Positions 1 to 64,000 of a DNA stretch of 64,000 bases are shown here, one piece after another (position 1 is the stretch's first letter; every line of letters starts with the position of its first letter). The notes under the pieces were generated by a model. It was not told where the DNA came from, did not search any database, and was given only the letters and a program-made list of their open reading frames with translations. The stretch comes from Thauera carbonicopians (GTDB lineage: Bacteria; Pseudomonadota; Gammaproteobacteria; Burkholderiales; Rhodocyclaceae), in NCBI RefSeq assembly GCF_025699485.1, contig NZ_JANUXN010000001.1:186001-250000 (forward strand), given 5' to 3'. The position numbers were made by a program, and so were the translations under genes.

Positions 1-1
1 G

Positions 2-124
2 GCGGAGATTGCGCTGGCCTTCCGCGAGAACGCCGAGCTCGGCAAGGCGGGTGCGCAGGACGAGGCCTTCCGCCGCCTGTTCTCGCGCCTGATGAACCTG
101 CGCGCCGGCCGCCCCACGTATTGA
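2..124 (+). CDS. C-terminal fragment of an unrecognised protein
   Basis: An open frame enters from the left edge and stops with TGA at 122-124, giving about 40 residues that end in NLRAGRPTY. The fragment is charged and helical in character (FRENAELGKAGAQDEAFRRL). It is too short for me to assign a family. It is followed by a strong GC hairpin and then by dmpR on the same strand, so it probably belongs to a separate upstream transcription unit. Confidence 0.55.
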   Translation, partial: AEIALAFRENAELGKAGAQDEAFRRLFSRLMNLRAGRPTY

Positions 125-144
125 CATCGGATACGGCGGTGCGC

Positions 145-172
145 GCGCGGGCCGCTTCAGGCCGGCCCGCGC
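145..172 (+). terminator. Rho-independent-like hairpin downstream of the edge gene
   Basis: GCGCGGGCC (145-153) and GGCCCGCGC (164-172) are perfect 9-bp arms around a 10-nt loop, 20 nt after the stop codon of the partial gene. There is no long T-run after it, so termination strength is uncertain. Confidence 0.5.
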
Positions 173-321
173 CTTGCCGGCCTCTACACTTTGGTGCGCC
201 AGTCGCGTAACGTGGCGCCTCGTGTGGCCGGCCGAGGCCACTTGGAACAGACCGGCCGGCGCCGGGCCCCCCGCGATGCGGGCGGCGCGGCGCGTCTCAG
301 AGCCGGATGCGGAGCGAGGAC

Positions 322-2004
<1,683 letters not shown>

Positions 2005-2007
2005 AGG

Positions 2008-2028
2008 CCGGCCCAGCCGCCGGGCCGG
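2008..2028 (+). terminator. Weak hairpin after dmpR
   Basis: CCGGCCC (2008-2014) pairs with GGGCCGG (2022-2028) immediately after the dmpR stop. No T-run follows, so this may only stabilise the 3' end of the transcript. Confidence 0.35.
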
Positions 2029-2034
2029 GCCGCA

Positions 2035-2143
2035 TCAGGCCGATTGCAGGGTGCGGCCGACCAGGGCGAGCAATTCGCCGGGGCCGACCGCTTCGCCGAA
2101 GGCACCCGTGCGCGTAGCTGTAGAACAGAACCACCGGCTCCAT
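2035..2143 (-). pseudogene. Small minus-strand gene remnant with intact ribosome site and apparent frameshift
   Basis: On the minus strand an ATG at 2143 is preceded by GGAGGAG with a 7-nt spacer, an excellent ribosome site. The frame begins MEPVVLFYSYAHG and then becomes Arg/Pro-rich and unlike protein. Shifting frame near 2100 gives GAFGEAVGPGELLALVGRT and a stop at 2035, which looks like ordinary coding sequence. The simplest reading is a short gene of about 35 residues with a one-base indel. No family is recognised. It lies between dmpR and the phenol promoter, opposite to both. Confidence 0.4.
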
Positions 2144-2400
2144 GGCAGTGCTCCTCCGATTCGCGGCCCGGTTTTCAGCTTGGATCAGATTCGTTCCTCA
2201 GTGAGCGCGGCGGCGGAGCCTTGCCTGGCCTGGAGGCGCCGAGGACGACCGGCGGCGGCGCGGCTCCGCGGCATTGCTGCGCTGCACCGTGACGTTTTCG
2301 TCAGGCTGGCGGCGCGGGCGGACCAAAGCGTCAGGCCTGGCGCCGCGGGGCCCCTGCCGATTTCAATGAAATGTCAATGAATACATGAGCTTGTCGATCA

Positions 2401-2416
2401 TGGCACGGTCTCTGCA
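2401..2416 (+). promoter_or_regulatory. Sigma-54 (-24/-12) promoter of the phenol operon
   Basis: TGGCACGGTCTCTGCA matches the sigma-54 consensus TGGCAC-N5-TTGCA with the invariant GG and GC separated by 10 nt; only the first T of TTGC is changed to C. It lies 95 nt before the first operon gene and downstream of dmpR. The stretch upstream (about 2150-2380) should hold the DmpR activating sites. Two CAATGAA direct repeats lie at about 2364-2381, but I could not identify clear palindromic sites. Confidence 0.85.
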
Positions 2417-2510
2417 TAAAGAATGGTGAAGTTTTGATAAGTGGGTTTGATGCTTGACGGATCGGTCAGGCGCCTTGCCCGCACTCACCGTTGAACAAGG
2501 AGACAAGAAG

Positions 2511-3446
2511 ATGGCCATGACAGGAGTCCTGCGACCGGGGCACGTGCAGCTCAGGGTGATGAATCTCGACGATGCCGTTCGCCATTACCGCGACATCATG
2601 GGCTTGACCGAAACCGGGCGCGACGCCGGGGGGCGGGTTTATCTCAAATGCCGCGACGAGATCGACCACCACAGCGTGGTGCTGCGCGAAGCCGACTGCG
2701 CGGGGCTGGATTTCATCGGCTTCAAGGTGCTCGACGAGGCCACGCTGGACCGCTTCGAAGCCGAGCTGCGCGCCTATGGCCTGGACACCACGCGCCTGCC
2801 CGCGGGCGACCTGCTGGAGACCGGCGAGAGGGTGCGCTTCCAGGTGCCGTCCGGGCACTGGTTTGAGCTGTACGCGAAGAAGAGCGCCGTCGGCAACGGT
2901 TGCGGGCTGGTCGACCCGACGCCGTGGGCGCCCGAGAACAAGCGCGGCATGGCGCCGCTGCGTCTCGACCATGCCTTGCTGTACGGGCCGAACATCGGCG
3001 AAGTGCAGAAGATCTTCACCGAGGTGCTGGGGTTCACGCTGGTCGAGCGGGTGCTCAACCCCGAGGGCAACGCCAACCTGATCATCTTCCTGAACTGCTC
3101 GATCAAGTCGCACGACATCGCCTTCGCCGAGTACCCCGAGCCGGGCAAGCTGCACCACTGTTCCTTCCTGATGGAAAGCTGGGAAGACGTGCTGCGCGCC
3201 GGCGACATCATGTCCATGCACAAGGTGCCGGTGGACATCGGGCCGACCCGCCACGGCGTCACGCGCGGCCGCACCATCTATGCCTGGGACCCCTCCGGCA
3301 ACCGCTTCGAGACCTTCAAGGAAGACCGCCAGCCCTATCCCGACCACGAGCCGCTGACCTGGACCTTCGAGGCGCTGGGCGCGGGCGGCGGGCTGGACTA
3401 CGTCCAGCGCAAGCTGCACGAAACCTTCCTCACCGTCGTGACCTGA
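2511..3446 (+). CDS. dmpB: Catechol 2,3-dioxygenase (extradiol, type I VOC fold)
   Basis: The enzyme opens catechol next to the hydroxyl groups to give 2-hydroxymuconic semialdehyde, the entry step of the meta pathway. At 311 aa it has the usual two-module size. The Fe(II) ligands are visible as His154 (RLDHALLYGP), His215 (LHHCSF) and Glu267 (NRFETFKED). The ATG at 2511 has AAGGAGAC 8 nt upstream; an upstream in-frame ATG at 2454 lacks a ribosome site. Unusually it is the first gene after the sigma-54 promoter, ahead of the phenol hydroxylase genes. In the archetypal Pseudomonas dmp operon it follows them. Confidence 0.95.
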   Translation: MAMTGVLRPGHVQLRVMNLDDAVRHYRDIMGLTETGRDAGGRVYLKCRDEIDHHSVVLREADCAGLDFIGFKVLDEATLDRFEAELRAYGLDTTRLPAGDLLETGERVRFQVPSGHWFELYAKKSAVGNGCGLVDPTPWAPENKRGMAPLRLDHALLYGPNIGEVQKIFTEVLGFTLVERVLNPEGNANLIIFLNCSIKSHDIAFAEYPEPGKLHHCSFLMESWEDVLRAGDIMSMHKVPVDIGPTRHGVTRGRTIYAWDPSGNRFETFKEDRQPYPDHEPLTWTFEALGAGGGLDYVQRKLHETFLTVVT

Positions 3447-3456
3447 GGCGGCCGCC

Positions 3457-3735
3457 ATGGCAGTCACCGAAACCAGTGCGGCGCCGGCCTTCGACACCGC
3501 CCGGCGCTTCGTGCGCGTCACCGGCGAACGGCCGAACGGCTTCGTCGAATTCGACTTCGCCATCGGCGAGCCCGAACTCTTCGTCGAGCTGATCCTGGGC
3601 CGCGACGCCTTCAGCGAGTTCTGCGCCGCCAACGCGGTGGAATTCCTGCCGCCGGCGGACGGCGACGCGGGCGGCAAGACGCCCGACGACTTCGACTGGC
3701 GGCTCGCCGACGCCACCCACACCCGATTCCGATGA
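3457..3735 (+). CDS. dmpK: Phenol hydroxylase assembly subunit DmpK (P0)
   Basis: This small (92 aa) acidic protein opens the phenol hydroxylase gene set. Residues such as RFVRVTGERPNGFVEFDFA and the DDFDWRL segment fit the DmpK/PhhK family. That family is not part of the active hydroxylase but helps assemble the di-iron oxygenase. It starts 10 nt after the dioxygenase stop and is followed 43 nt later by dmpL, consistent with one transcript. Confidence 0.85.
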   Translation: MAVTETSAAPAFDTARRFVRVTGERPNGFVEFDFAIGEPELFVELILGRDAFSEFCAANAVEFLPPADGDAGGKTPDDFDWRLADATHTRFR

Positions 3736-3778
3736 ACAGCAGGCGCCGTCCCCCCGGGGGCGGCGCAGGAGGGAAAAC

Positions 3779-4771
3779 ATGCAGATCGACCTTCGCACCG
3801 TCAGCATCCAGCCGCAGCGCAACGCCTTCGACCACCTGGTCCGCCGCTTCGGCGACAAGCCGGCGTCGCGCTACCAGGAAGGCAGCTACGACATCCAGGC
3901 CGCCGAGAACCTGCACTACCGGCCGACCTGGGACCCGGAGCAGCAGCTCTACGACGCCGGCATCACCCGCATCGTCATGCGGGACTGGTACGCGCTGAAG
4001 GACCCGCGCCAGTTCTACTACAGCACCTACACCCTGACGCGCGCGCGCCAGCAGGACACGACCGAGGCCAACTTCGCCTTCGTCGAGTCGCGCGGCCTGG
4101 CCGACAGGCTGGCCCCCGAACTGCGCGAGGCCGTGCTGCGCCTGCTGGTGCCGCTGCGCCACGCGGCCTGGGGCGCCAACCAGAACAACACCTTCATCTG
4201 CGGCTACGGCTTCGGCACCACCTTCACCCAGCCCTGCATGTACCACGCCATGGACAGCCTCGGCATCGCCCAGTACCTGTCCCGCCTGGGCATGCTGCTG
4301 GGCGATGTGGACGCGCTCGACGCCGGCAAGGCCGCCTGGCTCGACGGTCCGGCCTGGCAGCCGCTGCGGCGCTACGTCGAGGACTGCATGGTGGTGCGCG
4401 ACCCGTTCGAGCTGTTCGTGGCGCAGAACGCCGCGCTCGACGGCCTGCTGTATCCGCTGGTCTACGGCCGCATCGTCGATGACGAGCTGTCGGCCAGGGG
4501 GGCGAGCGCGGTGGCGATGCTGACCCAGTTCATGGCCGAGTGGTTCGACGAGACGCGCAAGTGGGTGGATGCGGTGCTCAAGACCGCGGCCGCCGAGTCC
4601 GACCACAACCGCGAGGTCCTGCAGGGCTGGATGGCGCACTGGAGCGACCGCGCCGCCGCCGCGCTGGTGCCGGTCGTCGAGCTGGTGCTCGGCGCGGACG
4701 CCGACGAGGCCGTCGCCGCGCACATCGCCGCGTTCAAGGCCCGCATCCACAAGACCGGAATCCCTTTCTGA
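3779..4771 (+). CDS. dmpL: Phenol hydroxylase beta subunit DmpL (P1)
   Basis: This is the accessory beta subunit of the multicomponent phenol 2-monooxygenase; it forms the structural (alpha-beta-gamma)2 oxygenase core with DmpN and DmpO. It has 330 aa, the family length, and shows the AMO/methane-monooxygenase beta-type ferritin-like helices without metal ligands. Conserved stretches include MRDWYALKDPRQFYYSTYT and AWGANQNNTF. A good ribosome site (AGGAGGG) precedes the ATG at 3779. Confidence 0.93.
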   Translation: MQIDLRTVSIQPQRNAFDHLVRRFGDKPASRYQEGSYDIQAAENLHYRPTWDPEQQLYDAGITRIVMRDWYALKDPRQFYYSTYTLTRARQQDTTEANFAFVESRGLADRLAPELREAVLRLLVPLRHAAWGANQNNTFICGYGFGTTFTQPCMYHAMDSLGIAQYLSRLGMLLGDVDALDAGKAAWLDGPAWQPLRRYVEDCMVVRDPFELFVAQNAALDGLLYPLVYGRIVDDELSARGASAVAMLTQFMAEWFDETRKWVDAVLKTAAAESDHNREVLQGWMAHWSDRAAAALVPVVELVLGADADEAVAAHIAAFKARIHKTGIPF

Positions 4772-4780
4772 GGAAACACG

Positions 4781-5050
4781 ATGTCCACCGTATTCATCGC
4801 CTTGCAGGCCAATGAGGAAACCCGCCCGATCATCGACGCCATCGAGATCGACAACCCGCAGGCGGTCGTCAACCGCCAGCCGGCGATGGTCAAGATCGAC
4901 GCGCCGGGGCGGCTCGTGGTGCGCCGCGAGACCATCGAGGCGCAGCTCGGGCGCGCCTACGACCTGCAGGAGCTGCAGATCAACCTGATCACCCTGTCGG
5001 GCAACGTGGACGAGGACGAGGACACGCTGACCCTGAGCTGGAACGAATGA
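4781..5050 (+). CDS. dmpM: Phenol hydroxylase effector/coupling protein DmpM (P2)
   Basis: This cofactorless regulatory protein of 89 aa belongs to the MmoB/DmpM family. It binds the oxygenase and couples electron delivery to hydroxylation. The family features FIALQANEETRPIIDAIE and ITLSGNVDEDEDTLTLSWNE are visible. It starts 9 nt after dmpL with GAGGAAA upstream, and its end abuts the dmpN start region. Confidence 0.93.
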   Translation: MSTVFIALQANEETRPIIDAIEIDNPQAVVNRQPAMVKIDAPGRLVVRRETIEAQLGRAYDLQELQINLITLSGNVDEDEDTLTLSWNE

Positions 5051-5064
5051 GCGAGGCAAACACC

Positions 5065-6582
5065 ATGGATATGAAAGCCACCAAGAAAAAGCTGGGCATG
5101 AAGGAGCGCTACCGCATCCTGACCCGCGACCTGGGCTGGGAACCGGGCTACCAGTCGAAGAAGGCCATCTTCCCCTATGTCGAGTACGAAGGCATCAAGG
5201 TGCACGACTGGGACAAATGGGAAGACCCCTTCCGCCTGACGATGGACGCCTACTGGAAGTACCAGGCGGAGAAGGAGCGCAAGTTCTACGCCATCATCGA
5301 CGCCCATGCGCAGAACAACGGCCACCTCAACCTGACCGATGCGCGCTACCTGTCGGCGCTGAAGATCTTCCTGCAGGCCATCAGCCCGGGCGAATACGCC
5401 GCGCACAAGGGCTTCGCCCGCATCGGCCGCGAGTTTCCGGGCGTCGGCACGCAGGTCGCCTGCCAGATGCAGGCGATCGACGAGATCCGCCACGCCCAGA
5501 CGCAGATCCACGCGATGTCGAACTACAACCGCTACTACGACGGCTTTCATGCCTTCGCGGATGCGCGCGACCGCATCTGGTACACCTCGGTCGCACGCTC
5601 GTTCTTCGACGACGCGATGTCGGCCGGGCCCTTCGAGTTCATGATCGCGATCGGCTTCTCGTTCGAGTATGTGCTGACCAACCTGCTGTTCGTGCCCTTC
5701 ATGTCGGGCGCGGCCTACAACGGCGACATGGCGACCGTCACCTTCGGCTTCTCCGCGCAGTCGGACGAGGCGCGCCACATGACGCTGGGGCTGGAGTGCA
5801 TCAAGTTCATGCTCGAACAGGATCCGGACAACCTGCCGATCGTGCAGGGCTGGATCGACAAGTGGTTCTGGCGCGGCTTCCGCGTGCTCGGCCTGGTCAG
5901 CACGATGATGGACTACATGCTGCCCAAGCGCGTGATGTCGTGGCGCGAGGCCTGGGAAATCTACGGCGTCGAGAACGGCGGCGCGCTGTTCCGCGACCTG
6001 GCGCGCTACGGCATCCGCCCGCCCAAGGGCTGGGACGACGCCGAGCAGGCCATCGACCACATGTCGCACCAGTTCATGCTCGGCCTCTACCAGTGGAGCT
6101 TCGGCACCGCCTTCCATAGCTGGATTCCGTCGGACGACGACATGGCCTGGCTGTCGGCGAAGTACCCGGACACCTTCGACCGCTACTACCGCCCGCGCTG
6201 GGCGCACATCAAGAAGCTCAAGGCCGCCGGCACGCCGTTCAAGAACTACGGCCTGGCCAGGCTGTGCCAGTGCTGCCAGCTGCCGTGCGTGTTCACCGAG
6301 CCCGGCGACCCGACGCTGACCTGCCACCGCGAGACGGTCTACAAGGGCGAGAAGTACCAGTTCTGCTCCGACGGCTGCAAGGACATCTTCGAGCACGAGC
6401 CCGAGAAGTACATCCAGGCCTGGCTGCCGATGCCGGCACTGTTCAGCGAGCTGGGCGGCGACGTCGCCGCATGGATGGACTGGGTCAGCCTGCGCGACGG
6501 CGCCGACAACGGCGACTACGACGGTTCGCGGGACCAGCGCCACTTCGACGAATGGCGCGGGCTCGCGACCTCGAACCTGTGA
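5065..6582 (+). CDS. dmpN: Phenol hydroxylase alpha (di-iron oxygenase) subunit DmpN (P3)
   Basis: This is the catalytic subunit that hydroxylates phenol to catechol at a carboxylate-bridged di-iron centre. The two ExxH pairs are Glu140/His143 (DEIRH) and Glu235/His238 (DEARH). The C-terminal part carries a YHS-like metal-binding segment (FCSDGCKDIFEHEPEKYIQ). The start at 5065 (505 aa) is preferred because GAGG precedes it and the N-terminus MDMKATKKKLGMKERYR then aligns in length with DmpN. An alternative ATG at 5047 overlaps the dmpM stop. All conserved blocks (AGPFEF, TNLLFVPFMSGAAYNGDM) are intact. Confidence 0.95.
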   Translation: MDMKATKKKLGMKERYRILTRDLGWEPGYQSKKAIFPYVEYEGIKVHDWDKWEDPFRLTMDAYWKYQAEKERKFYAIIDAHAQNNGHLNLTDARYLSALKIFLQAISPGEYAAHKGFARIGREFPGVGTQVACQMQAIDEIRHAQTQIHAMSNYNRYYDGFHAFADARDRIWYTSVARSFFDDAMSAGPFEFMIAIGFSFEYVLTNLLFVPFMSGAAYNGDMATVTFGFSAQSDEARHMTLGLECIKFMLEQDPDNLPIVQGWIDKWFWRGFRVLGLVSTMMDYMLPKRVMSWREAWEIYGVENGGALFRDLARYGIRPPKGWDDAEQAIDHMSHQFMLGLYQWSFGTAFHSWIPSDDDMAWLSAKYPDTFDRYYRPRWAHIKKLKAAGTPFKNYGLARLCQCCQLPCVFTEPGDPTLTCHRETVYKGEKYQFCSDGCKDIFEHEPEKYIQAWLPMPALFSELGGDVAAWMDWVSLRDGADNGDYDGSRDQRHFDEWRGLATSNL

Positions 6583-6613
6583 CCCGCGCCCACCAACACA
6601 AGGAGACTCGACA

Positions 6614-6970
6614 ATGGCTGTCACCTCACTGAAGGAATACATCGGCGTCGCCCGCGACCGCGTGGAGAACTACGGCGGCAAGCAGATCGTGTACCTGAGC
6701 TGGGACCACCACCTGCTGTTCGCCGCGCCGCTGATGCTGTGCCTGCCGCCGGCCACGCCGTTCGGCGAGGTGCTGCGGGGGCCGCTCGCGGCGCTGCTGC
6801 AGGCCGACCCCGACGCCGCCGCGCTGGACTGGAACGAGGTCGAGTGGCTGAAGGACAACCAGCCCTTCGTCCCGGACCCGTCGCTGAGCCTCGCCGGCAA
6901 CGGCATCGGCCACAAGGACCAGCTCCGCTTCCGCACGCCCGGGCGGAACACCCTGCTGGCCGCCGCATGA
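6614..6970 (+). CDS. dmpO: Phenol hydroxylase gamma subunit DmpO (P4)
   Basis: This 118-aa protein is the small gamma subunit of the oxygenase core. The sequence VYLSWDHHLLFAAPLMLCLPP fits the DmpO/TouB-like family. AAGGAG lies 8 nt before the ATG. It sits between dmpN and dmpP as in all dmp/phc/mop-type operons, with only 10 nt to dmpP. Confidence 0.88.
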   Translation: MAVTSLKEYIGVARDRVENYGGKQIVYLSWDHHLLFAAPLMLCLPPATPFGEVLRGPLAALLQADPDAAALDWNEVEWLKDNQPFVPDPSLSLAGNGIGHKDQLRFRTPGRNTLLAAA

Positions 6971-6980
6971 AGGGGCGAGG

Positions 6981-8042
6981 ATGAGCTACGAACTGACCAT
7001 CGAGCCGCTGGGCCAGACGATCGAGATCGAGGCGGGGCAGACCATCCTCGACGCGGCCCTGCGCGCCGGCATCTACCTGCCCCACGCCTGCTGCCACGGC
7101 CTGTGCGCGACCTGCAAGGTGCAGGTCAGCGACGGCGAGATCGACCACGGCGAGGCCTCGAGCTTCGCGCTGATGGATTTCGAGCGCGACGAGGGCAAGT
7201 GCCTGGCGTGCTGTGCGCGGGCCGAAAGCGACCTCGTGATCGAGGCCGAGATCGAGGAGGACCTGGACGCCGAGAACCTGCCGGTGCGCGATTTCGACGG
7301 CGTCGTCAGCCGCATCGAAACGTTGACGCCGACGATCAAGGGCGTGTGGATCGCGCTCGACGAGCCCGCCGGCATCCGCTTCCAGGCCGGGCAGTACATC
7401 AACCTGGAACTGCCCGGCGGCATCGGCAGCCGCGCGTTCTCGATCGCGAGCGCGCCGTCGCGGGCGGGAGAGGTCGAACTCAACATCCGCATCGTGCCCG
7501 GCGGCGAAGGCACGGCCTACGTGCACGAGCGCATGCAGGCGGGGGAACAGGTGCGCATCACCGGCCCCTACGGGCGCTTCTTCGTCAAGAAGTCGGCGCG
7601 CGTTCCGCTGCTCTTCATGGCGGGCGGCTCTGGCCTGTCGAGCCCGCGCGCGATGATCCTCGACCTGCTCGAGGAAGGCTTCGCGCTGCCGGTCACGCTC
7701 GTCTACGGGCAGCGCAGCCGCGAGGAGCTCTACTACCACGAGGAGTTCGTCGCGCTGGCCGGGAAGCATGCCAACTTCCGCTACGTGCCGGCCCTGTCGC
7801 ACGAGCCGGAAGGAACGGACTGGACGGGGTTCCGCGGCTTCGTGCACGAGGCGGCGAAAGCGGCTTTCGACAACGACTTCCGCGGCCACAAGGCCTACCT
7901 GTGCGGGCCGCCGCTGATGATAGACGCCTGCATCACGACGCTGATGCAGGGGCGCCTGTTCGAGCGCGACATCTACACCGAGAAGTTCATCTCGGCGGCC
8001 GATGCGCAGCAGGTGCGCAGCCCCTTGTTCAAGGCGATCTGA
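6981..8042 (+). CDS. dmpP: Phenol hydroxylase reductase DmpP (P5), [2Fe-2S] and FAD
   Basis: This is the electron transfer component that passes electrons from NADH through FAD and a [2Fe-2S] cluster to the oxygenase. The N-terminal ferredoxin domain has Cys37, Cys42, Cys45 and Cys77 (CX4CX2CX31C). Next come an FAD domain with SRAFSIAS and GPYGRFF and an NAD domain with MAGGSGLSSPRAM and LCGPPLMID. Its 353 aa is the usual length. It is the last hydroxylase gene before a strong terminator-like hairpin. Confidence 0.95.
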   Translation: MSYELTIEPLGQTIEIEAGQTILDAALRAGIYLPHACCHGLCATCKVQVSDGEIDHGEASSFALMDFERDEGKCLACCARAESDLVIEAEIEEDLDAENLPVRDFDGVVSRIETLTPTIKGVWIALDEPAGIRFQAGQYINLELPGGIGSRAFSIASAPSRAGEVELNIRIVPGGEGTAYVHERMQAGEQVRITGPYGRFFVKKSARVPLLFMAGGSGLSSPRAMILDLLEEGFALPVTLVYGQRSREELYYHEEFVALAGKHANFRYVPALSHEPEGTDWTGFRGFVHEAAKAAFDNDFRGHKAYLCGPPLMIDACITTLMQGRLFERDIYTEKFISAADAQQVRSPLFKAI

Positions 8043-8057
8043 GCCGGTTTGCGCGCG

Positions 8058-8085
8058 GGGAGGCGCGTGTCCGCGCCTCCCTTTT
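8058..8085 (+). terminator. Strong intrinsic terminator between the phenol hydroxylase and lower-pathway genes
   Basis: GGGAGGCGCG (8058-8067) and CGCGCCTCCC (8072-8081) are perfect 10-bp arms with a 4-nt loop followed by TTTT. It lies 15 nt after dmpP, so transcription from the sigma-54 promoter should be reduced here and the lower pathway probably has its own promoter. Confidence 0.85.
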
Positions 8086-8096
8086 CGTTGCGCCAG

Positions 8097-8119
8097 ATCG
8101 ATACTTTAAAGGTATCGAT
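8097..8119. promoter_or_regulatory. Palindromic operator candidate ahead of the lower meta pathway
   Basis: ATCGATAC (8097-8104) and GTATCGAT (8112-8119) are perfect 8-bp inverted arms around TTTAAAG. The element sits just after the terminator and about 115 nt before dmpC, at the edge of an unusually AT-rich stretch (8100-8170) that looks like a promoter. The protein that binds it is unknown. Confidence 0.6.
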
Positions 8120-8234
8120 AATTAGATAACAAAGTATTAGACGGTATTTCTCTTCTTTCTTAGACTCGTTTTCGAAGGTCGGGGCGATGCGTATCGCCGC
8201 CGGCACGAGTGACACATCCATACCTGGGGGGAGC

Positions 8235-9695
8235 ATGCGTCTTGTAGACAATTTCATCGCGGGCGAATATCTGGCGTCAGCCTCGGGCCGCCGTTTCGAC
8301 AAGCGCTCGCCGCTCGACGACCGCGTCATCGCCTCGGTCGCCGAGGCGGGGCGCGGCGAGGTCGATGCCGCGGTCGGCGCCGCCCGCGCGGCGCTGGCGG
8401 GCGAGTGGGGGGCGCTGACGACGGAGCAGCGCGTCGACCTGCTCCATGGCGTCGCCAACGAGATCACCCGCCGCTTCGAGGACTTCGTCGCCGCCGAGAT
8501 GGCCGATACCGGGCAGCCGGGCCACGTCATGCGCCACGTGTTCATCCCGCGCGGCGCGGCCAACTTCAAGGTCTTCGCCGACGTCGTCAAGAACGTGGCG
8601 TCCGAGTCCTTCCGCATGGCGACGCCGGACGGGCAGGGCGCGCTGAACTACGCGATCCGCGTGCCCAAGGGCGTGGTCGGGGTCATCTGTCCGTGGAACG
8701 CGCCCTTCATGCTGATGACCTGGAAGGTGGGGCCGGCGCTGGCCTGCGGCAACACCGTGGTGGTCAAGCCGTCGGAGGAGTCGCCGCAGACGGCGGCGCT
8801 GCTCGGCGAGGTGATGAACGCCGTCGGCGTGCCGAAGGGCGTCTACAACGTCGTCCACGGCTTCGGGCCGGACTCGGCCGGCGAATTCCTGACTCATCAC
8901 GCCGGCGTCGATGCGATCACCTTCACCGGCGAGACGCGCACCGGCGCGGCGATCATGAAGGCCGCCTCCGAGGGCATGCGCGACGTCTCCTTCGAGCTGG
9001 GCGGCAAGAACGCCGGCATCGTCTTCGCCGACTGCGATTTCGACGCCGCGGTCGAGGGCATCTTCCGCGCCGCCTTCCTCAACACCGGCCAGGTCTGCCT
9101 GGGCACCGAGCGCGTCTATGTCGAGCGGCCGATCTTCGCGCGCTTCGTGCAGGCGCTCAAGGCCAGGGCCGAGACGGTGAAGTACGGCCGCCCCGAGGCG
9201 CGCGATGCCGACTACGGGCCGCTGATCAGCCAGGAGCACCGCCGCAAGGTGCTGTCCTACTACCGCAAGGCGGTGGAGGAGGGCGCCACCGTGGTCACCG
9301 GCGGCGGCGTGCCCGAGATGCCGGAAGAACTCGCCGGCGGTGCCTGGGTGCAGCCGACGATCTGGACCGGCCTGGCCGACGACGCCGCCGTGGTGCGCGA
9401 GGAAATCTTCGGGCCGTGCTGCCATGTCCGCCCCTTCGATTCCGAGGACGAGGTCGTCGGCCTCGCCAACGACACCGTGTATGGCCTGTCCACGACGATC
9501 TGGACCACCAGCCTGGCGCGCGCGCACCGCGTCGCCGCGCGCGTCGAGGTGGGCATCACCTGGGTGAACAGCTGGTTCCTGCGCGACCTGCGCACGCCTT
9601 TCGGCGGTTCGAAGCAGTCCGGCATCGGGCGCGAGGGCGGGGTGCATTCCCTGGAGTTCTACACCGAGACGCGCAACATCTGCGTCAAGCTCTGA
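8235..9695 (+). CDS. dmpC: 2-Hydroxymuconic semialdehyde dehydrogenase
   Basis: The enzyme oxidises the catechol ring-cleavage product to 4-oxalocrotonate with NAD+. It has 486 aa, the DmpC/XylG length, with the aldehyde dehydrogenase catalytic Glu254 (FELGGKN) and Cys288 (GQVCLG) and the PWNAPF motif. The start at 8235 follows GGGGGAG by 4 nt; an in-frame ATG at 8187 adds an unlikely tail. It opens the lower-pathway gene block, and the dehydrogenase branch is the only one encoded here. Confidence 0.94.
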   Translation: MRLVDNFIAGEYLASASGRRFDKRSPLDDRVIASVAEAGRGEVDAAVGAARAALAGEWGALTTEQRVDLLHGVANEITRRFEDFVAAEMADTGQPGHVMRHVFIPRGAANFKVFADVVKNVASESFRMATPDGQGALNYAIRVPKGVVGVICPWNAPFMLMTWKVGPALACGNTVVVKPSEESPQTAALLGEVMNAVGVPKGVYNVVHGFGPDSAGEFLTHHAGVDAITFTGETRTGAAIMKAASEGMRDVSFELGGKNAGIVFADCDFDAAVEGIFRAAFLNTGQVCLGTERVYVERPIFARFVQALKARAETVKYGRPEARDADYGPLISQEHRRKVLSYYRKAVEEGATVVTGGGVPEMPEELAGGAWVQPTIWTGLADDAAVVREEIFGPCCHVRPFDSEDEVVGLANDTVYGLSTTIWTTSLARAHRVAARVEVGITWVNSWFLRDLRTPFGGSKQSGIGREGGVHSLEFYTETRNICVKL

Positions 9696-9704
9696 GGCCG
9701 AATC

Positions 9705-10502
9705 ATGGACGAAAGCAGGATCAGGCAATTGGGCGACGAGCTTTTCGACGCCTGGCGCGCGCGCCGCACGGTGGCGCCGCTCGTCGAACGCGAGCCCGAC
9801 ATCGCGCTGGAGGATGCCTACCGCATCCAGTCGCGCTACATCGAACGCCGCCTCGCCGCCGGCGAGACGATCGTCGGCAAGAAGATCGGCGTCACCAGCA
9901 AGCCGGTACAGGATTTCCTCGGCGTGTTCCAGCCGGATTTCGGCCAGCTCACCTCGGGCATGGTGCATGAGGAGGGCGAGGCCATCGACCTCGGCACGCT
10001 GATCCAGCCCAAGGCGGAGGCCGAGCTGGCCTTCGTGCTGAAGGAGGACCTGAAGGGGCCGGGCGTCACGGCGATGGACGTGATCCGCGCCACCGACTAC
10101 GTGGTGCCGTGTTTCGAGATCGTCGATTCGCGCATCACCGACTGGAAGATCCGCATCCAGGACACCGTGGCGGACAACGCCTCCTGCGGCGTGTTCGTGC
10201 TCGGCGCCAGCCGCGGCGACCCGCGCAGGCTGGACATCACGCTGGCCGGCATGGTGCTCGAAAAGAACGGCGAGCTGCATTCGACCGGCGTCGGGGCGGC
10301 GGTGCAGGGCTCGCCCGCCAACGCGGTGGCCTGGCTGGCCAACACGCTGGGCGAACTGGGCATTCCGTTCAAGGCCGGCGAGGTGATCCTGTCGGGGTCG
10401 CAGTCGACGCTGGTGCCGGTCGCCGACGGCGACGAGCTGGTGTGCACCGTCGGCGGGCTCGGCAGTTGCAGGGTGAAATTTTCCGGGAGAAGCGCGGCAT
10501 GA
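9705..10502 (+). CDS. dmpE: 2-Oxopent-4-enoate (2-hydroxypenta-2,4-dienoate) hydratase
   Basis: The enzyme adds water to 2-hydroxypentadienoate to give 4-hydroxy-2-oxovalerate. It has 265 aa of the fumarylacetoacetate-hydrolase-like hydratase/decarboxylase family. The diagnostic blocks VGKKIGVTSK, DFGQLTSGMV and DWKIRIQDTVADNASCG match DmpE rather than DmpH. The stop overlaps the next start (ATGA at 10499-10502), so translation of dmpE and dmpH is probably coupled. Confidence 0.9.
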   Translation: MDESRIRQLGDELFDAWRARRTVAPLVEREPDIALEDAYRIQSRYIERRLAAGETIVGKKIGVTSKPVQDFLGVFQPDFGQLTSGMVHEEGEAIDLGTLIQPKAEAELAFVLKEDLKGPGVTAMDVIRATDYVVPCFEIVDSRITDWKIRIQDTVADNASCGVFVLGASRGDPRRLDITLAGMVLEKNGELHSTGVGAAVQGSPANAVAWLANTLGELGIPFKAGEVILSGSQSTLVPVADGDELVCTVGGLGSCRVKFSGRSAA

Positions 10503-11302
10503 GCATGAACATCACCTTGTCGCGCGAGGATGTCGTGCGCCTGTGCGAGCGCGTCGAGGGGGCGCAGCTGCGCGCCCGCGCCATTCCCAAGCTGACCGAC
10601 GAATACCCGGGCATGACCATCGGCGACGGCTACGCGGTGCAGACCGAGCTGCGCCGCCGCTTCGTCGCCCAGGGGCACCGGCACGTGGGCTGGAAGGCCG
10701 GGCTGACCTCGCAGGCGAAGATGCGCCAGATGGGCGTCGACGTGCCCTCGATCGGCTTCCTGACCGACCGCATGGCGCGCGCCGAGAATGCCGCGATATC
10801 GACTTCCGACCTCGTCCATCCGCGCGTCGAGTGCGAAGTGGCCTTCGTTATGAAGAAGGCGCTCGCCGGCCCCGGCTGCACGCGCCAGGACGTGCTCGAC
10901 GCCACGGATTACGTGCTGCCCGCGGTGGAGATCATCGATTCGCGCTTTTCCGGCTTCAAGTTCGACCTCGCCAGCGTGGTCGCCGACAACGGCTCGTCGG
11001 CGCGCTTCGTCGGCGGCGGCCGCGCCCGCCTCGTGGACGAGCTGGACCTGCGCACGCTCGGCGCGGTGCTGGAGAAGAACGGCGAGATCGTCGGTATGGG
11101 CGCCTCGGCGGCGGTGCTCGGCCATCCGGCGGACGCGGTCGCGATGCTGGTGAACATCCTTGCCGAGCTGGGCGAGACCCTGCCCGCCGGCAGCTTCGTC
11201 ATGAGCGGCGGCATCACCGAGGCCGTCCCCGTGCGGCCGGGCGACAGCGTCGTCGCGCGCTTCCAGGAACTGGGCAGCGTGTCGATGCGCTTCGTCGATT
11301 GA
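10499..11302 (+). CDS. dmpH: 4-Oxalocrotonate decarboxylase
   Basis: This enzyme decarboxylates the keto form of 4-oxalocrotonate and works in complex with the preceding hydratase. Its 267 aa are homologous to dmpE, but [38 protein letters not shown] and [11 protein letters not shown] are the DmpH/XylI signature. The ATG at 10499 overlaps the dmpE stop; a second ATG at 10505 would shorten it by two residues. The direct E-H order differs from the E-F-G-H order of Pseudomonas. Confidence 0.9.
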
Positions 11303-11328
11303 GCGGGGCGGAAAGCCGGAGACGACAG

Positions 11329-11556
11329 ATGCCAATCATCGAAATGCACATGATGCAGGGCCGCAGCGACGAGCAGAAGCGCGCGGTGGCCGGCGCCGTC
11401 ACCGAGGCGGTGTCGCGCAGCCTGGGATGCAGCCCGGAGACGGTGCGCATCCTCATCACCGAACACGGCACGGAGGAATTCTTCGTCGCCGGACTGACCA
11501 TGGCCGAGCGCGCGGAACGCCAGCGGCGCACGGCATTGCAGGAGCAGAACCCATGA
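11329..11556 (+). CDS. dmpI: 4-Oxalocrotonate tautomerase
   Basis: This small enzyme interconverts the enol and keto forms of 4-oxalocrotonate. The catalytic base is the amino-terminal proline after Met removal ([13 protein letters not shown]), and the family segment [17 protein letters not shown] is present. At 75 aa it is about a dozen residues longer than XylH/DmpI, with the extra residues in a charged C-terminal tail ([17 protein letters not shown]). Its stop overlaps the next start codon. Confidence 0.88.
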
Positions 11557-12467
11557 AGAAGATTCGATGCGCCCTGATCGGCTCCGGCAACATCGGCACC
11601 GATCTCATCTACAAGATCAAGCGCAGCCCGGTGCTCGAGCCGGTCTGGATGGTGGGCATCGACCCCGCCTCCGAGGGCCTGGCGCGCGCCCGCGAAATGG
11701 GCCTCAAGACCACCGCCGAAGGCGTGGACGGCCTGCTGCCGCACGTGCTGGAGGACGGCATCCAGATCGCCTTCGACGCCACCAGCGCCTACGTGCATGC
11801 GGAGAACAGCCGCAAGCTCAACGAACTGGGGGTGATGATGATCGACCTGACGCCGGCCGCCATCGGGCCGCTGTGCGTGCCGCCGGTCAACCTGCGCGAG
11901 CATGCCGACCGGGTCGAGATGAACGTCAACATGATCTCCTGCGCCGGCCAGGCGACGATTCCCATCGTCAACGCGGTGTCGCGCGTGCAGGGCGTGGGCT
12001 ACGCCGAGATCGTCGCCAGCCTGTCGTCGAAATCGGTGGGGCCGGGCACGCGCGCCAACCTGGACGAATTCACCTACACCACCTCCAGCGCCATCGAGCG
12101 CGTCGGCGGCGCCAGGAAGGGCAAGGCGCTGGCCATCATCAACCCCGCCGAGCCGCCGCTGATCATGCGCAACACGATCTACTGCCTGACCGACGAAGCG
12201 CCGGACGAGGCCCGCATCACCGACTCCATCCTGCGCATGATCGGCGAGGTGCAGCAGTACGTGCCGGGCTACAAGCTCGTCAACGGCCCGATCTACGACG
12301 GCAACAAGGTTTCCGTGTTCATGGAGGTCGCGGGCCTGGGCGACTACCTGCCCCGGTACGCCGGCAACCTCGACATCATGACCGCGGCCGCGACCCGCAC
12401 CGCCGAGATGTTCGCCGAGGAAATCCTGGCCGGAAAGATCAAGCTGAAAGCGACGGAGGTGGCGTGA
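11553..12467 (+). CDS. dmpF: Acetaldehyde dehydrogenase (acylating)
   Basis: The enzyme converts acetaldehyde channelled from the aldolase into acetyl-CoA with NAD+ and CoA. It has 304 aa, a Rossmann motif [11 protein letters not shown] at the N-terminus and the nucleophile Cys130 (MISCAGQAT). It overlaps both its upstream neighbour (ATGA) and dmpG by 1 nt, as expected for partners that form a channelling complex. Confidence 0.95.
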
Positions 12468-13516
12468 TGAGCGCAACGCAATCCCTGAAGGGCCGCAAGG
12501 TCGTCCTGCACGACATGTGCCTGCGCGACGGCATGCATGCCAAGCGCGAACAGATCGGCGTCGAGCAGATGGTGAAAGTCGCCTGCGCGCTCGACGATGC
12601 CGGCATCCCCTACATCCAGGTGACGCACGGCGCGGGCCTGGGCGGCAACTCGCTGCAGCACGGCTTCGCGCTGGCGAGCAACGAGGAATACATCGCCGCG
12701 GTGGCGTCGCGGATGAAGCAGGCCAAGGTCTCGGTGCTGCTGATTCCCGGCCTGGGGACGATGAAGGAGCTGCAGGCGGCCTTCGACGCCGGCGCGCGCA
12801 GCGTGCATGTGGCGACGCACTGCACCGAGGCCGACACCTCGCCGCAGCACATCGCCTTCGCGCGCAAGCTCGGCATGGACACCACCGGCTTCCTGATGAT
12901 GGCCCACCTCAACGACCCGGCCGGCATCGCCGAGCAGGGCAAGCTGATGGAGTCCTACGGCGCCCACACCGTGTATGTCACCGACTCGGCCGGCTACATG
13001 CTGCCGGAGGACGTGCGCGCGCGCGTCGTCGCGCTGCGCGAGGCGCTCGACCCGGCGACCGCGATCGGCTTCCACGGCCACCACAACCTGGGCATGGGCA
13101 TCGCCAACTCGATCGCCGCGATCGAGGCCGGCGCCACCCGCATCGACGGCTCGGTGGCCGGGCTGGGCGCGGGTGCGGGCAACACCCCGTTGGAGGTGTT
13201 CGCCGCAGTCTGCGAGCGCATGGGCATGGACACTGGCGTGGACCTGTTCAAGCTGATGGATGTCGCCGAGGACATCATCGTGCCGATGATGGATCACCTC
13301 GTGCGGGTCGACCGCGAATCGCTGACGCTGGGCTTCGCCGGCGTGTATTCCACCTTCCTGCTGCACGCCAGGCGCGCGGCCGAGCGCACCGGGGTCTCCG
13401 CGCGCGACATCCTCGTCGAGCTGGGGCGCAAGAAGATGATCGGCGGCCAGGAGGACATGATCATGGACACCGCCATGACCATGGCCAAGGCGCGCGGGCT
13501 GGCGGGCGCGGCCTGA
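12467..13516 (+). CDS. dmpG: 4-Hydroxy-2-oxovalerate aldolase
   Basis: This divalent-metal-dependent aldolase splits 4-hydroxy-2-oxovalerate into pyruvate and acetaldehyde. Its 349 aa carry the HMGL-like TIM-barrel motifs [10 protein letters not shown] near the N-terminus and [11 protein letters not shown] for the metal-binding histidines. A C-terminal communication domain interacts with DmpF. Start and stop are shared with the neighbouring genes (GTGATG and TGATG), so dmpF, dmpG and the SDR gene are tightly coupled. Confidence 0.95.
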
Positions 13517-14274
13517 TGTCCGGCGAGCCGTCCGAACTCGCCGTGGTGGTCGGCGCGACCGGCGCCTTCGGCCAGCACATCGTCGCCCGCCTGTGCGATC
13601 GCGGGCTGGGCGTGGTGGCCGTGTCGCGCACCGCGGCCGCGCTCGACGCGCTGCTCGCGCGCCATCCGCGGGTGCGCGCCTGCGTCGCCGACATCGCCGC
13701 CGACGAAGCCATCGCGCAGATCGCCGCCAGCGTCGACCGTCCGGTGCGGATGGTGGTGCATGGCCCCGGCGTCGCCGTGGCCGGCGGCATCGCCTCGGCG
13801 CCGGCGGCGGCGGTCGTGGATGCGGTCAACATCAAGGTGGGCGGCATGCTGCGGCTGGTGCGCGCGGTCGAGCCGCGGCTGGTGCGGGGTTCGCGGCTGG
13901 TCGCGATCGGCGGGCATTACGGGCTGGAGCCGACCGCCTACGCCGCCGCCGCGGGCATCGCCAACGCGGCGCTGGGCAACCTGATGCGGCAATTGAGCCT
14001 CGCCCACGGCGCGGCCGGCGTCACCGCCCACCTGATCGCGCCCGGGCCGGCTGACACCGAACGCCTGCACCGCGTCGCCGCCGACCGCGCCGCGCTGCGC
14101 GGCATCACGGTCGAGGACGTGATGGCGCAGATGCGCGCCGAATCCTCGATCGGCGCGTTCACGACGCCGGCGCAGGTGGCCTGGGCGGTGGCCCTGCTGC
14201 TCGACCCCGAAGCCGACGCGATGACCGGCAGCACCTTCATGCTCGACGCCGGACGGCGGCGCGGACTGCCTTGA
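13516..14274 (+). CDS. SDR-fold protein lacking the catalytic Ser and Lys
   Basis: This 252-aa protein has a short-chain dehydrogenase/reductase fold: an N-terminal VVVGATGAFGQHI cofactor motif, a VHGPGVAVAGG region and a C-terminal MTGSTFMLDAG segment. The catalytic region reads AIGGHYGLEPTAYAAAAGIA. The expected Ser is Gly, and the YxxxK lysine is Ala (codons TAC GCC GCC GCC GCG), so normal SDR chemistry is unlikely. It begins on the dmpG stop codon and sits inside the meta-cleavage operon. A role as a chaperone, binding partner or altered-chemistry enzyme cannot be separated from sequence. Confidence 0.8.
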   Translation: MSGEPSELAVVVGATGAFGQHIVARLCDRGLGVVAVSRTAAALDALLARHPRVRACVADIAADEAIAQIAASVDRPVRMVVHGPGVAVAGGIASAPAAAVVDAVNIKVGGMLRLVRAVEPRLVRGSRLVAIGGHYGLEPTAYAAAAGIANAALGNLMRQLSLAHGAAGVTAHLIAPGPADTERLHRVAADRAALRGITVEDVMAQMRAESSIGAFTTPAQVAWAVALLLDPEADAMTGSTFMLDAGRRRGLP

Positions 14275-14311
14275 GCCCCGGGGCCGGGGCCTGCCTGACA
14301 AGGAGACTCAC

Positions 14312-14743
14312 ATGCCGGTCGTCAATTTCCATCTGGTCGAAGGACGGGCGACGCCGCAGCAGGAAGCGGCGCTGCTGAAGGCCGCCTGCGCGCTCTACTG
14401 CGAGGTGCTGCACGCGCCGCTGGAGCGGGTGCGGGCCTTCATCACGCGGCACGCGCCGGCGCACGTTCTGGTCGCCGGCGAGTTGGTCGGCGATGGCGGG
14501 CCGCATGCGCCGGTGTTCGACTTCATCGTCCTCGAAGGCCGGCCGCTGGAAGAGCGCCAGCGCCTGCTCGCCGGCTTCACCACGCTGCTCGTCGACATCC
14601 TGGGCGTGGAGCGGACGCTGGTCAGGGGTAGCTGCACCCGCGTGCATCCGGAGGACTGGGCGATCGGCGGCCGCCCGGCGAGCGAGCTGCGCGCCGACGA
14701 AGTGCGCGCGCGGGCGCTGCGGGCGGCGGACGGCGCGGCGTGA
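14312..14743 (+). CDS. Two-domain tautomerase-superfamily protein (cis-CaaD-like)
   Basis: A protein of 143 aa with two 4-OT-like beta-alpha-beta units in tandem. The first begins MPVVNFHLVEGRATPQQ, so Pro is exposed after Met removal. The second runs from about residue 68 (VFDFIVLEGRPLEERQ). Size, Pro-2 and the REGR-like EGRPLEE segment resemble the cis-CaaD/fused tautomerase group. It lies directly after the SDR gene and overlaps the ferredoxin gene, with AAGGAGAC upstream. It is a second tautomerase in an operon that already has dmpI, perhaps for substituted oxalocrotonates; the substrate is not inferable. Confidence 0.75.
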   Translation: MPVVNFHLVEGRATPQQEAALLKAACALYCEVLHAPLERVRAFITRHAPAHVLVAGELVGDGGPHAPVFDFIVLEGRPLEERQRLLAGFTTLLVDILGVERTLVRGSCTRVHPEDWAIGGRPASELRADEVRARALRAADGAA

Positions 14744-15102
14744 GCGCGGCGGGGCCGGGGCGCGTGAGGCACGACGTCGAGATCGCCGGCACCGGCGAGC
14801 ACTACGCCTGCGGCAGCGACGAATCGGTGCTCGACGGCATGGCGCGGCTCGGCCGGCGCGGCATTCCGCTGGGCTGCCGGGGCGGCGGCTGCGGCGTGTG
14901 CAAGATCCGCATCACCGCGGGGCGCTACCGCTGCCGGGCGATGAGCTGCCAGCACGTCGGCGCCGAAGACCTCGCGGCGGGCGTGGTGCTGGCGTGCCGG
15001 GTCATGCCGGAAAGCGACCTCGTGCTCGAGGTGCTGGGCCGGATGCAGAAGTGCGTATGCGCGGGGCGCACGGCGGGCGCGGCCGATGGCGCCGGCGAAT
15101 GA
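14740..15102 (+). CDS. dmpQ: Plant-type [2Fe-2S] ferredoxin, DmpQ/XylT-like
   Basis: XylT/DmpQ ferredoxins re-reduce the active-site iron of catechol 2,3-dioxygenase after oxidative inactivation. The 120-aa protein has Cys46, Cys51, Cys54 and Cys86 (CRGGGCGVC, CX4CX2CX31C). The GTG at 14740 overlaps the tautomerase stop; a second GTG at 14764 is possible. It is separated from its presumed partner dioxygenase by the whole operon, 11 kb away, whereas in Pseudomonas the two genes are adjacent. Confidence 0.85.
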   Translation: MSAAGPGRVRHDVEIAGTGEHYACGSDESVLDGMARLGRRGIPLGCRGGGCGVCKIRITAGRYRCRAMSCQHVGAEDLAAGVVLACRVMPESDLVLEVLGRMQKCVCAGRTAGAADGAGE

Positions 15103-15140
15103 GGGGCCGCGGCCGGGCCTGATCGCGGCCCCGTCCTTTT
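15103..15140 (+). terminator. Terminator of the phenol/meta-cleavage operon
   Basis: GGGGCCGCG (15103-15111) and CGCGGCCCC (15124-15132) are perfect 9-bp arms starting directly after the ferredoxin stop, followed by GTCCTTTT. This marks the end of the catabolic gene block. Confidence 0.75.
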
Positions 15141-15187
15141 CATGCTGATGGCCTCTCCCCATCTCCTCGGTCGTCGGCACTTGCGCT

Positions 15188-15213
15188 CCGGAACCCGTTC
15201 CGGGGCTTTTTTT
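15188..15213 (+). terminator. Second intrinsic terminator in the intergenic region
   Basis: CCGGAA-CCCG-TTCCGG (15188-15203) is followed by GGC and seven T residues. It backs up the hairpin 50 nt upstream. Confidence 0.65.
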
Positions 15214-15290
15214 CGTCTTGGGCCGTCCCAGGACGAAAAGGCCCCCTTGGGGGGCAGCGAGTCCGCGCAGCGGATGAGCGTGGGGGCTTT
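15210..15290. repeat. Nested hairpin element, probable interspersed repeat
   Basis: TTTTCGTC (15210-15217) pairs with GACGAAAA (15232-15239), enclosing TGGG/CCCA. It is followed by GCCCCCTTGGGGGGC (15241-15255) and a distal GTGGGGGC (15280-15287). Such GGGGGCAGCG...GTGGGGGC elements recur between genes in betaproteobacterial genomes. Only one copy is in this window, so its repeat nature is recalled, not shown. Confidence 0.4.
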
Positions 15291-15384
15291 TCTCATCCGT
15301 TTTTCCCGTCCATGGCCGGGCATCGCCGGCCGTCGTATACTCTTGCGCCCTTCGGCTTCCGCCCTCACCACCGCCCTGCCTGCC

Positions 15385-16488
15385 ATGCCGTCCGACCGCA
15401 TCGACCCCGCCCAGTACGAATCTCAACTGGCCCTCAAGCTCGCCGCCTTCAAGCAGGATTTCGCCGATTTCGGCCTGCCCGAGCCGGAGATCTTCCGCTC
15501 GGCGCCGCTGCACTACCGCATGCGCGCGGAGTTCCGCCTGTGGCACCACGGCGGGCGCATCGACTATGCGATGTTCGAGACCGCCGGCGACGACAAGAAA
15601 GTCGTGCTGATCGAGGACTTCCCCGCCGCGGCGCAGCCGATCCGCGAACTGATGCCGCGCCTGCGCGACGCCCTGCAGGACAGCGAAGTGCTCAAGCGCA
15701 AGCTGTTCCAGGTCGAGTTCCTCGCCACCCACAGCGGCGAGCTGATGGTGAGCCTGATCTACCACCGCCCGCTCGGCGACGACTGGACACAGGCGGCGCA
15801 GGCGCTGGCGGACCGCTTCGGCGTGCAGCTCATCGGCCGCAGCCGCAAGCAGAAGATCGTGCTCGGCCGCGACTGGCTGCTGGAATCCTTCGAACTCGAC
15901 GGCCGCACGCTGCGCTACCAGCAGATCGAAGGCAGCTTCACCCAGCCCAATGCCGGCGTTAACCGGCAGATGCTGGGCTGGGCCCGCCGCCAGGTGGCGG
16001 ATGCCGGCGGCGACCTGCTGGAGCTGTACTGCGGCAACGGCAACTTCACCGTGGCGCTGGCGCCGGCCTTCGGCAAGGTGCTGGCGACCGAGGTCAGCAA
16101 GTCCTCGGTGCGCGCGGCCAACTACAACCTGGACGCCAATGGCATCAGCAACGTCGCCATGGTGCGGATGTCGAGCGACGAGATCAGCGACGCGCTGGCC
16201 GGCGGGCGGGAATACCGCCGCATGAAGGACGTCGATCTGGCCGGCTACCGCTTTTCGACGCTGTTCGTCGATCCGCCGCGCAGCGGCCTGGACGCGGCCA
16301 CGGTCGAGCTCGCCCGCGGCTTCGAGCGCATCCTGTACGTGTCCTGCAACCCGGCCACGCTGCGCGACAACGTCGCCGCGCTGCACGATACGCACGAGAT
16401 CGCCGCCGCCGCGGTGTTCGACCAGTTCCCCTATACCCACCATCTCGAAAGCGGCCTGCTGCTGAAGCGGCGTTCGGCCGAAGGCTGA
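15385..16488 (+). CDS. trmA: tRNA (uracil-5-)-methyltransferase
   Basis: The enzyme methylates U54 of tRNA to ribothymidine with S-adenosylmethionine. It has 367 aa, the E. coli TrmA size, with the SAM motif LLELYCGNGNFT, FVDPPRSGLD, the nucleophile Cys321 in LYVSCNP and the C-terminal HLESGLLL with the catalytic Glu. The ATG at 15385 gives the family N-terminus (MPSDRIDPAQYESQL). The frame is open further upstream, but through the terminator region. No TRAM domain is present. Confidence 0.95.
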   Translation: MPSDRIDPAQYESQLALKLAAFKQDFADFGLPEPEIFRSAPLHYRMRAEFRLWHHGGRIDYAMFETAGDDKKVVLIEDFPAAAQPIRELMPRLRDALQDSEVLKRKLFQVEFLATHSGELMVSLIYHRPLGDDWTQAAQALADRFGVQLIGRSRKQKIVLGRDWLLESFELDGRTLRYQQIEGSFTQPNAGVNRQMLGWARRQVADAGGDLLELYCGNGNFTVALAPAFGKVLATEVSKSSVRAANYNLDANGISNVAMVRMSSDEISDALAGGREYRRMKDVDLAGYRFSTLFVDPPRSGLDAATVELARGFERILYVSCNPATLRDNVAALHDTHEIAAAAVFDQFPYTHHLESGLLLKRRSAEG

Positions 16489-16649
16489 GCAGCGACGGAG
16501 CTGGAGCAGCGGACACGAGGGCTGCGAGGCGACGCACGCGCTACGGCAGCCCGGGTCGACGCGGGCGATGCAGGATGGTAAATACAGGGCTTCCCGCACG
16601 AAGGTTCGAGCCCCGTGCCAATCCCGCTGACAACCGGACCCGCGACACG

Positions 16650-18464
16650 ATGCCTTCCGCCTTGCCCGCCGTCGAATACCGTATCCGCCCTGCCAATCCC
16701 GGCGCCCATCTTTTCCATGTGAGCTGCACCGTCCGCGATCCCGATCCGGCCGGCCAGGTCTTCCGCCTGCCGGCGTGGATTCCGGGCAGCTACATGATCC
16801 GCGAGTTCGCGCGCAACATCGTCACGCTGCGCGCCGAGCTGGATGGCGAGCCCTGGCGGATCGACAAGCTCGACAAGCACAGCTGGCGCGCCGCGCCCTT
16901 GCCGGACGGCGGCGTGCTTTGCCTGCACTACGAGGTCTATGCCTGGGATCTGTCGGTGCGCGCCGCCCATTTGGACAGCACCCACGGCTTCTTCAACGGC
17001 ACCAGCGTGTTCCTGGCGGTGGAAGGGCGCACCGATCGAGCCTGCCTGGTCGACATCGAGCGGCCGGATGGCGTCGACTACCGCGACTGGAAGGTCGCCA
17101 CCGCCTTGCCGCTTGCGCATGGCGTCGTCGGCGCGGCGCGGCCCTACGGTTTCGGCTGGTATCGCGCCGCCGATTACGACGAGCTGATCGATCACCCGGT
17201 CGAGATGGGCAGCTTCGCTCTCGGCCATTTCGAGGCTGCCGGCACCACCCACGACGTGGTGCTGACCGGCCGTCACGACTGCGACCTCGAGCGGCTGTGC
17301 AAGGACCTGCAGCGGATTTGCGAATGGCAGATCAAGCTGTTCGGCGCGCCGCCACCGATGGATTACTACGCTTTCCTGACCATGGTGGTGGGCGACGGTT
17401 ATGGTGGGCTGGAGCATCGCGCTTCGACTGCGCTGCTGTGCAGCCGCGCCGACCTGCCGTGGAAGGGCATGGAAGGCCTGCCCGACGGCTACAAGAGCTT
17501 TCTCGGCCTGTGCAGCCACGAGTATTTCCATACCTGGAACGTCAAGCGCATCAAGCCGGCGGCCTTCACGCCTTACGATCTGACCCAGGAAAACTACACC
17601 CGCCTGCTGTGGGCCTTCGAAGGCTTCACCTCGTATTACGACGACCTCGCGCTGGTACGCAGCGGCGTGATCACGCCCGAGGACTACCTCGGCCTGCTCG
17701 GCAAGACCGTCTCCGCCGTGCTGCGCGGCAGCGGACGGACCAAGCAAAGCGTGGCGGAGTCGTCCTTCGATGCATGGACCAAGTATTACCGCCAGGACGA
17801 GAACGCACCCAACGCCATCGTCAGCTATTACGCCAAGGGCGCGCTGATCGCGCTCGCGCTCGATCTGCAGTTGCGCGCCGGCAGCGACGGCCGGACCAGC
17901 CTGGACGACGTCATGCGCCTGCTGTGGCAGCGCCATGGACAGACCGGGCTGGGGGTGGTGGAAGAGGGCATCTTCGACGCGGTGCGCGAGGTGGGCGGCA
18001 GCACACTGGGAAGCAAGCTCGCGCGCTGGCTGAAAAAAACGGTCGAGGGCACCGACGACCTGCCGCTGGCGAAGCTGCTGAAGGGCTTCGGCATCGACTG
18101 GCAGGCCGAGCCGACGGCCGCCGCGCCTTCGCTCGGTATCAAGCTGGCGGCCGGCAATGGCGAATGCAGGCTTGCCAGCGTCCATGACGGCGGTGCGGCG
18201 CAGGCGGCCGGGCTGTCGGCCGGCGACGTGCTGATCGCGCTCGACGGCCTGAAACTGGGCAGCGGCAAAGCGCTCGACGACATGCTCGGCCGGCGCCGGC
18301 CCGGCGACGAAGTGGAGATCCACGCCTTCCGCCGCGACGAGCTGATGGTGTTCAGCGTCGTGCTGGGCGAACCCGTCGTCGACAAAATCAGCCTGAAGCC
18401 TGCGGAAAAGGCTTCCGCCGGAGCGCTGAAGCTGCGCAGGGGCTGGCTGGGCCGGGCCGCCTGA
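16650..18464 (+). CDS. M61 family (glycyl aminopeptidase-like) metallopeptidase with PDZ domain
   Basis: A 604-aa zinc peptidase. The N-terminal M61 beta-sandwich (VEYRIRPANPGAHLFHV) is followed by the catalytic HEYFH motif at His290-Glu291-His294 with the downstream WAFEGFTSYYDDL helix. A C-terminal PDZ domain (about 515-590: DGGAAQAAGLSAGDVLIALDG) follows. No clear signal peptide is present. The ATG at 16650 is chosen because it gives the family N-terminus; an ATG at 16575 with weak AGG upstream would add 25 residues. The physiological substrate is not known. Confidence 0.85.
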   Translation: MPSALPAVEYRIRPANPGAHLFHVSCTVRDPDPAGQVFRLPAWIPGSYMIREFARNIVTLRAELDGEPWRIDKLDKHSWRAAPLPDGGVLCLHYEVYAWDLSVRAAHLDSTHGFFNGTSVFLAVEGRTDRACLVDIERPDGVDYRDWKVATALPLAHGVVGAARPYGFGWYRAADYDELIDHPVEMGSFALGHFEAAGTTHDVVLTGRHDCDLERLCKDLQRICEWQIKLFGAPPPMDYYAFLTMVVGDGYGGLEHRASTALLCSRADLPWKGMEGLPDGYKSFLGLCSHEYFHTWNVKRIKPAAFTPYDLTQENYTRLLWAFEGFTSYYDDLALVRSGVITPEDYLGLLGKTVSAVLRGSGRTKQSVAESSFDAWTKYYRQDENAPNAIVSYYAKGALIALALDLQLRAGSDGRTSLDDVMRLLWQRHGQTGLGVVEEGIFDAVREVGGSTLGSKLARWLKKTVEGTDDLPLAKLLKGFGIDWQAEPTAAAPSLGIKLAAGNGECRLASVHDGGAAQAAGLSAGDVLIALDGLKLGSGKALDDMLGRRRPGDEVEIHAFRRDELMVFSVVLGEPVVDKISLKPAEKASAGALKLRRGWLGRAA

Positions 18465-18638
18465 GCGCTCGGCTGCAGAAGCAGGATCATCCCTGCCGGC
18501 GCCGGATTCCCGCAGTTCCCGGCCGGCAGACCTCGGCTCCACGTCGGTGCGAGCCAGGCGGATTCAGGCTGCGTTCAGGCAGGCCGGGCGAAACTTGGGC
18601 ATCGTCAATCGAAAAAGTACGGCGGGAGGCGTACGGCG

Positions 18639-19967
18639 ATGAAACCGATCAAGACAGGCCTCGTGGTTTTGCTGGGTGGGCTGAGCGTGCTGTGGCTGAT
18701 GGCGGACGGCTTCTTTCCCCAGCCTTTCGGTTATTTTCCGTTCCGCAAGGTATTCGTGCAGTACTCCGGTGTTATCGCCATGGGGGCCATGAGCGCCGCC
18801 ATGATCCTGGCGCTGCGCCCGGTGCGCCTGGAGCCGATGTTCGACGGCCTGGACAAGATGTACCGCCTGCACAAATGGCTCGGCATCACTGCGCTGGTGG
18901 CCGGCACCGTCCATTGGCTGTTCGCCAAGGGCACCAAGTGGGCCGTCGCTTGGGGCTGGCTGGTCAAGCCGGGCAAGGGCGGCGGACAGGCATACGAAGG
19001 CATCGAGGCGCTGTTGCGCACCCAGCGCGGGCTGGCCGAAACCGTCGGCGAATGGACTTTCTACGCGGTTGCGATCCTGATCGTGCTGGCGCTGGTCAAG
19101 CGCTTTCCCTACCGCCTGTTCGCCAGGCTCCACACGTTGCTGGCCGCCGGTTACCTGTTGCTGGTCTTCCACAGCGTCATCCTGATCAAGCACGAATACT
19201 GGACCCAGCCGATCGGCATCGTCATGGCGCTGCTGATGGCCGCAGGCAGCCTGGCCGCCTGTATCAGCCTGGCCGGCCGCATCGGCCGCAAGCGCCAGGT
19301 GGGCGGGCGCATCGAGGAACTGATCCATTACCCCGAAATGCAAACCCTGGTCACGCGCATCCAGCTCGACGAAGGGTGGAAGGGGCACCAGACCGGCCAG
19401 TTCGCCTTCGTCACTTCGGATCCCCGCGAAGGCGCTCACCCCTATACCATCGCGTCGGCATGGGACCCCGGCAAGCGGCAGATCACCTTCGTCACCAAGG
19501 GCTTGGGTGACCACACCAGGCGCCTGCCGGAGCGCCTGAAGATCGGCGATCCGGTGACGGTCGAAGGGCCTTATGGCTGCTTCACTTTCTCGGACCAGCG
19601 GCGCCAGATCTGGATCGGCGCAGGCATCGGCATCACGCCTTTCCTGGCCCGGCTGCAGTATCTTGCCGGGCGCCCCGCTGAAAGCCGCCAGGTCGACCTG
19701 TTTCACCCCACGACCGTGCTGGCACCGCAGGCTCGCGAGATTCTGGCCGAAGCGGCCGGGGCTGCCGGTGTCAGGCTGCACCTGCTGGTAGGCGATGGCG
19801 AGGACCGGCTGGATGGTGAGCGCCTGCGCCGCACCGTGCCCGGCTGGAAGGATGCCAGCGTCTGGTTCTGCGGTCCTTCGGCGTTCGGCCGGGCCTTGCG
19901 TGTCGATCTGCTGGCTCACGGGCTTCCCCCGGGAGCCTTTCATCAGGAATTGTTCGAGATGCGCTGA
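18639..19967 (+). CDS. Ferric reductase-like membrane flavoprotein
   Basis: The 442-aa protein has several N-terminal membrane helices (about residues 7-215), with histidines in the segments RLHKWLG, TVHWLF, ARLHTLLA and VFHSVIL that should bind haem as in the ferric reductase/YedZ-like domain. A cytoplasmic FAD/NAD(P)H module follows, with HPYTIAS, VEGPYGCF, IWIGAGIGITPFLA and WFCGPSAFG. It should move electrons from NAD(P)H across the inner membrane, possibly for iron reduction. GGGAGG precedes the ATG. Its 3' end overlaps the convergent exporter gene by 25 nt. Confidence 0.85.
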   Translation: MKPIKTGLVVLLGGLSVLWLMADGFFPQPFGYFPFRKVFVQYSGVIAMGAMSAAMILALRPVRLEPMFDGLDKMYRLHKWLGITALVAGTVHWLFAKGTKWAVAWGWLVKPGKGGGQAYEGIEALLRTQRGLAETVGEWTFYAVAILIVLALVKRFPYRLFARLHTLLAAGYLLLVFHSVILIKHEYWTQPIGIVMALLMAAGSLAACISLAGRIGRKRQVGGRIEELIHYPEMQTLVTRIQLDEGWKGHQTGQFAFVTSDPREGAHPYTIASAWDPGKRQITFVTKGLGDHTRRLPERLKIGDPVTVEGPYGCFTFSDQRRQIWIGAGIGITPFLARLQYLAGRPAESRQVDLFHPTTVLAPQAREILAEAAGAAGVRLHLLVGDGEDRLDGERLRRTVPGWKDASVWFCGPSAFGRALRVDLLAHGLPPGAFHQELFEMR

Positions 19968-21355
19968 CGTTCCATCACCCGCGCCAGCAGCCAGCCGAAC
20001 AGCACGGAAGCCAGCACGGTCGCCGCCACGCTGGCCTCCCAGAAGCCGGCGACGCTGGGCGCCGCCTCGCGGCCGAAGGCGTGGTAGGTGGCCCAGTAGC
20101 CGCCGCCCAGGCCGATGCCCCAGAAACACAGGGTGTGCAGCAGCATCGGCAGCAGCGTGACCTTGAAGCCGCGCAAGGCATGCGCGGCCACGGTCTGGAT
20201 CGCGTCGGTCAGTTGATAGATGCAGATGTAGACGATCAGGCCGAGCGCCACCGTGCGTACCGCCGGGTCGGTCGATGACAGGCCGATCACCGGCTCGCGC
20301 AGCAGCCACAGGCCGATGCCGATCAGCATGGCGAAGCCGGAACTCAGCCACAGGCTGACTTTCACCGTCGCGCGTGCACGTGCCCAGTCGTGCGCGCCGG
20401 CTGCCTGGCCGACCAGCACCAGGGTGGCGATCGACATCGCCAGCGGCAGCATGTAGACCAGCGCCGACAGGTTGGCGACCACCCGATGGCCGGCCACCGC
20501 TTCGGAACCGAGGCGGGCGGCGAACAGCGCGATCAGCGTGAAGGAAGTGATCTCGATGAAGGTGGAAAAACCCATCGGCACGCCCAGGCGCAGCAGCGAG
20601 CCGATCTCGCGCGGGCGGGGCGCCTGCCACTGCGAGAAGATCGCATACTGGCGGTAGGCCGGGCTGCGCAGCAGGTGCAGCAGGCCGCAACCCAGTCCCA
20701 GCCAGCTGACGATGGCGGTCGAGATGCCGCAGCCGATGCCGCCGAGCGCGGGCAGGCCGACGAAGCCGAACAGGCCGTGGGTCAGCGCCCAGGCGAGCGG
20801 CACATGCACGCAGACGGCGATGAAGCTGATGACCATCAGCACCCGAGGCCGTCCGACCGCGTTGTTGAAGGCGTAGAAGGTGCGATACAGCAGTACCGCC
20901 GGCAGGCCGAAGGCGGTGGCCCGCAGATAGGCGCCGGCGCCTTCGGCAATCTCGGGCGGCACGCGGGCGAAGCGGAGCAGGGGCTCCGGCTGGCCGAGCA
21001 CCAGGCAGCCCGGTACGGCCAGCATCAGCGCCAGCCAGAAGCCCTGCTGCAGGGCCGGCCCGATCGCGCTGGTTCTTCCGCCACCGACATGGTGGGCGAT
21101 CGTCGGTGCCACCGCCTGCAGCACGCCGACCAGCAGCATCACCACCGAGATGTACAGCCCGTTGCCGATCGCGACCGCCGCGAGATCGGCGGTGCCGTAG
21201 CGGCCGGCGATCAGCGTGTCGGCGATCATCATGCCCATCGACAGCACCTGTGCGACCAGCACCGGCCAGGCGTGGTGCAGCAACTGGCGGGCGATGGCCA
21301 CTGCGGACGGCGGCGGCGCGGCTGACGACACGGCGAGCGTGCTGGAAGGACTCAA
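19943..21355 (-). CDS. MATE family multidrug/Na+ antiporter (NorM-like)
   Basis: A 470-aa inner membrane exporter with about 12 hydrophobic helices in two homologous halves, the first starting HHAWPVLVAQVLSMGMMIADTLIAG. MATE proteins expel cationic drugs and dyes in exchange for Na+ or H+. Its ATG overlaps the stop of the upstream membrane protein gene by 4 nt (ATGA at 21352-21355), so the two are co-translated. Confidence 0.88.
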   Translation of the reverse strand: MSPSSTLAVSSAAPPPSAVAIARQLLHHAWPVLVAQVLSMGMMIADTLIAGRYGTADLAAVAIGNGLYISVVMLLVGVLQAVAPTIAHHVGGGRTSAIGPALQQGFWLALMLAVPGCLVLGQPEPLLRFARVPPEIAEGAGAYLRATAFGLPAVLLYRTFYAFNNAVGRPRVLMVISFIAVCVHVPLAWALTHGLFGFVGLPALGGIGCGISTAIVSWLGLGCGLLHLLRSPAYRQYAIFSQWQAPRPREIGSLLRLGVPMGFSTFIEITSFTLIALFAARLGSEAVAGHRVVANLSALVYMLPLAMSIATLVLVGQAAGAHDWARARATVKVSLWLSSGFAMLIGIGLWLLREPVIGLSSTDPAVRTVALGLIVYICIYQLTDAIQTVAAHALRGFKVTLLPMLLHTLCFWGIGLGGGYWATYHAFGREAAPSVAGFWEASVAATVLASVLFGWLLARVMERQRISNNS

Positions 21356-21921
21356 TCTTGCGTCGCGCTGCGGGGGAACAGGCGCGGGCGCCAGTAGCGC
21401 CAGGCGAGGAAGCCGAACAGCACGGCCATGATCAGCCAGAAACCCACACCCTGCCAGAAGGCGATCGGATCGGTGGCGAGGAAGTAGTCGCGCGGCGGGC
21501 GCACGAAATGGATGCGGCCCTCATACAGGCCGCGCCCGGCGGCGGCAATGGCGGCCAGCGCGGGCGAGAACCACACCAGCAGGCCGACTGCGACGATGGG
21601 TTTGTCGAGCGCAGCGCTGGTCGTGCGCCTGGGCAGGTAGACGCTGTCCACGCCGAACCAGACCGCCAGCAGGAAGCCGATGGCGGCCGCCAGCGGTGCA
21701 ATCGCCAGCACCGCGCCGAGCAGCGTGGCCGCGGCCATGAAAGGCAGGCCTTCGAGTGGCAGGATCCGGTCCCAGATCGGTTCGAGCCGGCTGAACAGCC
21801 ACCACGAGATCGGCAGCGCGATGATGAAGGTGAGCAGGCTCCGTTTGGCACGGCGGCGGGCGGCGTCGCCCGGCAGTTCGGCAGGTATGTCGGGAGCGTG
21901 AGGAGAAGAGGGGGAGGGCAT
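21352..21921 (-). CDS. Small multi-pass membrane protein, function unknown
   Basis: The 189-aa protein has a hydrophilic N-terminus and four likely membrane spans (about 31-47, 58-88, 107-128 and 155-175), then a basic C-terminus (WRYWRPRLFPRSATQD). I recognise no family. It is translationally coupled to the MATE exporter downstream, which suggests a linked role, but nothing in the sequence defines it. Confidence 0.7.
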   Translation of the reverse strand: MPSPSSPHAPDIPAELPGDAARRRAKRSLLTFIIALPISWWLFSRLEPIWDRILPLEGLPFMAAATLLGAVLAIAPLAAAIGFLLAVWFGVDSVYLPRRTTSAALDKPIVAVGLLVWFSPALAAIAAAGRGLYEGRIHFVRPPRDYFLATDPIAFWQGVGFWLIMAVLFGFLAWRYWRPRLFPRSATQD

Positions 21922-22004
21922 GTCTGTTCTTGTCCGGCAGGCCGGGAAAAATGTGCCGGGGAGTGTACTACGTTCGCAAGGCGCTTCCCGGCGCAGCGAC
22001 CGCG

Positions 22005-23480
22005 TCAGCCGAAGCAGCCGTGCAGGAACCAGCCGTCCGGCGATGCGAGATCATGGAAAACCCAGCACAGACTGCTGTCGTCACGGCGGGCGAGGTAGTA
22101 GTCGCGGTGGATGTCGCCTTCATCCCACCAGCCGCTTTCGATGCGTTCGGCGTTGCCGAGCAGCGTGTACTGCCGTGGGTCGATCGCTCGCGGTGCAGGG
22201 AGCAGCCACAGGGGACGCAAGTTTCGGGTGAGGGAAGGTTCTGCCTGGCTGCTGCGGGGCTGCTCCCCGCAGGTTTTCCAGGCGACTTCCGGGCGGTGGT
22301 CGGCGAGCGGCGCGAGGCGGCGCACCGCGCCGTCGCCGAGCCGTGCGCGCAGGCGGTCGAGCAGCCGCAGCGCTTCGTCCCGGGCCTGGCCGGGAGTGCC
22401 GAACAGGTCGGTGGCATGCGCGCCGCGCTCGAGCGGATGCTCGGCTTCCAGGCGCAGGATGCAGATCTCGGCAGGCAGCACCTGCATGCCCAGGCGTTCG
22501 CGCGTGATCAGGGCGAGATGCTCCGCATCGTCTGAAGGATGGCCGAGCACGATGTCCAGCGGCGTTTCCCCGCTGCCTTCATGGACCAGCGACAGGCGGC
22601 AATGGTCGATGCCCGCATGCCTGGCCCGCAGCCAGGCCGACAGGCTGGTGAACAGTCGGCGGGCGGCGAACAGCAGGGCTTCGCTGTGATGGGTCGGCGC
22701 CGGCAGCGCCAGTTCGTGCGAAAAGCGCGCGGGCGGCTCGAACCAGGGGCGAGGGTCGGGCTGTTCGCCGCGGGCGCGGGCGATCAGCAGGCCGACGGCC
22801 TGGGCCTGGCGACGGGCCAGGCCTGCCGCGGGCAGTGCACGTACCGCGCCGATGCTGCGGGCGCCGAGGCCGTCGAGCAGTTCGAGCGTGCTGGCGGAAC
22901 AGGCCGTGGCGGCATGAGCGAGCGTTTGGGGGAGAGCCGGGTCGCCGTCCGCGCCGCTGCCGAGTACGGACAGCGGCAAGCCGTCCAGCGCCTCGCGCCA
23001 GTCGATGCCGCCTGCGGGGGCCTGCCCGCAGGCGGCGAACCAGCAGGCAGCCAGCGGCGTGGGTGCGCAGGCGAGGCGGGCTTCGATGCCGAGCTGCAGC
23101 AGGCCTTCGCGGGCTTGCTGGCGGATCACGTCCACGCCGCCGAACAGGCGCAGGCTGGCACCGATCTCGAGCAGCACGGTGTCGGGCGGAGCAAGGCTGA
23201 CGCGAGGTGTGAAGCGCCCGGCCCAGCAGGCGATTTCATTCAGTAGGGCGGCTTCGCGCGCGGTCTGGCGAGCTTGCAGCTGCAGCTTTGGCGCCATGGC
23301 CTGCGCGGCCGACAAGGCCTGGCCGGCAAAGACGCCCTGGGCGCAGGCGGCGCCGTTGGCGGCGAGGATGCGGTTACGGCGGCCGCTGTCGATCACGCCG
23401 AGCGGCGTGTCCTCGTCGGCCAGGCCGCGGGTGAATATCTGCAGCGGCAGCTCCGGCAGCTTGATCGCGAGCCACGGCAT
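22005..23480 (-). CDS. imuB: ImuB-like Y-family polymerase homologue (non-catalytic)
   Basis: The 491-aa protein has the DNA polymerase Y fold. The N-terminus reads MPWLAIKLPELPLQIF, where active polymerases carry the metal-binding acidic residue in a D-x-F/Y-x-F/Y motif, as expected for ImuB. ImuB links the beta clamp, ImuA and DnaE2 in damage-induced mutagenesis. It starts 6 nt after imuA in the lexA-imuA-imuB cassette. The usual third partner dnaE2 does not follow; the next gene is a membrane protein. Confidence 0.88.
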   Translation of the reverse strand: MPWLAIKLPELPLQIFTRGLADEDTPLGVIDSGRRNRILAANGAACAQGVFAGQALSAAQAMAPKLQLQARQTAREAALLNEIACWAGRFTPRVSLAPPDTVLLEIGASLRLFGGVDVIRQQAREGLLQLGIEARLACAPTPLAACWFAACGQAPAGGIDWREALDGLPLSVLGSGADGDPALPQTLAHAATACSASTLELLDGLGARSIGAVRALPAAGLARRQAQAVGLLIARARGEQPDPRPWFEPPARFSHELALPAPTHHSEALLFAARRLFTSLSAWLRARHAGIDHCRLSLVHEGSGETPLDIVLGHPSDDAEHLALITRERLGMQVLPAEICILRLEAEHPLERGAHATDLFGTPGQARDEALRLLDRLRARLGDGAVRRLAPLADHRPEVAWKTCGEQPRSSQAEPSLTRNLRPLWLLPAPRAIDPRQYTLLGNAERIESGWWDEGDIHRDYYLARRDDSSLCWVFHDLASPDGWFLHGCFG

Positions 23481-23486
23481 CTTTGT

Positions 23487-24161
23487 TCAGCCGACGAGGG
23501 CGAGGCGCCGTGCCGTGCCGGCGCAGGCGTCGTTCGTCGCGGTGGTGTCGTCGCACCAGCTCAGCAGCACAGGGCGTGCTGCAGGCGGGCCGCGCCGTTT
23601 CAGGATGTCGATGCGCAGCCCCCCGGTCGTGGGCGCCAGGGCCAGGCGCAAGGGCGCGGGTGAGGCATGGTGTGCCATGCCGCGTGTGCGGAACAGGAAC
23701 AGTGGCGTGGCGCTTTCTTCGGCAGCCAGTTGCAGGCGGCGCAGCGCTGCGGTGTCGGGCCGCGCAAGCCAGGTCAGCACCAGGGCACAGGCGCCGCTGG
23801 CCGTCGCCTGGCGGGCGGCCCACAGGGCTTCTGCCGCGCTGCTTGGCTGGACCAGCAGCAGGCGCTGCAGCGGCACGCCGGCAGCGGCCAGCGCCGGTGC
23901 GTAGGGCAGCAAGGGCGGCGCGATACAGGCGATCCAGCGTTCGGCGCCGGCCTTGCGCATCAGCGGCAGCAGCAGGGACAGCTCGCCCACGCCGGGGTGT
24001 TCGGCCAGCAGTTCGATCAGCGCGCCGGCCGGCCAGCCGCCGCCGGGCAGCTCCGCATCGAGTGCCGGAAAGCCGGTGGGCAGGATGCCGCCGGGCGGCA
24101 GCGCCAGATGCGAGCCCTGCCAGACGAGGCCGGCGGGCAGGTTCTCGAGCAACTGGGCCAC
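23487..24161 (-). CDS. imuA: ImuA, RecA-like SOS mutagenesis accessory protein
   Basis: The 224-aa protein belongs to the ImuA/SulA-like RecA-fold family. The opening segment PAGLVWQGSHL then LPTGFPALDAELPGGGWPAGALIELL is the family start, and the C-terminus is divergent. It starts with GTG at 24161 with GGAG upstream. With ImuB it forms the mutasome accessory pair. It lies 56 nt downstream of lexA and is probably expressed from the lexA promoter. Confidence 0.88.
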   Translation of the reverse strand: MAQLLENLPAGLVWQGSHLALPPGGILPTGFPALDAELPGGGWPAGALIELLAEHPGVGELSLLLPLMRKAGAERWIACIAPPLLPYAPALAAAGVPLQRLLLVQPSSAAEALWAARQATASGACALVLTWLARPDTAALRRLQLAAEESATPLFLFRTRGMAHHASPAPLRLALAPTTGGLRIDILKRRGPPAARPVLLSWCDDTTATNDACAGTARRLALVG

Positions 24162-24217
24162 GGCGTGCTCCGCGTGATTCGTCGATGCGCGGCAGGCGCG
24201 GACAGGACAGGGAAAAC

Positions 24218-24826
24218 TCAGTGATCCTGGCGGATCAGGCCGACCATGATGCCTTCGATGGCCAGCGGATCGCGCCGGGTGTCGACGACGATGGGCGAGA
24301 AGTCGGGGTTGGCGGGCAGCAGCTCGACCAGCGGCCCCTTGCGCTGCAGCGTCTTGACGGTGACTTCGTCTTCCAGCCGGGCGACGACGATCTGGCCGTT
24401 GCGCGCCTCGGGGCTGCGATGCACGGCGATCAGATCGCCGTCGAGGATGCCGGCGTCGCGCATGCTCATGCCGCGCACGCGCAGCAGGTAGTCGGCGCGC
24501 GGCGAGAACAATGCGGGGTCGAGCTGGAGCCGGGTTTCGACATGCTCCGCCGCTAGGATCGGGCTGCCGGCGGCGACGCGGCCGACCAGCGGCAGGCCCA
24601 GCGCTTCGGCCAGGCGGATGCCGCGGGCGCGGCCTTCTTCCAGCAGGATGGCGCCTTTGGCGGCGAGCGCGCGCAGATGGGTTTCGGCCGCGTTGGGTGA
24701 GCGGAAACCGAAGGCGGTGCAGACTTCGGCACGAGTGGGGGGGCGGCCTTCGCTTTCGACGGTGGCGCGGATGAAATCGAGGATTTCCTGCTGGCGGGCG
24801 GTGAGCTTCTCGCTGCGGACGTTCAT
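24218..24826 (-). CDS. lexA: LexA repressor
   Basis: SOS repressor of 202 aa. The N-terminal winged HTH ([20 protein letters not shown]) and the C-terminal S24 peptidase domain are intact. The self-cleavage bond is Ala86-Gly87 (VAAGSP), and the catalytic pair is Ser121 (GMSMRDAGI) and Lys158 (VTVKTLQ). AAGGAGG lies 6 nt before the ATG. A LexA box stands 21 nt upstream of the start, so the gene is autoregulated and should carry imuA and imuB with it. Confidence 0.96.
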
Positions 24827-24846
24827 TACAGCCTCCTTGTGGATGG

Positions 24847-24862
24847 CTGTAATTTTAAACAG
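24847..24862 (-). promoter_or_regulatory. LexA (SOS) box of lexA
   Basis: On the minus strand the sequence is CTGTTTAAAATTACAG, matching CTGT-N8-ACAG exactly at all eight conserved positions. It lies just upstream of the lexA ribosome site. Confidence 0.93.
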
Positions 24863-24896
24863 TTGATGGAGAACGGCAAGCCTGGCTAGTGGGTCA

Positions 24897-25940
24897 TCAG
24901 GGAATCAGCACCGCGGCGCCCTGCAGCGCACCCCGGCGCAGCCGGTCGAGGGCGTCGTTGGCATCGGCCAGCGCGAAGCGTCTCACTTCGGTGCGCACCG
25001 GCACGCGGGCAGCCAGGGCGAGGAATTCGTCGCCGTCGCGCCGGGTCAGGTTGGCGACCGACATGATGCGGCGTTCGCCCCACAGGATGTCGTAGGGAAA
25101 GGAGGGGATGTCGCTCATGTGGATGCCCGCGCAGACCACGCTGCCGCCCTTGCTCAGCGCCCGCAGCGCGGCCGGCACCAGTTCGCCCGCCGGGGCAAAG
25201 ATCAGCGCGGCGTCCAGCGGCTGCGGCGGCAGCTCGTCCGATGCGCCGGCCCAGCAGGCGCCGAGCGAGCGCGCAAAGTCGCGGCTGGCTGTGTCGTCGC
25301 GGCGGGTGAAGGCGTAGATTTCGCGCCCTTGCCAGACGGCGACCTGGCAGATGATGTGGGCGGCGGCGCCGAAGCCGTAGATGCCCAGTCGGCGCGCGTC
25401 GCCGGCCATCGCCAGCGCCCGGTAGCCGATCAGGCCGGCGCACAGCAGCGGCGCGGCCTCGGCGGCGTCGATCATGTCGTCGAGCGGAAAGCAGTAGCGC
25501 GCGTCGGCCAGGGTGAATTGCGCATAGCCGCCGTGGATCTGGTAGCCGGTGAAGCGGGCCTCGTCGCACAGGTTCTCGCGCTGGCTGTCGCAGTAGGCGC
25601 AGTGGCCGCAGGTCCAGCCCAGCCAGGGCACGCCCATGCGCTGGCCGAGGCGGATGCCGTGCACGCCGCAGCCGATCGCGGCGACGCGGCCGACGATCTC
25701 GTGGCCGGGAATCATCGGCAGCACGGGGTCGGGCAATTCGCCGTCGATCAGATGCAGGTCGGTGCGGCAGACGCCGCAGGCTTCGACCCGGAGCAGAACC
25801 TGGCCGGCCTGCGGCACGGGGCGCGGCAGTTCGACAGCCTTCAATGGCTCGAAAGGACGTTCGAGCACCATCGCGCGCATGCGATCCGGCAGATCCGGGA
25901 GAGGGAGCCCCGACTGGGAGTCATGCTTGATGGAGGACAT
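24897..25940 (-). CDS. Zinc-dependent alcohol dehydrogenase, MDR superfamily
   Basis: A medium-chain dehydrogenase of 347 aa. CGVCRTDLH and GHEIVGRV give the catalytic zinc site. The four-cysteine structural zinc lobe is [15 protein letters not shown], and the NAD-binding segment is [11 protein letters not shown]. The start at 25940 has AAGGAG 9 nt upstream; longer frames overlap non-coding sequence. It is transcribed alone on the minus strand. The substrate is likely a short alcohol, but this is family inference. Confidence 0.88.
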
Positions 25941-26026
25941 CGCCGTGTCTCCTTGGTGAGGCGCTTCGAGCATGGCCCGTCTCCGGGTTTTGCCCGATGC
26001 AGACGAGGAGATTTTCGGCTCCACAC

Positions 26027-26041
26027 GCTTGCCGGGCAAGC
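26027..26041. repeat. Short perfect palindrome upstream of the alcohol dehydrogenase
   Basis: GCTTGCC-G-GGCAAGC (26027-26041) lies 87 nt upstream of the dehydrogenase start on its promoter side. It could be an operator; no regulator is nearby. Confidence 0.35.
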
Positions 26042-26132
26042 ATTCCGTCGCCGACGGCGGCTCGGGCAGATCAGGCGCGACCGTTTGAAGGCTGGGTCGA
26101 TGTCTCCGCAAACGGCTTGGAAGCCGGCCGGC

Positions 26133-26387
26133 TCAGCGCCACGACCAGTTCTCGCCATCGATGACGATCGACGTCCGGCTGCCGAAGCTGCCTTCAGAGG
26201 AGAGTTCGAGCAGGTTGCCGGAACTGATGTAGGCCTTCGTTCCGACCGCCTTGAGCAAGGATGGGGAGGGCTTCACGCCGGCGCAGGAGGCGAGCCAGGG
26301 CAACTCGCGCTGCAAGGCCTCGAGCCAGCGCTGGGCCATGGAGTCGTCGATGACCAGTAGCTCGAGGTCAACGTCACGACGCCTCAT
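26133..26387 (-). CDS. Small hypothetical protein, LexA-box-associated
   Basis: An 84-aa protein starting MRRRDVDLELLVIDDSMAQ and ending SIVIDGENWSWR. It has no membrane span, signal or recognised domain. AAAGGAGC lies 7 nt before the ATG, which argues for a real gene. A perfect LexA-type box lies 21 nt upstream of the start, between this gene and a divergent small zinc-ribbon gene, so both are probably SOS-controlled. Its base composition is lower in GC than its neighbours. I do not recognise a homologue. Confidence 0.6.
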   Translation of the reverse strand: MRRRDVDLELLVIDDSMAQRWLEALQRELPWLASCAGVKPSPSLLKAVGTKAYISSGNLLELSSEGSFGSRTSIVIDGENWSWR

Positions 26388-26408
26388 GAGCTTGCTCCTT
26401 TCTGGTTG

Positions 26409-26424
26409 CTGTACGAAAATACAG
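26409..26424. promoter_or_regulatory. LexA (SOS) box between two divergent small genes
   Basis: CTGTACGAAAATACAG matches CTGT-N8-ACAG exactly. It is flanked on the plus side by TATAAA (26425-26430) and on the minus side by a TATACT -10-like hexamer, so it is positioned to repress both directions. Confidence 0.85.
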
Positions 26425-26440
26425 TATAAAAGGAAACGCC

Positions 26441-26611
26441 ATGATGAAAAACCCTACACCACATCTGAACTGTCCGAGTTGCCACACGCCGGTGGTGCTG
26501 GATCGCTACGATCGTGCCTGCACCGCTGCTAACAATTACCTAGTCTGCCCTGAGTGCGGCTACGCTTTTTTGTTGGAAGGCGTGCTGAATGGCACATTCG
26601 AACCATCCTGA
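26441..26611 (+). CDS. Small zinc-ribbon protein, LexA-box-associated
   Basis: A 56-aa protein beginning MMKNPTPHLNCPSCH and ending LNGTFEPS. Two CPxC knuckles (CPSC at 11-14 and CPEC at 36-39) separated by 21 residues form a probable zinc ribbon. AAAGGAAA lies 5 nt before the ATG, and TATAAA follows directly on a LexA box. The GC content of this stretch, near 40-50%, is far below the surrounding genes, which suggests recent acquisition. The function is unknown; a DNA-damage-induced small regulatory or nucleic-acid-binding protein is a reasonable guess. Confidence 0.65.
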   Translation: MMKNPTPHLNCPSCHTPVVLDRYDRACTAANNYLVCPECGYAFLLEGVLNGTFEPS

Positions 26612-26845
26612 CTTCTTATCGGTCGAGGGCACGCGACGTGCAGCGCAATGTGAAGCAGATATTCCATTTCGACGACAGGCTTCAGGGCGCCGAGGCGACC
26701 GGCGTGGGGAACAGCCTGATGGTCCAGCTTGTCTTGTCGATATGGATCGAATCGAACGATTCGCCTAATGCCGGCCGATGCACTCGCGTTGGTCGAGGCG
26801 TAGGGCGCAGCGGCGTCTGACGGACGAAGCCTTGTCCGTACGCGC
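26612..26845. other. Non-coding gap without recognisable gene
   Basis: Overlapping frames exist on both strands, but none has a ribosome site or recognisable protein features. A palindrome CGAATCG-AA-CGATTCG lies at 26748-26763. The region may hold remnants linked to the adjacent low-GC small genes. Confidence 0.4.
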
Positions 26846-27157
26846 TTAGAAAAACTGCCGGAACAGGGCCGCCGCGACGATGCCGGCAGCAATTGCGGGC
26901 AGAGGCTTCTTCAACAGCAGCATCGTCGCGGCGGTGGCCAGCAGCGCCAGCCGCGCGCCGCTGTCGCCATTCACCGCCAGCGGCGCCACGAGCGCCACCA
27001 GCACAGAGCCGGACATGGCGCTGATGAAATTCTGAACCCTGCGGCCGATGGGAACGAAGGACATGACGAAGATCCCGCCCCAGCGGGTGGCCAGCGTCAC
27101 CACGGCCATGACCAGGATGACGACCAGCGTGCCGATGGCCGATGTCTCGATGTTCAC
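26846..27157 (-). CDS. azlD: AzlD-type branched-chain amino acid exporter subunit
   Basis: A 103-aa membrane protein with three to four hydrophobic helices and the AzlD features ATRWGGIFVMSFVPIGRRVQ and LLLKKPLPAIAAGIVAA. With AzlC it forms an exporter for branched-chain amino acids or analogues. The GTG start at 27157 overlaps the azlC stop (GTGA), so the subunits are co-translated. Confidence 0.85.
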   Translation of the reverse strand: MNIETSAIGTLVVILVMAVVTLATRWGGIFVMSFVPIGRRVQNFISAMSGSVLVALVAPLAVNGDSGARLALLATAATMLLLKKPLPAIAAGIVAAALFRQFF

Positions 27158-27864
27158 GGCTTTTTCTCCATCCAGATTGCTCCGAGCAGACCGCCTGCCA
27201 ATGCGCCGACGACGACATGGCTGTTCTCCGGCAGATACCGGTAGGCCAGCAGCGACGAGCCGGCTGCCACGGTCCATATCGCGAGCATGCGCAGGCTCTT
27301 CTGTCCGCCGATCGCCATCGCCAGCATGAAACAGCCCATCACCATGTCCAGGCCCAGACTCATCGGATCGTGGATGGCGCTGCCGAAATGGAGGCCCAGC
27401 CAGGAACCCAGTATCCAGGCCAGCCAGAGGGCGATGCCGCCGCCGAACAACAGCCCCATGCCCGATTCGCCACGTCCGAATGCCTGCATGGACATCGCCC
27501 AACTGGCGTCGGTGACGACGAGCATCATGCCGTAGCGTCTTGCCGGCGGCAGATGGCGAAGCCAGGGATACAGCGTGGCGCCCATCAGCAGGTGGCGGGC
27601 GTTGACGGCGAAGACCGTGATGGCCAGCGGGATCAAGGGCACTTGCGTGCCCCACAGATCCAGCGCGGCGAACTGCGACGCGCCGGCAAAGACCAGCGTG
27701 CTCATGATGACGATCGAGGTGCCATCGAGTCCCGACTGCGTCGCTGCAAGGCCGAACGCCAGGCCAAAAACGACGACGAAAAGGGAGATCGGCAGCAACT
27801 GCTTGAAGCCGGACCACAGCTCATGGCGATCGAGTTCGTATGCTCTTGCAGCATTGCTCGTCAA
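27154..27864 (-). CDS. azlC: AzlC-type branched-chain amino acid exporter subunit
   Basis: The large membrane subunit of the AzlCD exporter, with the family motifs ISLFVVVFGLAFGLAA, FAGASQFAAL and NARHLLMGATL. I place the start at a TTG (27864) because GGAGG lies 6 nt before it and the resulting 236 aa fits the family; the frame is open to an ATG at 27945, which would add a hydrophilic tail. The divergent LysR gene is its likely regulator. Confidence 0.85.
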   Translation of the reverse strand: MTSNAARAYELDRHELWSGFKQLLPISLFVVVFGLAFGLAATQSGLDGTSIVIMSTLVFAGASQFAALDLWGTQVPLIPLAITVFAVNARHLLMGATLYPWLRHLPPARRYGMMLVVTDASWAMSMQAFGRGESGMGLLFGGGIALWLAWILGSWLGLHFGSAIHDPMSLGLDMVMGCFMLAMAIGGQKSLRMLAIWTVAAGSSLLAYRYLPENSHVVVGALAGGLLGAIWMEKKP

Positions 27865-28030
27865 AACCGGACCTCCTTCACCTTTGCCTCCAGCGAAAAC
27901 ATGGATTGCGTGCGATGGCCAACAGCTGGCCGGAAGTGCATGCAAGCGGGAAGGATGAGTCAGACAGTGGGTGACGAAAAGCGCATAATTTTGCTATCTA
28001 CCATCCGTAAATCGAATAATTCAGTACGCC

Positions 28031-28900
28031 ATGAACTACCCGGATCTGCAGGTCGATTGGCTCAAGTGCTTCGTCGCGGTCGTGGATGCGGGCTCGTTGT
28101 CCAGTGCCGCGCCGGAGCTGCATCGCTCGCAGTCGGCAGTGAGCATGCAGCTCAAGAAGCTGGAAGCCGCGGTGGGGCGGCAACTGCTGGTGCGCGGCCC
28201 GCGGCAGCATCAACTGACGCCCGACGGGCAGGTTCTGCTGGGCTACGCGCGGCGCATTCTCGATCTGCACGCCGAGGCGCAGACGGCCTTTCATGGCGAG
28301 GAGCTGGCAGGCCGTGTCCGGCTGGGGGTGCCGGATGACTACGCCGCCACCTACCTGACGCCCGTGCTCAAACGCTTCGCGCCGAGACACGGCAACGTGG
28401 AGATCGAACTGGACTGCGAGCAATCTACATCCCTGATCCCCCGGGTCGAAAAGGGTGAGCTGGATCTGGCGCTGATTTCGCGGGACCACGCCCGGCGTGG
28501 CACCTTGCTGTTCCACGAGCCGATGGTCTGGGTGGGTTCACCCCAGTTCGACGCCTGGCGGCGTGATCCGCTGCCCATCGCGGTCTATGAACACACCAGT
28601 CTGGCGAAACGCAGCGCGATCAATTCACTGGGCCTGCAGGGGCGCCGCTACAGGGTGGTCTACAACAGCTCGAGCCTGGCGGGGCAGATCGCCGCCGTCG
28701 AGAGTGGGCTGGCCGTCGCCGTGCTGACCCGCTGCAGTGCACCGCCCCACCTGGAAATCCTCGGCAGCGCGCATGGGCTGGGGCCGCTGGAACCGATGGA
28801 AGTGTCGGTGTACCGGAGCAGGGCGTCACGCGGCTCGAAGGCCGTGGATAGCCTTCATGAACTGCTGATCAGGACGCTCAGAATTTCCGAATCAGCCTGA
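28031..28900 (+). CDS. LysR-family transcriptional regulator
   Basis: A 289-aa regulator with an N-terminal winged HTH (GSLSSAAPELHRSQSAVSMQLKKLE) and a C-terminal substrate-binding domain (VRLGVPDDYAATYLTPVL). It is divergent from azlCD across 166 nt, the usual arrangement for a LysR protein and its target, so it probably controls the exporter in response to an amino acid. No strong ribosome site precedes the ATG. Confidence 0.85.
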   Translation: MNYPDLQVDWLKCFVAVVDAGSLSSAAPELHRSQSAVSMQLKKLEAAVGRQLLVRGPRQHQLTPDGQVLLGYARRILDLHAEAQTAFHGEELAGRVRLGVPDDYAATYLTPVLKRFAPRHGNVEIELDCEQSTSLIPRVEKGELDLALISRDHARRGTLLFHEPMVWVGSPQFDAWRRDPLPIAVYEHTSLAKRSAINSLGLQGRRYRVVYNSSSLAGQIAAVESGLAVAVLTRCSAPPHLEILGSAHGLGPLEPMEVSVYRSRASRGSKAVDSLHELLIRTLRISESA

Positions 28901-29037
28901 GATCCTGTCGGTTCGAGGGCAGGTGGCCCGTGTCGCCGACGTTGGAAGAACAAGGTTCGGGAACCCCCGCCGCCATGGCGACAGGGGGCTCAACTGAATG
29001 AAGTACGGCAGGGCCTGGCCCCTGAGGAAGTGGCTGT

Positions 29038-31338
29038 TCAGGCGGCGCGCAACGCCTTTGCCGCTTCCACCATGTTGGCCAGCGCCGGAATGACCTCTCC
29101 CCACTGGCGGGTCTTCAGCCCGCAGTCGGGATTGACCCACAGGCGTTCGGCCGGGATGCGCTCGGCGGCCTTCTTCATCAGATCGACGATGTGCGTGGTG
29201 CTCGGGATGTTCGGCGAATGGATGTCATACACGCCGGGCCCGATCTCGTTCGGGTACTTGAAGTCGTCGAAGGCATCGAGCAGCTCCATGTCCGAGCGCG
29301 AGGTCTCGATCGTGATCACGTCGGCGTCCATGCCGGCGATGGACTCGATGATGTCGTTGAACTCCGAGTAGCACATGTGGGTGTGGATCTGGGTTTCGTC
29401 GCGCACGCCGTTGGCGGTGATGCGGAAGCATTCGACCGCCCAGCCGAGGTAGTCCTTCCACTGCGAACGGCGCAGCGGCAGGCCTTCGCGCAGCGCGGCT
29501 TCGTCGATCTGGATCACGCGCAAGCCGGCTTTCTCCAAGTCCAGCACTTCCTCGCGGATCGCCAGCGCAAGCTGCTTGCACGACTCGGCGCGCGGCTGGT
29601 CGTCGCGCACGAAGGACCAGTTCAGGATGGTCACCGGGCCCGTCAGCATGCCCTTCATCGGCTTGTGTGTGAGCGACTGCGCGTACTTGGTCCACTCCAC
29701 CGTCATCGGCCGCGGGCGGCTGATGTCGCCGAACAGGATGGGCGGCTTGACGCAGCGCGAGCCGTAGGACTGCACCCAGCCGAACTGGCTGAAGGCGTAG
29801 CCGTCGAGCTGTTCGCCGAAGTATTCCACCATGTCGTTGCGCTCGGCTTCGCCGTGCACTAGCACGTCCAGGCCCAGCTTTTCCTGTTCGCGCACGCTGC
29901 GCTCGATCTCGGCCTGTATGGCCTGGCGGTAGGCCGTGGCGCCGATGCGGCCAGCCTTGTAGTCGGCGCGTGCCTGGCGGATTTCCGCGGTTTGCGGGAA
30001 GGAGCCGATGGTGGTGGTGGGGAACTTGGGCAGCTTCAGTAGCGCGGCCTGCTTGGGCGCGCGCCGCGCATAGCTGCTCTCGCGCATGCCCAGATGGGGC
30101 ACGATACGGGCCACTGCGTCGCGTACCTTGGGGTTGTGTACCCGGGGCGAGCTGCGGCGGGCGTCCAGGTCGGCCTTGTTGGCCGCCAGTTCGCCGGCGA
30201 CTGCCGCGCGGCCGTCGCGCAGCGCGGTGGCAAGCAGCTTCAGTTCGTCGAGTTTCTGCAGCGCGAAGGCGAGCCAGGATTTGAGTTCGGGGTCCAGCTT
30301 CTGCTCGCCGGCGAGATCCACCGGCACGTGCAACAGCGAGCACGAGGGCGCGAGCCACAGGCGGTCGCCCAGACGCTCGGCGATCGGCTCCAGCCAGTCG
30401 AGCACTGCCGTCAGGTCGGTTTTCCAGATGTTGCGGCCGTTGATGACGCCGAGCGACAGCACCTTGTGCGAGGGCAGCAGGCCGATCAGCGACAGCACCT
30501 CGTCGCGGCCGTTGATCGCATCGATGTGCAGCCCGGCCACCGGCAGGTTGGCGGCGAGGTACTGATTCTCCGCCAACTGACCGAAGTAGGTCGCCAGCAG
30601 CAGCTTGACGCGGCAGCTCTTCAACTCGTGGTAGGCGGTGGTGAAGGCATGCTGCCAGTCGGCATCCAGTTCGGTGACCAGGATGGGTTCGTCGATCTGC
30701 ACCCATTCGACGCCCTGGTCGGCCAGCGTCTCGAGCAGTTCGGCATACACCGGCAGCAGGCGCGGCAGCAGGGCGAGGCGGTCGCAGCTTTCCTTTTCCT
30801 GGTCCCTGACCTTGCCGATGGCGAGATAGGTGACGGGGCCGACGATCACCGGCTTGGCGCGCACGCCTTGCGCCCTGGCTTCGGCGAGCTGCTCCAGCAG
30901 GAGCGAGGCGTCCAGGCGGAATTCGGTGCCGGCGGTGAATTCGGGGACGATGTAGTGGTAGTTGGTATCAAACCACTTGGTCATTTCGCCGGCGGCGACG
31001 CCGCCGCAGCAATCGGCGTGGCCGTCGGCCTTTTCCGCGGATCGACCGCGGGCCACGCGGAAGTAGTTGTCCAGCACGTCGCCGTGGAAGCCCTGCACGC
31101 GCTCGGGCAGGTTGCCGAGCATGAAGCTGGTGTCGAGGATCTGGTCGTAGAACGAGAAGTCGCCCACCGGCACCAGGTCGAGGCCGGCCTGGTCGTTCCA
31201 GTGGCGCTGGCGCAGGCCGGCGCCGGTCGCCTTCAGTTCGTCGAGGGGCGATTCACCCTTCCAGTAGGATTCGAGGGCGAACTTCAGTTCGCGTTTTGCG
31301 CCGATGCGTGGAAAGCCGAGATTGTGTGTGAGTGCCAT
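29038..31338 (-). CDS. metE: Cobalamin-independent methionine synthase
   Basis: MetE transfers a methyl group from 5-methyltetrahydropteroyltri-glutamate to homocysteine. The 766 aa form the usual duplicated barrel. Zinc ligands are visible as His654 and Cys656 (THMCYSE) and Cys739 (NPDCG). It is divergent from metR, 102 nt apart, which indicates homocysteine-dependent activation by MetR. The intergenic space is too short for, and shows no sign of, a cobalamin riboswitch. Confidence 0.97.
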
Positions 31339-31440
31339 GGGAATGCGGATACGGGTTGGTCGTGGCGCAATCCTATGGCAGTGCGTTCATGAATAAAAAT
31401 GGTATTGTTTCATCAATCGATCAATATCGTTCATGTAAAA

Positions 31441-32343
31441 ATGGCCATCCTGGAACGCGCCCACCTGGAAATCGTCCGTGCCGTCGATCGATACGGCTCG
31501 CTGACCGCCGCCGCCGAAAAGCTCCACGTCACCCAGTCGGCGCTGAGCCACACCGTGCGCAAGCTGGAAGACCAGCTCGGCACCGCGATCTGGCATCGCG
31601 AAGGGCGCAGCCTGCGGCCCACCCAGGCCGGCGAATACCTGCTGGCGGTGGCCCAGCGCCTGCTGCCGCAGCTCGAACTGGCGGAGGAGCGCCTGCGCCA
31701 GTTCGCCCAGGGCGAACGCGGCGCACTACGCATCGGCATGGAATGCCACCCCTGCTACCAGTGGCTGCTGAAGATCGTCTCGCCCTATCTGGCGGCGTGG
31801 CCGGCGGTGGATGTGGACGTGAAACAGAAATTCCAGTTCGGCGGCATCGGTGCGCTGTTCGGCTATGAGATCGACCTGCTGGTGACGCCGGACCCGCTGC
31901 ACAAGACCGGGCTGGTCTTCGAGCCGGTGTTCGACTACGAACAGGTGCTGGTGGTCAGCCGCGCGCATAGGCTGGCCGGTGCCGGCCATGTGAACCCCGA
32001 GCAGCTCTCGGATGAAACCCTGATCACCTATCCGGTGAGCCTGGACCGGCTGGACGTCTACACCCGCTTCCTCACGCCGGCGGGCATTTCGCCGAAGCGC
32101 CACAAACCGATCGAAACCACCGACATCATGTTGCAGATGGTCGCCAGCGGCCGCGGCGTGGCTGCGCTGCCGCGCTGGCTGGTGGAGGAGAACGCCAAGC
32201 GCTTCGGCGTGGTCCCCGTAAAGTTGGGGCCGCAGGGCGTGGATAAGCAGATATTCCTGGGCTACCGCGAGGCGGATGGCGGCATCGATTACCTGCGTGC
32301 CTTCATCGAGATGGCGCGCAGACATCGCGACACGGGAAGGTGA
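31441..32343 (+). CDS. metR: MetR, LysR-family regulator of methionine biosynthesis
   Basis: A 300-aa LysR protein. The HTH is LTAAAEKLHVTQSALSHTVRKLE, and the effector domain carries MetR-type residues (GMECHPCYQWLLKIV). MetR activates metE using homocysteine as co-inducer. The ATG at 31441 gives the family start (MAILERAHLEIV); an upstream in-frame ATG at 31399 lies inside the AT-rich promoter. The intergenic region holds TTCATGAA (31386-31393) and an ATCGAT-centred motif (31413-31426) as candidate operators. Confidence 0.92.
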   Translation: MAILERAHLEIVRAVDRYGSLTAAAEKLHVTQSALSHTVRKLEDQLGTAIWHREGRSLRPTQAGEYLLAVAQRLLPQLELAEERLRQFAQGERGALRIGMECHPCYQWLLKIVSPYLAAWPAVDVDVKQKFQFGGIGALFGYEIDLLVTPDPLHKTGLVFEPVFDYEQVLVVSRAHRLAGAGHVNPEQLSDETLITYPVSLDRLDVYTRFLTPAGISPKRHKPIETTDIMLQMVASGRGVAALPRWLVEENAKRFGVVPVKLGPQGVDKQIFLGYREADGGIDYLRAFIEMARRHRDTGR

Positions 32344-32410
32344 TCTGTGCCTGTCGTCATGCTTGCGCAGCGGGCACTCAGCGCTTTTCCCGATACAACG
32401 TTCGTACTGG

Positions 32411-32430
32411 ATGCCCGCCTTCGCGGGCAT
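32411..32430. repeat. Palindromic hairpin, probable terminator or REP-like unit
   Basis: ATGCCCGC-CTTC-GCGGGCAT is a perfect 8-bp stem, followed by GACGG. It lies between the convergent metR and toxin-remnant genes and could end transcription from both sides. The same core is a frequent intergenic palindrome in related genomes, but only one copy occurs here. Confidence 0.5.
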
Positions 32431-32465
32431 GACGGACTTGGTCAGAGGTTCCCGAGGGGAATGAT

Positions 32466-32699
32466 TCAGTTCTGCCCCAGATCACGATAGAAGTTCTCGT
32501 GTGGCCCGACGGCTTCCAGATAAACCAGGCGCACCTGTTCCGTAATGGTGTAGCCGAGAAGGTAGAGCTGGTCCTGGCTACGGAACTTCACGACCCGCAA
32601 CTCGGCCAGATCGCCTTTTTTGTGCTCTCCGCTATCCGGGGCCGCCGCCACGCCAGCGACTGCACGGTCGACGTCGGCTGTGACATTGTTGTGAAACAT
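32466..32699 (-). pseudogene. ParE-like toxin, probably 5'-truncated
   Basis: Reading on the minus strand from an ATG at 32699 gives 77 residues with HKKGDLAELRVVKF, QDQLYLLGYTI and a GPHENFYRDL end. This is characteristic of a RelE/ParE-like toxin family of about 90-100 aa whose members end in HENFYRDLK. The homology-like frame continues a few codons upstream into the 3' end of the TonB receptor gene, and the first strand and helix of a full toxin are absent. There is no strong ribosome site and no antitoxin gene on either side. It is most likely a remnant at a recombination junction. Confidence 0.55.
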
Positions 32700-32704
32700 C
32701 TGCT

Positions 32705-35131
32705 TCAGAACGTGTACTTCATGTTGACCGAGACCCGGCGCGGCTCGCCATAGGTAACGGAGTTGCTCCAACTGTTTTCGTAGTATTTCTTGTCGAACAG
32801 GTTGTAGACATTGAACTGCACCGCCAGTGGCTTGCTGATCTGGTAGCGTGCCATCAGGTTGATCAGCGCATAGGCTGACTGGCCGACATCTTCCGCATTG
32901 CCGGTCACCGGGTTGATGCGGATGTGCGGCATATCGCCCTGCCAGTCCACACCCCCACCGATACTCCAGCCTGAAAGCGCGCCGGTCAGTTCGTATTTGG
33001 TGAACAACTTGAGCATCCGTGTCGGGAAACGCGTCGAAACACGCTGGCCGTCTGGATTGCGAGCGAGAAACTGAGCCCAGCTCAGGCCTATGTCCCACTG
33101 CGGATTGATCTGGCCCACTAGTTCCAGCTCGTAGCCTTCGGATACGATGCCCCTTTCACCGCGATATGCTTGTCCGCCCGTGCCGGGCACCTGTGCATCG
33201 CCGTCTGGCACGGCAAAGTTGTCCTGCTCGATACGAAACACTGCGGCGGATGCATTGAGCGCGCCCCCGAAGAACTCGCCTTTGAGGCCGGCTTCGTAAC
33301 TATTCCCTTCCAGCGGATCGAGCGTTTTGCCACTGCGGTCGAGGGAACTCTGTGGCTGGAAGATGCTGGTGTAGCTGGCATAGGCGGTCAGCCAGTCGTT
33401 GAGGTCATAGAGCACACCGGCATACGGCGTGAACACGGCGGATTCGTTCAGTTCGGAAGTCGACGCGCCCCGTGCAGTGACATTGTCACGCTCATAGCGG
33501 GTCACGCGTACCCCGGCGATAATCTTGAGCGGATCAGCCGGATTCAGCCGCACGGCAGCATAACCAGCCGTCTGGGTCTGAAGCTCGGAGTTGCTGAAAT
33601 ACCGAGGGCCGTAGACCGGCTCGGGATAGTTGCCGTCCCACTGGTTGAAATTACCCACCGGCGCGGGAGAGCCAATCTGGTCAGGCATGTGCAAGGCGTA
33701 TTTGGTGCGCGTATAGACAGTGCCTACCGTCATCTCGTGCGTACGCCCCAGCAGGTCGAACGGGCCGCTGGCCTGCACATTGAAGCGGCTTTGCCGCGCC
33801 GTCTTGTCATATAAAAGCGGAGAGGCACTCATGCCCAGGCCGGTTTCCCGATCAGGCCGGGCACTGCTGAACCACAGCAGATTGCTGATTTCATCGCTGT
33901 CGGTGTACTGTCCATCGACCTTGACCAACCAGCCATTGTCGAAGGCATGCTCCAGCGAGGCGAAAACGTTTTGCGTATGGATGTCCCACTGGTGCCATTT
34001 TGCAGCCGTGGTTGTGGAGCGGCTCCAGTGAGTGCGCGTGCCGTCTGCGTACCACATGGGCAAGCCGCCCCAATAAGTGCCATTACGATCGTCGCGTTGA
34101 TCGCTGATACCCAGGCTGAGCCGGGTAGCACTGCCCAGGTCGGCGTCCAGCGCGAAGTAATACACGGCGGTTTGTCTTTCTTCAAAATCCATGAAACCGT
34201 TCTGGTTACGGTAGTTGATCACCGCGCGGCCCCGTAACGATCCCTCCTGGTTCAATGGTGTGCTCAAATCCACCATGCCGCCGTAACGGTCCCATGACCC
34301 CCCTTCCAGCGCAATGTGACCGGTGAAGATCTTGCTGTTAGCGTGCTTGCGTACCATATTGATCGACGCGCTCGGATTGCCGGCGCCTGACATCAATCCA
34401 TTGGCGCCACGCACCACCTCGAAGCGATCATAAATCGCCGTACTGACGACGTCCGATTGAATACCCGATGCAATCACCGGGATGCCATCGACCTGAAAAT
34501 TGGAAACGCCGAAGCCGCGTGCAAAGTATTCGCCACGGCCACGATCCTGAGCCTTGACTGCCACGCCAGGCATATTGCGCAGCACTTCGTTGAAATCCGT
34601 CAACGCCTGATCCTCGATGCGCTGGCTGGTGATGACGCTGACCGACTGCGGCGTCTCGCGCGGCGACAGGGCCAGCCCAGTGGCGGTGTTCGTGCTGTGC
34701 GTGGTGTAGCTGCCCGTGCCTTCGGTAGTGCCGCTGCGGTCGGCTCCGGCTGTCACTGTCATCGGCGTCAGCACGGTCTCTCCGCTCGCCGCCGGCAGTC
34801 TGTACAGGATATAGCTTCCATCCCCGCGTGCTTGTGCCGCCAGTCCGGTACCTTGCAGCAACCGGGCAAGGCCGCCGGCAAGGTCGTGGCTGCCCTGCAG
34901 ACCGGGACTGCGTAGGCCGGTGGAGAGGCCGGTGGAAAAGCTCAGCGTGATGCCGGTCTCGTGGCCGAAGCGGTTCAGCGCCGCTTCCAGCGGACCGGCG
35001 GGGATGTCGTAGGTGCGCTGGATGGCGGCGTTGGCGGCGCCGGCCGGTTCGGCAGCGAGTGCCGGGACGAGCATGAGTTGGGCGACGGCCAGGGCCAGCA
35101 GGCTCAGGCGGGGCAGTGTGCGGTGGGGCAT
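32705..35131 (-). CDS. TonB-dependent ferric siderophore receptor with STN domain
   Basis: An outer membrane receptor of 808 aa. It has a signal peptide (LSLLALAVAQLMLVPALAAEP), an STN signalling domain (about 40-95), a plug with RNMPGVAVKAQDRGRGEYF and a beta-barrel ending in VNMKYTF. The STN domain means it signals to the adjacent FecR/FecI pair. Sequence style (GLPMWYADGTRTHWSRS) recalls the FpvA/FhuE group of hydroxamate-type receptors, but the ligand is uncertain. The start at 35131 has GAGGAAA upstream; the frame is open further, but through the fecR region. GC content in the barrel is visibly lower (about 58-60%) than in flanking genes. Confidence 0.9.
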   Translation of the reverse strand: MPHRTLPRLSLLALAVAQLMLVPALAAEPAGAANAAIQRTYDIPAGPLEAALNRFGHETGITLSFSTGLSTGLRSPGLQGSHDLAGGLARLLQGTGLAAQARGDGSYILYRLPAASGETVLTPMTVTAGADRSGTTEGTGSYTTHSTNTATGLALSPRETPQSVSVITSQRIEDQALTDFNEVLRNMPGVAVKAQDRGRGEYFARGFGVSNFQVDGIPVIASGIQSDVVSTAIYDRFEVVRGANGLMSGAGNPSASINMVRKHANSKIFTGHIALEGGSWDRYGGMVDLSTPLNQEGSLRGRAVINYRNQNGFMDFEERQTAVYYFALDADLGSATRLSLGISDQRDDRNGTYWGGLPMWYADGTRTHWSRSTTTAAKWHQWDIHTQNVFASLEHAFDNGWLVKVDGQYTDSDEISNLLWFSSARPDRETGLGMSASPLLYDKTARQSRFNVQASGPFDLLGRTHEMTVGTVYTRTKYALHMPDQIGSPAPVGNFNQWDGNYPEPVYGPRYFSNSELQTQTAGYAAVRLNPADPLKIIAGVRVTRYERDNVTARGASTSELNESAVFTPYAGVLYDLNDWLTAYASYTSIFQPQSSLDRSGKTLDPLEGNSYEAGLKGEFFGGALNASAAVFRIEQDNFAVPDGDAQVPGTGGQAYRGERGIVSEGYELELVGQINPQWDIGLSWAQFLARNPDGQRVSTRFPTRMLKLFTKYELTGALSGWSIGGGVDWQGDMPHIRINPVTGNAEDVGQSAYALINLMARYQISKPLAVQFNVYNLFDKKYYENSWSNSVTYGEPRRVSVNMKYTF

Positions 35132-35235
35132 CGGGTTTCCTCGGGGGGTGGTGAAAAATGTGGCTTCACCTGACTTGTCCCGCGAGAAGCAAAAGTAGAC
35201 CACCCCGAGTGGCGCGGAGCGTGATCGTGCGCGGC

Positions 35236-36216
35236 TCAGGCGGCGGGGTGCACCGTGACCCAGTAGCGCGTGAGGAAGTGGATGCGCACCGGCAGGCTGG
35301 CGCGCAGGACGTCGAGGATGCGGTCGGTGTCGTCCAGCCGGTAGGTGCCGGAGACGCGCCAGTCGGCGATTTCCGGCGCGCAGGCGAGGCGGCCGTGGCG
35401 GTGCCGGCCGACTTCGGCGAGGAAGTCGGCGAGCCGCATGTTGCTGGCGACCAGGATGCCGTCGCGCCAGGCGACGGTGTTTGCGTCGGCGGTCCGCGGC
35501 GCTTCGGCCAGGCCGGGGGCGAAGCGCAGTTGCTGGCCGGCCTGCACGGTGGCGCGCGGCGCGGTGTCCCCGCGGTGCAGGACGGCGACGGCGCCTTCGA
35601 AGACTGCGAGGTGACCGGCGTCCGACAGCACCCGCACCGCAAAGCGGGTGCCGAGCGGGTGCAGCGTGCCGTAGCGGGTGAGGACGAGGAAGGGGCGCCG
35701 GGCTTCGTCCGGCGCGGTACGGATGAGGATTTCGCCGCGGTGCAGGGTCAGTTGGCGTACCTGGCCGTCGAAGCGGACGTCCAGTGCGCTGTCGCTGTTG
35801 ATCGCCAGTTCGCTGCCGTCGGCCAGTTCCAGCGTGCGGCGCTCGCCGACGCCGGTACGCAGGTCGGCCAGCAGGCCGGTGCTGCGGCGGCCGTGCCCGC
35901 TGTTCAGCCACAGGCCGCCGATGGAGCCGGCGGCAAGCAGGGCAATGAGCAGGTCGCGGCGTTGGCGGCGGCGGGGGGCGAGCAACGCCTTGCGCACGGG
36001 CGGTGCGTTGTCGGCCACTTGATGCAAGCGGGCGTTGACGTGCTGGATGTGTTCCCAGGCCCGGCGGTGTTCGGGGTGTTCGGCCAGCCAGGCTTCGAAG
36101 GCCTGGCGAGGCGCTTCGGCGTCGCCGTCTTCCTGGAGTTCGAACAGCCACTCCACCGCGCGGCGGGCGGTCTCCGGATCGAAGTCGGCGGACGGCTGTG
36201 GCGTGGCGACGGGCAT
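35236..36216 (-). CDS. fecR: FecR-type anti-sigma/signal transducer
   Basis: The inner membrane regulator of 326 aa carries signals from the STN receptor to the ECF sigma factor. It has the N-terminal DUF4880-like segment (ARRAVEWLFELQ...WLAEHPEHRRAWE), one membrane span (about 86-102, LLIALLAAGSIGGLWL) and the periplasmic FecR domain (GERRTLELADGSELAINS). The ATG at 36216 gives the family N-terminus. It lies between the sigma gene and the receptor, all on the minus strand. Confidence 0.9.
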   Translation of the reverse strand: MPVATPQPSADFDPETARRAVEWLFELQEDGDAEAPRQAFEAWLAEHPEHRRAWEHIQHVNARLHQVADNAPPVRKALLAPRRRQRRDLLIALLAAGSIGGLWLNSGHGRRSTGLLADLRTGVGERRTLELADGSELAINSDSALDVRFDGQVRQLTLHRGEILIRTAPDEARRPFLVLTRYGTLHPLGTRFAVRVLSDAGHLAVFEGAVAVLHRGDTAPRATVQAGQQLRFAPGLAEAPRTADANTVAWRDGILVASNMRLADFLAEVGRHRHGRLACAPEIADWRVSGTYRLDDTDRILDVLRASLPVRIHFLTRYWVTVHPAA

Positions 36217-36290
36217 GTCAGGCCTTCTGCCGGGCAGGACGTGCAAGGCCGGCATTTCTCGAAGGCCGTGGGCGTGGCAGGTGTTTCATG

Positions 36291-36788
36291 TCAGCCGGCA
36301 TCGAGGGCGAAGTAGCACAGGGCGCCGGCCCGTGTCAGGTGACGTTTGACAGTGGTCACCGAGACACCGAGTTCCGCAGCGATCTGGGCCTGGTTGAGGC
36401 CGTCGAGCTGCGACAGCAGGAAGGCGCGGCGCACTTCGCCGGGCAGCGTTGATAGCAGGGCGTCGATCTCGATCAGCGTGGAGAGGATCACCTGCCGCTC
36501 TTCGGGCGAGGGGGCCAGTGCTTCAGGCTGCAGGGCGAGTGCTTCGAGGTAGGCCTTCTCCAGATATTCGCGCCGCCAGTGGTTCGACAGCACGCGCTGC
36601 GCGACGGTGGTCAGGAAGGCGCGTGGTTCCTGGATGGCGATGGGCTCGTCGCGCGCGAGCAGGCGTAGGAAGGTGTCGTGCGCCAGGTCGGCGGCGCGGT
36701 GGGAGCAGCCGAGCTTTCTTCGCAGCCAGCCGTGCAGCCACTTGTGGTGATCGGTGTATAGCGCGGCGACGTCGGGGGCGGCAGGCAC
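36291..36788 (-). CDS. fecI: FecI-type ECF sigma factor
   Basis: A 165-aa sigma-70 family protein. Region 2 is LYTDHHKWLHGWLRRKL...AADLAHDTFLRLL, and region 4 is LSTLPGEVRRAFLLSQLDGLNQAQIAAELGVSVTTVKRHL. It should direct RNA polymerase to the receptor gene when the siderophore is bound. It starts with GTG at 36788, with GGAG 8 nt upstream. A Fur-like site lies about 60 nt upstream. Confidence 0.92.
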   Translation of the reverse strand: MPAAPDVAALYTDHHKWLHGWLRRKLGCSHRAADLAHDTFLRLLARDEPIAIQEPRAFLTTVAQRVLSNHWRREYLEKAYLEALALQPEALAPSPEERQVILSTLIEIDALLSTLPGEVRRAFLLSQLDGLNQAQIAAELGVSVTTVKRHLTRAGALCYFALDAG

Positions 36789-36848
36789 GGCAGGCTCCGG
36801 GAAACGATAAGGAAGCGCTAACAGGCTGAACTGCGTGGACTGAACCTG

Positions 36849-36867
36849 TTATCGATAATCGTTCCCA
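36849..36867 (-). promoter_or_regulatory. Putative Fur box upstream of fecI
   Basis: The plus-strand sequence TTATCGATAATCGTTCCCA contains GATAATCGTT, nine of ten positions of the Fur core GATAATCATT; the outer hexamers are weaker. The position before an iron-signalling sigma factor gene supports iron repression. Confidence 0.6.
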
Positions 36868-36921
36868 TTTTCTGTCGCGTGCGTCAGAGAGGTCAATGTT
36901 GTCTATTCCGTCGCTGCGAGA

Positions 36922-36945
36922 CACGGCACCCGAGCGGGCACCGTG
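36922..36945. terminator. Hairpin at the end of the valine operon
   Basis: CACGG-CA-CCCG-AG-CGGG-CA-CCGTG forms a stem with one internal loop, 13 nt after the mmsB stop on the minus strand. No T-run follows. Confidence 0.4.
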
Positions 36946-36957
36946 CCGGCAGGCCGC

Positions 36958-37866
36958 TCAGTTGGCGCTGCCCTGCAGCAGCTTGATGATGCTCGAAAAG
37001 TCCAGTCCGCCGTTGCCGGCACGGCTGTGCGTGGCGTACAGCGACTCGGCCAGGCTACCCAGCGGCACCGGCGTGCGCTGGGCAATGGCTGCTTCCAACG
37101 CGAGGCCGAGGTCCTTCAGCATCAGGTCGGTGCCGAAGCCGCCGCTGTAGCCGCGCGAGGCGGGCGCGGCTTCCATCACGCCGGGCACCGGGTTGTACTT
37201 TTCCAGCACCCAGTTGCCGCCGGAGCTGACCTTCATGATGCCGGCCAGCACCGCCGGGTCCAGGCCGAGCGACTGGCCCAGCGACAGGGCCTCGCTGGTG
37301 CCGACCATCAGGATGCCGAGCAGCATGTTGTTGCACAGCTTGGCCGACTGCCCGGCACCGGCAGCGCCGGCATGGAAGACGTTCTGGCCCATGTGGCGCA
37401 GGATGGGTTCGGCGCGGGCGAGGTCGTCCGCCGCGCCGCCGACCATGAAGGTCAGCGTGCCGGCGGCAGCGCCGGCGGTGCCGCCGGAGACCGGCGCGTC
37501 CAGCACCGCAATACCGGCGGCCTGGCCGGCCGCGGCCAGCTTCTGCGCGCTGGCCGGGGCGATGGTGCTGCAGTCGATCAGCAGCGTGCCGGCGGGCAGG
37601 GCGGTCAGCAGACCGGGTTCGCTGCCGTTACCGAGGAACAAGCCTTCGACGTGGCGGCTGGCGGGCAGCATGCTGATCACCACGCCCGCGCCTTCGGCCG
37701 CGGCGCGTGCGGAGTCGGCGACGGAGGCGCCGTGCTCGGCGACCCGCGCGCAGGCGGTGGCGTCGAGGTCGAAGGCCTTCACTTGCAGGCCAGCCTTGGC
37801 GAGGTTGATGGCCATCGGTCCGCCCATGTTGCCGAGGCCGATGAAGGCGATGTGTTTGTCTGTCAT
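36958..37866 (-). CDS. mmsB: 3-Hydroxyisobutyrate dehydrogenase
   Basis: The enzyme oxidises 3-hydroxyisobutyrate to methylmalonate semialdehyde in valine degradation. It has 302 aa, with the N-terminal Rossmann motif IAFIGLGNMGGPMA, the substrate segment LDAPVSGGTAGAAAGTL and the catalytic Lys region GAGQSAKLCNNMLL. GGAGGAG precedes the ATG by 9 nt. It is the last gene of the valine operon, 49 nt after the hydrolase gene. Confidence 0.94.
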   Translation of the reverse strand: MTDKHIAFIGLGNMGGPMAINLAKAGLQVKAFDLDATACARVAEHGASVADSARAAAEGAGVVISMLPASRHVEGLFLGNGSEPGLLTALPAGTLLIDCSTIAPASAQKLAAAGQAAGIAVLDAPVSGGTAGAAAGTLTFMVGGAADDLARAEPILRHMGQNVFHAGAAGAGQSAKLCNNMLLGILMVGTSEALSLGQSLGLDPAVLAGIMKVSSGGNWVLEKYNPVPGVMEAAPASRGYSGGFGTDLMLKDLGLALEAAIAQRTPVPLGSLAESLYATHSRAGNGGLDFSSIIKLLQGSAN

Positions 37867-37915
37867 GCTGGTGTCTCCTCCTGCTTGAATTGTGGTCTGG
37901 CGGGGGCCTCGCGCT

Positions 37916-39061
37916 TCAGCCCAGGTCGGCCAGCGGATGCGGGCCGCTGTAGCGCGGGGCGAAGTGGTCTGCGATCGCGGTCTCATCGACCTCGGCCAGC
38001 GAGGCGTAGCGCCAGCGCGGGCTGCGGTCCTTGTCGATCAGCAGCGCACGCACGCCTTCGGCGAAGTCGTGGTGGGCGGTGGCGGCGACCGAGACGTGGT
38101 ATTCGGTGCGGAACACCTCGGCCAGCGACATGTGGCGAGTCCTTTGCCACAGCTCCCACGACAGCCGTGCCGAACTCGGCGCGCCGCGCACGAAAGTCTT
38201 GCTTGCGTTGGCGAGCCAGGGGTCGGCATCGTCGACCAGCGCGGCAATCCGGCTGGCGATGTCTTCCAGGCCGTCGTGGCCGATCAATGCCTCGATGCGG
38301 TCGTAATGGGCACGCAACGGCGAGTCCGGCACTGCTGTGGATTCGGCCAGGCGGTCGAGCAGGGCGCCCAGGCGGGCGTGGTTGGCGGAGTTGCCGGCCG
38401 CATCCGGTGCTTCCCAGCGGGTGTCGGCGAGCAGCGCCGGCAGTTGCGCACGCTGGGCGTCGTCGATGATGAAGTCGGCCAGCCCGGCGAAGCGGGCGTC
38501 GGCGGCGTTGATCGGTACGCCGGTCAGCGCCAGGAACAGCCCGCTGCGGCCCGGCATGTGGCGCAGGAACCAACTGCCGCCGACGTCCGGGTACAGACCG
38601 ATGGTGATCTCCGGCATCGCCATGCGGGTGGTGGGGGTGGAGACACGGTGCGAGGCGCCGGCCATCAGGCCGATGCCGCCGCCCATGACGATGCCCTGGC
38701 CCCAGCACAGCACCGGCTTGGGGTAGGTGTGGATGCGGTGGTCGAGCCGGTATTCGCGCTCGAAGAAGTCCTTCGCCGCTTGCGGCGCCTGGCCGGCGGG
38801 CATGGCCTTGATGGCGTGGTAGAGCGCGGCGACGTCGCCGCCGGCGCAGAAGGCCTTCTCCAGTGAGCCGTCGAGCAGCACGCCGACGATGGCAGGGTCG
38901 GCCGCCCAGGCGTCGAGCTGCGGCGCGAGGCGGTCGATCATCTCCAGCGACAGGGCGTTGAGGCTCCTGGGCGCGTTCAGTGTGGCATGGCCGAAGCGCC
39001 GGCCGCAGGCGGTATCGAATTCACGCAGGAGCACGCAGTCGTTCATGTTGCTGTCGTCCAT
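37916..39061 (-). CDS. 3-Hydroxyisobutyryl-CoA hydrolase
   Basis: A crotonase-superfamily protein of 381 aa, the length of 3-hydroxyisobutyryl-CoA hydrolases and longer than simple hydratases. AFCAGGDVAALYHAIK and GIVMGGGIGLMAGASHRV form the oxyanion hole, and MPEITIGLYPDVGGSWFL holds the acidic active-site residue. It releases CoA from 3-hydroxyisobutyryl-CoA between the hydratase and mmsB steps, which fits the operon order. GAGGGG precedes the ATG. Confidence 0.9.
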   Translation of the reverse strand: MDDSNMNDCVLLREFDTACGRRFGHATLNAPRSLNALSLEMIDRLAPQLDAWAADPAIVGVLLDGSLEKAFCAGGDVAALYHAIKAMPAGQAPQAAKDFFEREYRLDHRIHTYPKPVLCWGQGIVMGGGIGLMAGASHRVSTPTTRMAMPEITIGLYPDVGGSWFLRHMPGRSGLFLALTGVPINAADARFAGLADFIIDDAQRAQLPALLADTRWEAPDAAGNSANHARLGALLDRLAESTAVPDSPLRAHYDRIEALIGHDGLEDIASRIAALVDDADPWLANASKTFVRGAPSSARLSWELWQRTRHMSLAEVFRTEYHVSVAATAHHDFAEGVRALLIDKDRSPRWRYASLAEVDETAIADHFAPRYSGPHPLADLG

Positions 39062-39070
39062 CGCTGCCCC

Positions 39071-39859
39071 TCAGGCGTTGCGCCACTGCGGCGCGCGCTT
39101 TTCGAGGAAGGCGGTGACGCCTTCGCGCTGGTCGGCGGAGTCGAACAGCTCGACGAATTCCGCGCGCTCCTCGGGCAAGGCCTGGCTCGGCGGCGTGTTG
39201 CGGGCGGCCTGGATCAGGCGCTTGCAGGCAGCCACGCTGGTGGGGCTCTGCTTTTCGACGGCGTGGGCTAGTTCCAGCGCGCGCTCCAGCGCCTCGCCGC
39301 GGCCGGTGACTTCTTCCACCAGGCGGATGCGCAGCGCAGTCGCGGCGTCCAGGCGCTCGCCGCACAGGATCAGGCGCTTGGCCCAGCCTTCGCCGGCCAG
39401 CCAGGACAGCCACTGGGTGCCGCCGGCGCAGGGCAGCAGGCCGACGGCGGCTTCGGGCAGCGCCAGCACCGCCTGTTCCTCGGCGATGCGCAGGTCGCAG
39501 GCCAGCGCGCATTCCAGCCCGCCGCCCATGGCATAGCCGTTGATCGCGGCGATCGACACGCCGCGGAAGGCCGACAGCGTTTCGAAGGCGAGGCCGAAAT
39601 AGTGCGCCATGCCAGCTGCCACCGCCTTGTCGCCGCTGGCGAAGAGCTTGAGATCCGCGCCGGCGGAGAAGAACTTCTCGCCCTGGCCGGTGACCACCAG
39701 ACTGTATATCTCGCGATCGGCGTTCAGTAGGCCGACGACCTCGACCAGGGCCGCGAGGCTCTCCTGCGTCCAGGTGTTGGCCGGCGGGTTGTCCAGCGTC
39801 AGGATGGCGGTGTGGCCCTGTTTTTCCAGTACCAGGCCGGGATAGGTGTGGGTGCTCAT
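39071..39859 (-). CDS. Enoyl-CoA hydratase (probable methacrylyl-CoA hydratase)
   Basis: A crotonase of 262 aa with FFSAGADLKLFA and INGYAMGGGLECALACDLRI for the oxyanion hole and LPEAAVGLLPCAGGTQWL for catalysis. In this operon it should hydrate methacrylyl-CoA to 3-hydroxyisobutyryl-CoA. The start at 39859 overlaps the acyl-CoA dehydrogenase stop by 4 nt, and the next gene starts 9 nt after its end. Confidence 0.88.
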   Translation of the reverse strand: MSTHTYPGLVLEKQGHTAILTLDNPPANTWTQESLAALVEVVGLLNADREIYSLVVTGQGEKFFSAGADLKLFASGDKAVAAGMAHYFGLAFETLSAFRGVSIAAINGYAMGGGLECALACDLRIAEEQAVLALPEAAVGLLPCAGGTQWLSWLAGEGWAKRLILCGERLDAATALRIRLVEEVTGRGEALERALELAHAVEKQSPTSVAACKRLIQAARNTPPSQALPEERAEFVELFDSADQREGVTAFLEKRAPQWRNA

Positions 39860-41016
39860 CGTGTGGTCTCCGTTGTGTGTTCCGCGAGCATGCGGCGGGC
39901 GATGATGACGCGCATGATCTCGTTCGTTCCTTCCAGGATCTGGTGCACCCGTGAGTCGCGCAGGTAGCGTTCCAGCGGGTATTCGCGGATATAGCCGTAG
40001 CCGCCATGGATCTGCAGCGCCTCGTTGCACACCGAGAAACCCAAGTCGGTCGCCAGGCGCTTGGCCATCGCGCAGCACATCGTCGCGTCGGCGGCGCCGG
40101 CGTCGAGCTTGCTGGCGGCCAGCCGCACCATCTGGCGCGCAGCGACCAGTTCGGTGGCCATGTCGGCGATCTTGAACTGCAGCGCCTGGAAATCGGCCAG
40201 CGGGCGGCCGAACTGGCGGCGTTCATGCAGGTAGGCGAGTGCGGCGTCGAGCGCGCCCTGCGCGGCGCCGACCGAGCAGGTGGCGATGTTGATGCGGCCG
40301 CCGTCCAGGCCCTTCATGGCGATGGCGAAGCCTTCGCCTTCCTCGCCCAGCAAGTGGCTTGCCGGCACGCGCACGCCGTCGAAGGCGATGCTGCGCGTGG
40401 GCTGGCTGTTCCAGCCCATCTTGTGTTCCTTCTTGCCGTATTCGATGCCGGGGCTGTCGGCAGCGACGAGGAAGGCAGAGATGCCTTTCGGTCCGGCTTC
40501 GCCGGTGCGTGCCATCACCACCAGTGCGTCGGTGGCGCCGGCGCCGGAGATGAAGGCCTTGGCGCCGTCGAGCACGTAGTGCTCGCCTTCCTTCCGCGCG
40601 CGGGTGCTGAGCGCGCCGGCGTCGGAGCCGGCGCCGGGTTCGGTCAGGCAGTACGAACCCAACAGCTCGCCGCTGGCCAGGCGCGGTCCCCATTCGGCGG
40701 CCACTTCAGGCTTGGCGAAGCGCGTCACCATCCAGGCCGCCATGTTGTGGATGGTCAGGTAGGCGGTGGTCGAAGGGCAGGCCGCGGCCAGCTCCTCGAA
40801 CACGATGCTGGCGTCCAGCCGGGGCAGGCCGAGGCCGCCGTATTTCTCCAGCGCGTACAGGCCGCAGAAACCCAGCTCGCCTGCGCGGCGAAGTGCCTCG
40901 ACCGGAAAGATGCTTTCAGCGTCCCATTGCGCGGCGTGCGGCGCGAATTCACGCTGGGCGAATTCGCGCGCAGTGTCGCGGAAGGCACGCTGGTCTTCGG
41001 AGAGTTCGAAGTCCAT
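39856..41016 (-). CDS. Acyl-CoA dehydrogenase (probable isobutyryl-CoA dehydrogenase)
   Basis: An FAD-dependent dehydrogenase of 386 aa. YCLTEPGAGSDAG is the substrate/FAD signature, FGRPLADFQ and QIHGGYGYIREYPLERYLRD lie in the C-terminal helical domain, and LEGTNEIMR is near the end. The context with mmsA, mmsB and the hydrolase points to isobutyryl-CoA as substrate. The start MDFELSEDQRAFRD at 41016 has GGGAGC upstream, 20 nt after mmsA. Confidence 0.9.
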   Translation of the reverse strand: MDFELSEDQRAFRDTAREFAQREFAPHAAQWDAESIFPVEALRRAGELGFCGLYALEKYGGLGLPRLDASIVFEELAAACPSTTAYLTIHNMAAWMVTRFAKPEVAAEWGPRLASGELLGSYCLTEPGAGSDAGALSTRARKEGEHYVLDGAKAFISGAGATDALVVMARTGEAGPKGISAFLVAADSPGIEYGKKEHKMGWNSQPTRSIAFDGVRVPASHLLGEEGEGFAIAMKGLDGGRINIATCSVGAAQGALDAALAYLHERRQFGRPLADFQALQFKIADMATELVAARQMVRLAASKLDAGAADATMCCAMAKRLATDLGFSVCNEALQIHGGYGYIREYPLERYLRDSRVHQILEGTNEIMRVIIARRMLAEHTTETTR

Positions 41017-41036
41017 GGGCGATGCTCCCGGCCGGC

Positions 41037-42551
41037 TTATTTGAGGCTGATGGTGGTGTTGACCGGGGCGACGACGCCGTCGTCGAACCAGCGCGCGGTG
41101 ACGGTCTTGGTCTGGGTGTAGAACAGGATCACCTGCTGGCCGTAGGGGCCGAGGTCGCCCAGCTTGGAGGCGCGCGAGCCGGTGAAGGAGAACAGCGGCA
41201 CCGGCACCGGGATGGGCACGTTGATGCCCACCTGGCCGACGTCGATGTCTTCCTGGAACTTGCGTGCGGCGGCGCCCGACTGGGTGAACACGCCGGTGCC
41301 GTTGCCGTTCGGGTTGGCGTTGATCAGAGAGATGGCTTCGTCCAGGGTATCGACTGCCATCGTGCACAGTACCGGGCCGAAGATCTCCTCGTCGTAGATG
41401 CGCATGCCGGGCTTGACGCCGGAGAACAGCGTGGGCGCGACGAAGTTGCCGTCGGCGTAGCCGGGCACGTCCGGGTTGCGGCCGTCCAGTTCCAGCGTGG
41501 CGCCTTCCTTCACGCCGGCTTCGATCAGCTCCAGGATACGGGCCTTGGCCGCGCGCGAGATCACCGGGCCGACGTCGGTGCCGGCTTCGTGGCCGGCATT
41601 GACCTTCAGCGCGCGGGCGCGCTCGGCCAGCTCCGGCAGCCAGTTCGCGGCTTCACCGACGAACACCACCACCGACGAGGCCATGCAGCGCTGGCCGGCG
41701 GCGCCGAAGCCGGCGCCGGCCAGCGCGTTGAGGGTCTGCTCCTTGTGCGCGTCGGGCAGCACGACGACGTGGTTCTTGGCCCCCATCATGCACTGCGCGC
41801 GCTTGCCGGCGAGGCTGGCGCGGTTGTAGACGTGGGTGCCGACACGGGTCGAACCGACGAAGGACACCGCCTTGATGTCCGGGTGGTCGCAGATGCCGTT
41901 GACCACATCGACCGCGCCATGCACGACGTTGAGCACGCCCGGCGGGATGCCGGCCTCGATCGCCAGCTCGACCAGGCGCATCGTGGACAGCGGATCCTGC
42001 TCCGAGGGCTTGAGCACGAAGGTGTTGCCGCAGGCGATCGCCATCGGGAACATCCACAGCGGGATCATCGCCGGGAAGTTGAACGGGGTGATGCCGGCGC
42101 AGACGCCGATCGGCTGCAGCAGGGTGTAGGTATCGACGCCGCTGGCGACGTTGTTGGCCAGTCCACCCAGTTGCAGCGTGCCGATGTTGGCGGCGTGCTC
42201 GACCACTTCCAGGCCGCGGAAGACGTCGCCCTCGGCGTCGGGCAGGGTCTTGCCCTGTTCGGCGGTCAGGATCGCCGCCACTTCCTTCATGTTTTCGCGG
42301 ATCAGTTGCTGGTACTTCAGGAAGATGCGTGCGCGGGCGCCGATGGGGGTTTTCTTCCAGCTCGCGAAGGCCTTCTTCGCCGCGGCCACGGCGGCGTCCA
42401 GCTCTTCCGCGGTCGCCAGCGGCACGCGGGCCAGCACCTGCTGGGTGGCGGGGTTGACCACGTCACGCCATTCGGTGGTGCGCGATTCGACGAATTCGCC
42501 GTCGATCAGCAGTTTGACGGTGGGGATGGTGCTGCTTCGGCTCGTATTCAT
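41037..42551 (-). CDS. mmsA: Methylmalonate-semialdehyde dehydrogenase (CoA-acylating)
   Basis: A 504-aa aldehyde dehydrogenase that oxidises methylmalonate semialdehyde to propionyl-CoA. The catalytic Cys is in [11 protein letters not shown], and the MmsA-type [16 protein letters not shown] and [17 protein letters not shown] segments are present. It is the first gene of the valine operon, with AAGGAGAC upstream. The 177-nt divergent region to the ScfR-type regulator carries the proposed operators. Its product propionyl-CoA feeds the methylcitrate operon 11 kb away. Confidence 0.95.
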
Positions 42552-42633
42552 GGGTGTCTCCTTCCTGTTCTCGTAGCGGCTGCGCGAACATGCCTGCCGC
42601 GTTCGAATGCATCGTATTTACATGCCTTGAAAT

Positions 42634-42705
42634 CATCAATAAGCTATTGATGTGAAAGAGAAATAATGTAAATAAATTCGCAATGGAAAGCGTGGAATTG
42701 CGAAT
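42634..42705. promoter_or_regulatory. Operator region between mmsA and its divergent regulator gene
   Basis: Two perfect inverted repeats lie here. CATCAATA-AGC-TATTGATG is at 42634-42652. ATTCGCAAT (42676-42684) and ATTGCGAAT (42697-42705) are 9-bp arms whose centres are 21 bp, about two helix turns, apart. TAAGCTATTGAT (42640-42651) recurs in the second regulator's promoter at the same 78-nt distance from the start codon. The TTGCGAA core also recurs there. Confidence 0.65.
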
Positions 42706-42728
42706 CATGTGAACGAGGAGGCTAGGTC

Positions 42729-44198
42729 TTGAACCACAAGCTGTTCATCGGCGCCCGCCTGCGCCGCCTGCGTGAGCAGGCCGGCTTGAACCAGGCAGCG
42801 ATGGCTGCCCGGCTGGGTATTTCGCTGAGCTATGTCTGCCAGCTGGAGAACAACCAGCGCCCGGTCAGTGCCACCGTGCTGCTGAAGCTGGTCGAGGCTT
42901 TCGGCTGCGAAGTGAGCGACTTTTCGGAAGAGCAGGACCGGCGCCTGCTTGGCGAGTTGAAGGATGTATTCCGCGATCGCCTGCTGGCCAGCGAGGGCGT
43001 GAGCCAGGCGCAACTGGTGCGCATGGTCGAGCAGGTGCCCGAGCTGGCCAGTGCCTTCGTCGGCCTGGCCCGGCGCCACCAGCGGCTACAGGACGAATAT
43101 GCGCAGTTGGCCGACCGCTTGCACGGCGACCAGTTGCCGACGCTGCTCGCACCTTTGCCGCACGAAGAGGTGCGTGATTTCTTCAACCGGCGCGACAATC
43201 ACATCGAGTCGCTGGACACCCTGGCCGAAGAGCAGGCGAGCAGGGGAGAGCTGGTGCCGGGCGAGCGTGCCGCGGCCCTGCGCAGGATGCTGCATGACGA
43301 GCATGGCATCGAGGTCGAAGGGCTCGGCAACACCGCTGCAGACGGCATGCTGCGGCGTTTCGATGCACGCCGCCGCCGCCTCGCGGTGGCGGCGCACCTG
43401 TCGGACGCCCAGCAGGCTTTCCAGATCGCCACCCAGCTGGCGCTGATCGCACACCGTGACGTCATCGAGGCGGAGATTGCCGCCGCCGGTTTTTCCGATG
43501 TGCAGACCAGCGCCCTGGCACGTCAGGGGCTGGCGCATTATTTTGCCGGCGCGCTGCTGCTGCCTTACGTTGATTTTCTTGCTGCGGCGCGCGGCACGCG
43601 CTACGACATCGAGGCACTGCAGCGGCGTTTCCACGTCGGCTTCGAAACGGTCTGCCATCGCCTGTCTACGCTTCAGCGAAGCGGTGCCCGCGGCGTGCCC
43701 TTCTACCTGGTGCGGGTGGACCAGGCCGGCAACATCTCCAAGCGCCAGAGCGCGACCGCTTTCCACTTCGCCCGTCACGGCGGTGCCTGCCCGCTGTGGC
43801 ATGTGCACGATGCCTTCACTCAGCCGGGGCGCATCCTCACCCAGGTGGCAGAGATGCCCGACGGCACGCGCTTCTTCGGCATCGCCCGCAGCATCGGGCG
43901 CGGCGGCGGCGGCTGGCGGGTGCCGCGCAAGTCCTTCGCCATCGGCCTGGGCTGCGAACTGAGCCATGCCCGCGAACTGGTTTACGCCGACGGCGTCGAG
44001 CTTGCCGCAGCACACGAGGCAGTGCCGATCGGCCCGGGCTGCCGCGTCTGTCCGCGTGCCGACTGCGTGCAGCGCGCTTTCCCGCCGGCCGGCAAGCTGC
44101 TCGAAACCAGCGTCGACGCCGAGTTCCTGAGCTCCTACCGCTTCGAGGACGAGAGCAGAAAACACGGTGGCGACAGGATGGCAAGCGCGCGCGGATGA
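42729..44198 (+). CDS. XRE-family regulator of the short-chain acyl-CoA (ScfR/RamB-like) type, probable regulator of the valine operon
   Basis: A 489-aa protein with an N-terminal XRE helix-turn-helix (LRRLREQAGLNQAAMAARLGISLSYVCQLENN), an ImmA/IrrE-like central region without HEXXH (LAHYFAGALLLPY), and a C-terminal domain with conserved blocks RFHVGFETVCHRLSTLQR and GPGCRVCPRADC. RamB/PrpR/ScfR relatives sense acyl-CoAs and control propionate or acetate metabolism. The start is TTG at 42729, chosen because GAGGAGG lies 7 nt before it. It is divergent from mmsA. It is paralogous over its whole length to the regulator at 54808. Confidence 0.85.
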   Translation: MNHKLFIGARLRRLREQAGLNQAAMAARLGISLSYVCQLENNQRPVSATVLLKLVEAFGCEVSDFSEEQDRRLLGELKDVFRDRLLASEGVSQAQLVRMVEQVPELASAFVGLARRHQRLQDEYAQLADRLHGDQLPTLLAPLPHEEVRDFFNRRDNHIESLDTLAEEQASRGELVPGERAAALRRMLHDEHGIEVEGLGNTAADGMLRRFDARRRRLAVAAHLSDAQQAFQIATQLALIAHRDVIEAEIAAAGFSDVQTSALARQGLAHYFAGALLLPYVDFLAAARGTRYDIEALQRRFHVGFETVCHRLSTLQRSGARGVPFYLVRVDQAGNISKRQSATAFHFARHGGACPLWHVHDAFTQPGRILTQVAEMPDGTRFFGIARSIGRGGGGWRVPRKSFAIGLGCELSHARELVYADGVELAAAHEAVPIGPGCRVCPRADCVQRAFPPAGKLLETSVDAEFLSSYRFEDESRKHGGDRMASARG

Positions 44199-44283
44199 GT
44201 GTGCCGGTGCCGTATCCGGTCAGCCTGACGATCGTTTCTGCATAGGGTTAAACATTGGCAAAAGATCTGAATGAGCCCTCTTA

Positions 44284-44297
44284 TTGATGCATGTCAA
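44284..44297. promoter_or_regulatory. FNR/ANR-type box upstream of nrdD
   Basis: TTGATGCATGTCAA differs from the FNR consensus TTGAT-N4-ATCAA at one position. It lies 62 nt before the nrdD start, fitting activation under anoxia. Confidence 0.7.
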
Positions 44298-44301
44298 ATC
44301 A

Positions 44302-44341
44302 ACATATAGTTGTTTTAATAAAAAATTCAACTACATTTAGT
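44302..44341. promoter_or_regulatory. Possible pair of NrdR boxes
   Basis: ACATATAGTTGT (44302-44313) and ACTACATTTAGT (44330-44341) each resemble the NrdR consensus ACACTATATATTGT-like core. They are 28 bp apart, close to but not exactly the usual spacing. They lie directly before the nrdD ribosome site (AAGGAGAC). Confidence 0.4.
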
Positions 44342-44358
44342 GCATCAAGGAGACGGAA

Positions 44359-46389
44359 ATGCAGAACCCGCCCGAACCCGCCAGCGCGATCGGCGCACGC
44401 AGGGTGATCAAGCGCGACGGCCGTCGCACCGCTTTCGATGCCGGCAAGATCCGTTCCGCGCTGTGCCGTGCGGGCCGGGCCAGTGGCGAATACGGCGACG
44501 ACGAAGCGGCCCGTCTCACCGAACGGGTGCTGCGCGTGCTCGCCCACCGCTTCGGCAAGCAGGCGGTCGGCATCGAGCAAATCCAGGACGTGGTCGAGGA
44601 AACGCTGATCGCCGACGGCCTCGCCGCCACCGCGCGCGCCTACATCGTCTACCGCGAACGGCACGCGGCGCTGCGTGGTGAGCGCAAGGTGCAGGTCGAT
44701 GTCGAAAGCTCGGTCAATGAATATCTCACCCGCGCCGACTGGCGAGTCAATGCCAACGCCAACCAGGGCTACTCGCTCGGCGGGCTGATCCTCAACGTTT
44801 CCGGCAAGGTCACCGCCAACTACTGGCTGTCGCACGTCTATTCGCCCGAGGCCGGCGCCGCGCACCGCGAGGGCGACATCCACATCCACGACCTCGACAT
44901 GCTGTCCGGCTACTGCGCCGGCTGGTCGCTGCGCACACTGCTGCACGAAGGCCTGAACGGCGTGCCGGGCAAGGTCGAGGCGGGGCCGCCCAGGCACATG
45001 TCGAGCGCGGTGGGGCAGATCGTGAACTTCCTCGGCACCATGCAGAACGAATGGGCGGGGGCGCAGGCCTTCTCGTCCTTCGATACCTACATGGCGCCCT
45101 TCGTGCGCAAGGACGGCATGGACTACGAGGAAGTGCGCCAGCACATCCAGGAACTGATCTACAACCTCAACGTGCCCTCGCGCTGGGGCACGCAGACGCC
45201 CTTCACCAACCTCACCTTCGACTGGACCTGCCCGGACGACCTGAAGGAGCAGATTCCGATCATCGCCGGCGAGGAAATGCCTTTCGCCTACGGCGAGCTG
45301 CAGGCCGAGATGGACATGATCAACCGCGCCTACATCGAGGTCATGTCGGCCGGCGACGCCAAGGGCAGGGTGTTCACCTTCCCTATCCCGACCTACAACA
45401 TCACCCCGGACTTCCCGTGGGAGTCGGACAACGCCGCGCTGCTGTTCGACATGACGGCCAAGTACGGATTGCCGTACTTCCAGAACTTCGTGAACTCGGA
45501 ACTGCAGCCCAACATGGTGCGCTCGATGTGCTGCCGGCTGCAGCTCGACCTGCGCGAACTGCTCAAGCGCGGCAACGGCCTGTTCGGCAGCGCCGAGCAG
45601 ACCGGCAGCCTGGGCGTGGTCACGGTGAATTGCGCGCGCCTGGGCTACCTGCATCGCGGCGACGAGGCCGGCCTGTTCGCCCGCCTGGACCGCCTGCTGG
45701 AAATCGGCCGCGACAGCCTGGAGGTCAAGCGCAAGCTGATCCAGCGCCTGATCGACCAGGGCCTGTTCCCCTACACCAAGCGCTACCTCGGCACGCTGCG
45801 CAACCACTTCTCCACGCTGGGCGTGAACGGCATCAACGAGATGATCCGCAACTTCAGCGCGGACACCGAGGACGTCACCACCGAATGGGGCCACGCCTTC
45901 GCCGTGCGCCTGCTCGACCATGTGCGTGCCCGCATGACCGCCTTCCAGGAAGAAACCGGGCATATGTACAACCTGGAAGCCACCCCGGCGGAAGGTACGA
46001 CCTACCGCTTCGCCCGCGAGGACAAGAAACGCTGGCCGGACATCCTGCAGGCCGGCACCACCGAGCAGCCGTACTACACCAACTCCTCGCAACTGCCTGC
46101 CGGCTTCACCGACGACCCCTTCGAGGCCCTGGCCCGGCAGGAGGCGCTGCAGCGCAAATACACCGGCGGCACCGTGCTGCACCTCTACATGGGCGAGCGC
46201 CTGTCCAGCGGCGAAGCCTGCAAACGGCTGGTACGGCGCGCGCTGGAGAACTTCCGCCTGCCCTACATCACCGTGACGCCGACTTTCTCGATCTGCCCGG
46301 CGCACGGCTACCTGGCCGGCGAACACGTCTTCTGCCCGAAATGCGACGAAGAGCGCCTGGCCGCCAAGCGGGCGCGGCTCGCGGCCTGA
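44359..46389 (+). CDS. nrdD: Class III (anaerobic) ribonucleoside-triphosphate reductase, catalytic chain without its glycyl-radical tail
   Basis: A 676-aa protein with an ATP-cone (about 12-100), the 10-stranded barrel blocks (NANANQGYSLGGLI, GDIHIHDLDMLSGYCAGWS, TQTPFTNLTFDW), the cysteine-rich active-site segment SMCCRLQLDL and a C-terminal zinc-binding stretch (SICPAHGYLAGEHVFCPKC). It makes dNTPs without oxygen. The chain ends at EERLAAKRARLAA, exactly where other NrdD proteins continue into the RVxGY glycyl-radical loop. That loop is encoded by the next gene, which has its own start and ribosome site. An FNR-like site precedes it. Confidence 0.93.
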   Translation: MQNPPEPASAIGARRVIKRDGRRTAFDAGKIRSALCRAGRASGEYGDDEAARLTERVLRVLAHRFGKQAVGIEQIQDVVEETLIADGLAATARAYIVYRERHAALRGERKVQVDVESSVNEYLTRADWRVNANANQGYSLGGLILNVSGKVTANYWLSHVYSPEAGAAHREGDIHIHDLDMLSGYCAGWSLRTLLHEGLNGVPGKVEAGPPRHMSSAVGQIVNFLGTMQNEWAGAQAFSSFDTYMAPFVRKDGMDYEEVRQHIQELIYNLNVPSRWGTQTPFTNLTFDWTCPDDLKEQIPIIAGEEMPFAYGELQAEMDMINRAYIEVMSAGDAKGRVFTFPIPTYNITPDFPWESDNAALLFDMTAKYGLPYFQNFVNSELQPNMVRSMCCRLQLDLRELLKRGNGLFGSAEQTGSLGVVTVNCARLGYLHRGDEAGLFARLDRLLEIGRDSLEVKRKLIQRLIDQGLFPYTKRYLGTLRNHFSTLGVNGINEMIRNFSADTEDVTTEWGHAFAVRLLDHVRARMTAFQEETGHMYNLEATPAEGTTYRFAREDKKRWPDILQAGTTEQPYYTNSSQLPAGFTDDPFEALARQEALQRKYTGGTVLHLYMGERLSSGEACKRLVRRALENFRLPYITVTPTFSICPAHGYLAGEHVFCPKCDEERLAAKRARLAA

Positions 46390-46418
46390 CATCCCATTTT
46401 TTCCACGAGGAGGACACC

Positions 46419-46616
46419 ATGAACATGCACACCGCCACCGAAACCCGCCATCTCGCCGACACCATCACCCTCAGCGACGACGAGCGCCAACCTTGCGAAG
46501 TCTGGACCCGCGTCATGGGCTACCACCGCCCGGTCGCCAGCTTCAATACCGGCAAGAAAGGCGAGCACGCCGAACGCCGCTTCTTCGCCGAAAACCGCTG
46601 CAGCCTCGCCGGCTGA
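46419..46616 (+). CDS. Separate glycyl-radical subunit of the class III ribonucleotide reductase
   Basis: A 65-aa protein. Residues 26-56 (CEVWTRVMGYHRPVASFNTG and onwards) match the C-terminal glycyl-radical segment of full-length NrdD, with the radical Gly34 in RVMGY and the conserved FNxGKKxE. CGAGGAGG lies 6 nt before the ATG, 29 nt after the nrdD stop, so it is translated independently and is not a frameshifted tail. The first 25 residues are a variable acidic lead. It should dock on NrdD and be activated by NrdG, encoded 13 nt downstream. Confidence 0.85.
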   Translation: MNMHTATETRHLADTITLSDDERQPCEVWTRVMGYHRPVASFNTGKKGEHAERRFFAENRCSLAG

Positions 46617-46629
46617 AGCGGGCATCCCC

Positions 46630-47268
46630 ATGTCCAGTTTGCGCGTCGGCGGCTTCGTGCCGCTGACCACCATCGACTTTCCCGGCCGGCTGGCCGCCGT
46701 GGTGTTCTGCCAGGGTTGTCCGTGGCGTTGCAGCTACTGCCACAATCCGCAGTTGATCCCGGCGGATGCGGAAGCGGAGCGCCCCTGGCAGGCGGTGCTG
46801 GATTTCCTCGAACGCCGCCGCGGCCTGCTCGATGGCGTGGTGTTCTCCGGCGGCGAGCCGACCCTGCAGGCCGCACTGCCCCAGGCCCTGCGTGACGTGC
46901 GCGCGCTCGGTTTCGAGACCGCGCTGCACACCGCCGGCATGTACCCTGAACGCCTCGCCGCGGTGCTGCCGCTGCTCGACTGGGTGGGGCTGGACATCAA
47001 GGGCCCGGCCGAACACTACGACGCGATCACCGCCACGCCCGGCAGTGCAGGCGTGGTGCAGCGTTCGCTGGAGCTGCTGCTGGCCAGCGGCGTCGACCAT
47101 GAATGCCGAACGACCTGGCATGCCGGCCTGTTCGGCAGGGACGAACTGGACCGCCTCGGCGCCGGACTCGTGCAGCGCGGAGTACGACGCTGGAAGGTGC
47201 AGCCCTGCCGCGTCGAAGGCCGGCAAGCAGTGACCGATGCATCGGCGTTCGAATGTGAGTCTGGATGA
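46630..47268 (+). CDS. nrdG: Anaerobic ribonucleotide reductase activating enzyme
   Basis: A 212-aa radical SAM protein. The cluster motif is Cys30-X3-Cys34-X2-Cys37 (CPWRCSYCHNP), followed by VVFSGGEPTLQ and GLDIKGP. It generates the glycyl radical, here expected on the separate 65-aa subunit. It starts 13 nt after that subunit, so all three genes form one operon. Confidence 0.93.
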   Translation: MSSLRVGGFVPLTTIDFPGRLAAVVFCQGCPWRCSYCHNPQLIPADAEAERPWQAVLDFLERRRGLLDGVVFSGGEPTLQAALPQALRDVRALGFETALHTAGMYPERLAAVLPLLDWVGLDIKGPAEHYDAITATPGSAGVVQRSLELLLASGVDHECRTTWHAGLFGRDELDRLGAGLVQRGVRRWKVQPCRVEGRQAVTDASAFECESG

Positions 47269-47282
47269 GTTCTGGGTACCGG

Positions 47283-47596
47283 AAAACCACCACGCATGGC
47301 ACGGCGAGAAGGTTGCGATCGGCGTCCAGGCGATGATGTTCCTGGCCGACCAGAAGCTCGAACTGATCGATACCGTGTTCGACTTCAGTGGGGCTGTCGG
47401 CCTGCCGACGACGCTGGCGGACATCGGCCTGGGCGGCGTCAGCGACGAGCAGCGGTTGATCGCTGCGACTGCGGCGAGTGCACCGGGCGAGACGATCCAC
47501 AACGAGCCGGCCGAGATTACGCCGCAGCGGGTGCTGGCGGCGCTGAAGGTGGCGGATGTCGAAGGGCGGCGGCGCAAGGCCTTGCGCGGTGCCTGA
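47283..47596 (+). pseudogene. gldA: 3' remnant of an iron-dependent glycerol dehydrogenase gene
   Basis: The frame from about 47283 encodes NHHAWHGEKVAIGVQ, then SGAVGLPTTLADIGL, APGETIHNEP and ITPQRVLAALKVAD up to a stop at 47596. This is the last quarter (about 105 residues) of GldA-type glycerol dehydrogenases, including the metal-ligand histidine segment HHxxHGEKVA. The NAD-binding N-terminal three quarters are missing; the frame merges into the 3' end of nrdG. It is a truncated, presumably non-functional gene. Confidence 0.75.
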
Positions 47597-47613
47597 CAAG
47601 GGGAGAGGGGCGC

Positions 47614-47645
47614 GGCCGGGCGCGGCTCGCCGTGTCCGGCCGGTT
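47614..47645. terminator. Terminator-like hairpin after the gldA remnant
   Basis: GGCCGG (47614-47619) pairs with CCGGCC (47636-47641), followed by GGTTTT. It lies between the convergent remnant and the GntR gene. Confidence 0.45.
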
Positions 47646-47669
47646 TTGCTCTGAGCCGCAGCCGGATGT

Positions 47670-48254
47670 TTAGGCCGCCAGCGGCACGGCCGCTACGGTG
47701 TGCGCTCCTTGCCGGCGCATGTCGGCATAGGTGCGCCATGCATGTCCGGCCTGTGCTTCGTCATGCCGCGAGAGGGCGGCATGCAGGGATGGTGCGATGC
47801 GGGTGAAGCATTCGGCGTCGCGATCGCCGAAAGCAGGTCCAAGCGCCAGCCTGAGCTTTTCGCGCAGGCGGGTGGCGGCGTCGGCGGCATAGCGGTTGCC
47901 GGCGCTTTCGAACAGGAGCGTATAGTCCATCGGGCCGTCGGCCGGGCCGCGGCGGGCGGCTTCGCGCACGGCCCAGGCTTCCAGCAGCTCGATTACGCCG
48001 AACAGCGCATGCACGTCGCTGTGGGAAAACTCGGCCACGCAGCAGCCCCGACGCGGCTCCATCGCCACCAGGCCCTCGTGGGCCAGCACTTTCAATGCTT
48101 CGCGTACCGGCGTGCGGCTGACGCCATAGCCGCGCGCCAGGGCGATTTCATCCAGCGCGGCACCGGGCGGCAGTTCGTGGGCGAAGATGCGTTCGCGCAG
48201 CGAGTCGCCGATGGCTTCGTAGAGCGCCCGGGGGCGCAGCAGATCGTCGTGCAT
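47670..48254 (-). CDS. GntR-family transcriptional regulator (short FadR/FCD type)
   Basis: A 194-aa regulator with a winged HTH (LYEAIGDSLRERIFAHELPPGAALDEIALARGYGVSRTPVREALKVL) and a short helical C-terminal FCD-like domain. It is the promoter-distal gene of the methylcitrate block, 84 nt after the lyase, with CGGAGGAG before its ATG. It may add control over the same genes, alongside the divergent ScfR-type protein. Confidence 0.85.
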   Translation of the reverse strand: MHDDLLRPRALYEAIGDSLRERIFAHELPPGAALDEIALARGYGVSRTPVREALKVLAHEGLVAMEPRRGCCVAEFSHSDVHALFGVIELLEAWAVREAARRGPADGPMDYTLLFESAGNRYAADAATRLREKLRLALGPAFGDRDAECFTRIAPSLHAALSRHDEAQAGHAWRTYADMRRQGAHTVAAVPLAA

Positions 48255-48338
48255 GGGTGTGCTCCTCCGTATGCTGGCACGTTCCGTGCGACCGCATCAG
48301 ATGCTGGCCCCATTCCCGGGGCGAAGAGGGGGCCTTGC

Positions 48339-49199
48339 TCAGGTGTAGCGCTTTTCCAGCGCGTCCCACTCGGCCTTGCCGACCAGGCGCTGGCGCTCGG
48401 CGAAAGGCGTGACCAGGCCGCTCGATTCCTTGACTTCCTTTTCGTCGCGCAGCACGGTCAGCGCCTTCTGCATGCCGGCCACCGCGCCCTGCAGCGCGGC
48501 GTTGGCGTACAGCACGAAGCCGTAGCCCAGCTCGCCGAGTTCGGTAGCGTTGAAGATCGGCGTCTTGCCGCCGATCACCATGTTCATCAGTTGCGGTCTG
48601 GCGAGGCGCTGCGGCAGCGCGCGCACTTCTTCTTCCCTGGTCACGGCTTCGACGAACAGGATGTCGGCGCCGGCTTCGGCGAACTTCTGCGCGCGCTCGA
48701 CGGCGGCCTCGAAGCCATGCACGGCGGCAGCGTCGGTGCGGGCCATGATGAGGAAATCGGCATCGCGGCGGGCGTCGGCGGCGGCCTTGATCTTGCCGAC
48801 GGCTTCCTCGGTGCCGATCACGTCCTTGCCGTTGAAGTGGCCGCAGCGCTTGGGCGCGACCTGGTCTTCGAGCTGGATGCAGTCGGCGCCGGCGCGTTCC
48901 AGCGTGCGCACGGTGTGATAGACGTTGACCGCGTTGCCGAAGCCGGTGTCGGCATCGACCAGCAGCGGCAGTTCGACCGCGTCGCGGATGCGGGCGGTGT
49001 GGTCGGCGATCTCGGCCAGGCCCATGAAGCCCTGGTCGGGCATGCCGAACCACATGTTGGTGACGCCGGCGCCGGTGATGTAGATGGCTTCGAAGCCGAG
49101 GTCGGCGATCACGCGGGCAGACAAGGCGTTGAATGCGCCCGGCACGATCACACCGCGCTTGGCTTCGGCGAGGGCTCTCAGTTTCTTTCGGGTGGACAT
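48339..49199 (-). CDS. prpB: Isocitrate lyase/PEP mutase family lyase, probable 2-methylisocitrate lyase
   Basis: A 286-aa TIM-barrel lyase. The Mg-binding LLVDADTGFG and the catalytic Cys119 in KRCGH are those of the methylisocitrate lyase branch. In the methylcitrate cycle PrpB splits 2-methylisocitrate into pyruvate and succinate. The N-terminal style (GAFNALSARVIADLGFEAIYITGAG) is also found in dimethylmalate lyase and oxaloacetate decarboxylase relatives, so the assignment leans on the operon context. No other lyase candidate is in the cluster. AAGGAGAC precedes the ATG. Confidence 0.75.
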   Translation of the reverse strand: MSTRKKLRALAEAKRGVIVPGAFNALSARVIADLGFEAIYITGAGVTNMWFGMPDQGFMGLAEIADHTARIRDAVELPLLVDADTGFGNAVNVYHTVRTLERAGADCIQLEDQVAPKRCGHFNGKDVIGTEEAVGKIKAAADARRDADFLIMARTDAAAVHGFEAAVERAQKFAEAGADILFVEAVTREEEVRALPQRLARPQLMNMVIGGKTPIFNATELGELGYGFVLYANAALQGAVAGMQKALTVLRDEKEVKESSGLVTPFAERQRLVGKAEWDALEKRYT

Positions 49200-49224
49200 G
49201 AAGTCTCCTTGATTGTCGGGGGAA

Positions 49225-50433
49225 TCAGAATGCGTCGTCGGGTACGCGCACCCAGCCTTCCATCAGCACGCGCGCGCTGCGGCTCATGATGGCCTTGGTG
49301 ACCGTCCATTGACCGTCGACCAGCCTGGCTTCGGCGCCGACGCGCAAGGTGCCGGACGGGTGGCCGAAACGGACCGCCGCGCGCTCGCCGCCGCCGGCGG
49401 CGAGATTGACCAGCGTGCCGGGGACGGCGGCAGCGGTGCCGATGGCGACCGCTGCGGTGCCCATCATGGCGTGGTGCAGCTTGCCCATCGACAGCGCCCG
49501 CACCAGCAGGTCGACCTCGCCGGCCGCGATGGTCTTGCCGCTGGAGGTGATGTAGTCCTTGGGCGGGCAGACGAAGGCGATCTTGGGTGTGTGCTGGCGG
49601 GTGGTCGCTTCTTCCGGGGTCTTGATCAAGCCCATGCGCAGCGCGCCGGCGACCCGGATCTGCTCGAAGCGGGCGAGGGCTTCGGGGCTGCCGTTGATGT
49701 CCTCGCGCAGCTCGGTGCCCTCGTAGCCGATGTCCTCTGCATTGACGAAAATGGTCGGGATGCCGGCGCTGATCATCGTTGCCTTGAGGGTGCCCGCTTT
49801 TGCCACACTCTCCGGGACTTCGAGGTCGTCGATCAGCTTGCCGGTGGGGAACATCGAACCGCCCCCGTCACCCTCGGCGCCGTCGTCCGACGGGTCGAGG
49901 AATTCGAGCACGATCTCGGCGGCCGGGAACGTCACGCCGTCCAGCTCGAAGTCGCCGGTTTCCTGCACCTGGCCGTTGGTGATCGGCACATGGGCGATGA
50001 TGGTCTTGCCGATGTTGGCCTGCCAGATGCGCACCGTGCAGATGCCGTTGTCGGGAATGAGCGCCGGGTCGACAAACCCCGCGTGGATGGCGAAGGCGCC
50101 TGCAGCAGTGGACAGGTTGCCGCAGTTGCCGGACCAATCCACGAAGGGCTTGTCGATCGAGACCTGGCCGTACAGGTAATCCACGTCGTGCTCCGGCCGG
50201 CTGCTCTTGGACAGGATCACGCACTTGCTGGTGCTGGAGGTGGCGCCGCCCATGCCGTCGATGTGCGCGGCGTAGGGGTCGGGGCTGCCGATCACGCGCA
50301 TGAACAGCTTGTCGCGGGCCTCGCCCGGCGTCCGGCAGCGTTCGGGCAGGTCCTGCAGGCGGAAGAACACGCCCTTGCTGGTGCCGCCGCGCATGTAGGT
50401 GGCGGGAATCTTGACTTGCGCTGCGTGGGCCAT
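49225..50433 (-). CDS. prpF: 2-Methylaconitate cis-trans isomerase PrpF
   Basis: A 402-aa diaminopimelate-epimerase-fold isomerase. It converts the AcnD product so that aconitase can hydrate it, and it co-occurs with AcnD. The blocks YMRGGTSKGVFF, GMGGATSSTSKC, DWSGNCGN and HHAMMGTAAVA are typical of the family. AGGAG lies 8 nt before the ATG. It sits 89 nt after acnD on the minus strand. Confidence 0.93.
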   Translation of the reverse strand: MAHAAQVKIPATYMRGGTSKGVFFRLQDLPERCRTPGEARDKLFMRVIGSPDPYAAHIDGMGGATSSTSKCVILSKSSRPEHDVDYLYGQVSIDKPFVDWSGNCGNLSTAAGAFAIHAGFVDPALIPDNGICTVRIWQANIGKTIIAHVPITNGQVQETGDFELDGVTFPAAEIVLEFLDPSDDGAEGDGGGSMFPTGKLIDDLEVPESVAKAGTLKATMISAGIPTIFVNAEDIGYEGTELREDINGSPEALARFEQIRVAGALRMGLIKTPEEATTRQHTPKIAFVCPPKDYITSSGKTIAAGEVDLLVRALSMGKLHHAMMGTAAVAIGTAAAVPGTLVNLAAGGGERAAVRFGHPSGTLRVGAEARLVDGQWTVTKAIMSRSARVLMEGWVRVPDDAF

Positions 50434-50522
50434 GGTCGGGACTCCTGTCTGGCCGCATGGTGTTGCGGCAGAGTGGTTATGGATGCGGGGGAAGCGTGCA
50501 GCTTTTCCCGCTTATTGCTTGC

Positions 50523-53156
50523 TCAGACCGTTCCTGCGAGGAAGTCCTTGGCGAAGCGCTGCAGCACGCCGCCGGCTTCGTAGACCGAAACTTCCTCGTC
50601 CGAATCCAGCCGGCACGTGACGGGCACACGCTGAGTTTCGCCGTTGCGGCGGTGGATCACCAGCGTCAGCTCGGCACGCGGCTGCAGTTCGCCTTCGACG
50701 TCATAGGTTTCGGTGCCGTCGAGTTGCAGCGTCAGGCGGTTGGCGCCCGGCTTGAACTCCAGCGGCAGCACGCCCATGCCGATCAGGTTGGTGCGATGGA
50801 TGCGTTCGAAGCCTTCGGCCACCACCGTCTCCACGCCGGCGAGGCGCACGCCCTTGGCGGCCCAGTCGCGGCTGGAGCCCTGGCCGTAGTCGGCGCCGGC
50901 GATGATGATCAGCGGCTGGCGGCGGTTCAGGTAGGTCTCGATCGCTTCCCACATGCGCATGACCTGGCCTTCCGGTTCGACGCGAGCCAGCGAGCCTTTC
51001 TTGACCTGGCCATCGACCACGGCCATTTCATTGACCAGTTGCGGGTTGGCAAAAGTCGCGCGCATCGCGGTCAGGTGGTCGCCGCGGTGGGTGGCGTAGG
51101 AGTTGAAGTCCTCTTCCGGCAGGCCCATCTTCGCCAGGTATTCGCCTGCGGCCGAATCCGCCAGGATGGCGTTGGATGGCGATAGGTGGTCGGTGGTGAT
51201 GTTGTCCGGCAGGATCGCCAGCGGGCGCATGCCTTTCAGCGTGCGCGGATTGGCGGCCAGCGCGCCGACGCCTTCGGTGTCCCAATAGGGCGGGCGGCGG
51301 ACGTAGGTCGACATCGGGCGCCAGTCGTACTGCGGAGTTGCTTTCTCGCCGTCGTCGCGGCGGATGGCGAACATCGGCTCATACACGGCGCGGAACTGCT
51401 CGGGCTTGACCGCCTTGGTCACGATCTCGTCGATTTCCTCGTCGCTCGGCCAGATGTCCTTCAGCCGGATCGGATTGCCATCGACGACGGCAAGCACGTC
51501 CTGCTCGATGTCGAAGCGCACCGTGCCGGCGATCGCATAGGCCACCACCAGCGGCGGCGAGGCCAGGAAAGCCTGCTTGGCGTAGGGGTGGATGCGGCCG
51601 TCGAAGTTGCGGTTGCCCGACAGCACGGCGGTGGCGTAGAGGTCACGGTCGATGATCTCCTGCTGGATCTTGGGATCGAGCGCGCCGCTCATGCCGTTGC
51701 AGGTGGTGCAGGCGAAGGCGACGATGCCGAAGCCGAGCTTTTCCAGGTCGCCGAGCAGGCCGGCTTCCTTCAGGTACAGCTCCACGGCCTTGGAGCCGGG
51801 CGCCAGCGAGCTTTTCACCCAAGGCTTGCGCGTCAGGCCGAGCTTGTTGGCGTTGCGCGCCAGCAGCGCGGCGGCGATGACGTTGCGCGGGTTGCTGGTG
51901 TTGGTGCAGGAAGTGATCGCGGCGATGATCACCGCGCCGTCGGGCATCAGGCCCCTGGCTTCTTCTTCCTTGCCGGCGGCCAGCTTGGCGGCGTCGGCAA
52001 TGCCGCGCTCCTGCAGCGCCGACACCGGCAGGCGGCGATGCGGGTTCGACGGACCGGCCATGTTGCGCACCACGGTGGACAGATCGAACGTCAGCACGCG
52101 CTCGTACTCGGCGGTTTGCAGCGCGCTGCTCCAGATGCCGGCCTGCTTGGCGTAGGTCTCCACCAGCCTGACCTGTTCCGGGCTGCGGTCGGTCAGCTTG
52201 AGGTAGGCGATGGTCTGCTGGTCGATGAAGAACAGCGCGGCGGTGGCGCCGTACTCCGGGCACATGTTGGAGATCGTCGAGCGGTCGCCGATCGACAGGC
52301 TGTCCGCGCCTTCGCCGAAGAATTCGACGTAGGCGCCCACCACTTTCTCCTTGCGCAGGAATTCGGTCAGCGCCAGCGCGATGTCGGTGGCGGTGATGCC
52401 GGGCTGGCGCCTGCCGGTCAGCTTGACGCCGACGATGTCGGGCAGGCGCATCCACGACGCGCGGCCAAGCATCACGTTCTCGGCTTCCAGGCCGCCGACG
52501 CCGACGGCGATCACGCCCAGCGCATCGATGTGCGGGGTGTGGCTGTCGGTGCCCACACAGGTGTCGGGGAAGGCCACGCTCGTGTCGCCATCCTTCTGCA
52601 CGTAGACCACCGGCGACATCTTCTCCAGATTGATCTGGTGCATGATGCCGTTGCCCGCGGGGATCACATCCACATTGGCGAAGGCCTTCTTCGTCCACTC
52701 GATGAAGTGGAAGCGGTCCTCGTTGCGGCGATCCTCGATCTCGCGGTTCTTGCGGAAGGCGTCGGGGTCGTAGCCGCCGCATTCCACCGCCAGCGAGTGG
52801 TCGACGATCAACTGCACCGGCACCACCGGGTTCACCGCCGCCGGGTCGCCGCCTTCCTTGGCGATGGCGTCGCGCAGGCCGGCGAGGTCGACCAGCGCGG
52901 TTTGGCCAAGGATGTCGTGGCAGACCACGCGCACCGGGAACCAGGGGAAGTCGATCTCGCGCTTGCGCTCGATCAACTGCGAAAGACAGGTGTCGATGAT
53001 GGCCGGATCGGCCTTGCGCACGATGTTCTCGGCATGGATGCGGGCGGTGTACGGCAACTTGTCCCAGGCACCGGGCTGGATGGCATCGACCGCTGCGCGG
53101 GCGTCGAAATAGTCCAGCGAAGTGCCGGGCAGGGGTTTGCGATGGGCTGTATTCAT
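50523..53156 (-). CDS. acnD: 2-Methylcitrate dehydratase (Fe/S-dependent), AcnD
   Basis: An aconitase-family enzyme of 877 aa that dehydrates 2-methylcitrate in organisms using the AcnD-PrpF route. The [4Fe-4S] ligands lie in TSCTNTSNP and CTTCNG. The N-terminal SLDYFDARAAVDAIQPGAWDKLPYTARI and the central EFFGEGADSLSIGDRSTISNMCPEYGAT are intact, as is the swivel domain GADYGQGSSRDWAAKG. The ATG at 53156 gives the family start, though its ribosome site is weak. Confidence 0.94.
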   Translation of the reverse strand: MNTAHRKPLPGTSLDYFDARAAVDAIQPGAWDKLPYTARIHAENIVRKADPAIIDTCLSQLIERKREIDFPWFPVRVVCHDILGQTALVDLAGLRDAIAKEGGDPAAVNPVVPVQLIVDHSLAVECGGYDPDAFRKNREIEDRRNEDRFHFIEWTKKAFANVDVIPAGNGIMHQINLEKMSPVVYVQKDGDTSVAFPDTCVGTDSHTPHIDALGVIAVGVGGLEAENVMLGRASWMRLPDIVGVKLTGRRQPGITATDIALALTEFLRKEKVVGAYVEFFGEGADSLSIGDRSTISNMCPEYGATAALFFIDQQTIAYLKLTDRSPEQVRLVETYAKQAGIWSSALQTAEYERVLTFDLSTVVRNMAGPSNPHRRLPVSALQERGIADAAKLAAGKEEEARGLMPDGAVIIAAITSCTNTSNPRNVIAAALLARNANKLGLTRKPWVKSSLAPGSKAVELYLKEAGLLGDLEKLGFGIVAFACTTCNGMSGALDPKIQQEIIDRDLYATAVLSGNRNFDGRIHPYAKQAFLASPPLVVAYAIAGTVRFDIEQDVLAVVDGNPIRLKDIWPSDEEIDEIVTKAVKPEQFRAVYEPMFAIRRDDGEKATPQYDWRPMSTYVRRPPYWDTEGVGALAANPRTLKGMRPLAILPDNITTDHLSPSNAILADSAAGEYLAKMGLPEEDFNSYATHRGDHLTAMRATFANPQLVNEMAVVDGQVKKGSLARVEPEGQVMRMWEAIETYLNRRQPLIIIAGADYGQGSSRDWAAKGVRLAGVETVVAEGFERIHRTNLIGMGVLPLEFKPGANRLTLQLDGTETYDVEGELQPRAELTLVIHRRNGETQRVPVTCRLDSDEEVSVYEAGGVLQRFAKDFLAGTV

Positions 53157-53322
53157 GAGTGCGGGGCGGCCGGAGCCGGCTCGAAAGAAGTTGCGAGCGT
53201 CGATGCGGACGAAAAGGGCGCGGCGGGCAGTCCGCCGCACGCGCCGGGGCGCCGTATGTGGCGGCCGTGTTGCCTTGACAGGAGGGAGACCACGGCCGCC
53301 ACGGCGCTCGGTGGTGCACTCC

Positions 53323-54480
53323 TCAGTGGCGTGACTCGAGGGGCACGAAGGGCTGGTCGTCGGGGCCGACGTAGTTGGCGCTCGGACGGATGATCTTGTT
53401 GTCGATGCGCTGCTCGATGATGTGCGCCGCCCAGCCGCTGGTGCGGGCGATGACGAACAGCGGGGTGAACATCGCCGTCGGCACGCCCATCATGTGGTAG
53501 CTGACCGCGCTGAACCAGTCGAGGTTGGGGAACATCTGCTTCACTTCCCACATCACCTGTTCCAGGCGCTCGGCGATGTCGTACATCTTGGTCGAGCCGG
53601 CTTCATCCGACAGACGCTTGGCGACACCCTTGATGACCACGTTGCGTGGATCGCTGACGGTGTAGACCGGGTGGCCGAAGCCGATCACGACTTCCTTGTC
53701 GTCGACGCGGCGGCGGATGTCGGCCGCGGCCTCGTCCGGATTGTCGTAGCGCTTCTGGATCTCGAACGCCACCTCGTTGGCGCCGCCGTGCTTGGGACCG
53801 CGCAGCGCACCGATGGCGCCGGCGATCGCCGAATACATGTCGCTGCCGGTGCCGGCGATGACGCGGGCGGTGAAGGTCGAGGCGTTGAACTCGTGCTCGG
53901 CGTACAGGTTCAGCGAGGTGTGCATCGCGCGCACCCAGCTTGCCGGCGGCGTCTCGCCGTGCAGCAGGTGCAGGAAGTGAGCACCGATCGAGTCGTCGTC
54001 GGTCTCGACTTCGATGCGCTGGCCCTTGGTCGACCAGTGATACCAGTACAGCAGCATCGAGCCGAGCGAAGCCAGCAGGCGGTCGGCGATGTCGCGTGCA
54101 CCCGGGGTGTTGTGATCGTCCTTCTCCGGCAGCACACAGCCGAGCGCCGACACACCGGTACGCATCACGTCCATCGGATGGGCCGAGGCGGGCAGGCGCT
54201 CGAGCGCTTCCTTGACACTGGCGGGCAGGCCGCGCATCGCCTTCAGTTTCGCCTTGTAGGCGCGCAGCTCGGCCTTGGTCGGCAGCTTGCCATGCACCAG
54301 CAGGTGGGCGACTTCCTCGAATTCGCATTGTTCAGCGAGGTCGAGGATGTCGTAGCCGCGGTAGTGCAGGTCGTTGCCGCTTCTGCCGACGGTGCATAAG
54401 GCGGTGTTGCCGGCAGTGACGCCGGACAGGGCGACCGACTTCTTCGCCTTCGGCGCGGTCTCGGTGGTAGCGGTGCTCAT
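53323..54480 (-). CDS. prpC: 2-Methylcitrate synthase
   Basis: It condenses propionyl-CoA with oxaloacetate. A citrate synthase-fold enzyme of 385 aa, the PrpC length, shorter than housekeeping citrate synthase. [14 protein letters not shown] and [13 protein letters not shown] are near the N-terminus, and catalytic segments [12 protein letters not shown] and [13 protein letters not shown] follow. The ATG at 54480 has GAAGGAGAC upstream. It is the first gene of the methylcitrate operon and divergent from the ScfR-type regulator across 327 nt. Confidence 0.95.
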
Positions 54481-54583
54481 GCAGGTCTCCTTCGATGGAA
54501 AGGCACGGGCGGGAGGGCCGCCGGTGTCGATGGAGCGCACTATACGCAGCGAGAAAATTACGTAAATGACTGAAAAGGCGAGG

Positions 54584-54780
54584 TTTTGCGAAGCGATACG
54601 AGTGAATTTGCAAAACCTGCGAAGGTCTTGGCCGGTCACTGCCGTGACTGGAGGCGTTCACGAGGCGAAGGGTGTGGTTCGACGATGATTTGCAAAAATA
54701 CGCAGTAAAAAAGTAATATAAGCTATTGATTTTGTGTATTTTTGTGAATTTATCAGGCCTGGTTTGCGAATTTTGCGAAT
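54584..54780. promoter_or_regulatory. Repeated TTTGCGAA/TTTGCAAA sites between prpC and its divergent regulator gene
   Basis: The gap 54481-54807 has no gene but holds at least five related sites: TTTTGCGAA (54584-54592), TTTGCAAAA (54607-54615), CTGCGAA (54617-54623), TTTGCAAAAA (54689-54698) and the tandem TTTGCGAA (54763-54770) and TTTTGCGAA (54771-54779). TTTGCAAA-like motifs are the known sites of RamB, a related regulator. TAAGCTATTGAT at 54719-54730 is identical to 42640-42651 and, like it, ends 78 nt before the regulator start codon. Confidence 0.65.
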
Positions 54781-54807
54781 CAATGGAGCCTTGTTATCGG
54801 AGCCAGC

Positions 54808-56289
54808 ATGAAAAAGACCTTCATGGGCGCGCGTCTGCGCCGGCTGCGCGAAGAGCGCGGACTGACCCAGGTGGCGCTGGCGCGGGCGCTGGAGATTTCG
54901 CCCAGCTACTTGAATCAGATCGAACAGAACCAGCGCCCGCTCACGGTGCAGGTGCTGCTGAAGATCAGCGCTGCACTGGACGTGGATGTGCAGCGCTTTT
55001 CCGATGACGACGAGGCTCGGCTGATCACCGATCTGCGCGAAGTGCTCGGCAGCGGCGCGCTCGGCGCGATGCTGGACGAACCGGTGTCGCTGGCCGACAT
55101 CCGCGAGCTGGCCGCCGGCATGCCTGCCATAGGCCGCGCCCTGATCGCACTCGACCGGCGCTGCCGGGAGGCCGAGGAGCGTGTCGATGCGCTTGCCACC
55201 CGCCTGGGTGAGGATCGCGGCGCGGTCGCCGGTGCGCCGCCGATGCCGTACGAGGAAGTGCGCGATTTCTTCTACGCCCGGCACAACCACGTTGCCGAAC
55301 TGGATGATTTCGCCGAGCGCTTGTTCGATGCCTGGTCGCTGCAGCCGGGCGACGTCGCAGCCGGGCTGGCGGCACGGCTGGCGAATGTGCATGGCGTGCG
55401 CGTGGTGCGCGACGACGCCGGCTTTGGCGAAGAGGACCACGAGGACGGCCCGTTGCGTGCGTTCGATCCGGTGGCGCGCGTGCTGAGCCTGTCGCCGCTG
55501 CTCGAACCCGGCCAGCAGGCTTTCCAGATGGCGACCCAGCTCGCTTTTCTGGAGGCGGGGGAGGACATCGACCGCATCGCCGCCGAGGCGCCGTTCCGCA
55601 GCGACGAGGCCAGGGTGCTGGCGCGCATCGGCCTGGCCAACTACTTCGCCGGCGCACTGGTGCTGCCCTACGGCCGCTTCCTGGCCGCGGCGGAGAAGCT
55701 GCGCTACGACATCGACCGCCTCGGCCGGCGCTTCGGCGTCGGCTTCGAGACCGTCTGCCACCGCCTGTCAACGCTGCAGCGGCCGGATGCGCGCGGCGTG
55801 CCTTTCTTCTTCGTGCGGGTGGATCGCGCCGGCAACATCTCCAAGCGCCAGTCGGCGACCGATTTCCACTTCTCCCGCGTCGGCGGCACCTGTCCGCTTT
55901 GGAACGTCTACGAAGCCTTCGCGCGGCCGGGCCACATCCTGACCCAGCTCGCCGCGATGCCCGATGGCCGCACTTATTTGTGGATCGCGCGCTGCGTATC
56001 GCACAGCCGCGGCGGCTACGGCGTGCCGGAAAAGAGCTTCGCCATCGGCCTGGGCTGCGATCTGCGCCACGCCTCGCGCCTGGTCTACGCCAAGGGGCTC
56101 AAGCTCGACGACCCCGAGGCGCCGACGCCGATCGGCGCCGGCTGCAAGGTGTGCGAACGCCCCTCCTGTCCGCAGCGGGCCTTTCCGCCGGTGGGCGGCG
56201 GCCTGGCGATCGACGAGAACCGAAGCCGCTTCGAGCCTTATGCCGCGGTGGCACGCAGCGGCGTGCGCAGGGCACAGCTGCGCGGATAG
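54808..56289 (+). CDS. XRE-family ScfR/RamB-like regulator, probable regulator of the methylcitrate operon
   Basis: A 493-aa protein built like the regulator at 42729: an XRE HTH (LRRLREERGLTQVALARALEISPSYLNQIEQN), a central degenerate IrrE-like region (LANYFAGALVLPYGRF), and C-terminal blocks RFGVGFETVCHRLSTLQRPDARGVPF and GAGCKVCERPSCPQRAFPP with clustered cysteines that could bind a metal or cluster. Such proteins control propionate use (PrpR of mycobacteria) or acetate use (RamB). Divergence from prpC points to this operon as target. The ATG at 54808 has CGGAG 8 nt upstream. Confidence 0.87.
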   Translation: MKKTFMGARLRRLREERGLTQVALARALEISPSYLNQIEQNQRPLTVQVLLKISAALDVDVQRFSDDDEARLITDLREVLGSGALGAMLDEPVSLADIRELAAGMPAIGRALIALDRRCREAEERVDALATRLGEDRGAVAGAPPMPYEEVRDFFYARHNHVAELDDFAERLFDAWSLQPGDVAAGLAARLANVHGVRVVRDDAGFGEEDHEDGPLRAFDPVARVLSLSPLLEPGQQAFQMATQLAFLEAGEDIDRIAAEAPFRSDEARVLARIGLANYFAGALVLPYGRFLAAAEKLRYDIDRLGRRFGVGFETVCHRLSTLQRPDARGVPFFFVRVDRAGNISKRQSATDFHFSRVGGTCPLWNVYEAFARPGHILTQLAAMPDGRTYLWIARCVSHSRGGYGVPEKSFAIGLGCDLRHASRLVYAKGLKLDDPEAPTPIGAGCKVCERPSCPQRAFPPVGGGLAIDENRSRFEPYAAVARSGVRRAQLRG

Positions 56290-56457
56290 TGGAACTTGTT
56301 TGTGGCCGGACGCCGCGTGCGCATCTATTATTCCGCTTACAGAAAAACAGAAAGGGAGTGAGCCATGTTGGTCCAGCCCCACCCGGAATCCCAGCCCGGC
56401 CCCGGTAGAGTTCGCCGGGGGTCTCGGCTAGAATCCGCCTCACGTCAGGGAGAGCCC

Positions 56458-56940
56458 ATGCTGCAAAGCGGAGACACAGCCCCCCCGTTTTCCTTGCCCG
56501 ATGCGGACATGGAAGCCTTCGATCTCGCATCCTTGCAGGGCAAGCATCATGTGGTCCTTTATTTCTATCCTCGCGACCGGACGCCGGGCTGCACGCTGCA
56601 GGCGGCCGATTTCAGCGATCACGAGGACGATTTTGCCCGCCACGGCTGCGTCGTGGTCGGCGTGAGTCCCGACGATTGCCTGACGCACGCCGACTTCCGC
56701 GACGAGGAGGGCCTGTCGATCCGGCTGCTGTCGGATGCCGACAAGGAGGTCTGTCGCCTGTACGGTGTGTGGCAGCAGAAGGAAGTCGATGGCGTCAAGA
56801 AGATGGGCGTGCGGCGCTCGACCTTCATCATCGACAAACGGGGCGTGATCCGCCATGCGCTCTATGATGTAGCACCCCGTGGCCATGCGGCCGCGGTTTT
56901 TGAACTGGTCAAGAAACTGGAAGCCGACAATGCAGAATGA
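56458..56940 (+). CDS. bcp: Peroxiredoxin, Bcp/PrxQ type
   Basis: A thiol peroxidase of 160 aa. The peroxidatic Cys45 is in RTPGCTLQAADF. The resolving cysteine found five residues later in many PrxQ proteins is absent (Ala50), so it is of the 1-Cys or alternative 2-Cys kind. FYPRDRTPGC and GVRRSTFIIDKRG are conserved. CAGGGAGAG precedes the ATG. It overlaps slyD by 11 nt. Confidence 0.92.
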   Translation: MLQSGDTAPPFSLPDADMEAFDLASLQGKHHVVLYFYPRDRTPGCTLQAADFSDHEDDFARHGCVVVGVSPDDCLTHADFRDEEGLSIRLLSDADKEVCRLYGVWQQKEVDGVKKMGVRRSTFIIDKRGVIRHALYDVAPRGHAAAVFELVKKLEADNAE

Positions 56941-57415
56941 AATCGTGAAAAATAGCGTCGTGACGCTCAACTACACCGTCCGCGACACGGACGGCGCCGT
57001 CATCGACGATGGCCAGCACCCGCTGGTGTATCTGCACGGCGGATACGACGGCATCTTCCCGGTGCTGGAAGAAACCCTGCACGGCAAGAAGGTCGGTGAA
57101 AGCTTCCAGGTCAAGCTGCAACCGGAAGACGCCTTCGGCGACTACGACGAGGAACTGATCCTGGTCGAGGACGCCAAGCTGTTCCCGGACAACATCGAAG
57201 TCGGCATGAGCTTCGAGCGCACCTCCGACGACGGCGAGGACGACGTCATCTACCGCATCACCGACGTCGCCGACGGCAAGGTCGTGGTCGACGGCAACCA
57301 TCCGCTGGCCGGTGTCGCGCTGGTGTTCGAGGTCACCGTCGCCGAAGTGCGCGCCGCCACTGCCGAGGAAATCTCCCACGGCCACGTCCATGGCGCGGGC
57401 GGACATCACCACTGA
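56930..57415 (+). CDS. slyD: FKBP-type peptidyl-prolyl isomerase SlyD
   Basis: A 161-aa folding helper. The FKBP halves (VTLNYTVRDTDGAVIDD and FEVTVAEVRAAT) flank the inserted IF chaperone domain. The tail GHVHGAGGHHH is a short histidine-rich metal-binding end, shorter than the E. coli one. The ATG at 56930 overlaps the end of bcp, so the two are co-translated. An intrinsic terminator follows. Confidence 0.93.
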   Translation: MQNEIVKNSVVTLNYTVRDTDGAVIDDGQHPLVYLHGGYDGIFPVLEETLHGKKVGESFQVKLQPEDAFGDYDEELILVEDAKLFPDNIEVGMSFERTSDDGEDDVIYRITDVADGKVVVDGNHPLAGVALVFEVTVAEVRAATAEEISHGHVHGAGGHHH

Positions 57416-57423
57416 TCGTGCCC

Positions 57424-57446
57424 AGGCCGCGCAAGCGGCCTTTTTT
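57424..57446 (+). terminator. Intrinsic terminator after slyD
   Basis: AGGCCGC-GCAA-GCGGCCT is a perfect 7-bp stem with a tetraloop followed by a run of T (57441-57446). Confidence 0.9.
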
Positions 57447-57510
57447 CAGCCTCTTTTCTGTTGCGCTCCGGGGCTGCCGCAGCTCCGGACATAGCCGGAC
57501 CACGCCAGCA

Positions 57511-59571
57511 ATGAACCTTTCCGCGCCAGCCGCGGCTTCTTCCGGCGGTGCCGTTCCGCTCCTGTCCGTCTCCGGGCTCGCCGTCGCCATCGATCGCGGT
57601 GGCGCCGTCGCGGCGCGGCCGGTCGACGGCGTGGATCTGGCGATCGCCGCAGGCGAGACCTTCGCGCTGCTCGGCGAGTCGGGCTGCGGCAAATCGATGA
57701 CCGCGCTCGCGCTGACGCGGCTGCTGCCCGACGGCGGCCGCATCGAGCGCGGCGAGATCCGCCTGGGCGGCGAAGACCTGCTGCGTCTGCCGGAGTCGGC
57801 GATGCGCAGTGTGCGCGGCGGGCGCATCGGCATGATCTTCCAGGAGCCCTCGACCAGCCTGAATCCGGTGATGACGGTCGGCGCCCAGATCGCCGAGGCG
57901 CTGGCGCAGCATGGGGTGAACGGCGCGCGGGCCGAAGCGGAAGCCTGTCGCCTGCTCGAGGCGGTCGGCATCCCCGATCCGGCACGGCGGCTGCGCGACT
58001 TTCCATTCCAGTTCTCGGGCGGCATGAAGCAGCGCGTGATGATCGCGATGGCGCTCGCCGGGCAGCCGCAACTGCTGATCGCCGACGAGCCGACGACGGC
58101 GCTCGACGTCACGATCCAGGCCCAGGTGCTGGACCTGCTGGTGAAGATCCAGGCCGAGCGCGGCATGGGCATGCTGCTGATCACGCACGATCTCGGCGTG
58201 GTGGCGCGCATGGCCCATCGGGTTGGCGTGATGTACGCGGGCGAACTGATCGAGACCGGGCCGCGTGAAGCCTTCTTCCACGCACCGCTGCATCCGTACT
58301 CGCGCAAGCTGTTCGCCGCATTGCCGGGCGCGGCGAAGCGGGGCGCGCCACTGGATGCGCCCAGCGGTGCCGTACCGACGCTGGACCGGGATTTTCCGGG
58401 CTGCCGCTTTGCCGAACGCTGCGCGCTGGCCTTCGATCGCTGCGACGACGAGTCGCCGGCCTGGCACCGCATCGGCGAGCAGGCGGTGCGCTGCCATCTG
58501 TACGAAGGCGTGGCCGTGCCGCATCACCGGCGTGGCGGCGCGCAGCCGGAGGCCGCGCCATGGCGGGCGCGCCCGGCTGCGCCGGTGCTGGAAGTGCATG
58601 ATCTCAGCGTCCATTTCCCGGTGCGCAAAGGCCTGCTGCGGCGTACGGTCGGGCATGTCCGCGCGGTCGATGGCGTCAGCCTGAGCCTCGCGCCCGGACG
58701 CACGCTGGCGCTGGTCGGCGAATCGGGCTGCGGCAAGACCACGGTCGGCAAGGCGGCGCTGAAGCTGATCGAGCCGACCGCCGGCGAGCTTTTCCTCGGC
58801 GGCGAGAACATCACCGCGCACCGCGGCGAAGCGCTGAGGGCCATGCGCCGGGTGGTGCAGATGGTGTTCCAGGATCCGTTCGCCTCGCTCAATCCGCGCA
58901 TGCGCGTCGGCGACATCATCGAGGAAGGCATGGTCAGCCTCGGCGTCGAAGCCGACCCGAACGCCCGCCGCGCACGCGTCGATGAACTGCTCGAACGCGT
59001 CGGCCTGTCGGCCGACATGCGCTGGCGCTATCCCCACGAGTTTTCCGGCGGCCAGCGCCAGCGCATCGCGGTGGCCCGCGCGCTCGCGGTATCCCCTGAG
59101 GTGATCATCTGCGACGAGCCGACCAGCGCGCTCGACGTCTCGGTGCAGGCGCAACTGCTGAACCTGATGCGCGAGCTGCAGGCCGAGCGCGGCCTGGCCT
59201 ACCTGTTCATCACCCACAACCTCGCGGTGGTCGAATACCTGGCCGACGACGTGGCGGTGATGTACCTGGGCCGCATCGTCGAGCAGGGGCCGGCCGACAA
59301 GGTGCTGCGCGCGCCGGCCCATCCCTATACGCGGGCCTTGCTCGCCGCGGTGCCGAGGATCGGCGAGGAATACAGGGAAATGAGCGGCAAGGGTGGCGAT
59401 GCTGCGCCGCTTGCGAGCGACCTGCCTTCGCCGCTGAACCCGCCGGCGGGCTGCCACTTCCATCCGCGCTGCCCGCACGCGACCGAGGTCTGCCGCATCA
59501 GCTACCCGCCGGAGACCGAGTTCGGCCAGGGCCACCGTTTCCGCTGCCACTGGCCGCGCCTGGGGGATTGA
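57511..59571 (+). CDS. Fused dual ATPase of a peptide-type ABC importer (DppD-DppF/YejF-like)
   Basis: Two complete ABC domains in one 686-aa chain. Domain 1 has Walker A GESGCGKS at 55-62, signature FSGGMKQR and Walker B LLIADEP. Domain 2 has GESGCGKT at 403-410, FSGGQRQR and VIICDEP. Each is followed by an oligopeptide-transporter C-terminal segment with clustered Cys (GCRFAERCALAFDRCDDESP; GCHFHPRCPHATEVC). No permease or binding-protein gene is adjacent, so its partners must be elsewhere. The ATG at 57511 lacks a strong ribosome site. Confidence 0.9.
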   Translation: MNLSAPAAASSGGAVPLLSVSGLAVAIDRGGAVAARPVDGVDLAIAAGETFALLGESGCGKSMTALALTRLLPDGGRIERGEIRLGGEDLLRLPESAMRSVRGGRIGMIFQEPSTSLNPVMTVGAQIAEALAQHGVNGARAEAEACRLLEAVGIPDPARRLRDFPFQFSGGMKQRVMIAMALAGQPQLLIADEPTTALDVTIQAQVLDLLVKIQAERGMGMLLITHDLGVVARMAHRVGVMYAGELIETGPREAFFHAPLHPYSRKLFAALPGAAKRGAPLDAPSGAVPTLDRDFPGCRFAERCALAFDRCDDESPAWHRIGEQAVRCHLYEGVAVPHHRRGGAQPEAAPWRARPAAPVLEVHDLSVHFPVRKGLLRRTVGHVRAVDGVSLSLAPGRTLALVGESGCGKTTVGKAALKLIEPTAGELFLGGENITAHRGEALRAMRRVVQMVFQDPFASLNPRMRVGDIIEEGMVSLGVEADPNARRARVDELLERVGLSADMRWRYPHEFSGGQRQRIAVARALAVSPEVIICDEPTSALDVSVQAQLLNLMRELQAERGLAYLFITHNLAVVEYLADDVAVMYLGRIVEQGPADKVLRAPAHPYTRALLAAVPRIGEEYREMSGKGGDAAPLASDLPSPLNPPAGCHFHPRCPHATEVCRISYPPETEFGQGHRFRCHWPRLGD

Positions 59572-59591
59572 GCGGGGCAGGCTGGCGGCGA

Positions 59592-59697
59592 GATGGGGCG
59601 GGCCGCGTAGCTAGCGCAGCAAAACCCAACATCGCTGCGCTCCTTCTCGAGGTGGCGGATTTCGCCTTCGGCATCTACCGATGCGGTCCGCCCCATC
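59592..59697. repeat. Imperfect inverted-repeat element between the ABC gene and mltD
   Basis: GATGGGGCGGGCCGC (59592-59606) pairs with GCGGTCCGCCCCATC (59683-59697) with one G-T mismatch. An inner pair GCGCAGC (59614-59620) and GCTGCGC (59634-59640) is nested within. It resembles a small non-coding mobile or REP-like element and could also separate the convergent genes as a terminator. Confidence 0.55.
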
Positions 59698-59702
59698 CAC
59701 GC

Positions 59703-61172
59703 CTAGTTCCTGGCGGGCGTTTGGGCTTTGGCGGCGGGTTTGCTTGCCTGCTTCGACGCTGCCGGCTTGGCGGTGGTCTTCCCGGTGCTCTTCGCCTTGC
59801 TGGTTTGGGGCGCCTTTTTCGCAGCAGGCTTCGAGGCTTTCTTGGGGGCCGCTTTCGGTGCGGCCTTCTTTGCGCCCGGCTTCGCCGGGGCCGCGGCCTT
59901 TTTCGAGCCGCCTGTCGTCGTTCGCACGGCGGCAGGCGCCTTGAGCCCGCCTCCCGAACCGCCGATCTTCAAGCCCTGCTGGCGTGCCGCTGCAGCGGCG
60001 AAGGGCAGCATGCTGCTGACCTGCAAGGCACCGTCCGGGTCGATGCCGCTGGGCACCAGCAGGGTGTGTCCTGCACTCACGGCATTGCCGGAGAGACCGT
60101 TGATCTGGCGCAGCTCGGTCACGCTCAGATCGTGCCGGGCGGCGATCTGCTCCAGCCGTTCGCCCTTTTCGACGGTGTGCAGACTCCAGCCCTTGCCGCT
60201 GCGCTTCAATTCGTCCAGCCCTTCGCGCAATTGGCGCGCACGGTCGGTGGGGACGATGAAGGCCTGGCCCGGCATCGTCGTCACCGGGCGGTTGAAACCG
60301 GGATTCAGCGCGAGGAATTCGTCGAGCGGCATGCCCGACAGCGTCGCCGCGGTGGCGAGGTCGACGCCGATCGGCGCATCGACCGAAACGAAGTGCATCT
60401 CGTTGGCGACGTAGGGCAGTTCGAAATGGAACAGCTCCGGCTCGGAAACGATGTTCTTGATCGCCTGCAGCTTGGGCACGTAGTTGCGCGTTTCGTCCGG
60501 CATGCGCAGATGGCTGTATTCCAGCGGCAGGCCTTCCTCGGCATTGCGCTTCAGCGCGCGCTGCACCGAGCCTTCGCCCCAGTTGTAGGAGGCCAGCGCC
60601 AGATGCCAGTCGCCGTGCATCTCGTAGATGTACTGCAGGTAGTCGAGCGCGGCATTGGTCGAGGCGATGACGTCGCGCCGCTCGTCTACCCAGTTGTCCT
60701 GGGTCAGGTTGTACTGCTTGCCGGTGGACGGGATGAACTGCCACAGGCCGGACGCGTGGGCACGGGAATAGGCGAGCGGGTTGTAGCTGCTCTCGACCAT
60801 CGGCAGCAACGCCAGTTCGGTGGGCATGCCGCGGCGTTCGAGTTCGTCGACGATGTAGTACAGGTAGCGGCCGCCGCGCGAGAACACCTGCTTCAGGAAG
60901 CCCGGCCGGTTCAGGTAGAAGGCCTGCTGGTCGCCGACGCGCTCGCTGTCGAGGTCGGGCATGCCGAAGCCACGGCGGATGCGGTCCCAGATATCGTTGG
61001 CGTCGCGGGTCAGGTCGAGCGTGAGCACGCGCTCGGGCACGGCGATTTCGTCGATTTCGAGCGGAGCGGGCGCCGCCTGCTGGGCAAGCGCAGGCCTGCC
61101 GATGGCGAGCAGCCCGATGCAGGCAAGACTGGCAAGGAAAATGGAGAAGCGGGCGGCGAACTGTCTGGGCAT
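59703..61172 (-). CDS. mltD: Membrane-bound lytic murein transglycosylase D
   Basis: A 489-aa cell-wall enzyme with a signal peptide (FLASLACIGLLAIGRPALAQ), where Cys18 may or may not serve as a lipobox. The SLT domain has the catalytic Glu127 in LLPMVESSYNP, followed by SGLWQFIPSTGKQY. Then come a divergent and a clear LysM module (LHTVEKGERLEQIAARHDL). Unusually the last 80 residues are a Lys/Ala/Pro-rich, histone-H1-like tail (KKAAPKAAPKKASKPAAKK). It follows gloB on the minus strand by 73 nt. Confidence 0.92.
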   Translation of the reverse strand: MPRQFAARFSIFLASLACIGLLAIGRPALAQQAAPAPLEIDEIAVPERVLTLDLTRDANDIWDRIRRGFGMPDLDSERVGDQQAFYLNRPGFLKQVFSRGGRYLYYIVDELERRGMPTELALLPMVESSYNPLAYSRAHASGLWQFIPSTGKQYNLTQDNWVDERRDVIASTNAALDYLQYIYEMHGDWHLALASYNWGEGSVQRALKRNAEEGLPLEYSHLRMPDETRNYVPKLQAIKNIVSEPELFHFELPYVANEMHFVSVDAPIGVDLATAATLSGMPLDEFLALNPGFNRPVTTMPGQAFIVPTDRARQLREGLDELKRSGKGWSLHTVEKGERLEQIAARHDLSVTELRQINGLSGNAVSAGHTLLVPSGIDPDGALQVSSMLPFAAAAARQQGLKIGGSGGGLKAPAAVRTTTGGSKKAAAPAKPGAKKAAPKAAPKKASKPAAKKAPQTSKAKSTGKTTAKPAASKQASKPAAKAQTPARN

Positions 61173-61245
61173 GATCGTGCGACTGCCTTGTGCCGCGGAC
61201 GATGGAGCCCGCAAGTCTATCGACCGGCGGGACGGGGCGTCAATT

Positions 61246-62019
61246 TCAGAACGTATCCTTCCAGGCGCGCAGTGTGGCCAGGCATTCGATGGCGTCGGCA
61301 GGCCGCACGCCGGAATGGCCGGCAAGCACGTCGCGGATCTGCGCCTGGTCGCTGCGCAGGAAGGGGTTGATCGCCTTTTCCAGCCCGATGGTGCTCGGCA
61401 GTGTGGGCCGGTTCGCAGCCCGTAGCGCCTGGCAGCGCTCGGCGTAGGCGTCGCGTTCGGGGTTGTGCGGTTCGGCTGCACGTGCGAAAGCGAGGTTGGA
61501 CAAGGTGTATTCGTGCGTGCAGTACACCAGGGTATCGTCGGGCAGGGCGGCGAACTTGGCCAGTGCGTCCGCCAGTTGCCGTGCATTGCCTTCGAACAGG
61601 CGGCCGCAGCCGGCCGAAAACAGCGTGTCGCCACAGAACAGCGCGCGGGGCGGCGTGCCCCGGCTGACGTAGGCGATGTGGCCGGCAGTGTGGGCAGGGA
61701 CGTCGAGCACGTCGAAGTCGAGATCCAGCGCATCGATGCGCACCGTGTCGCCTTCGGCCACGGCATGATCGACGCCGTCGATGCGTTCGTTGAATGGGCC
61801 ATGCACCGGCACCGGTGCGTGGGACAGCAGCGCGCCCAGGCCGCCGACGTGGTCGGCGTGGTGGTGGGTGACGAGGATGGCGGCGAGCTGCAGCCCTTCG
61901 CGCGACAGGTAGTCCAGCACCGGTGCGGCATCGCCGGGATCGACCACGACTGCGTGGCGGCCGTCGCGGATCAGCCAGATGTAGTTATCGCGGAAGGCGG
62001 GAAGAGGGATAATGTCCAT
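61246..62019 (-). CDS. gloB: Hydroxyacylglutathione hydrolase (glyoxalase II)
   Basis: It hydrolyses S-lactoylglutathione to lactate and glutathione. The metallo-beta-lactamase fold has the metal motif THHHADH at residues 51-57, with PAHTAGHI and FCGDTLFSAGCGRLFEG. Its 257 aa is the standard size. It is divergent from the methyltransferase gene across 27 nt, the conserved gloB arrangement in proteobacteria. Confidence 0.95.
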   Translation of the reverse strand: MDIIPLPAFRDNYIWLIRDGRHAVVVDPGDAAPVLDYLSREGLQLAAILVTHHHADHVGGLGALLSHAPVPVHGPFNERIDGVDHAVAEGDTVRIDALDLDFDVLDVPAHTAGHIAYVSRGTPPRALFCGDTLFSAGCGRLFEGNARQLADALAKFAALPDDTLVYCTHEYTLSNLAFARAAEPHNPERDAYAERCQALRAANRPTLPSTIGLEKAINPFLRSDQAQIRDVLAGHSGVRPADAIECLATLRAWKDTF

Positions 62020-62046
62020 CCGCGAATTGTGGAAGCCTGATCGCCG

Positions 62047-62775
62047 ATGTCAATGCCCGATCTCTCCGCGTGGCTGGAAACGCCGCCGGGGCAGTACCTG
62101 CTCGAATGGGAGCGAGCCGTGCTGGAGCGCATGGTGGCGGACATCTTCGGCTACAGGGCGGTGCAGATCGGCCTGCCCGGCCTGGATCTGCTGTCGGCCA
62201 ATCGCATGCCTTTCCGCTTCGCCTGCGCCCGTACGGGGCCGGCGGCGGTGCTGGCGAACGAGTTCGAGCTGCCTTTCGCCAGCGCGAGCATCGATCTGGT
62301 GCTGATGCCGCACGTGCTGGAGTTTTCCGCCGATCCACACCAGGTGCTGCGCGAGGTGGAGCGTGTGCTGGTGCCGGAAGGCAGCGTGGTGCTGAGCGGG
62401 CTGAATCCGTTCAGCCTGTGGGGTCTGCGCCGGCTGGCGGCGCGTAGGGACGGCGTGTTGCCGTGGCGGGGCCAGTACCGGTCGGTGATGCGCATCAAGG
62501 ACTGGCTGAAGCTGCTCGGCTTCGAGGTGCTGGCGGTCGAATCCGGCTGCCATGTGCCGGCGCTGAGCAGTGCGCCATGGTTCGAACGCCTGCGCTGGAT
62601 GGATCGCGCCGGCGCGCGCTGGTGGCCGTTGCTGGGCGGGGTTTATCTGATGCATGGGGTGAAGCGGGTGCAGGGCATGCGCCTGATCATGCCGAAGTGG
62701 CGCGAACGCAAGGCCGCCGCGAAACGAATTCCCGCCGTTGCCCAGCGCAACGGCGGCACGAGGAAAACGACATAG
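62047..62775 (+). CDS. SAM-dependent methyltransferase of the gloB-rnhA neighbourhood
   Basis: A 242-aa class I methyltransferase (Methyltransf_11 type). The usual glycine-rich motif I is degenerate, while FASASIDLVLMPHVLEFSADPHQVLREVERVLVPEGSVVLSG covers motifs II-III. The substrate is unknown. It ends directly on the rnhA start (TAGATG), so the two are co-transcribed. Confidence 0.8.
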   Translation: MSMPDLSAWLETPPGQYLLEWERAVLERMVADIFGYRAVQIGLPGLDLLSANRMPFRFACARTGPAAVLANEFELPFASASIDLVLMPHVLEFSADPHQVLREVERVLVPEGSVVLSGLNPFSLWGLRRLAARRDGVLPWRGQYRSVMRIKDWLKLLGFEVLAVESGCHVPALSSAPWFERLRWMDRAGARWWPLLGGVYLMHGVKRVQGMRLIMPKWRERKAAAKRIPAVAQRNGGTRKTT

Positions 62776-63234
62776 ATGGAAGAAGTGGATATCTACACCG
62801 ACGGCGCCTGCAGCGGCAATCCGGGGCCCGGCGGCTGGGGTGCGATCCTGAGATCGGGCGCGCACGAGAAGGAAATCTGGGGCGGCGAGCCGGTGACGAC
62901 CAACAACCGCATGGAACTGCTCGCCGTGATCCGTGCGCTCGAAACGCTGAAGCGGCCGGTGAGTGCCCGGGTGCATACCGACAGCCAGTACGTGCAGAAA
63001 GGCATTTCCGAGTGGATCCACGGCTGGAAGGCGCGCGGCTGGAAGACGGCCTCGAAGGAACCGGTCAAGAACGCCGACCTGTGGCGCGCGCTGGACGACG
63101 CGCAGGCAAAGCATCAGGTGAAATGGCTGTGGGTGAAGGGCCATGCCGGCCATGTGGAGAACGAGCGCGCGGATGCGCTGGCCCGCCGCGGCGTGGATGA
63201 GGTGCGCAAGACCGGCGCCACGGTCGAACCCTGA
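62776..63234 (+). CDS. rnhA: Ribonuclease HI
   Basis: It removes RNA from RNA-DNA hybrids. A 152-aa protein with the four acidic active-site residues Asp9 (TDGACSGN), Glu47 (NRMELLA), Asp69 (TDSQYV) and Asp133 (NERADAL), plus His123 (KGHAGH). The basic protrusion helix ([17 protein letters not shown]) of the E. coli type is present. Confidence 0.97.
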
Positions 63235-63254
63235 GACGAAGGAAAGGAAAGAAC

Positions 63255-63974
63255 ATGCGACAGATCGTGCTCGATACCGAAACCACCGGCCTGGACTGGC
63301 GCAACGGTGATCGTGTGATCGAAATCGGCTGCGTCGAGCTGCTGAACCGCAGCCTCACCGGCCGCCATTTCCACGTCTACCTGAACCCGGAGCGCGGCAT
63401 CGACGCCGAAGCGGTGGCGGTGCACGGCATCACCGAGGAGTTCCTCGCCGACAAGCCGAAATTCGCCGACGTTGCCGCCGATTTCGAGGATTTCGTCCGC
63501 GATGCCGAGCTGGTCATCCACAACGCCAGCTTCGACGTCGGTTTCCTCGACAACGAATTGAGCCTGCTCGGGCGCGACAAGCTCAAGCGCTTGTGCGCCG
63601 GCGTCATCGACACACTGAAGCTCGCCAAGGAACAGAATCCGGGCAAGAAGGCTTCGCTCGACGCCTTGTGCGATCGCTACGAGATCGACAACGGCCACCG
63701 TGAGCTGCACGGCGCGCTGCTGGACGCGGAATTGCTGGCCGAAGTCTACCTGGCGATGACCCGCGGCCAGGAAAGCCTGATCATGGCGCTCGACGACGAG
63801 CCCGCGATGCACGCGGCCGATGCCGGCGGCGTGCCGAGGGCGCGCGTGGCGGTGAAGGTGCTGCGGGCTTCCGGCGAGGAACTGCAGGCGCACGACAGCG
63901 TGCTGGCCGACATCGCCAAGGCCAACAAGGGCTTGTGCCTGTGGCTGCCGCCCGAGGAGCCGGCGGCAGCCTGA
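63255..63974 (+). CDS. dnaQ: DNA polymerase III epsilon subunit (3'-5' proofreading exonuclease)
   Basis: A 239-aa DEDDh exonuclease. Exo I is LDTETTG with Asp7 and Glu9, Exo II is VIHNASFDVGFL, and Exo III is HRELHGALLDAELLAEVYL with the general-base His. The C-terminal tail that binds the polymerase is present (LADIAKANKGLCLWLPPEEP). It starts 20 nt after rnhA with AAGGAAAG upstream. The rnhA-dnaQ pair is widely conserved. Confidence 0.96.
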   Translation: MRQIVLDTETTGLDWRNGDRVIEIGCVELLNRSLTGRHFHVYLNPERGIDAEAVAVHGITEEFLADKPKFADVAADFEDFVRDAELVIHNASFDVGFLDNELSLLGRDKLKRLCAGVIDTLKLAKEQNPGKKASLDALCDRYEIDNGHRELHGALLDAELLAEVYLAMTRGQESLIMALDDEPAMHAADAGGVPRARVAVKVLRASGEELQAHDSVLADIAKANKGLCLWLPPEEPAAA

Positions 63975-64000
63975 GGCAGGGCGCCGGGCTTACAGCCGCA

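Follow-up and report, generated by a model that had tools for sequence, protein, structure and literature searches.

Organization of the locus

The locus lies in the window, which is the whole stretch of 64,000 nucleotides that was analysed, and consists of an nrdD gene, a small gene and nrdG (Table 1). nrdD encodes the large chain (body) of a class III ribonucleotide reductase (RNR), and the small gene encodes a putative glycyl-radical subunit. The usual class III RNR is an NrdD homodimer in which the radical loop lies at the C-terminal end of the catalytic chain, as described in the accessible parts of sources that include PMC9669993. The C-terminal glycyl-radical loop on the same chain, by which class III NrdD is recognized, was not found on the body at this locus. 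The body and the small ORF are separated by 29 nt, and their reading frames differ.

Table 1. Features of the split nrdD locus (positions are those of the window)
Feature	Position	Strand	Description	Basis
Candidate FNR/Anr-type box TTGATGCATGTCAA	44284..44297	+	61 nt upstream of nrdD; one mismatch to TTGATNNNNATCAA	
nrdD body	44359..46389	+	676 aa, stop TGA; no glycyl-radical loop	ORF and profile matches
ATP-cone (residues 15-103), NRDD barrel, finger-loop MCCR			Features of the nrdD body	Profile and motif reading
Zinc hairpin C646..H649..C659..C662			In the nrdD body	Ligands inferred from sequence
Ribosome binding site GAGGAGG of the small gene	46407..46413	+	5 nt upstream of ATG	Direct reading
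Small gene, putative glycyl-radical subunit	46419..46616	+	65 aa; predicted radical Gly34 in WTRVMGYHRP	
nrdG, radical SAM activase	46630..47268	+	212 aa; NrdG2 type, TIGR02495	

Profile matches place the division between the two chains at the radical loop. The nrdD body covers positions 2-531 of PF13597 (562 positions) with 578.9 bits, and the small ORF corresponds to positions 530-562 (E 1.3e-7; 31.1 bits, cut-off 26.2); the split point is therefore the radical loop. The same division is seen in NF006126 (PRK08270, 684 positions), in which the body matches 3-651 with 1132.5 bits and the small ORF matches 649-682. PF13597 is the sole Pfam match of the small ORF up to E 1. The body also matches the ATP-cone PF03477 (78.2 bits) and carries the finger-loop cysteine motif SMCCR; MCCR is one of the two dominant class III finger-loop motifs in the accessible text of PMC9669993. 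nrdG scores 199.3 bits against TIGR02495, for which the cut-off is 131.15. Coordinates and profiles thus agree with the initial annotation, which had described a body with ATP-cone, barrel, cysteines and zinc stretch that ends before the loop, and a loop on its own gene with a ribosome site and a short gap, followed by nrdG. It had also described a leader of about 25 residues in the small protein. This leader exists but is unconserved, and conservation begins at about residue 18.

A second complete nrdD, which the initial annotation had proposed to look for, was not found in the window genome (48 contigs, completeness 100), where only two PF13597 pieces occur. The small gene is present there as a single copy. 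Since no other gene of this genome provides an NrdD radical loop, the small protein looks like an obligate subunit and not a spare, judging from gene content. The genome also encodes two PF02867 RNR large chains, which makes NrdD a further route, for anaerobic conditions.

Distribution of the split NrdD

The small gene is patchy and accessory in the genus, where it was found in 4 of 29 genomes. The closest named relative of its product is that of T. linaloolentis (94 percent) among the matches listed, which number at least 566. A continuous frame hidden by a sequencing error had been considered in the initial annotation and was not borne out, as three other Thauera genomes keep two separate ORFs each, and the frame relation varies among them.

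The loop protein has at least 566 relatives in the scan of named genomes, possibly including fused ones, and the 80 closest loci were inspected. A body with a separate loop gene was found at 75 of these 80 loci (best 80 of at least 566), while one was fused, one was cut by a contig end and three had no body nearby; L077 and one contig-cut locus were kept apart in this tally. nrdG lies at most 400 nt away in 71 of the 75 body-plus-loop loci. The survey loci, which are the best 80 of at least 566, 80 of 150 and 80 of 220, are biased to close relatives. Comparison with other genomes strongly supports the claim of a true two-gene split, and the frequency of the arrangement, which was to be checked, proved to be high among the closest loci.

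Two genome samples were also searched. In the sample from the window organism's own order, 95 of 300 genomes have an NRDD match; 76 encode a loop-less body, 9 a fused NrdD and 8 only a lower-scoring full-length type. In 71 of the 76 genomes with a loop-less body, body and loop are separate ORFs and no in-frame match continues past the stop; the other 5 have one in-frame stop. A separate loop gene accompanies all 76 bodies. A genome with a body cut at a contig end (G608) and another with a loop gene and nrdG and no body on a 6.9 kb contig (G569) were excluded from the split count. In the phylum sample, an NRDD match was found in 57 of 398 genomes (13 split, 43 full-length and 1 weak partial), and each of the 13 split genomes has a loop gene of its own apart from the body. 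When both samples are pooled, 85 of 85 distinct genomes with a loop-less NrdD encode a separate loop protein. In three genomes, the loop gene adjoins nrdG and is unlinked from the body, which lies on another contig (G478), 9.1 kb away (G044) or 2.3 kb away (G486). In these genomes the loop gene stays with nrdG, the activase gene, and not with the body. Many anaerobically growing bacteria thus appear, from their gene content, to have a two-piece class III RNR.

Reading frames, selection and phylogeny

A body and a loop within 4 kb were found at 142 distinct loci, of which 132 are split and 10 are fused. The relative frames 0, 1 and 2 occur in 44, 42 and 46 of the 132 distinct split loci (chi-square p 0.91). 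The three frames are equally frequent, and hence there is no sign of read-through or frameshift. Bodies use all three stop codons, as tallied before duplicate removal, and the gap between body and loop reaches 403 nt among the counted loci. Between the window and three genus relatives, the loop core has a pN of 0-0.011 and a pS of 0.375-0.458; by this comparison of codons, it is under strong purifying selection.

Faulty assembly or sequencing, or a recent break of a single nrdD that left a pseudogene, would suit the closeness of the two genes and their shared frame in 44 of the 132 distinct loci, but it is hardly conceivable given an arrangement common to 75 of the 80 named-genome loci (best 80 of at least 566), evenly spread frames, a ribosome site of the small gene's own, selection on the loop and loop genes that in some genomes lie away from the body, and the frames and unlinked genes refute it for the family.

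It is also very improbable that a single polypeptide is made after all through stop-codon read-through, a programmed frameshift or later joining of the two chains. Some loci do have just one in-frame stop between body and loop, which would favor such a product. However, the three frames are equally frequent, bodies end in any of the three stop codons, gaps are as long as 403 nt, and in G486, G044 and G478 the loop gene is kilobases off or on a different contig. Read-through and frameshift were rejected on the spread of frames and on the unlinked loop genes.

A tree of 83 NrdD bodies, built by a quick method, places 8 fused rows in four places with at least four label changes. Five of these rows group together, with good support, among split rows; two are single, and one is a distant phage row. 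Well-supported branches force only one label change. Re-fusion of the body and the loop gene during evolution is suggested by this sequence tree. If real, it would fit a body and a loop that are parts of one machine.

Named organisms and upstream boxes

An identical split is present on pHG1 of Cupriavidus necator H16, with a 676 aa body, a 66 aa small gene and nrdG. NrdDG of C. necator H16 is essential for complete denitrification, according to the accessible text of PMC2864759. Because the same split occurs on pHG1 and NrdDG is essential there, the split class III system very likely works, by analogy with H16. For NTP reduction by means of a glycyl radical, as predicted for the enzyme at the locus, the H16 arrangement gives indirect genetic support. 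The accessible part of the same source gives the metallidurans counterpart as Rmet_5137 and Rmet_5139, and the tag between them goes unmentioned there (PMC2864759); the split NrdD is present in the metallidurans strain sequence too. Split NrdD was also found on plasmid records of Paracoccus, Bradyrhizobium, Shinella, Azospira and Sulfuricurvum. Several small genes carry the RefSeq label nrdD, including the 66 aa gene of H16, and a gene of 65 residues is easily overlooked or misnamed in annotation. Gly650 was reportedly named as the radical site by Siedow et al. In the large chain of H16, position 650 falls on the Gly of HGY within the zinc hairpin, and the assignment would therefore merit checking. 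NrdD of Pseudomonas aeruginosa is likewise about 675 aa long.

The candidate box upstream of nrdD was compared with TTGATNNNNATCAA, which we take to be the FNR/Anr consensus. In the window alone, the FNR-type site has 2 matches against 1.18 expected, which is not beyond chance. Among 95 upstream regions of related nrdD loci, a few of which are near-duplicates, 26 carry an FNR-type box with at most one mismatch, compared with a mean of 0.94 and a maximum of 5 in 200 simple letter shuffles. The presence of such boxes upstream of related nrdD genes suits an anaerobic enzyme.

Stand-alone copies on viral contigs, prophages and plasmids

Relatives of the loop protein were found on viral contigs, with 150 matches to the window protein and 220 to alignment A1. 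At 79 of 80 viral loci (best 80 of 150), neither a body nor nrdG is present. Across the 97 distinct viral contigs of both scans, nrdD is absent from 96 and nrdG from all 97 within the flanks examined. The neighbours of these orphan genes include portal, terminase, endolysin and head-tail adaptor proteins; 133 neighbouring ORFs were collected (71 upstream and 62 downstream), and 97 of them were family-scanned, with apparent false frames omitted. In the prophages L171 (G657) and L394 (G524), the loop gene directly follows an endolysin gene (PF00959 and PF00182) and is followed by a small ORF that is Rz spanin-like, judged by position only. Other orphans adjoin a phage virion morphogenesis gene (PF05069; L169) or a relaxase-like gene (L186), or lie near an SSB gene (L168), and two are on Allochromatium plasmids. 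In public phage records, just two weak matches were found, one to a fused NrdD and one to an archaeal virus protein. phrog_4132 finds the window protein and six of the orphans through its C-terminal region (E 1.4e-5 to 8.1e-11). This family was dropped as an orphan marker, since it also matched an unrelated ORF without a radical loop (L277).

The loop core is retained in 76 distinct orphan peptides, in part by selection of the data, as the extraction pattern required GY. The median pairwise dN/dS of the orphans is 0.29 (260 pairs that are not independent, 38 codons). In the order sample, extra loop genes were found in 5 of the 76 split genomes and in none of the 224 others (Fisher p 0.0009, relatedness ignored). 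One of these extra copies (G587) adjoins degenerate nrdD pieces, and without this genome the Fisher p is 0.004; the genome with a loop gene and nrdG and no body (G569) was left out of the test. No extra loop gene was found in the 398 genomes of the phylum sample, including the 13 split ones.

Small glycyl-radical proteins that serve repair raise the question of whether the small protein is a mere YfiD-like repair part, with a large chain that is self-sufficient or uses another radical site. The PFL precedents YfiD and T4 Y06I in the accessible text of PMC8683613 favor this explanation. However, a full-length NrdD in need of repair is lacking from the window genome, and a loop gene stands alongside 85 of 85 loop-less bodies, which makes such a role improbable. 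The likeness to YfiD drawn in the initial annotation holds in logic and fails in membership, as the small protein is the only NrdD loop source in its genome.

The orphans on phages and plasmids may instead be decoys or inhibitors of host NrdD, or may have another role, and not be spare subunits. Their isolation on viral contigs, without nrdD on 96 of 97 and without nrdG on any within the flanks examined, would agree with such a role. Against it stand the loop core retained by the orphan peptides, in which GY was demanded by the search pattern, their dN/dS of 0.29 over non-independent pairs, and the confinement of extra copies in the order sample to genomes with a split enzyme. We consider a decoy or other role rather unlikely. 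Stand-alone copies on viral contigs, prophages and plasmids could be spares for the split enzyme, much as YfiD and Y06I are for PFL, and the phage and plasmid copies suggest a swappable radical module. It is about an even chance that many Proteobacteria have a split RNR with an exchangeable radical cartridge and that phages, prophages and conjugative elements spread cartridges that service host NrdD in anaerobic infection. If the phage copies work, they would be a cheap anaerobic boost to the synthesis of DNA precursors in the host.

Structural model

The joined read-through chain of a Thauera relative (L389), with TGA read as Ser, was folded by prediction with a mean pLDDT of 76.9. In a Foldseek comparison the model is similar to solved NrdD chains (best E 7.4e-28), and it is consistent with NrdD in its predicted fold. 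It was rejected as evidence of docking, since a single joined chain says nothing on docking in trans.

Proposed mechanism

Building on the two genes, their co-occurrence, the place of the loop gene beside nrdG, the selection on it and the orphan copies, which comparison of genomes shows at the level of sequence, we propose a class III RNR of two subunits, the smaller of which carries the radical and can be replaced, with mobile copies that would supply split hosts. We give this reading a probability of about 0.82. We infer docking, radical chemistry, exchange and the use of mobile copies as follows. The large chain would stop after its zinc hairpin, which follows the ATP-cone and a barrel bearing the finger-loop cysteines. 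The 65-residue chain would dock beside the zinc hairpin and insert the Gly34 loop into the barrel. NrdG would generate the radical on Gly34 of the small chain, and the radical would then move from Gly34 to a finger-loop cysteine, which would start turnover. Cleavage by oxygen at the glycyl radical would cost only the 65-residue subunit and not the whole enzyme, and a fresh copy of the small subunit would replace the cleaved one. Copies on phages, prophages and plasmids may supply the small subunit to hosts with the split enzyme.

The split form would be a natural system for adding, removing and swapping the radical part. It makes testable a glycyl radical in trans as normal practice, and the repair of oxygen damage by exchange, which is the YfiD idea. 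No description of a separate NrdD radical subunit was found in the open literature, within the accessible text of sources that include PMC4390871, PMC11226230, PMC3019208, PMC4860495, PMC8683613, PMC9531940, PMC9669993, PMC12386605, PMC4493059, PMC2795772, PMC9176816, PMC2864759, PMC5645315 and PMC12662201.

Comparison with known systems

The system at the locus is closest to class III NrdD, for which NF006126 is the nearest model. It shares the ATP-cone, the NRDD barrel, the MCCR finger loop, the zinc hairpin and the nrdG partner, whereas its radical loop (model positions 649-682) is on a separate chain. YfiD/GrcA and T4 Y06I, which are spare parts of PFL, are likewise small stand-alone glycyl-radical proteins, and a phage-borne version exists (accessible text of PMC8683613). 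In the same portion of that source, YfiD rescues oxygen-cleaved PFL, and its authors speculate on spare parts for other radical enzymes (PMC8683613). In contrast to these proteins, the window protein has a loop of the NrdD type (PF13597) and not of the PFL type. Unlike the situation of YfiD/GrcA, there is no intact full-length enzyme of the same kind to be repaired in the window genome, whose one NrdD is loop-less. The split class II RNR NrdJa/NrdJb also has its catalytic chain distributed over two genes, according to the accessible parts of PMC4860495 and PMC9669993, but it is of another class and chemistry. phrog_4132, a family of unknown function with 179 positions, is longer than the window protein and looks mixed.

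In class I RNR (NrdA and NrdB), the radical resides on a different subunit from the one with the catalytic barrel, and in this respect the split class III system is similar to it. In contrast, the radical subunit of class I is unrelated and uses tyrosyl or metal chemistry. With its loop on a small chain of its own, the split enzyme would keep catalysis and storage of the radical apart, something that class I achieves in a different way.

Loop genes without an intact nrdD

The small gene encoding the NrdD-type glycyl-radical loop is present at several surveyed loci where the nrdD body (the large chain without this loop) is degenerate, possibly interrupted or absent from the flanking DNA examined. 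Degenerate pieces of the body adjoin an intact loop gene at L179 (G587:C25), and at L034 the loop gene is intact and no body was found within the upstream DNA examined. At both loci, the large gene appears to have been lost sooner, with the small gene outliving it. In Thiothrix fructosivorans plasmid pTfr153 (L134), annotation covers the loop gene and nrdG; the nrdD body may be interrupted, because its matches span two frames and it has no annotated gene. The loop gene of Sutterella sp. UBA1442 is flanked by metabolic and transporter-like genes, with no nrdD or nrdG within 3.5 kb on either side; it is an unlinked chromosomal copy.

Genes around the window locus

The match of the ORF directly 3' of nrdG to glycerol dehydrogenase is confined to the final 100 positions, 263-363 out of 367, and this ORF is a gene remnant. 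Other neighbours are listed in the table.

Features at the window locus and surveyed loci
Feature	Location	Strand	Record or match
ORF directly 3' of nrdG	window 47237-47593	+	glycerol dehydrogenase
Upstream neighbour, RamB-like	window 42729-44195	+	acetate regulator RamB, 515 bits (under cut-off of 700)
GntR-type regulator gene	window, downstream	-	
Methylisocitrate-lyase-like gene	window, downstream	-	
Loop gene	L045:3480-3713		Sutterella sp. UBA1442
144-aa archaeal-virus protein	L271:3686-4120		ANMV-1 virus, AJP62049.1
NrdD body, 808 aa	L196:2389-4812		viral contig (L196 and L323 are one contig)
Fused phage NrdD	L270:2033-4438		phage MT835493.1

Viral loop proteins and NrdD variants

The ANMV-1 virus protein, annotated as an anaerobic RNR, carries a zinc-ribbon-like CHDC...CPKC part preceding an NrdD-type radical loop, and no nrdD body is present among the neighbours listed. 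The orphan loop proteins of viral contigs L227, L233, L243, and L253 have a Cys-rich N-terminal part, which is possibly metal-binding. On viral contig L196, where the loop gene is also separate from the body, NrdD has an insert of ~125 aa placed exactly between both cysteines of the MCCR finger loop. This insert, which ends in THN followed by Cys, looks like a mini-intein within the active site. In the phage NrdD of L270, a glutaredoxin-like domain (TIGR02196, E 1.9e-7) is appended C-terminal to the radical loop, and by its domain content this single chain would combine reductase and reductant.
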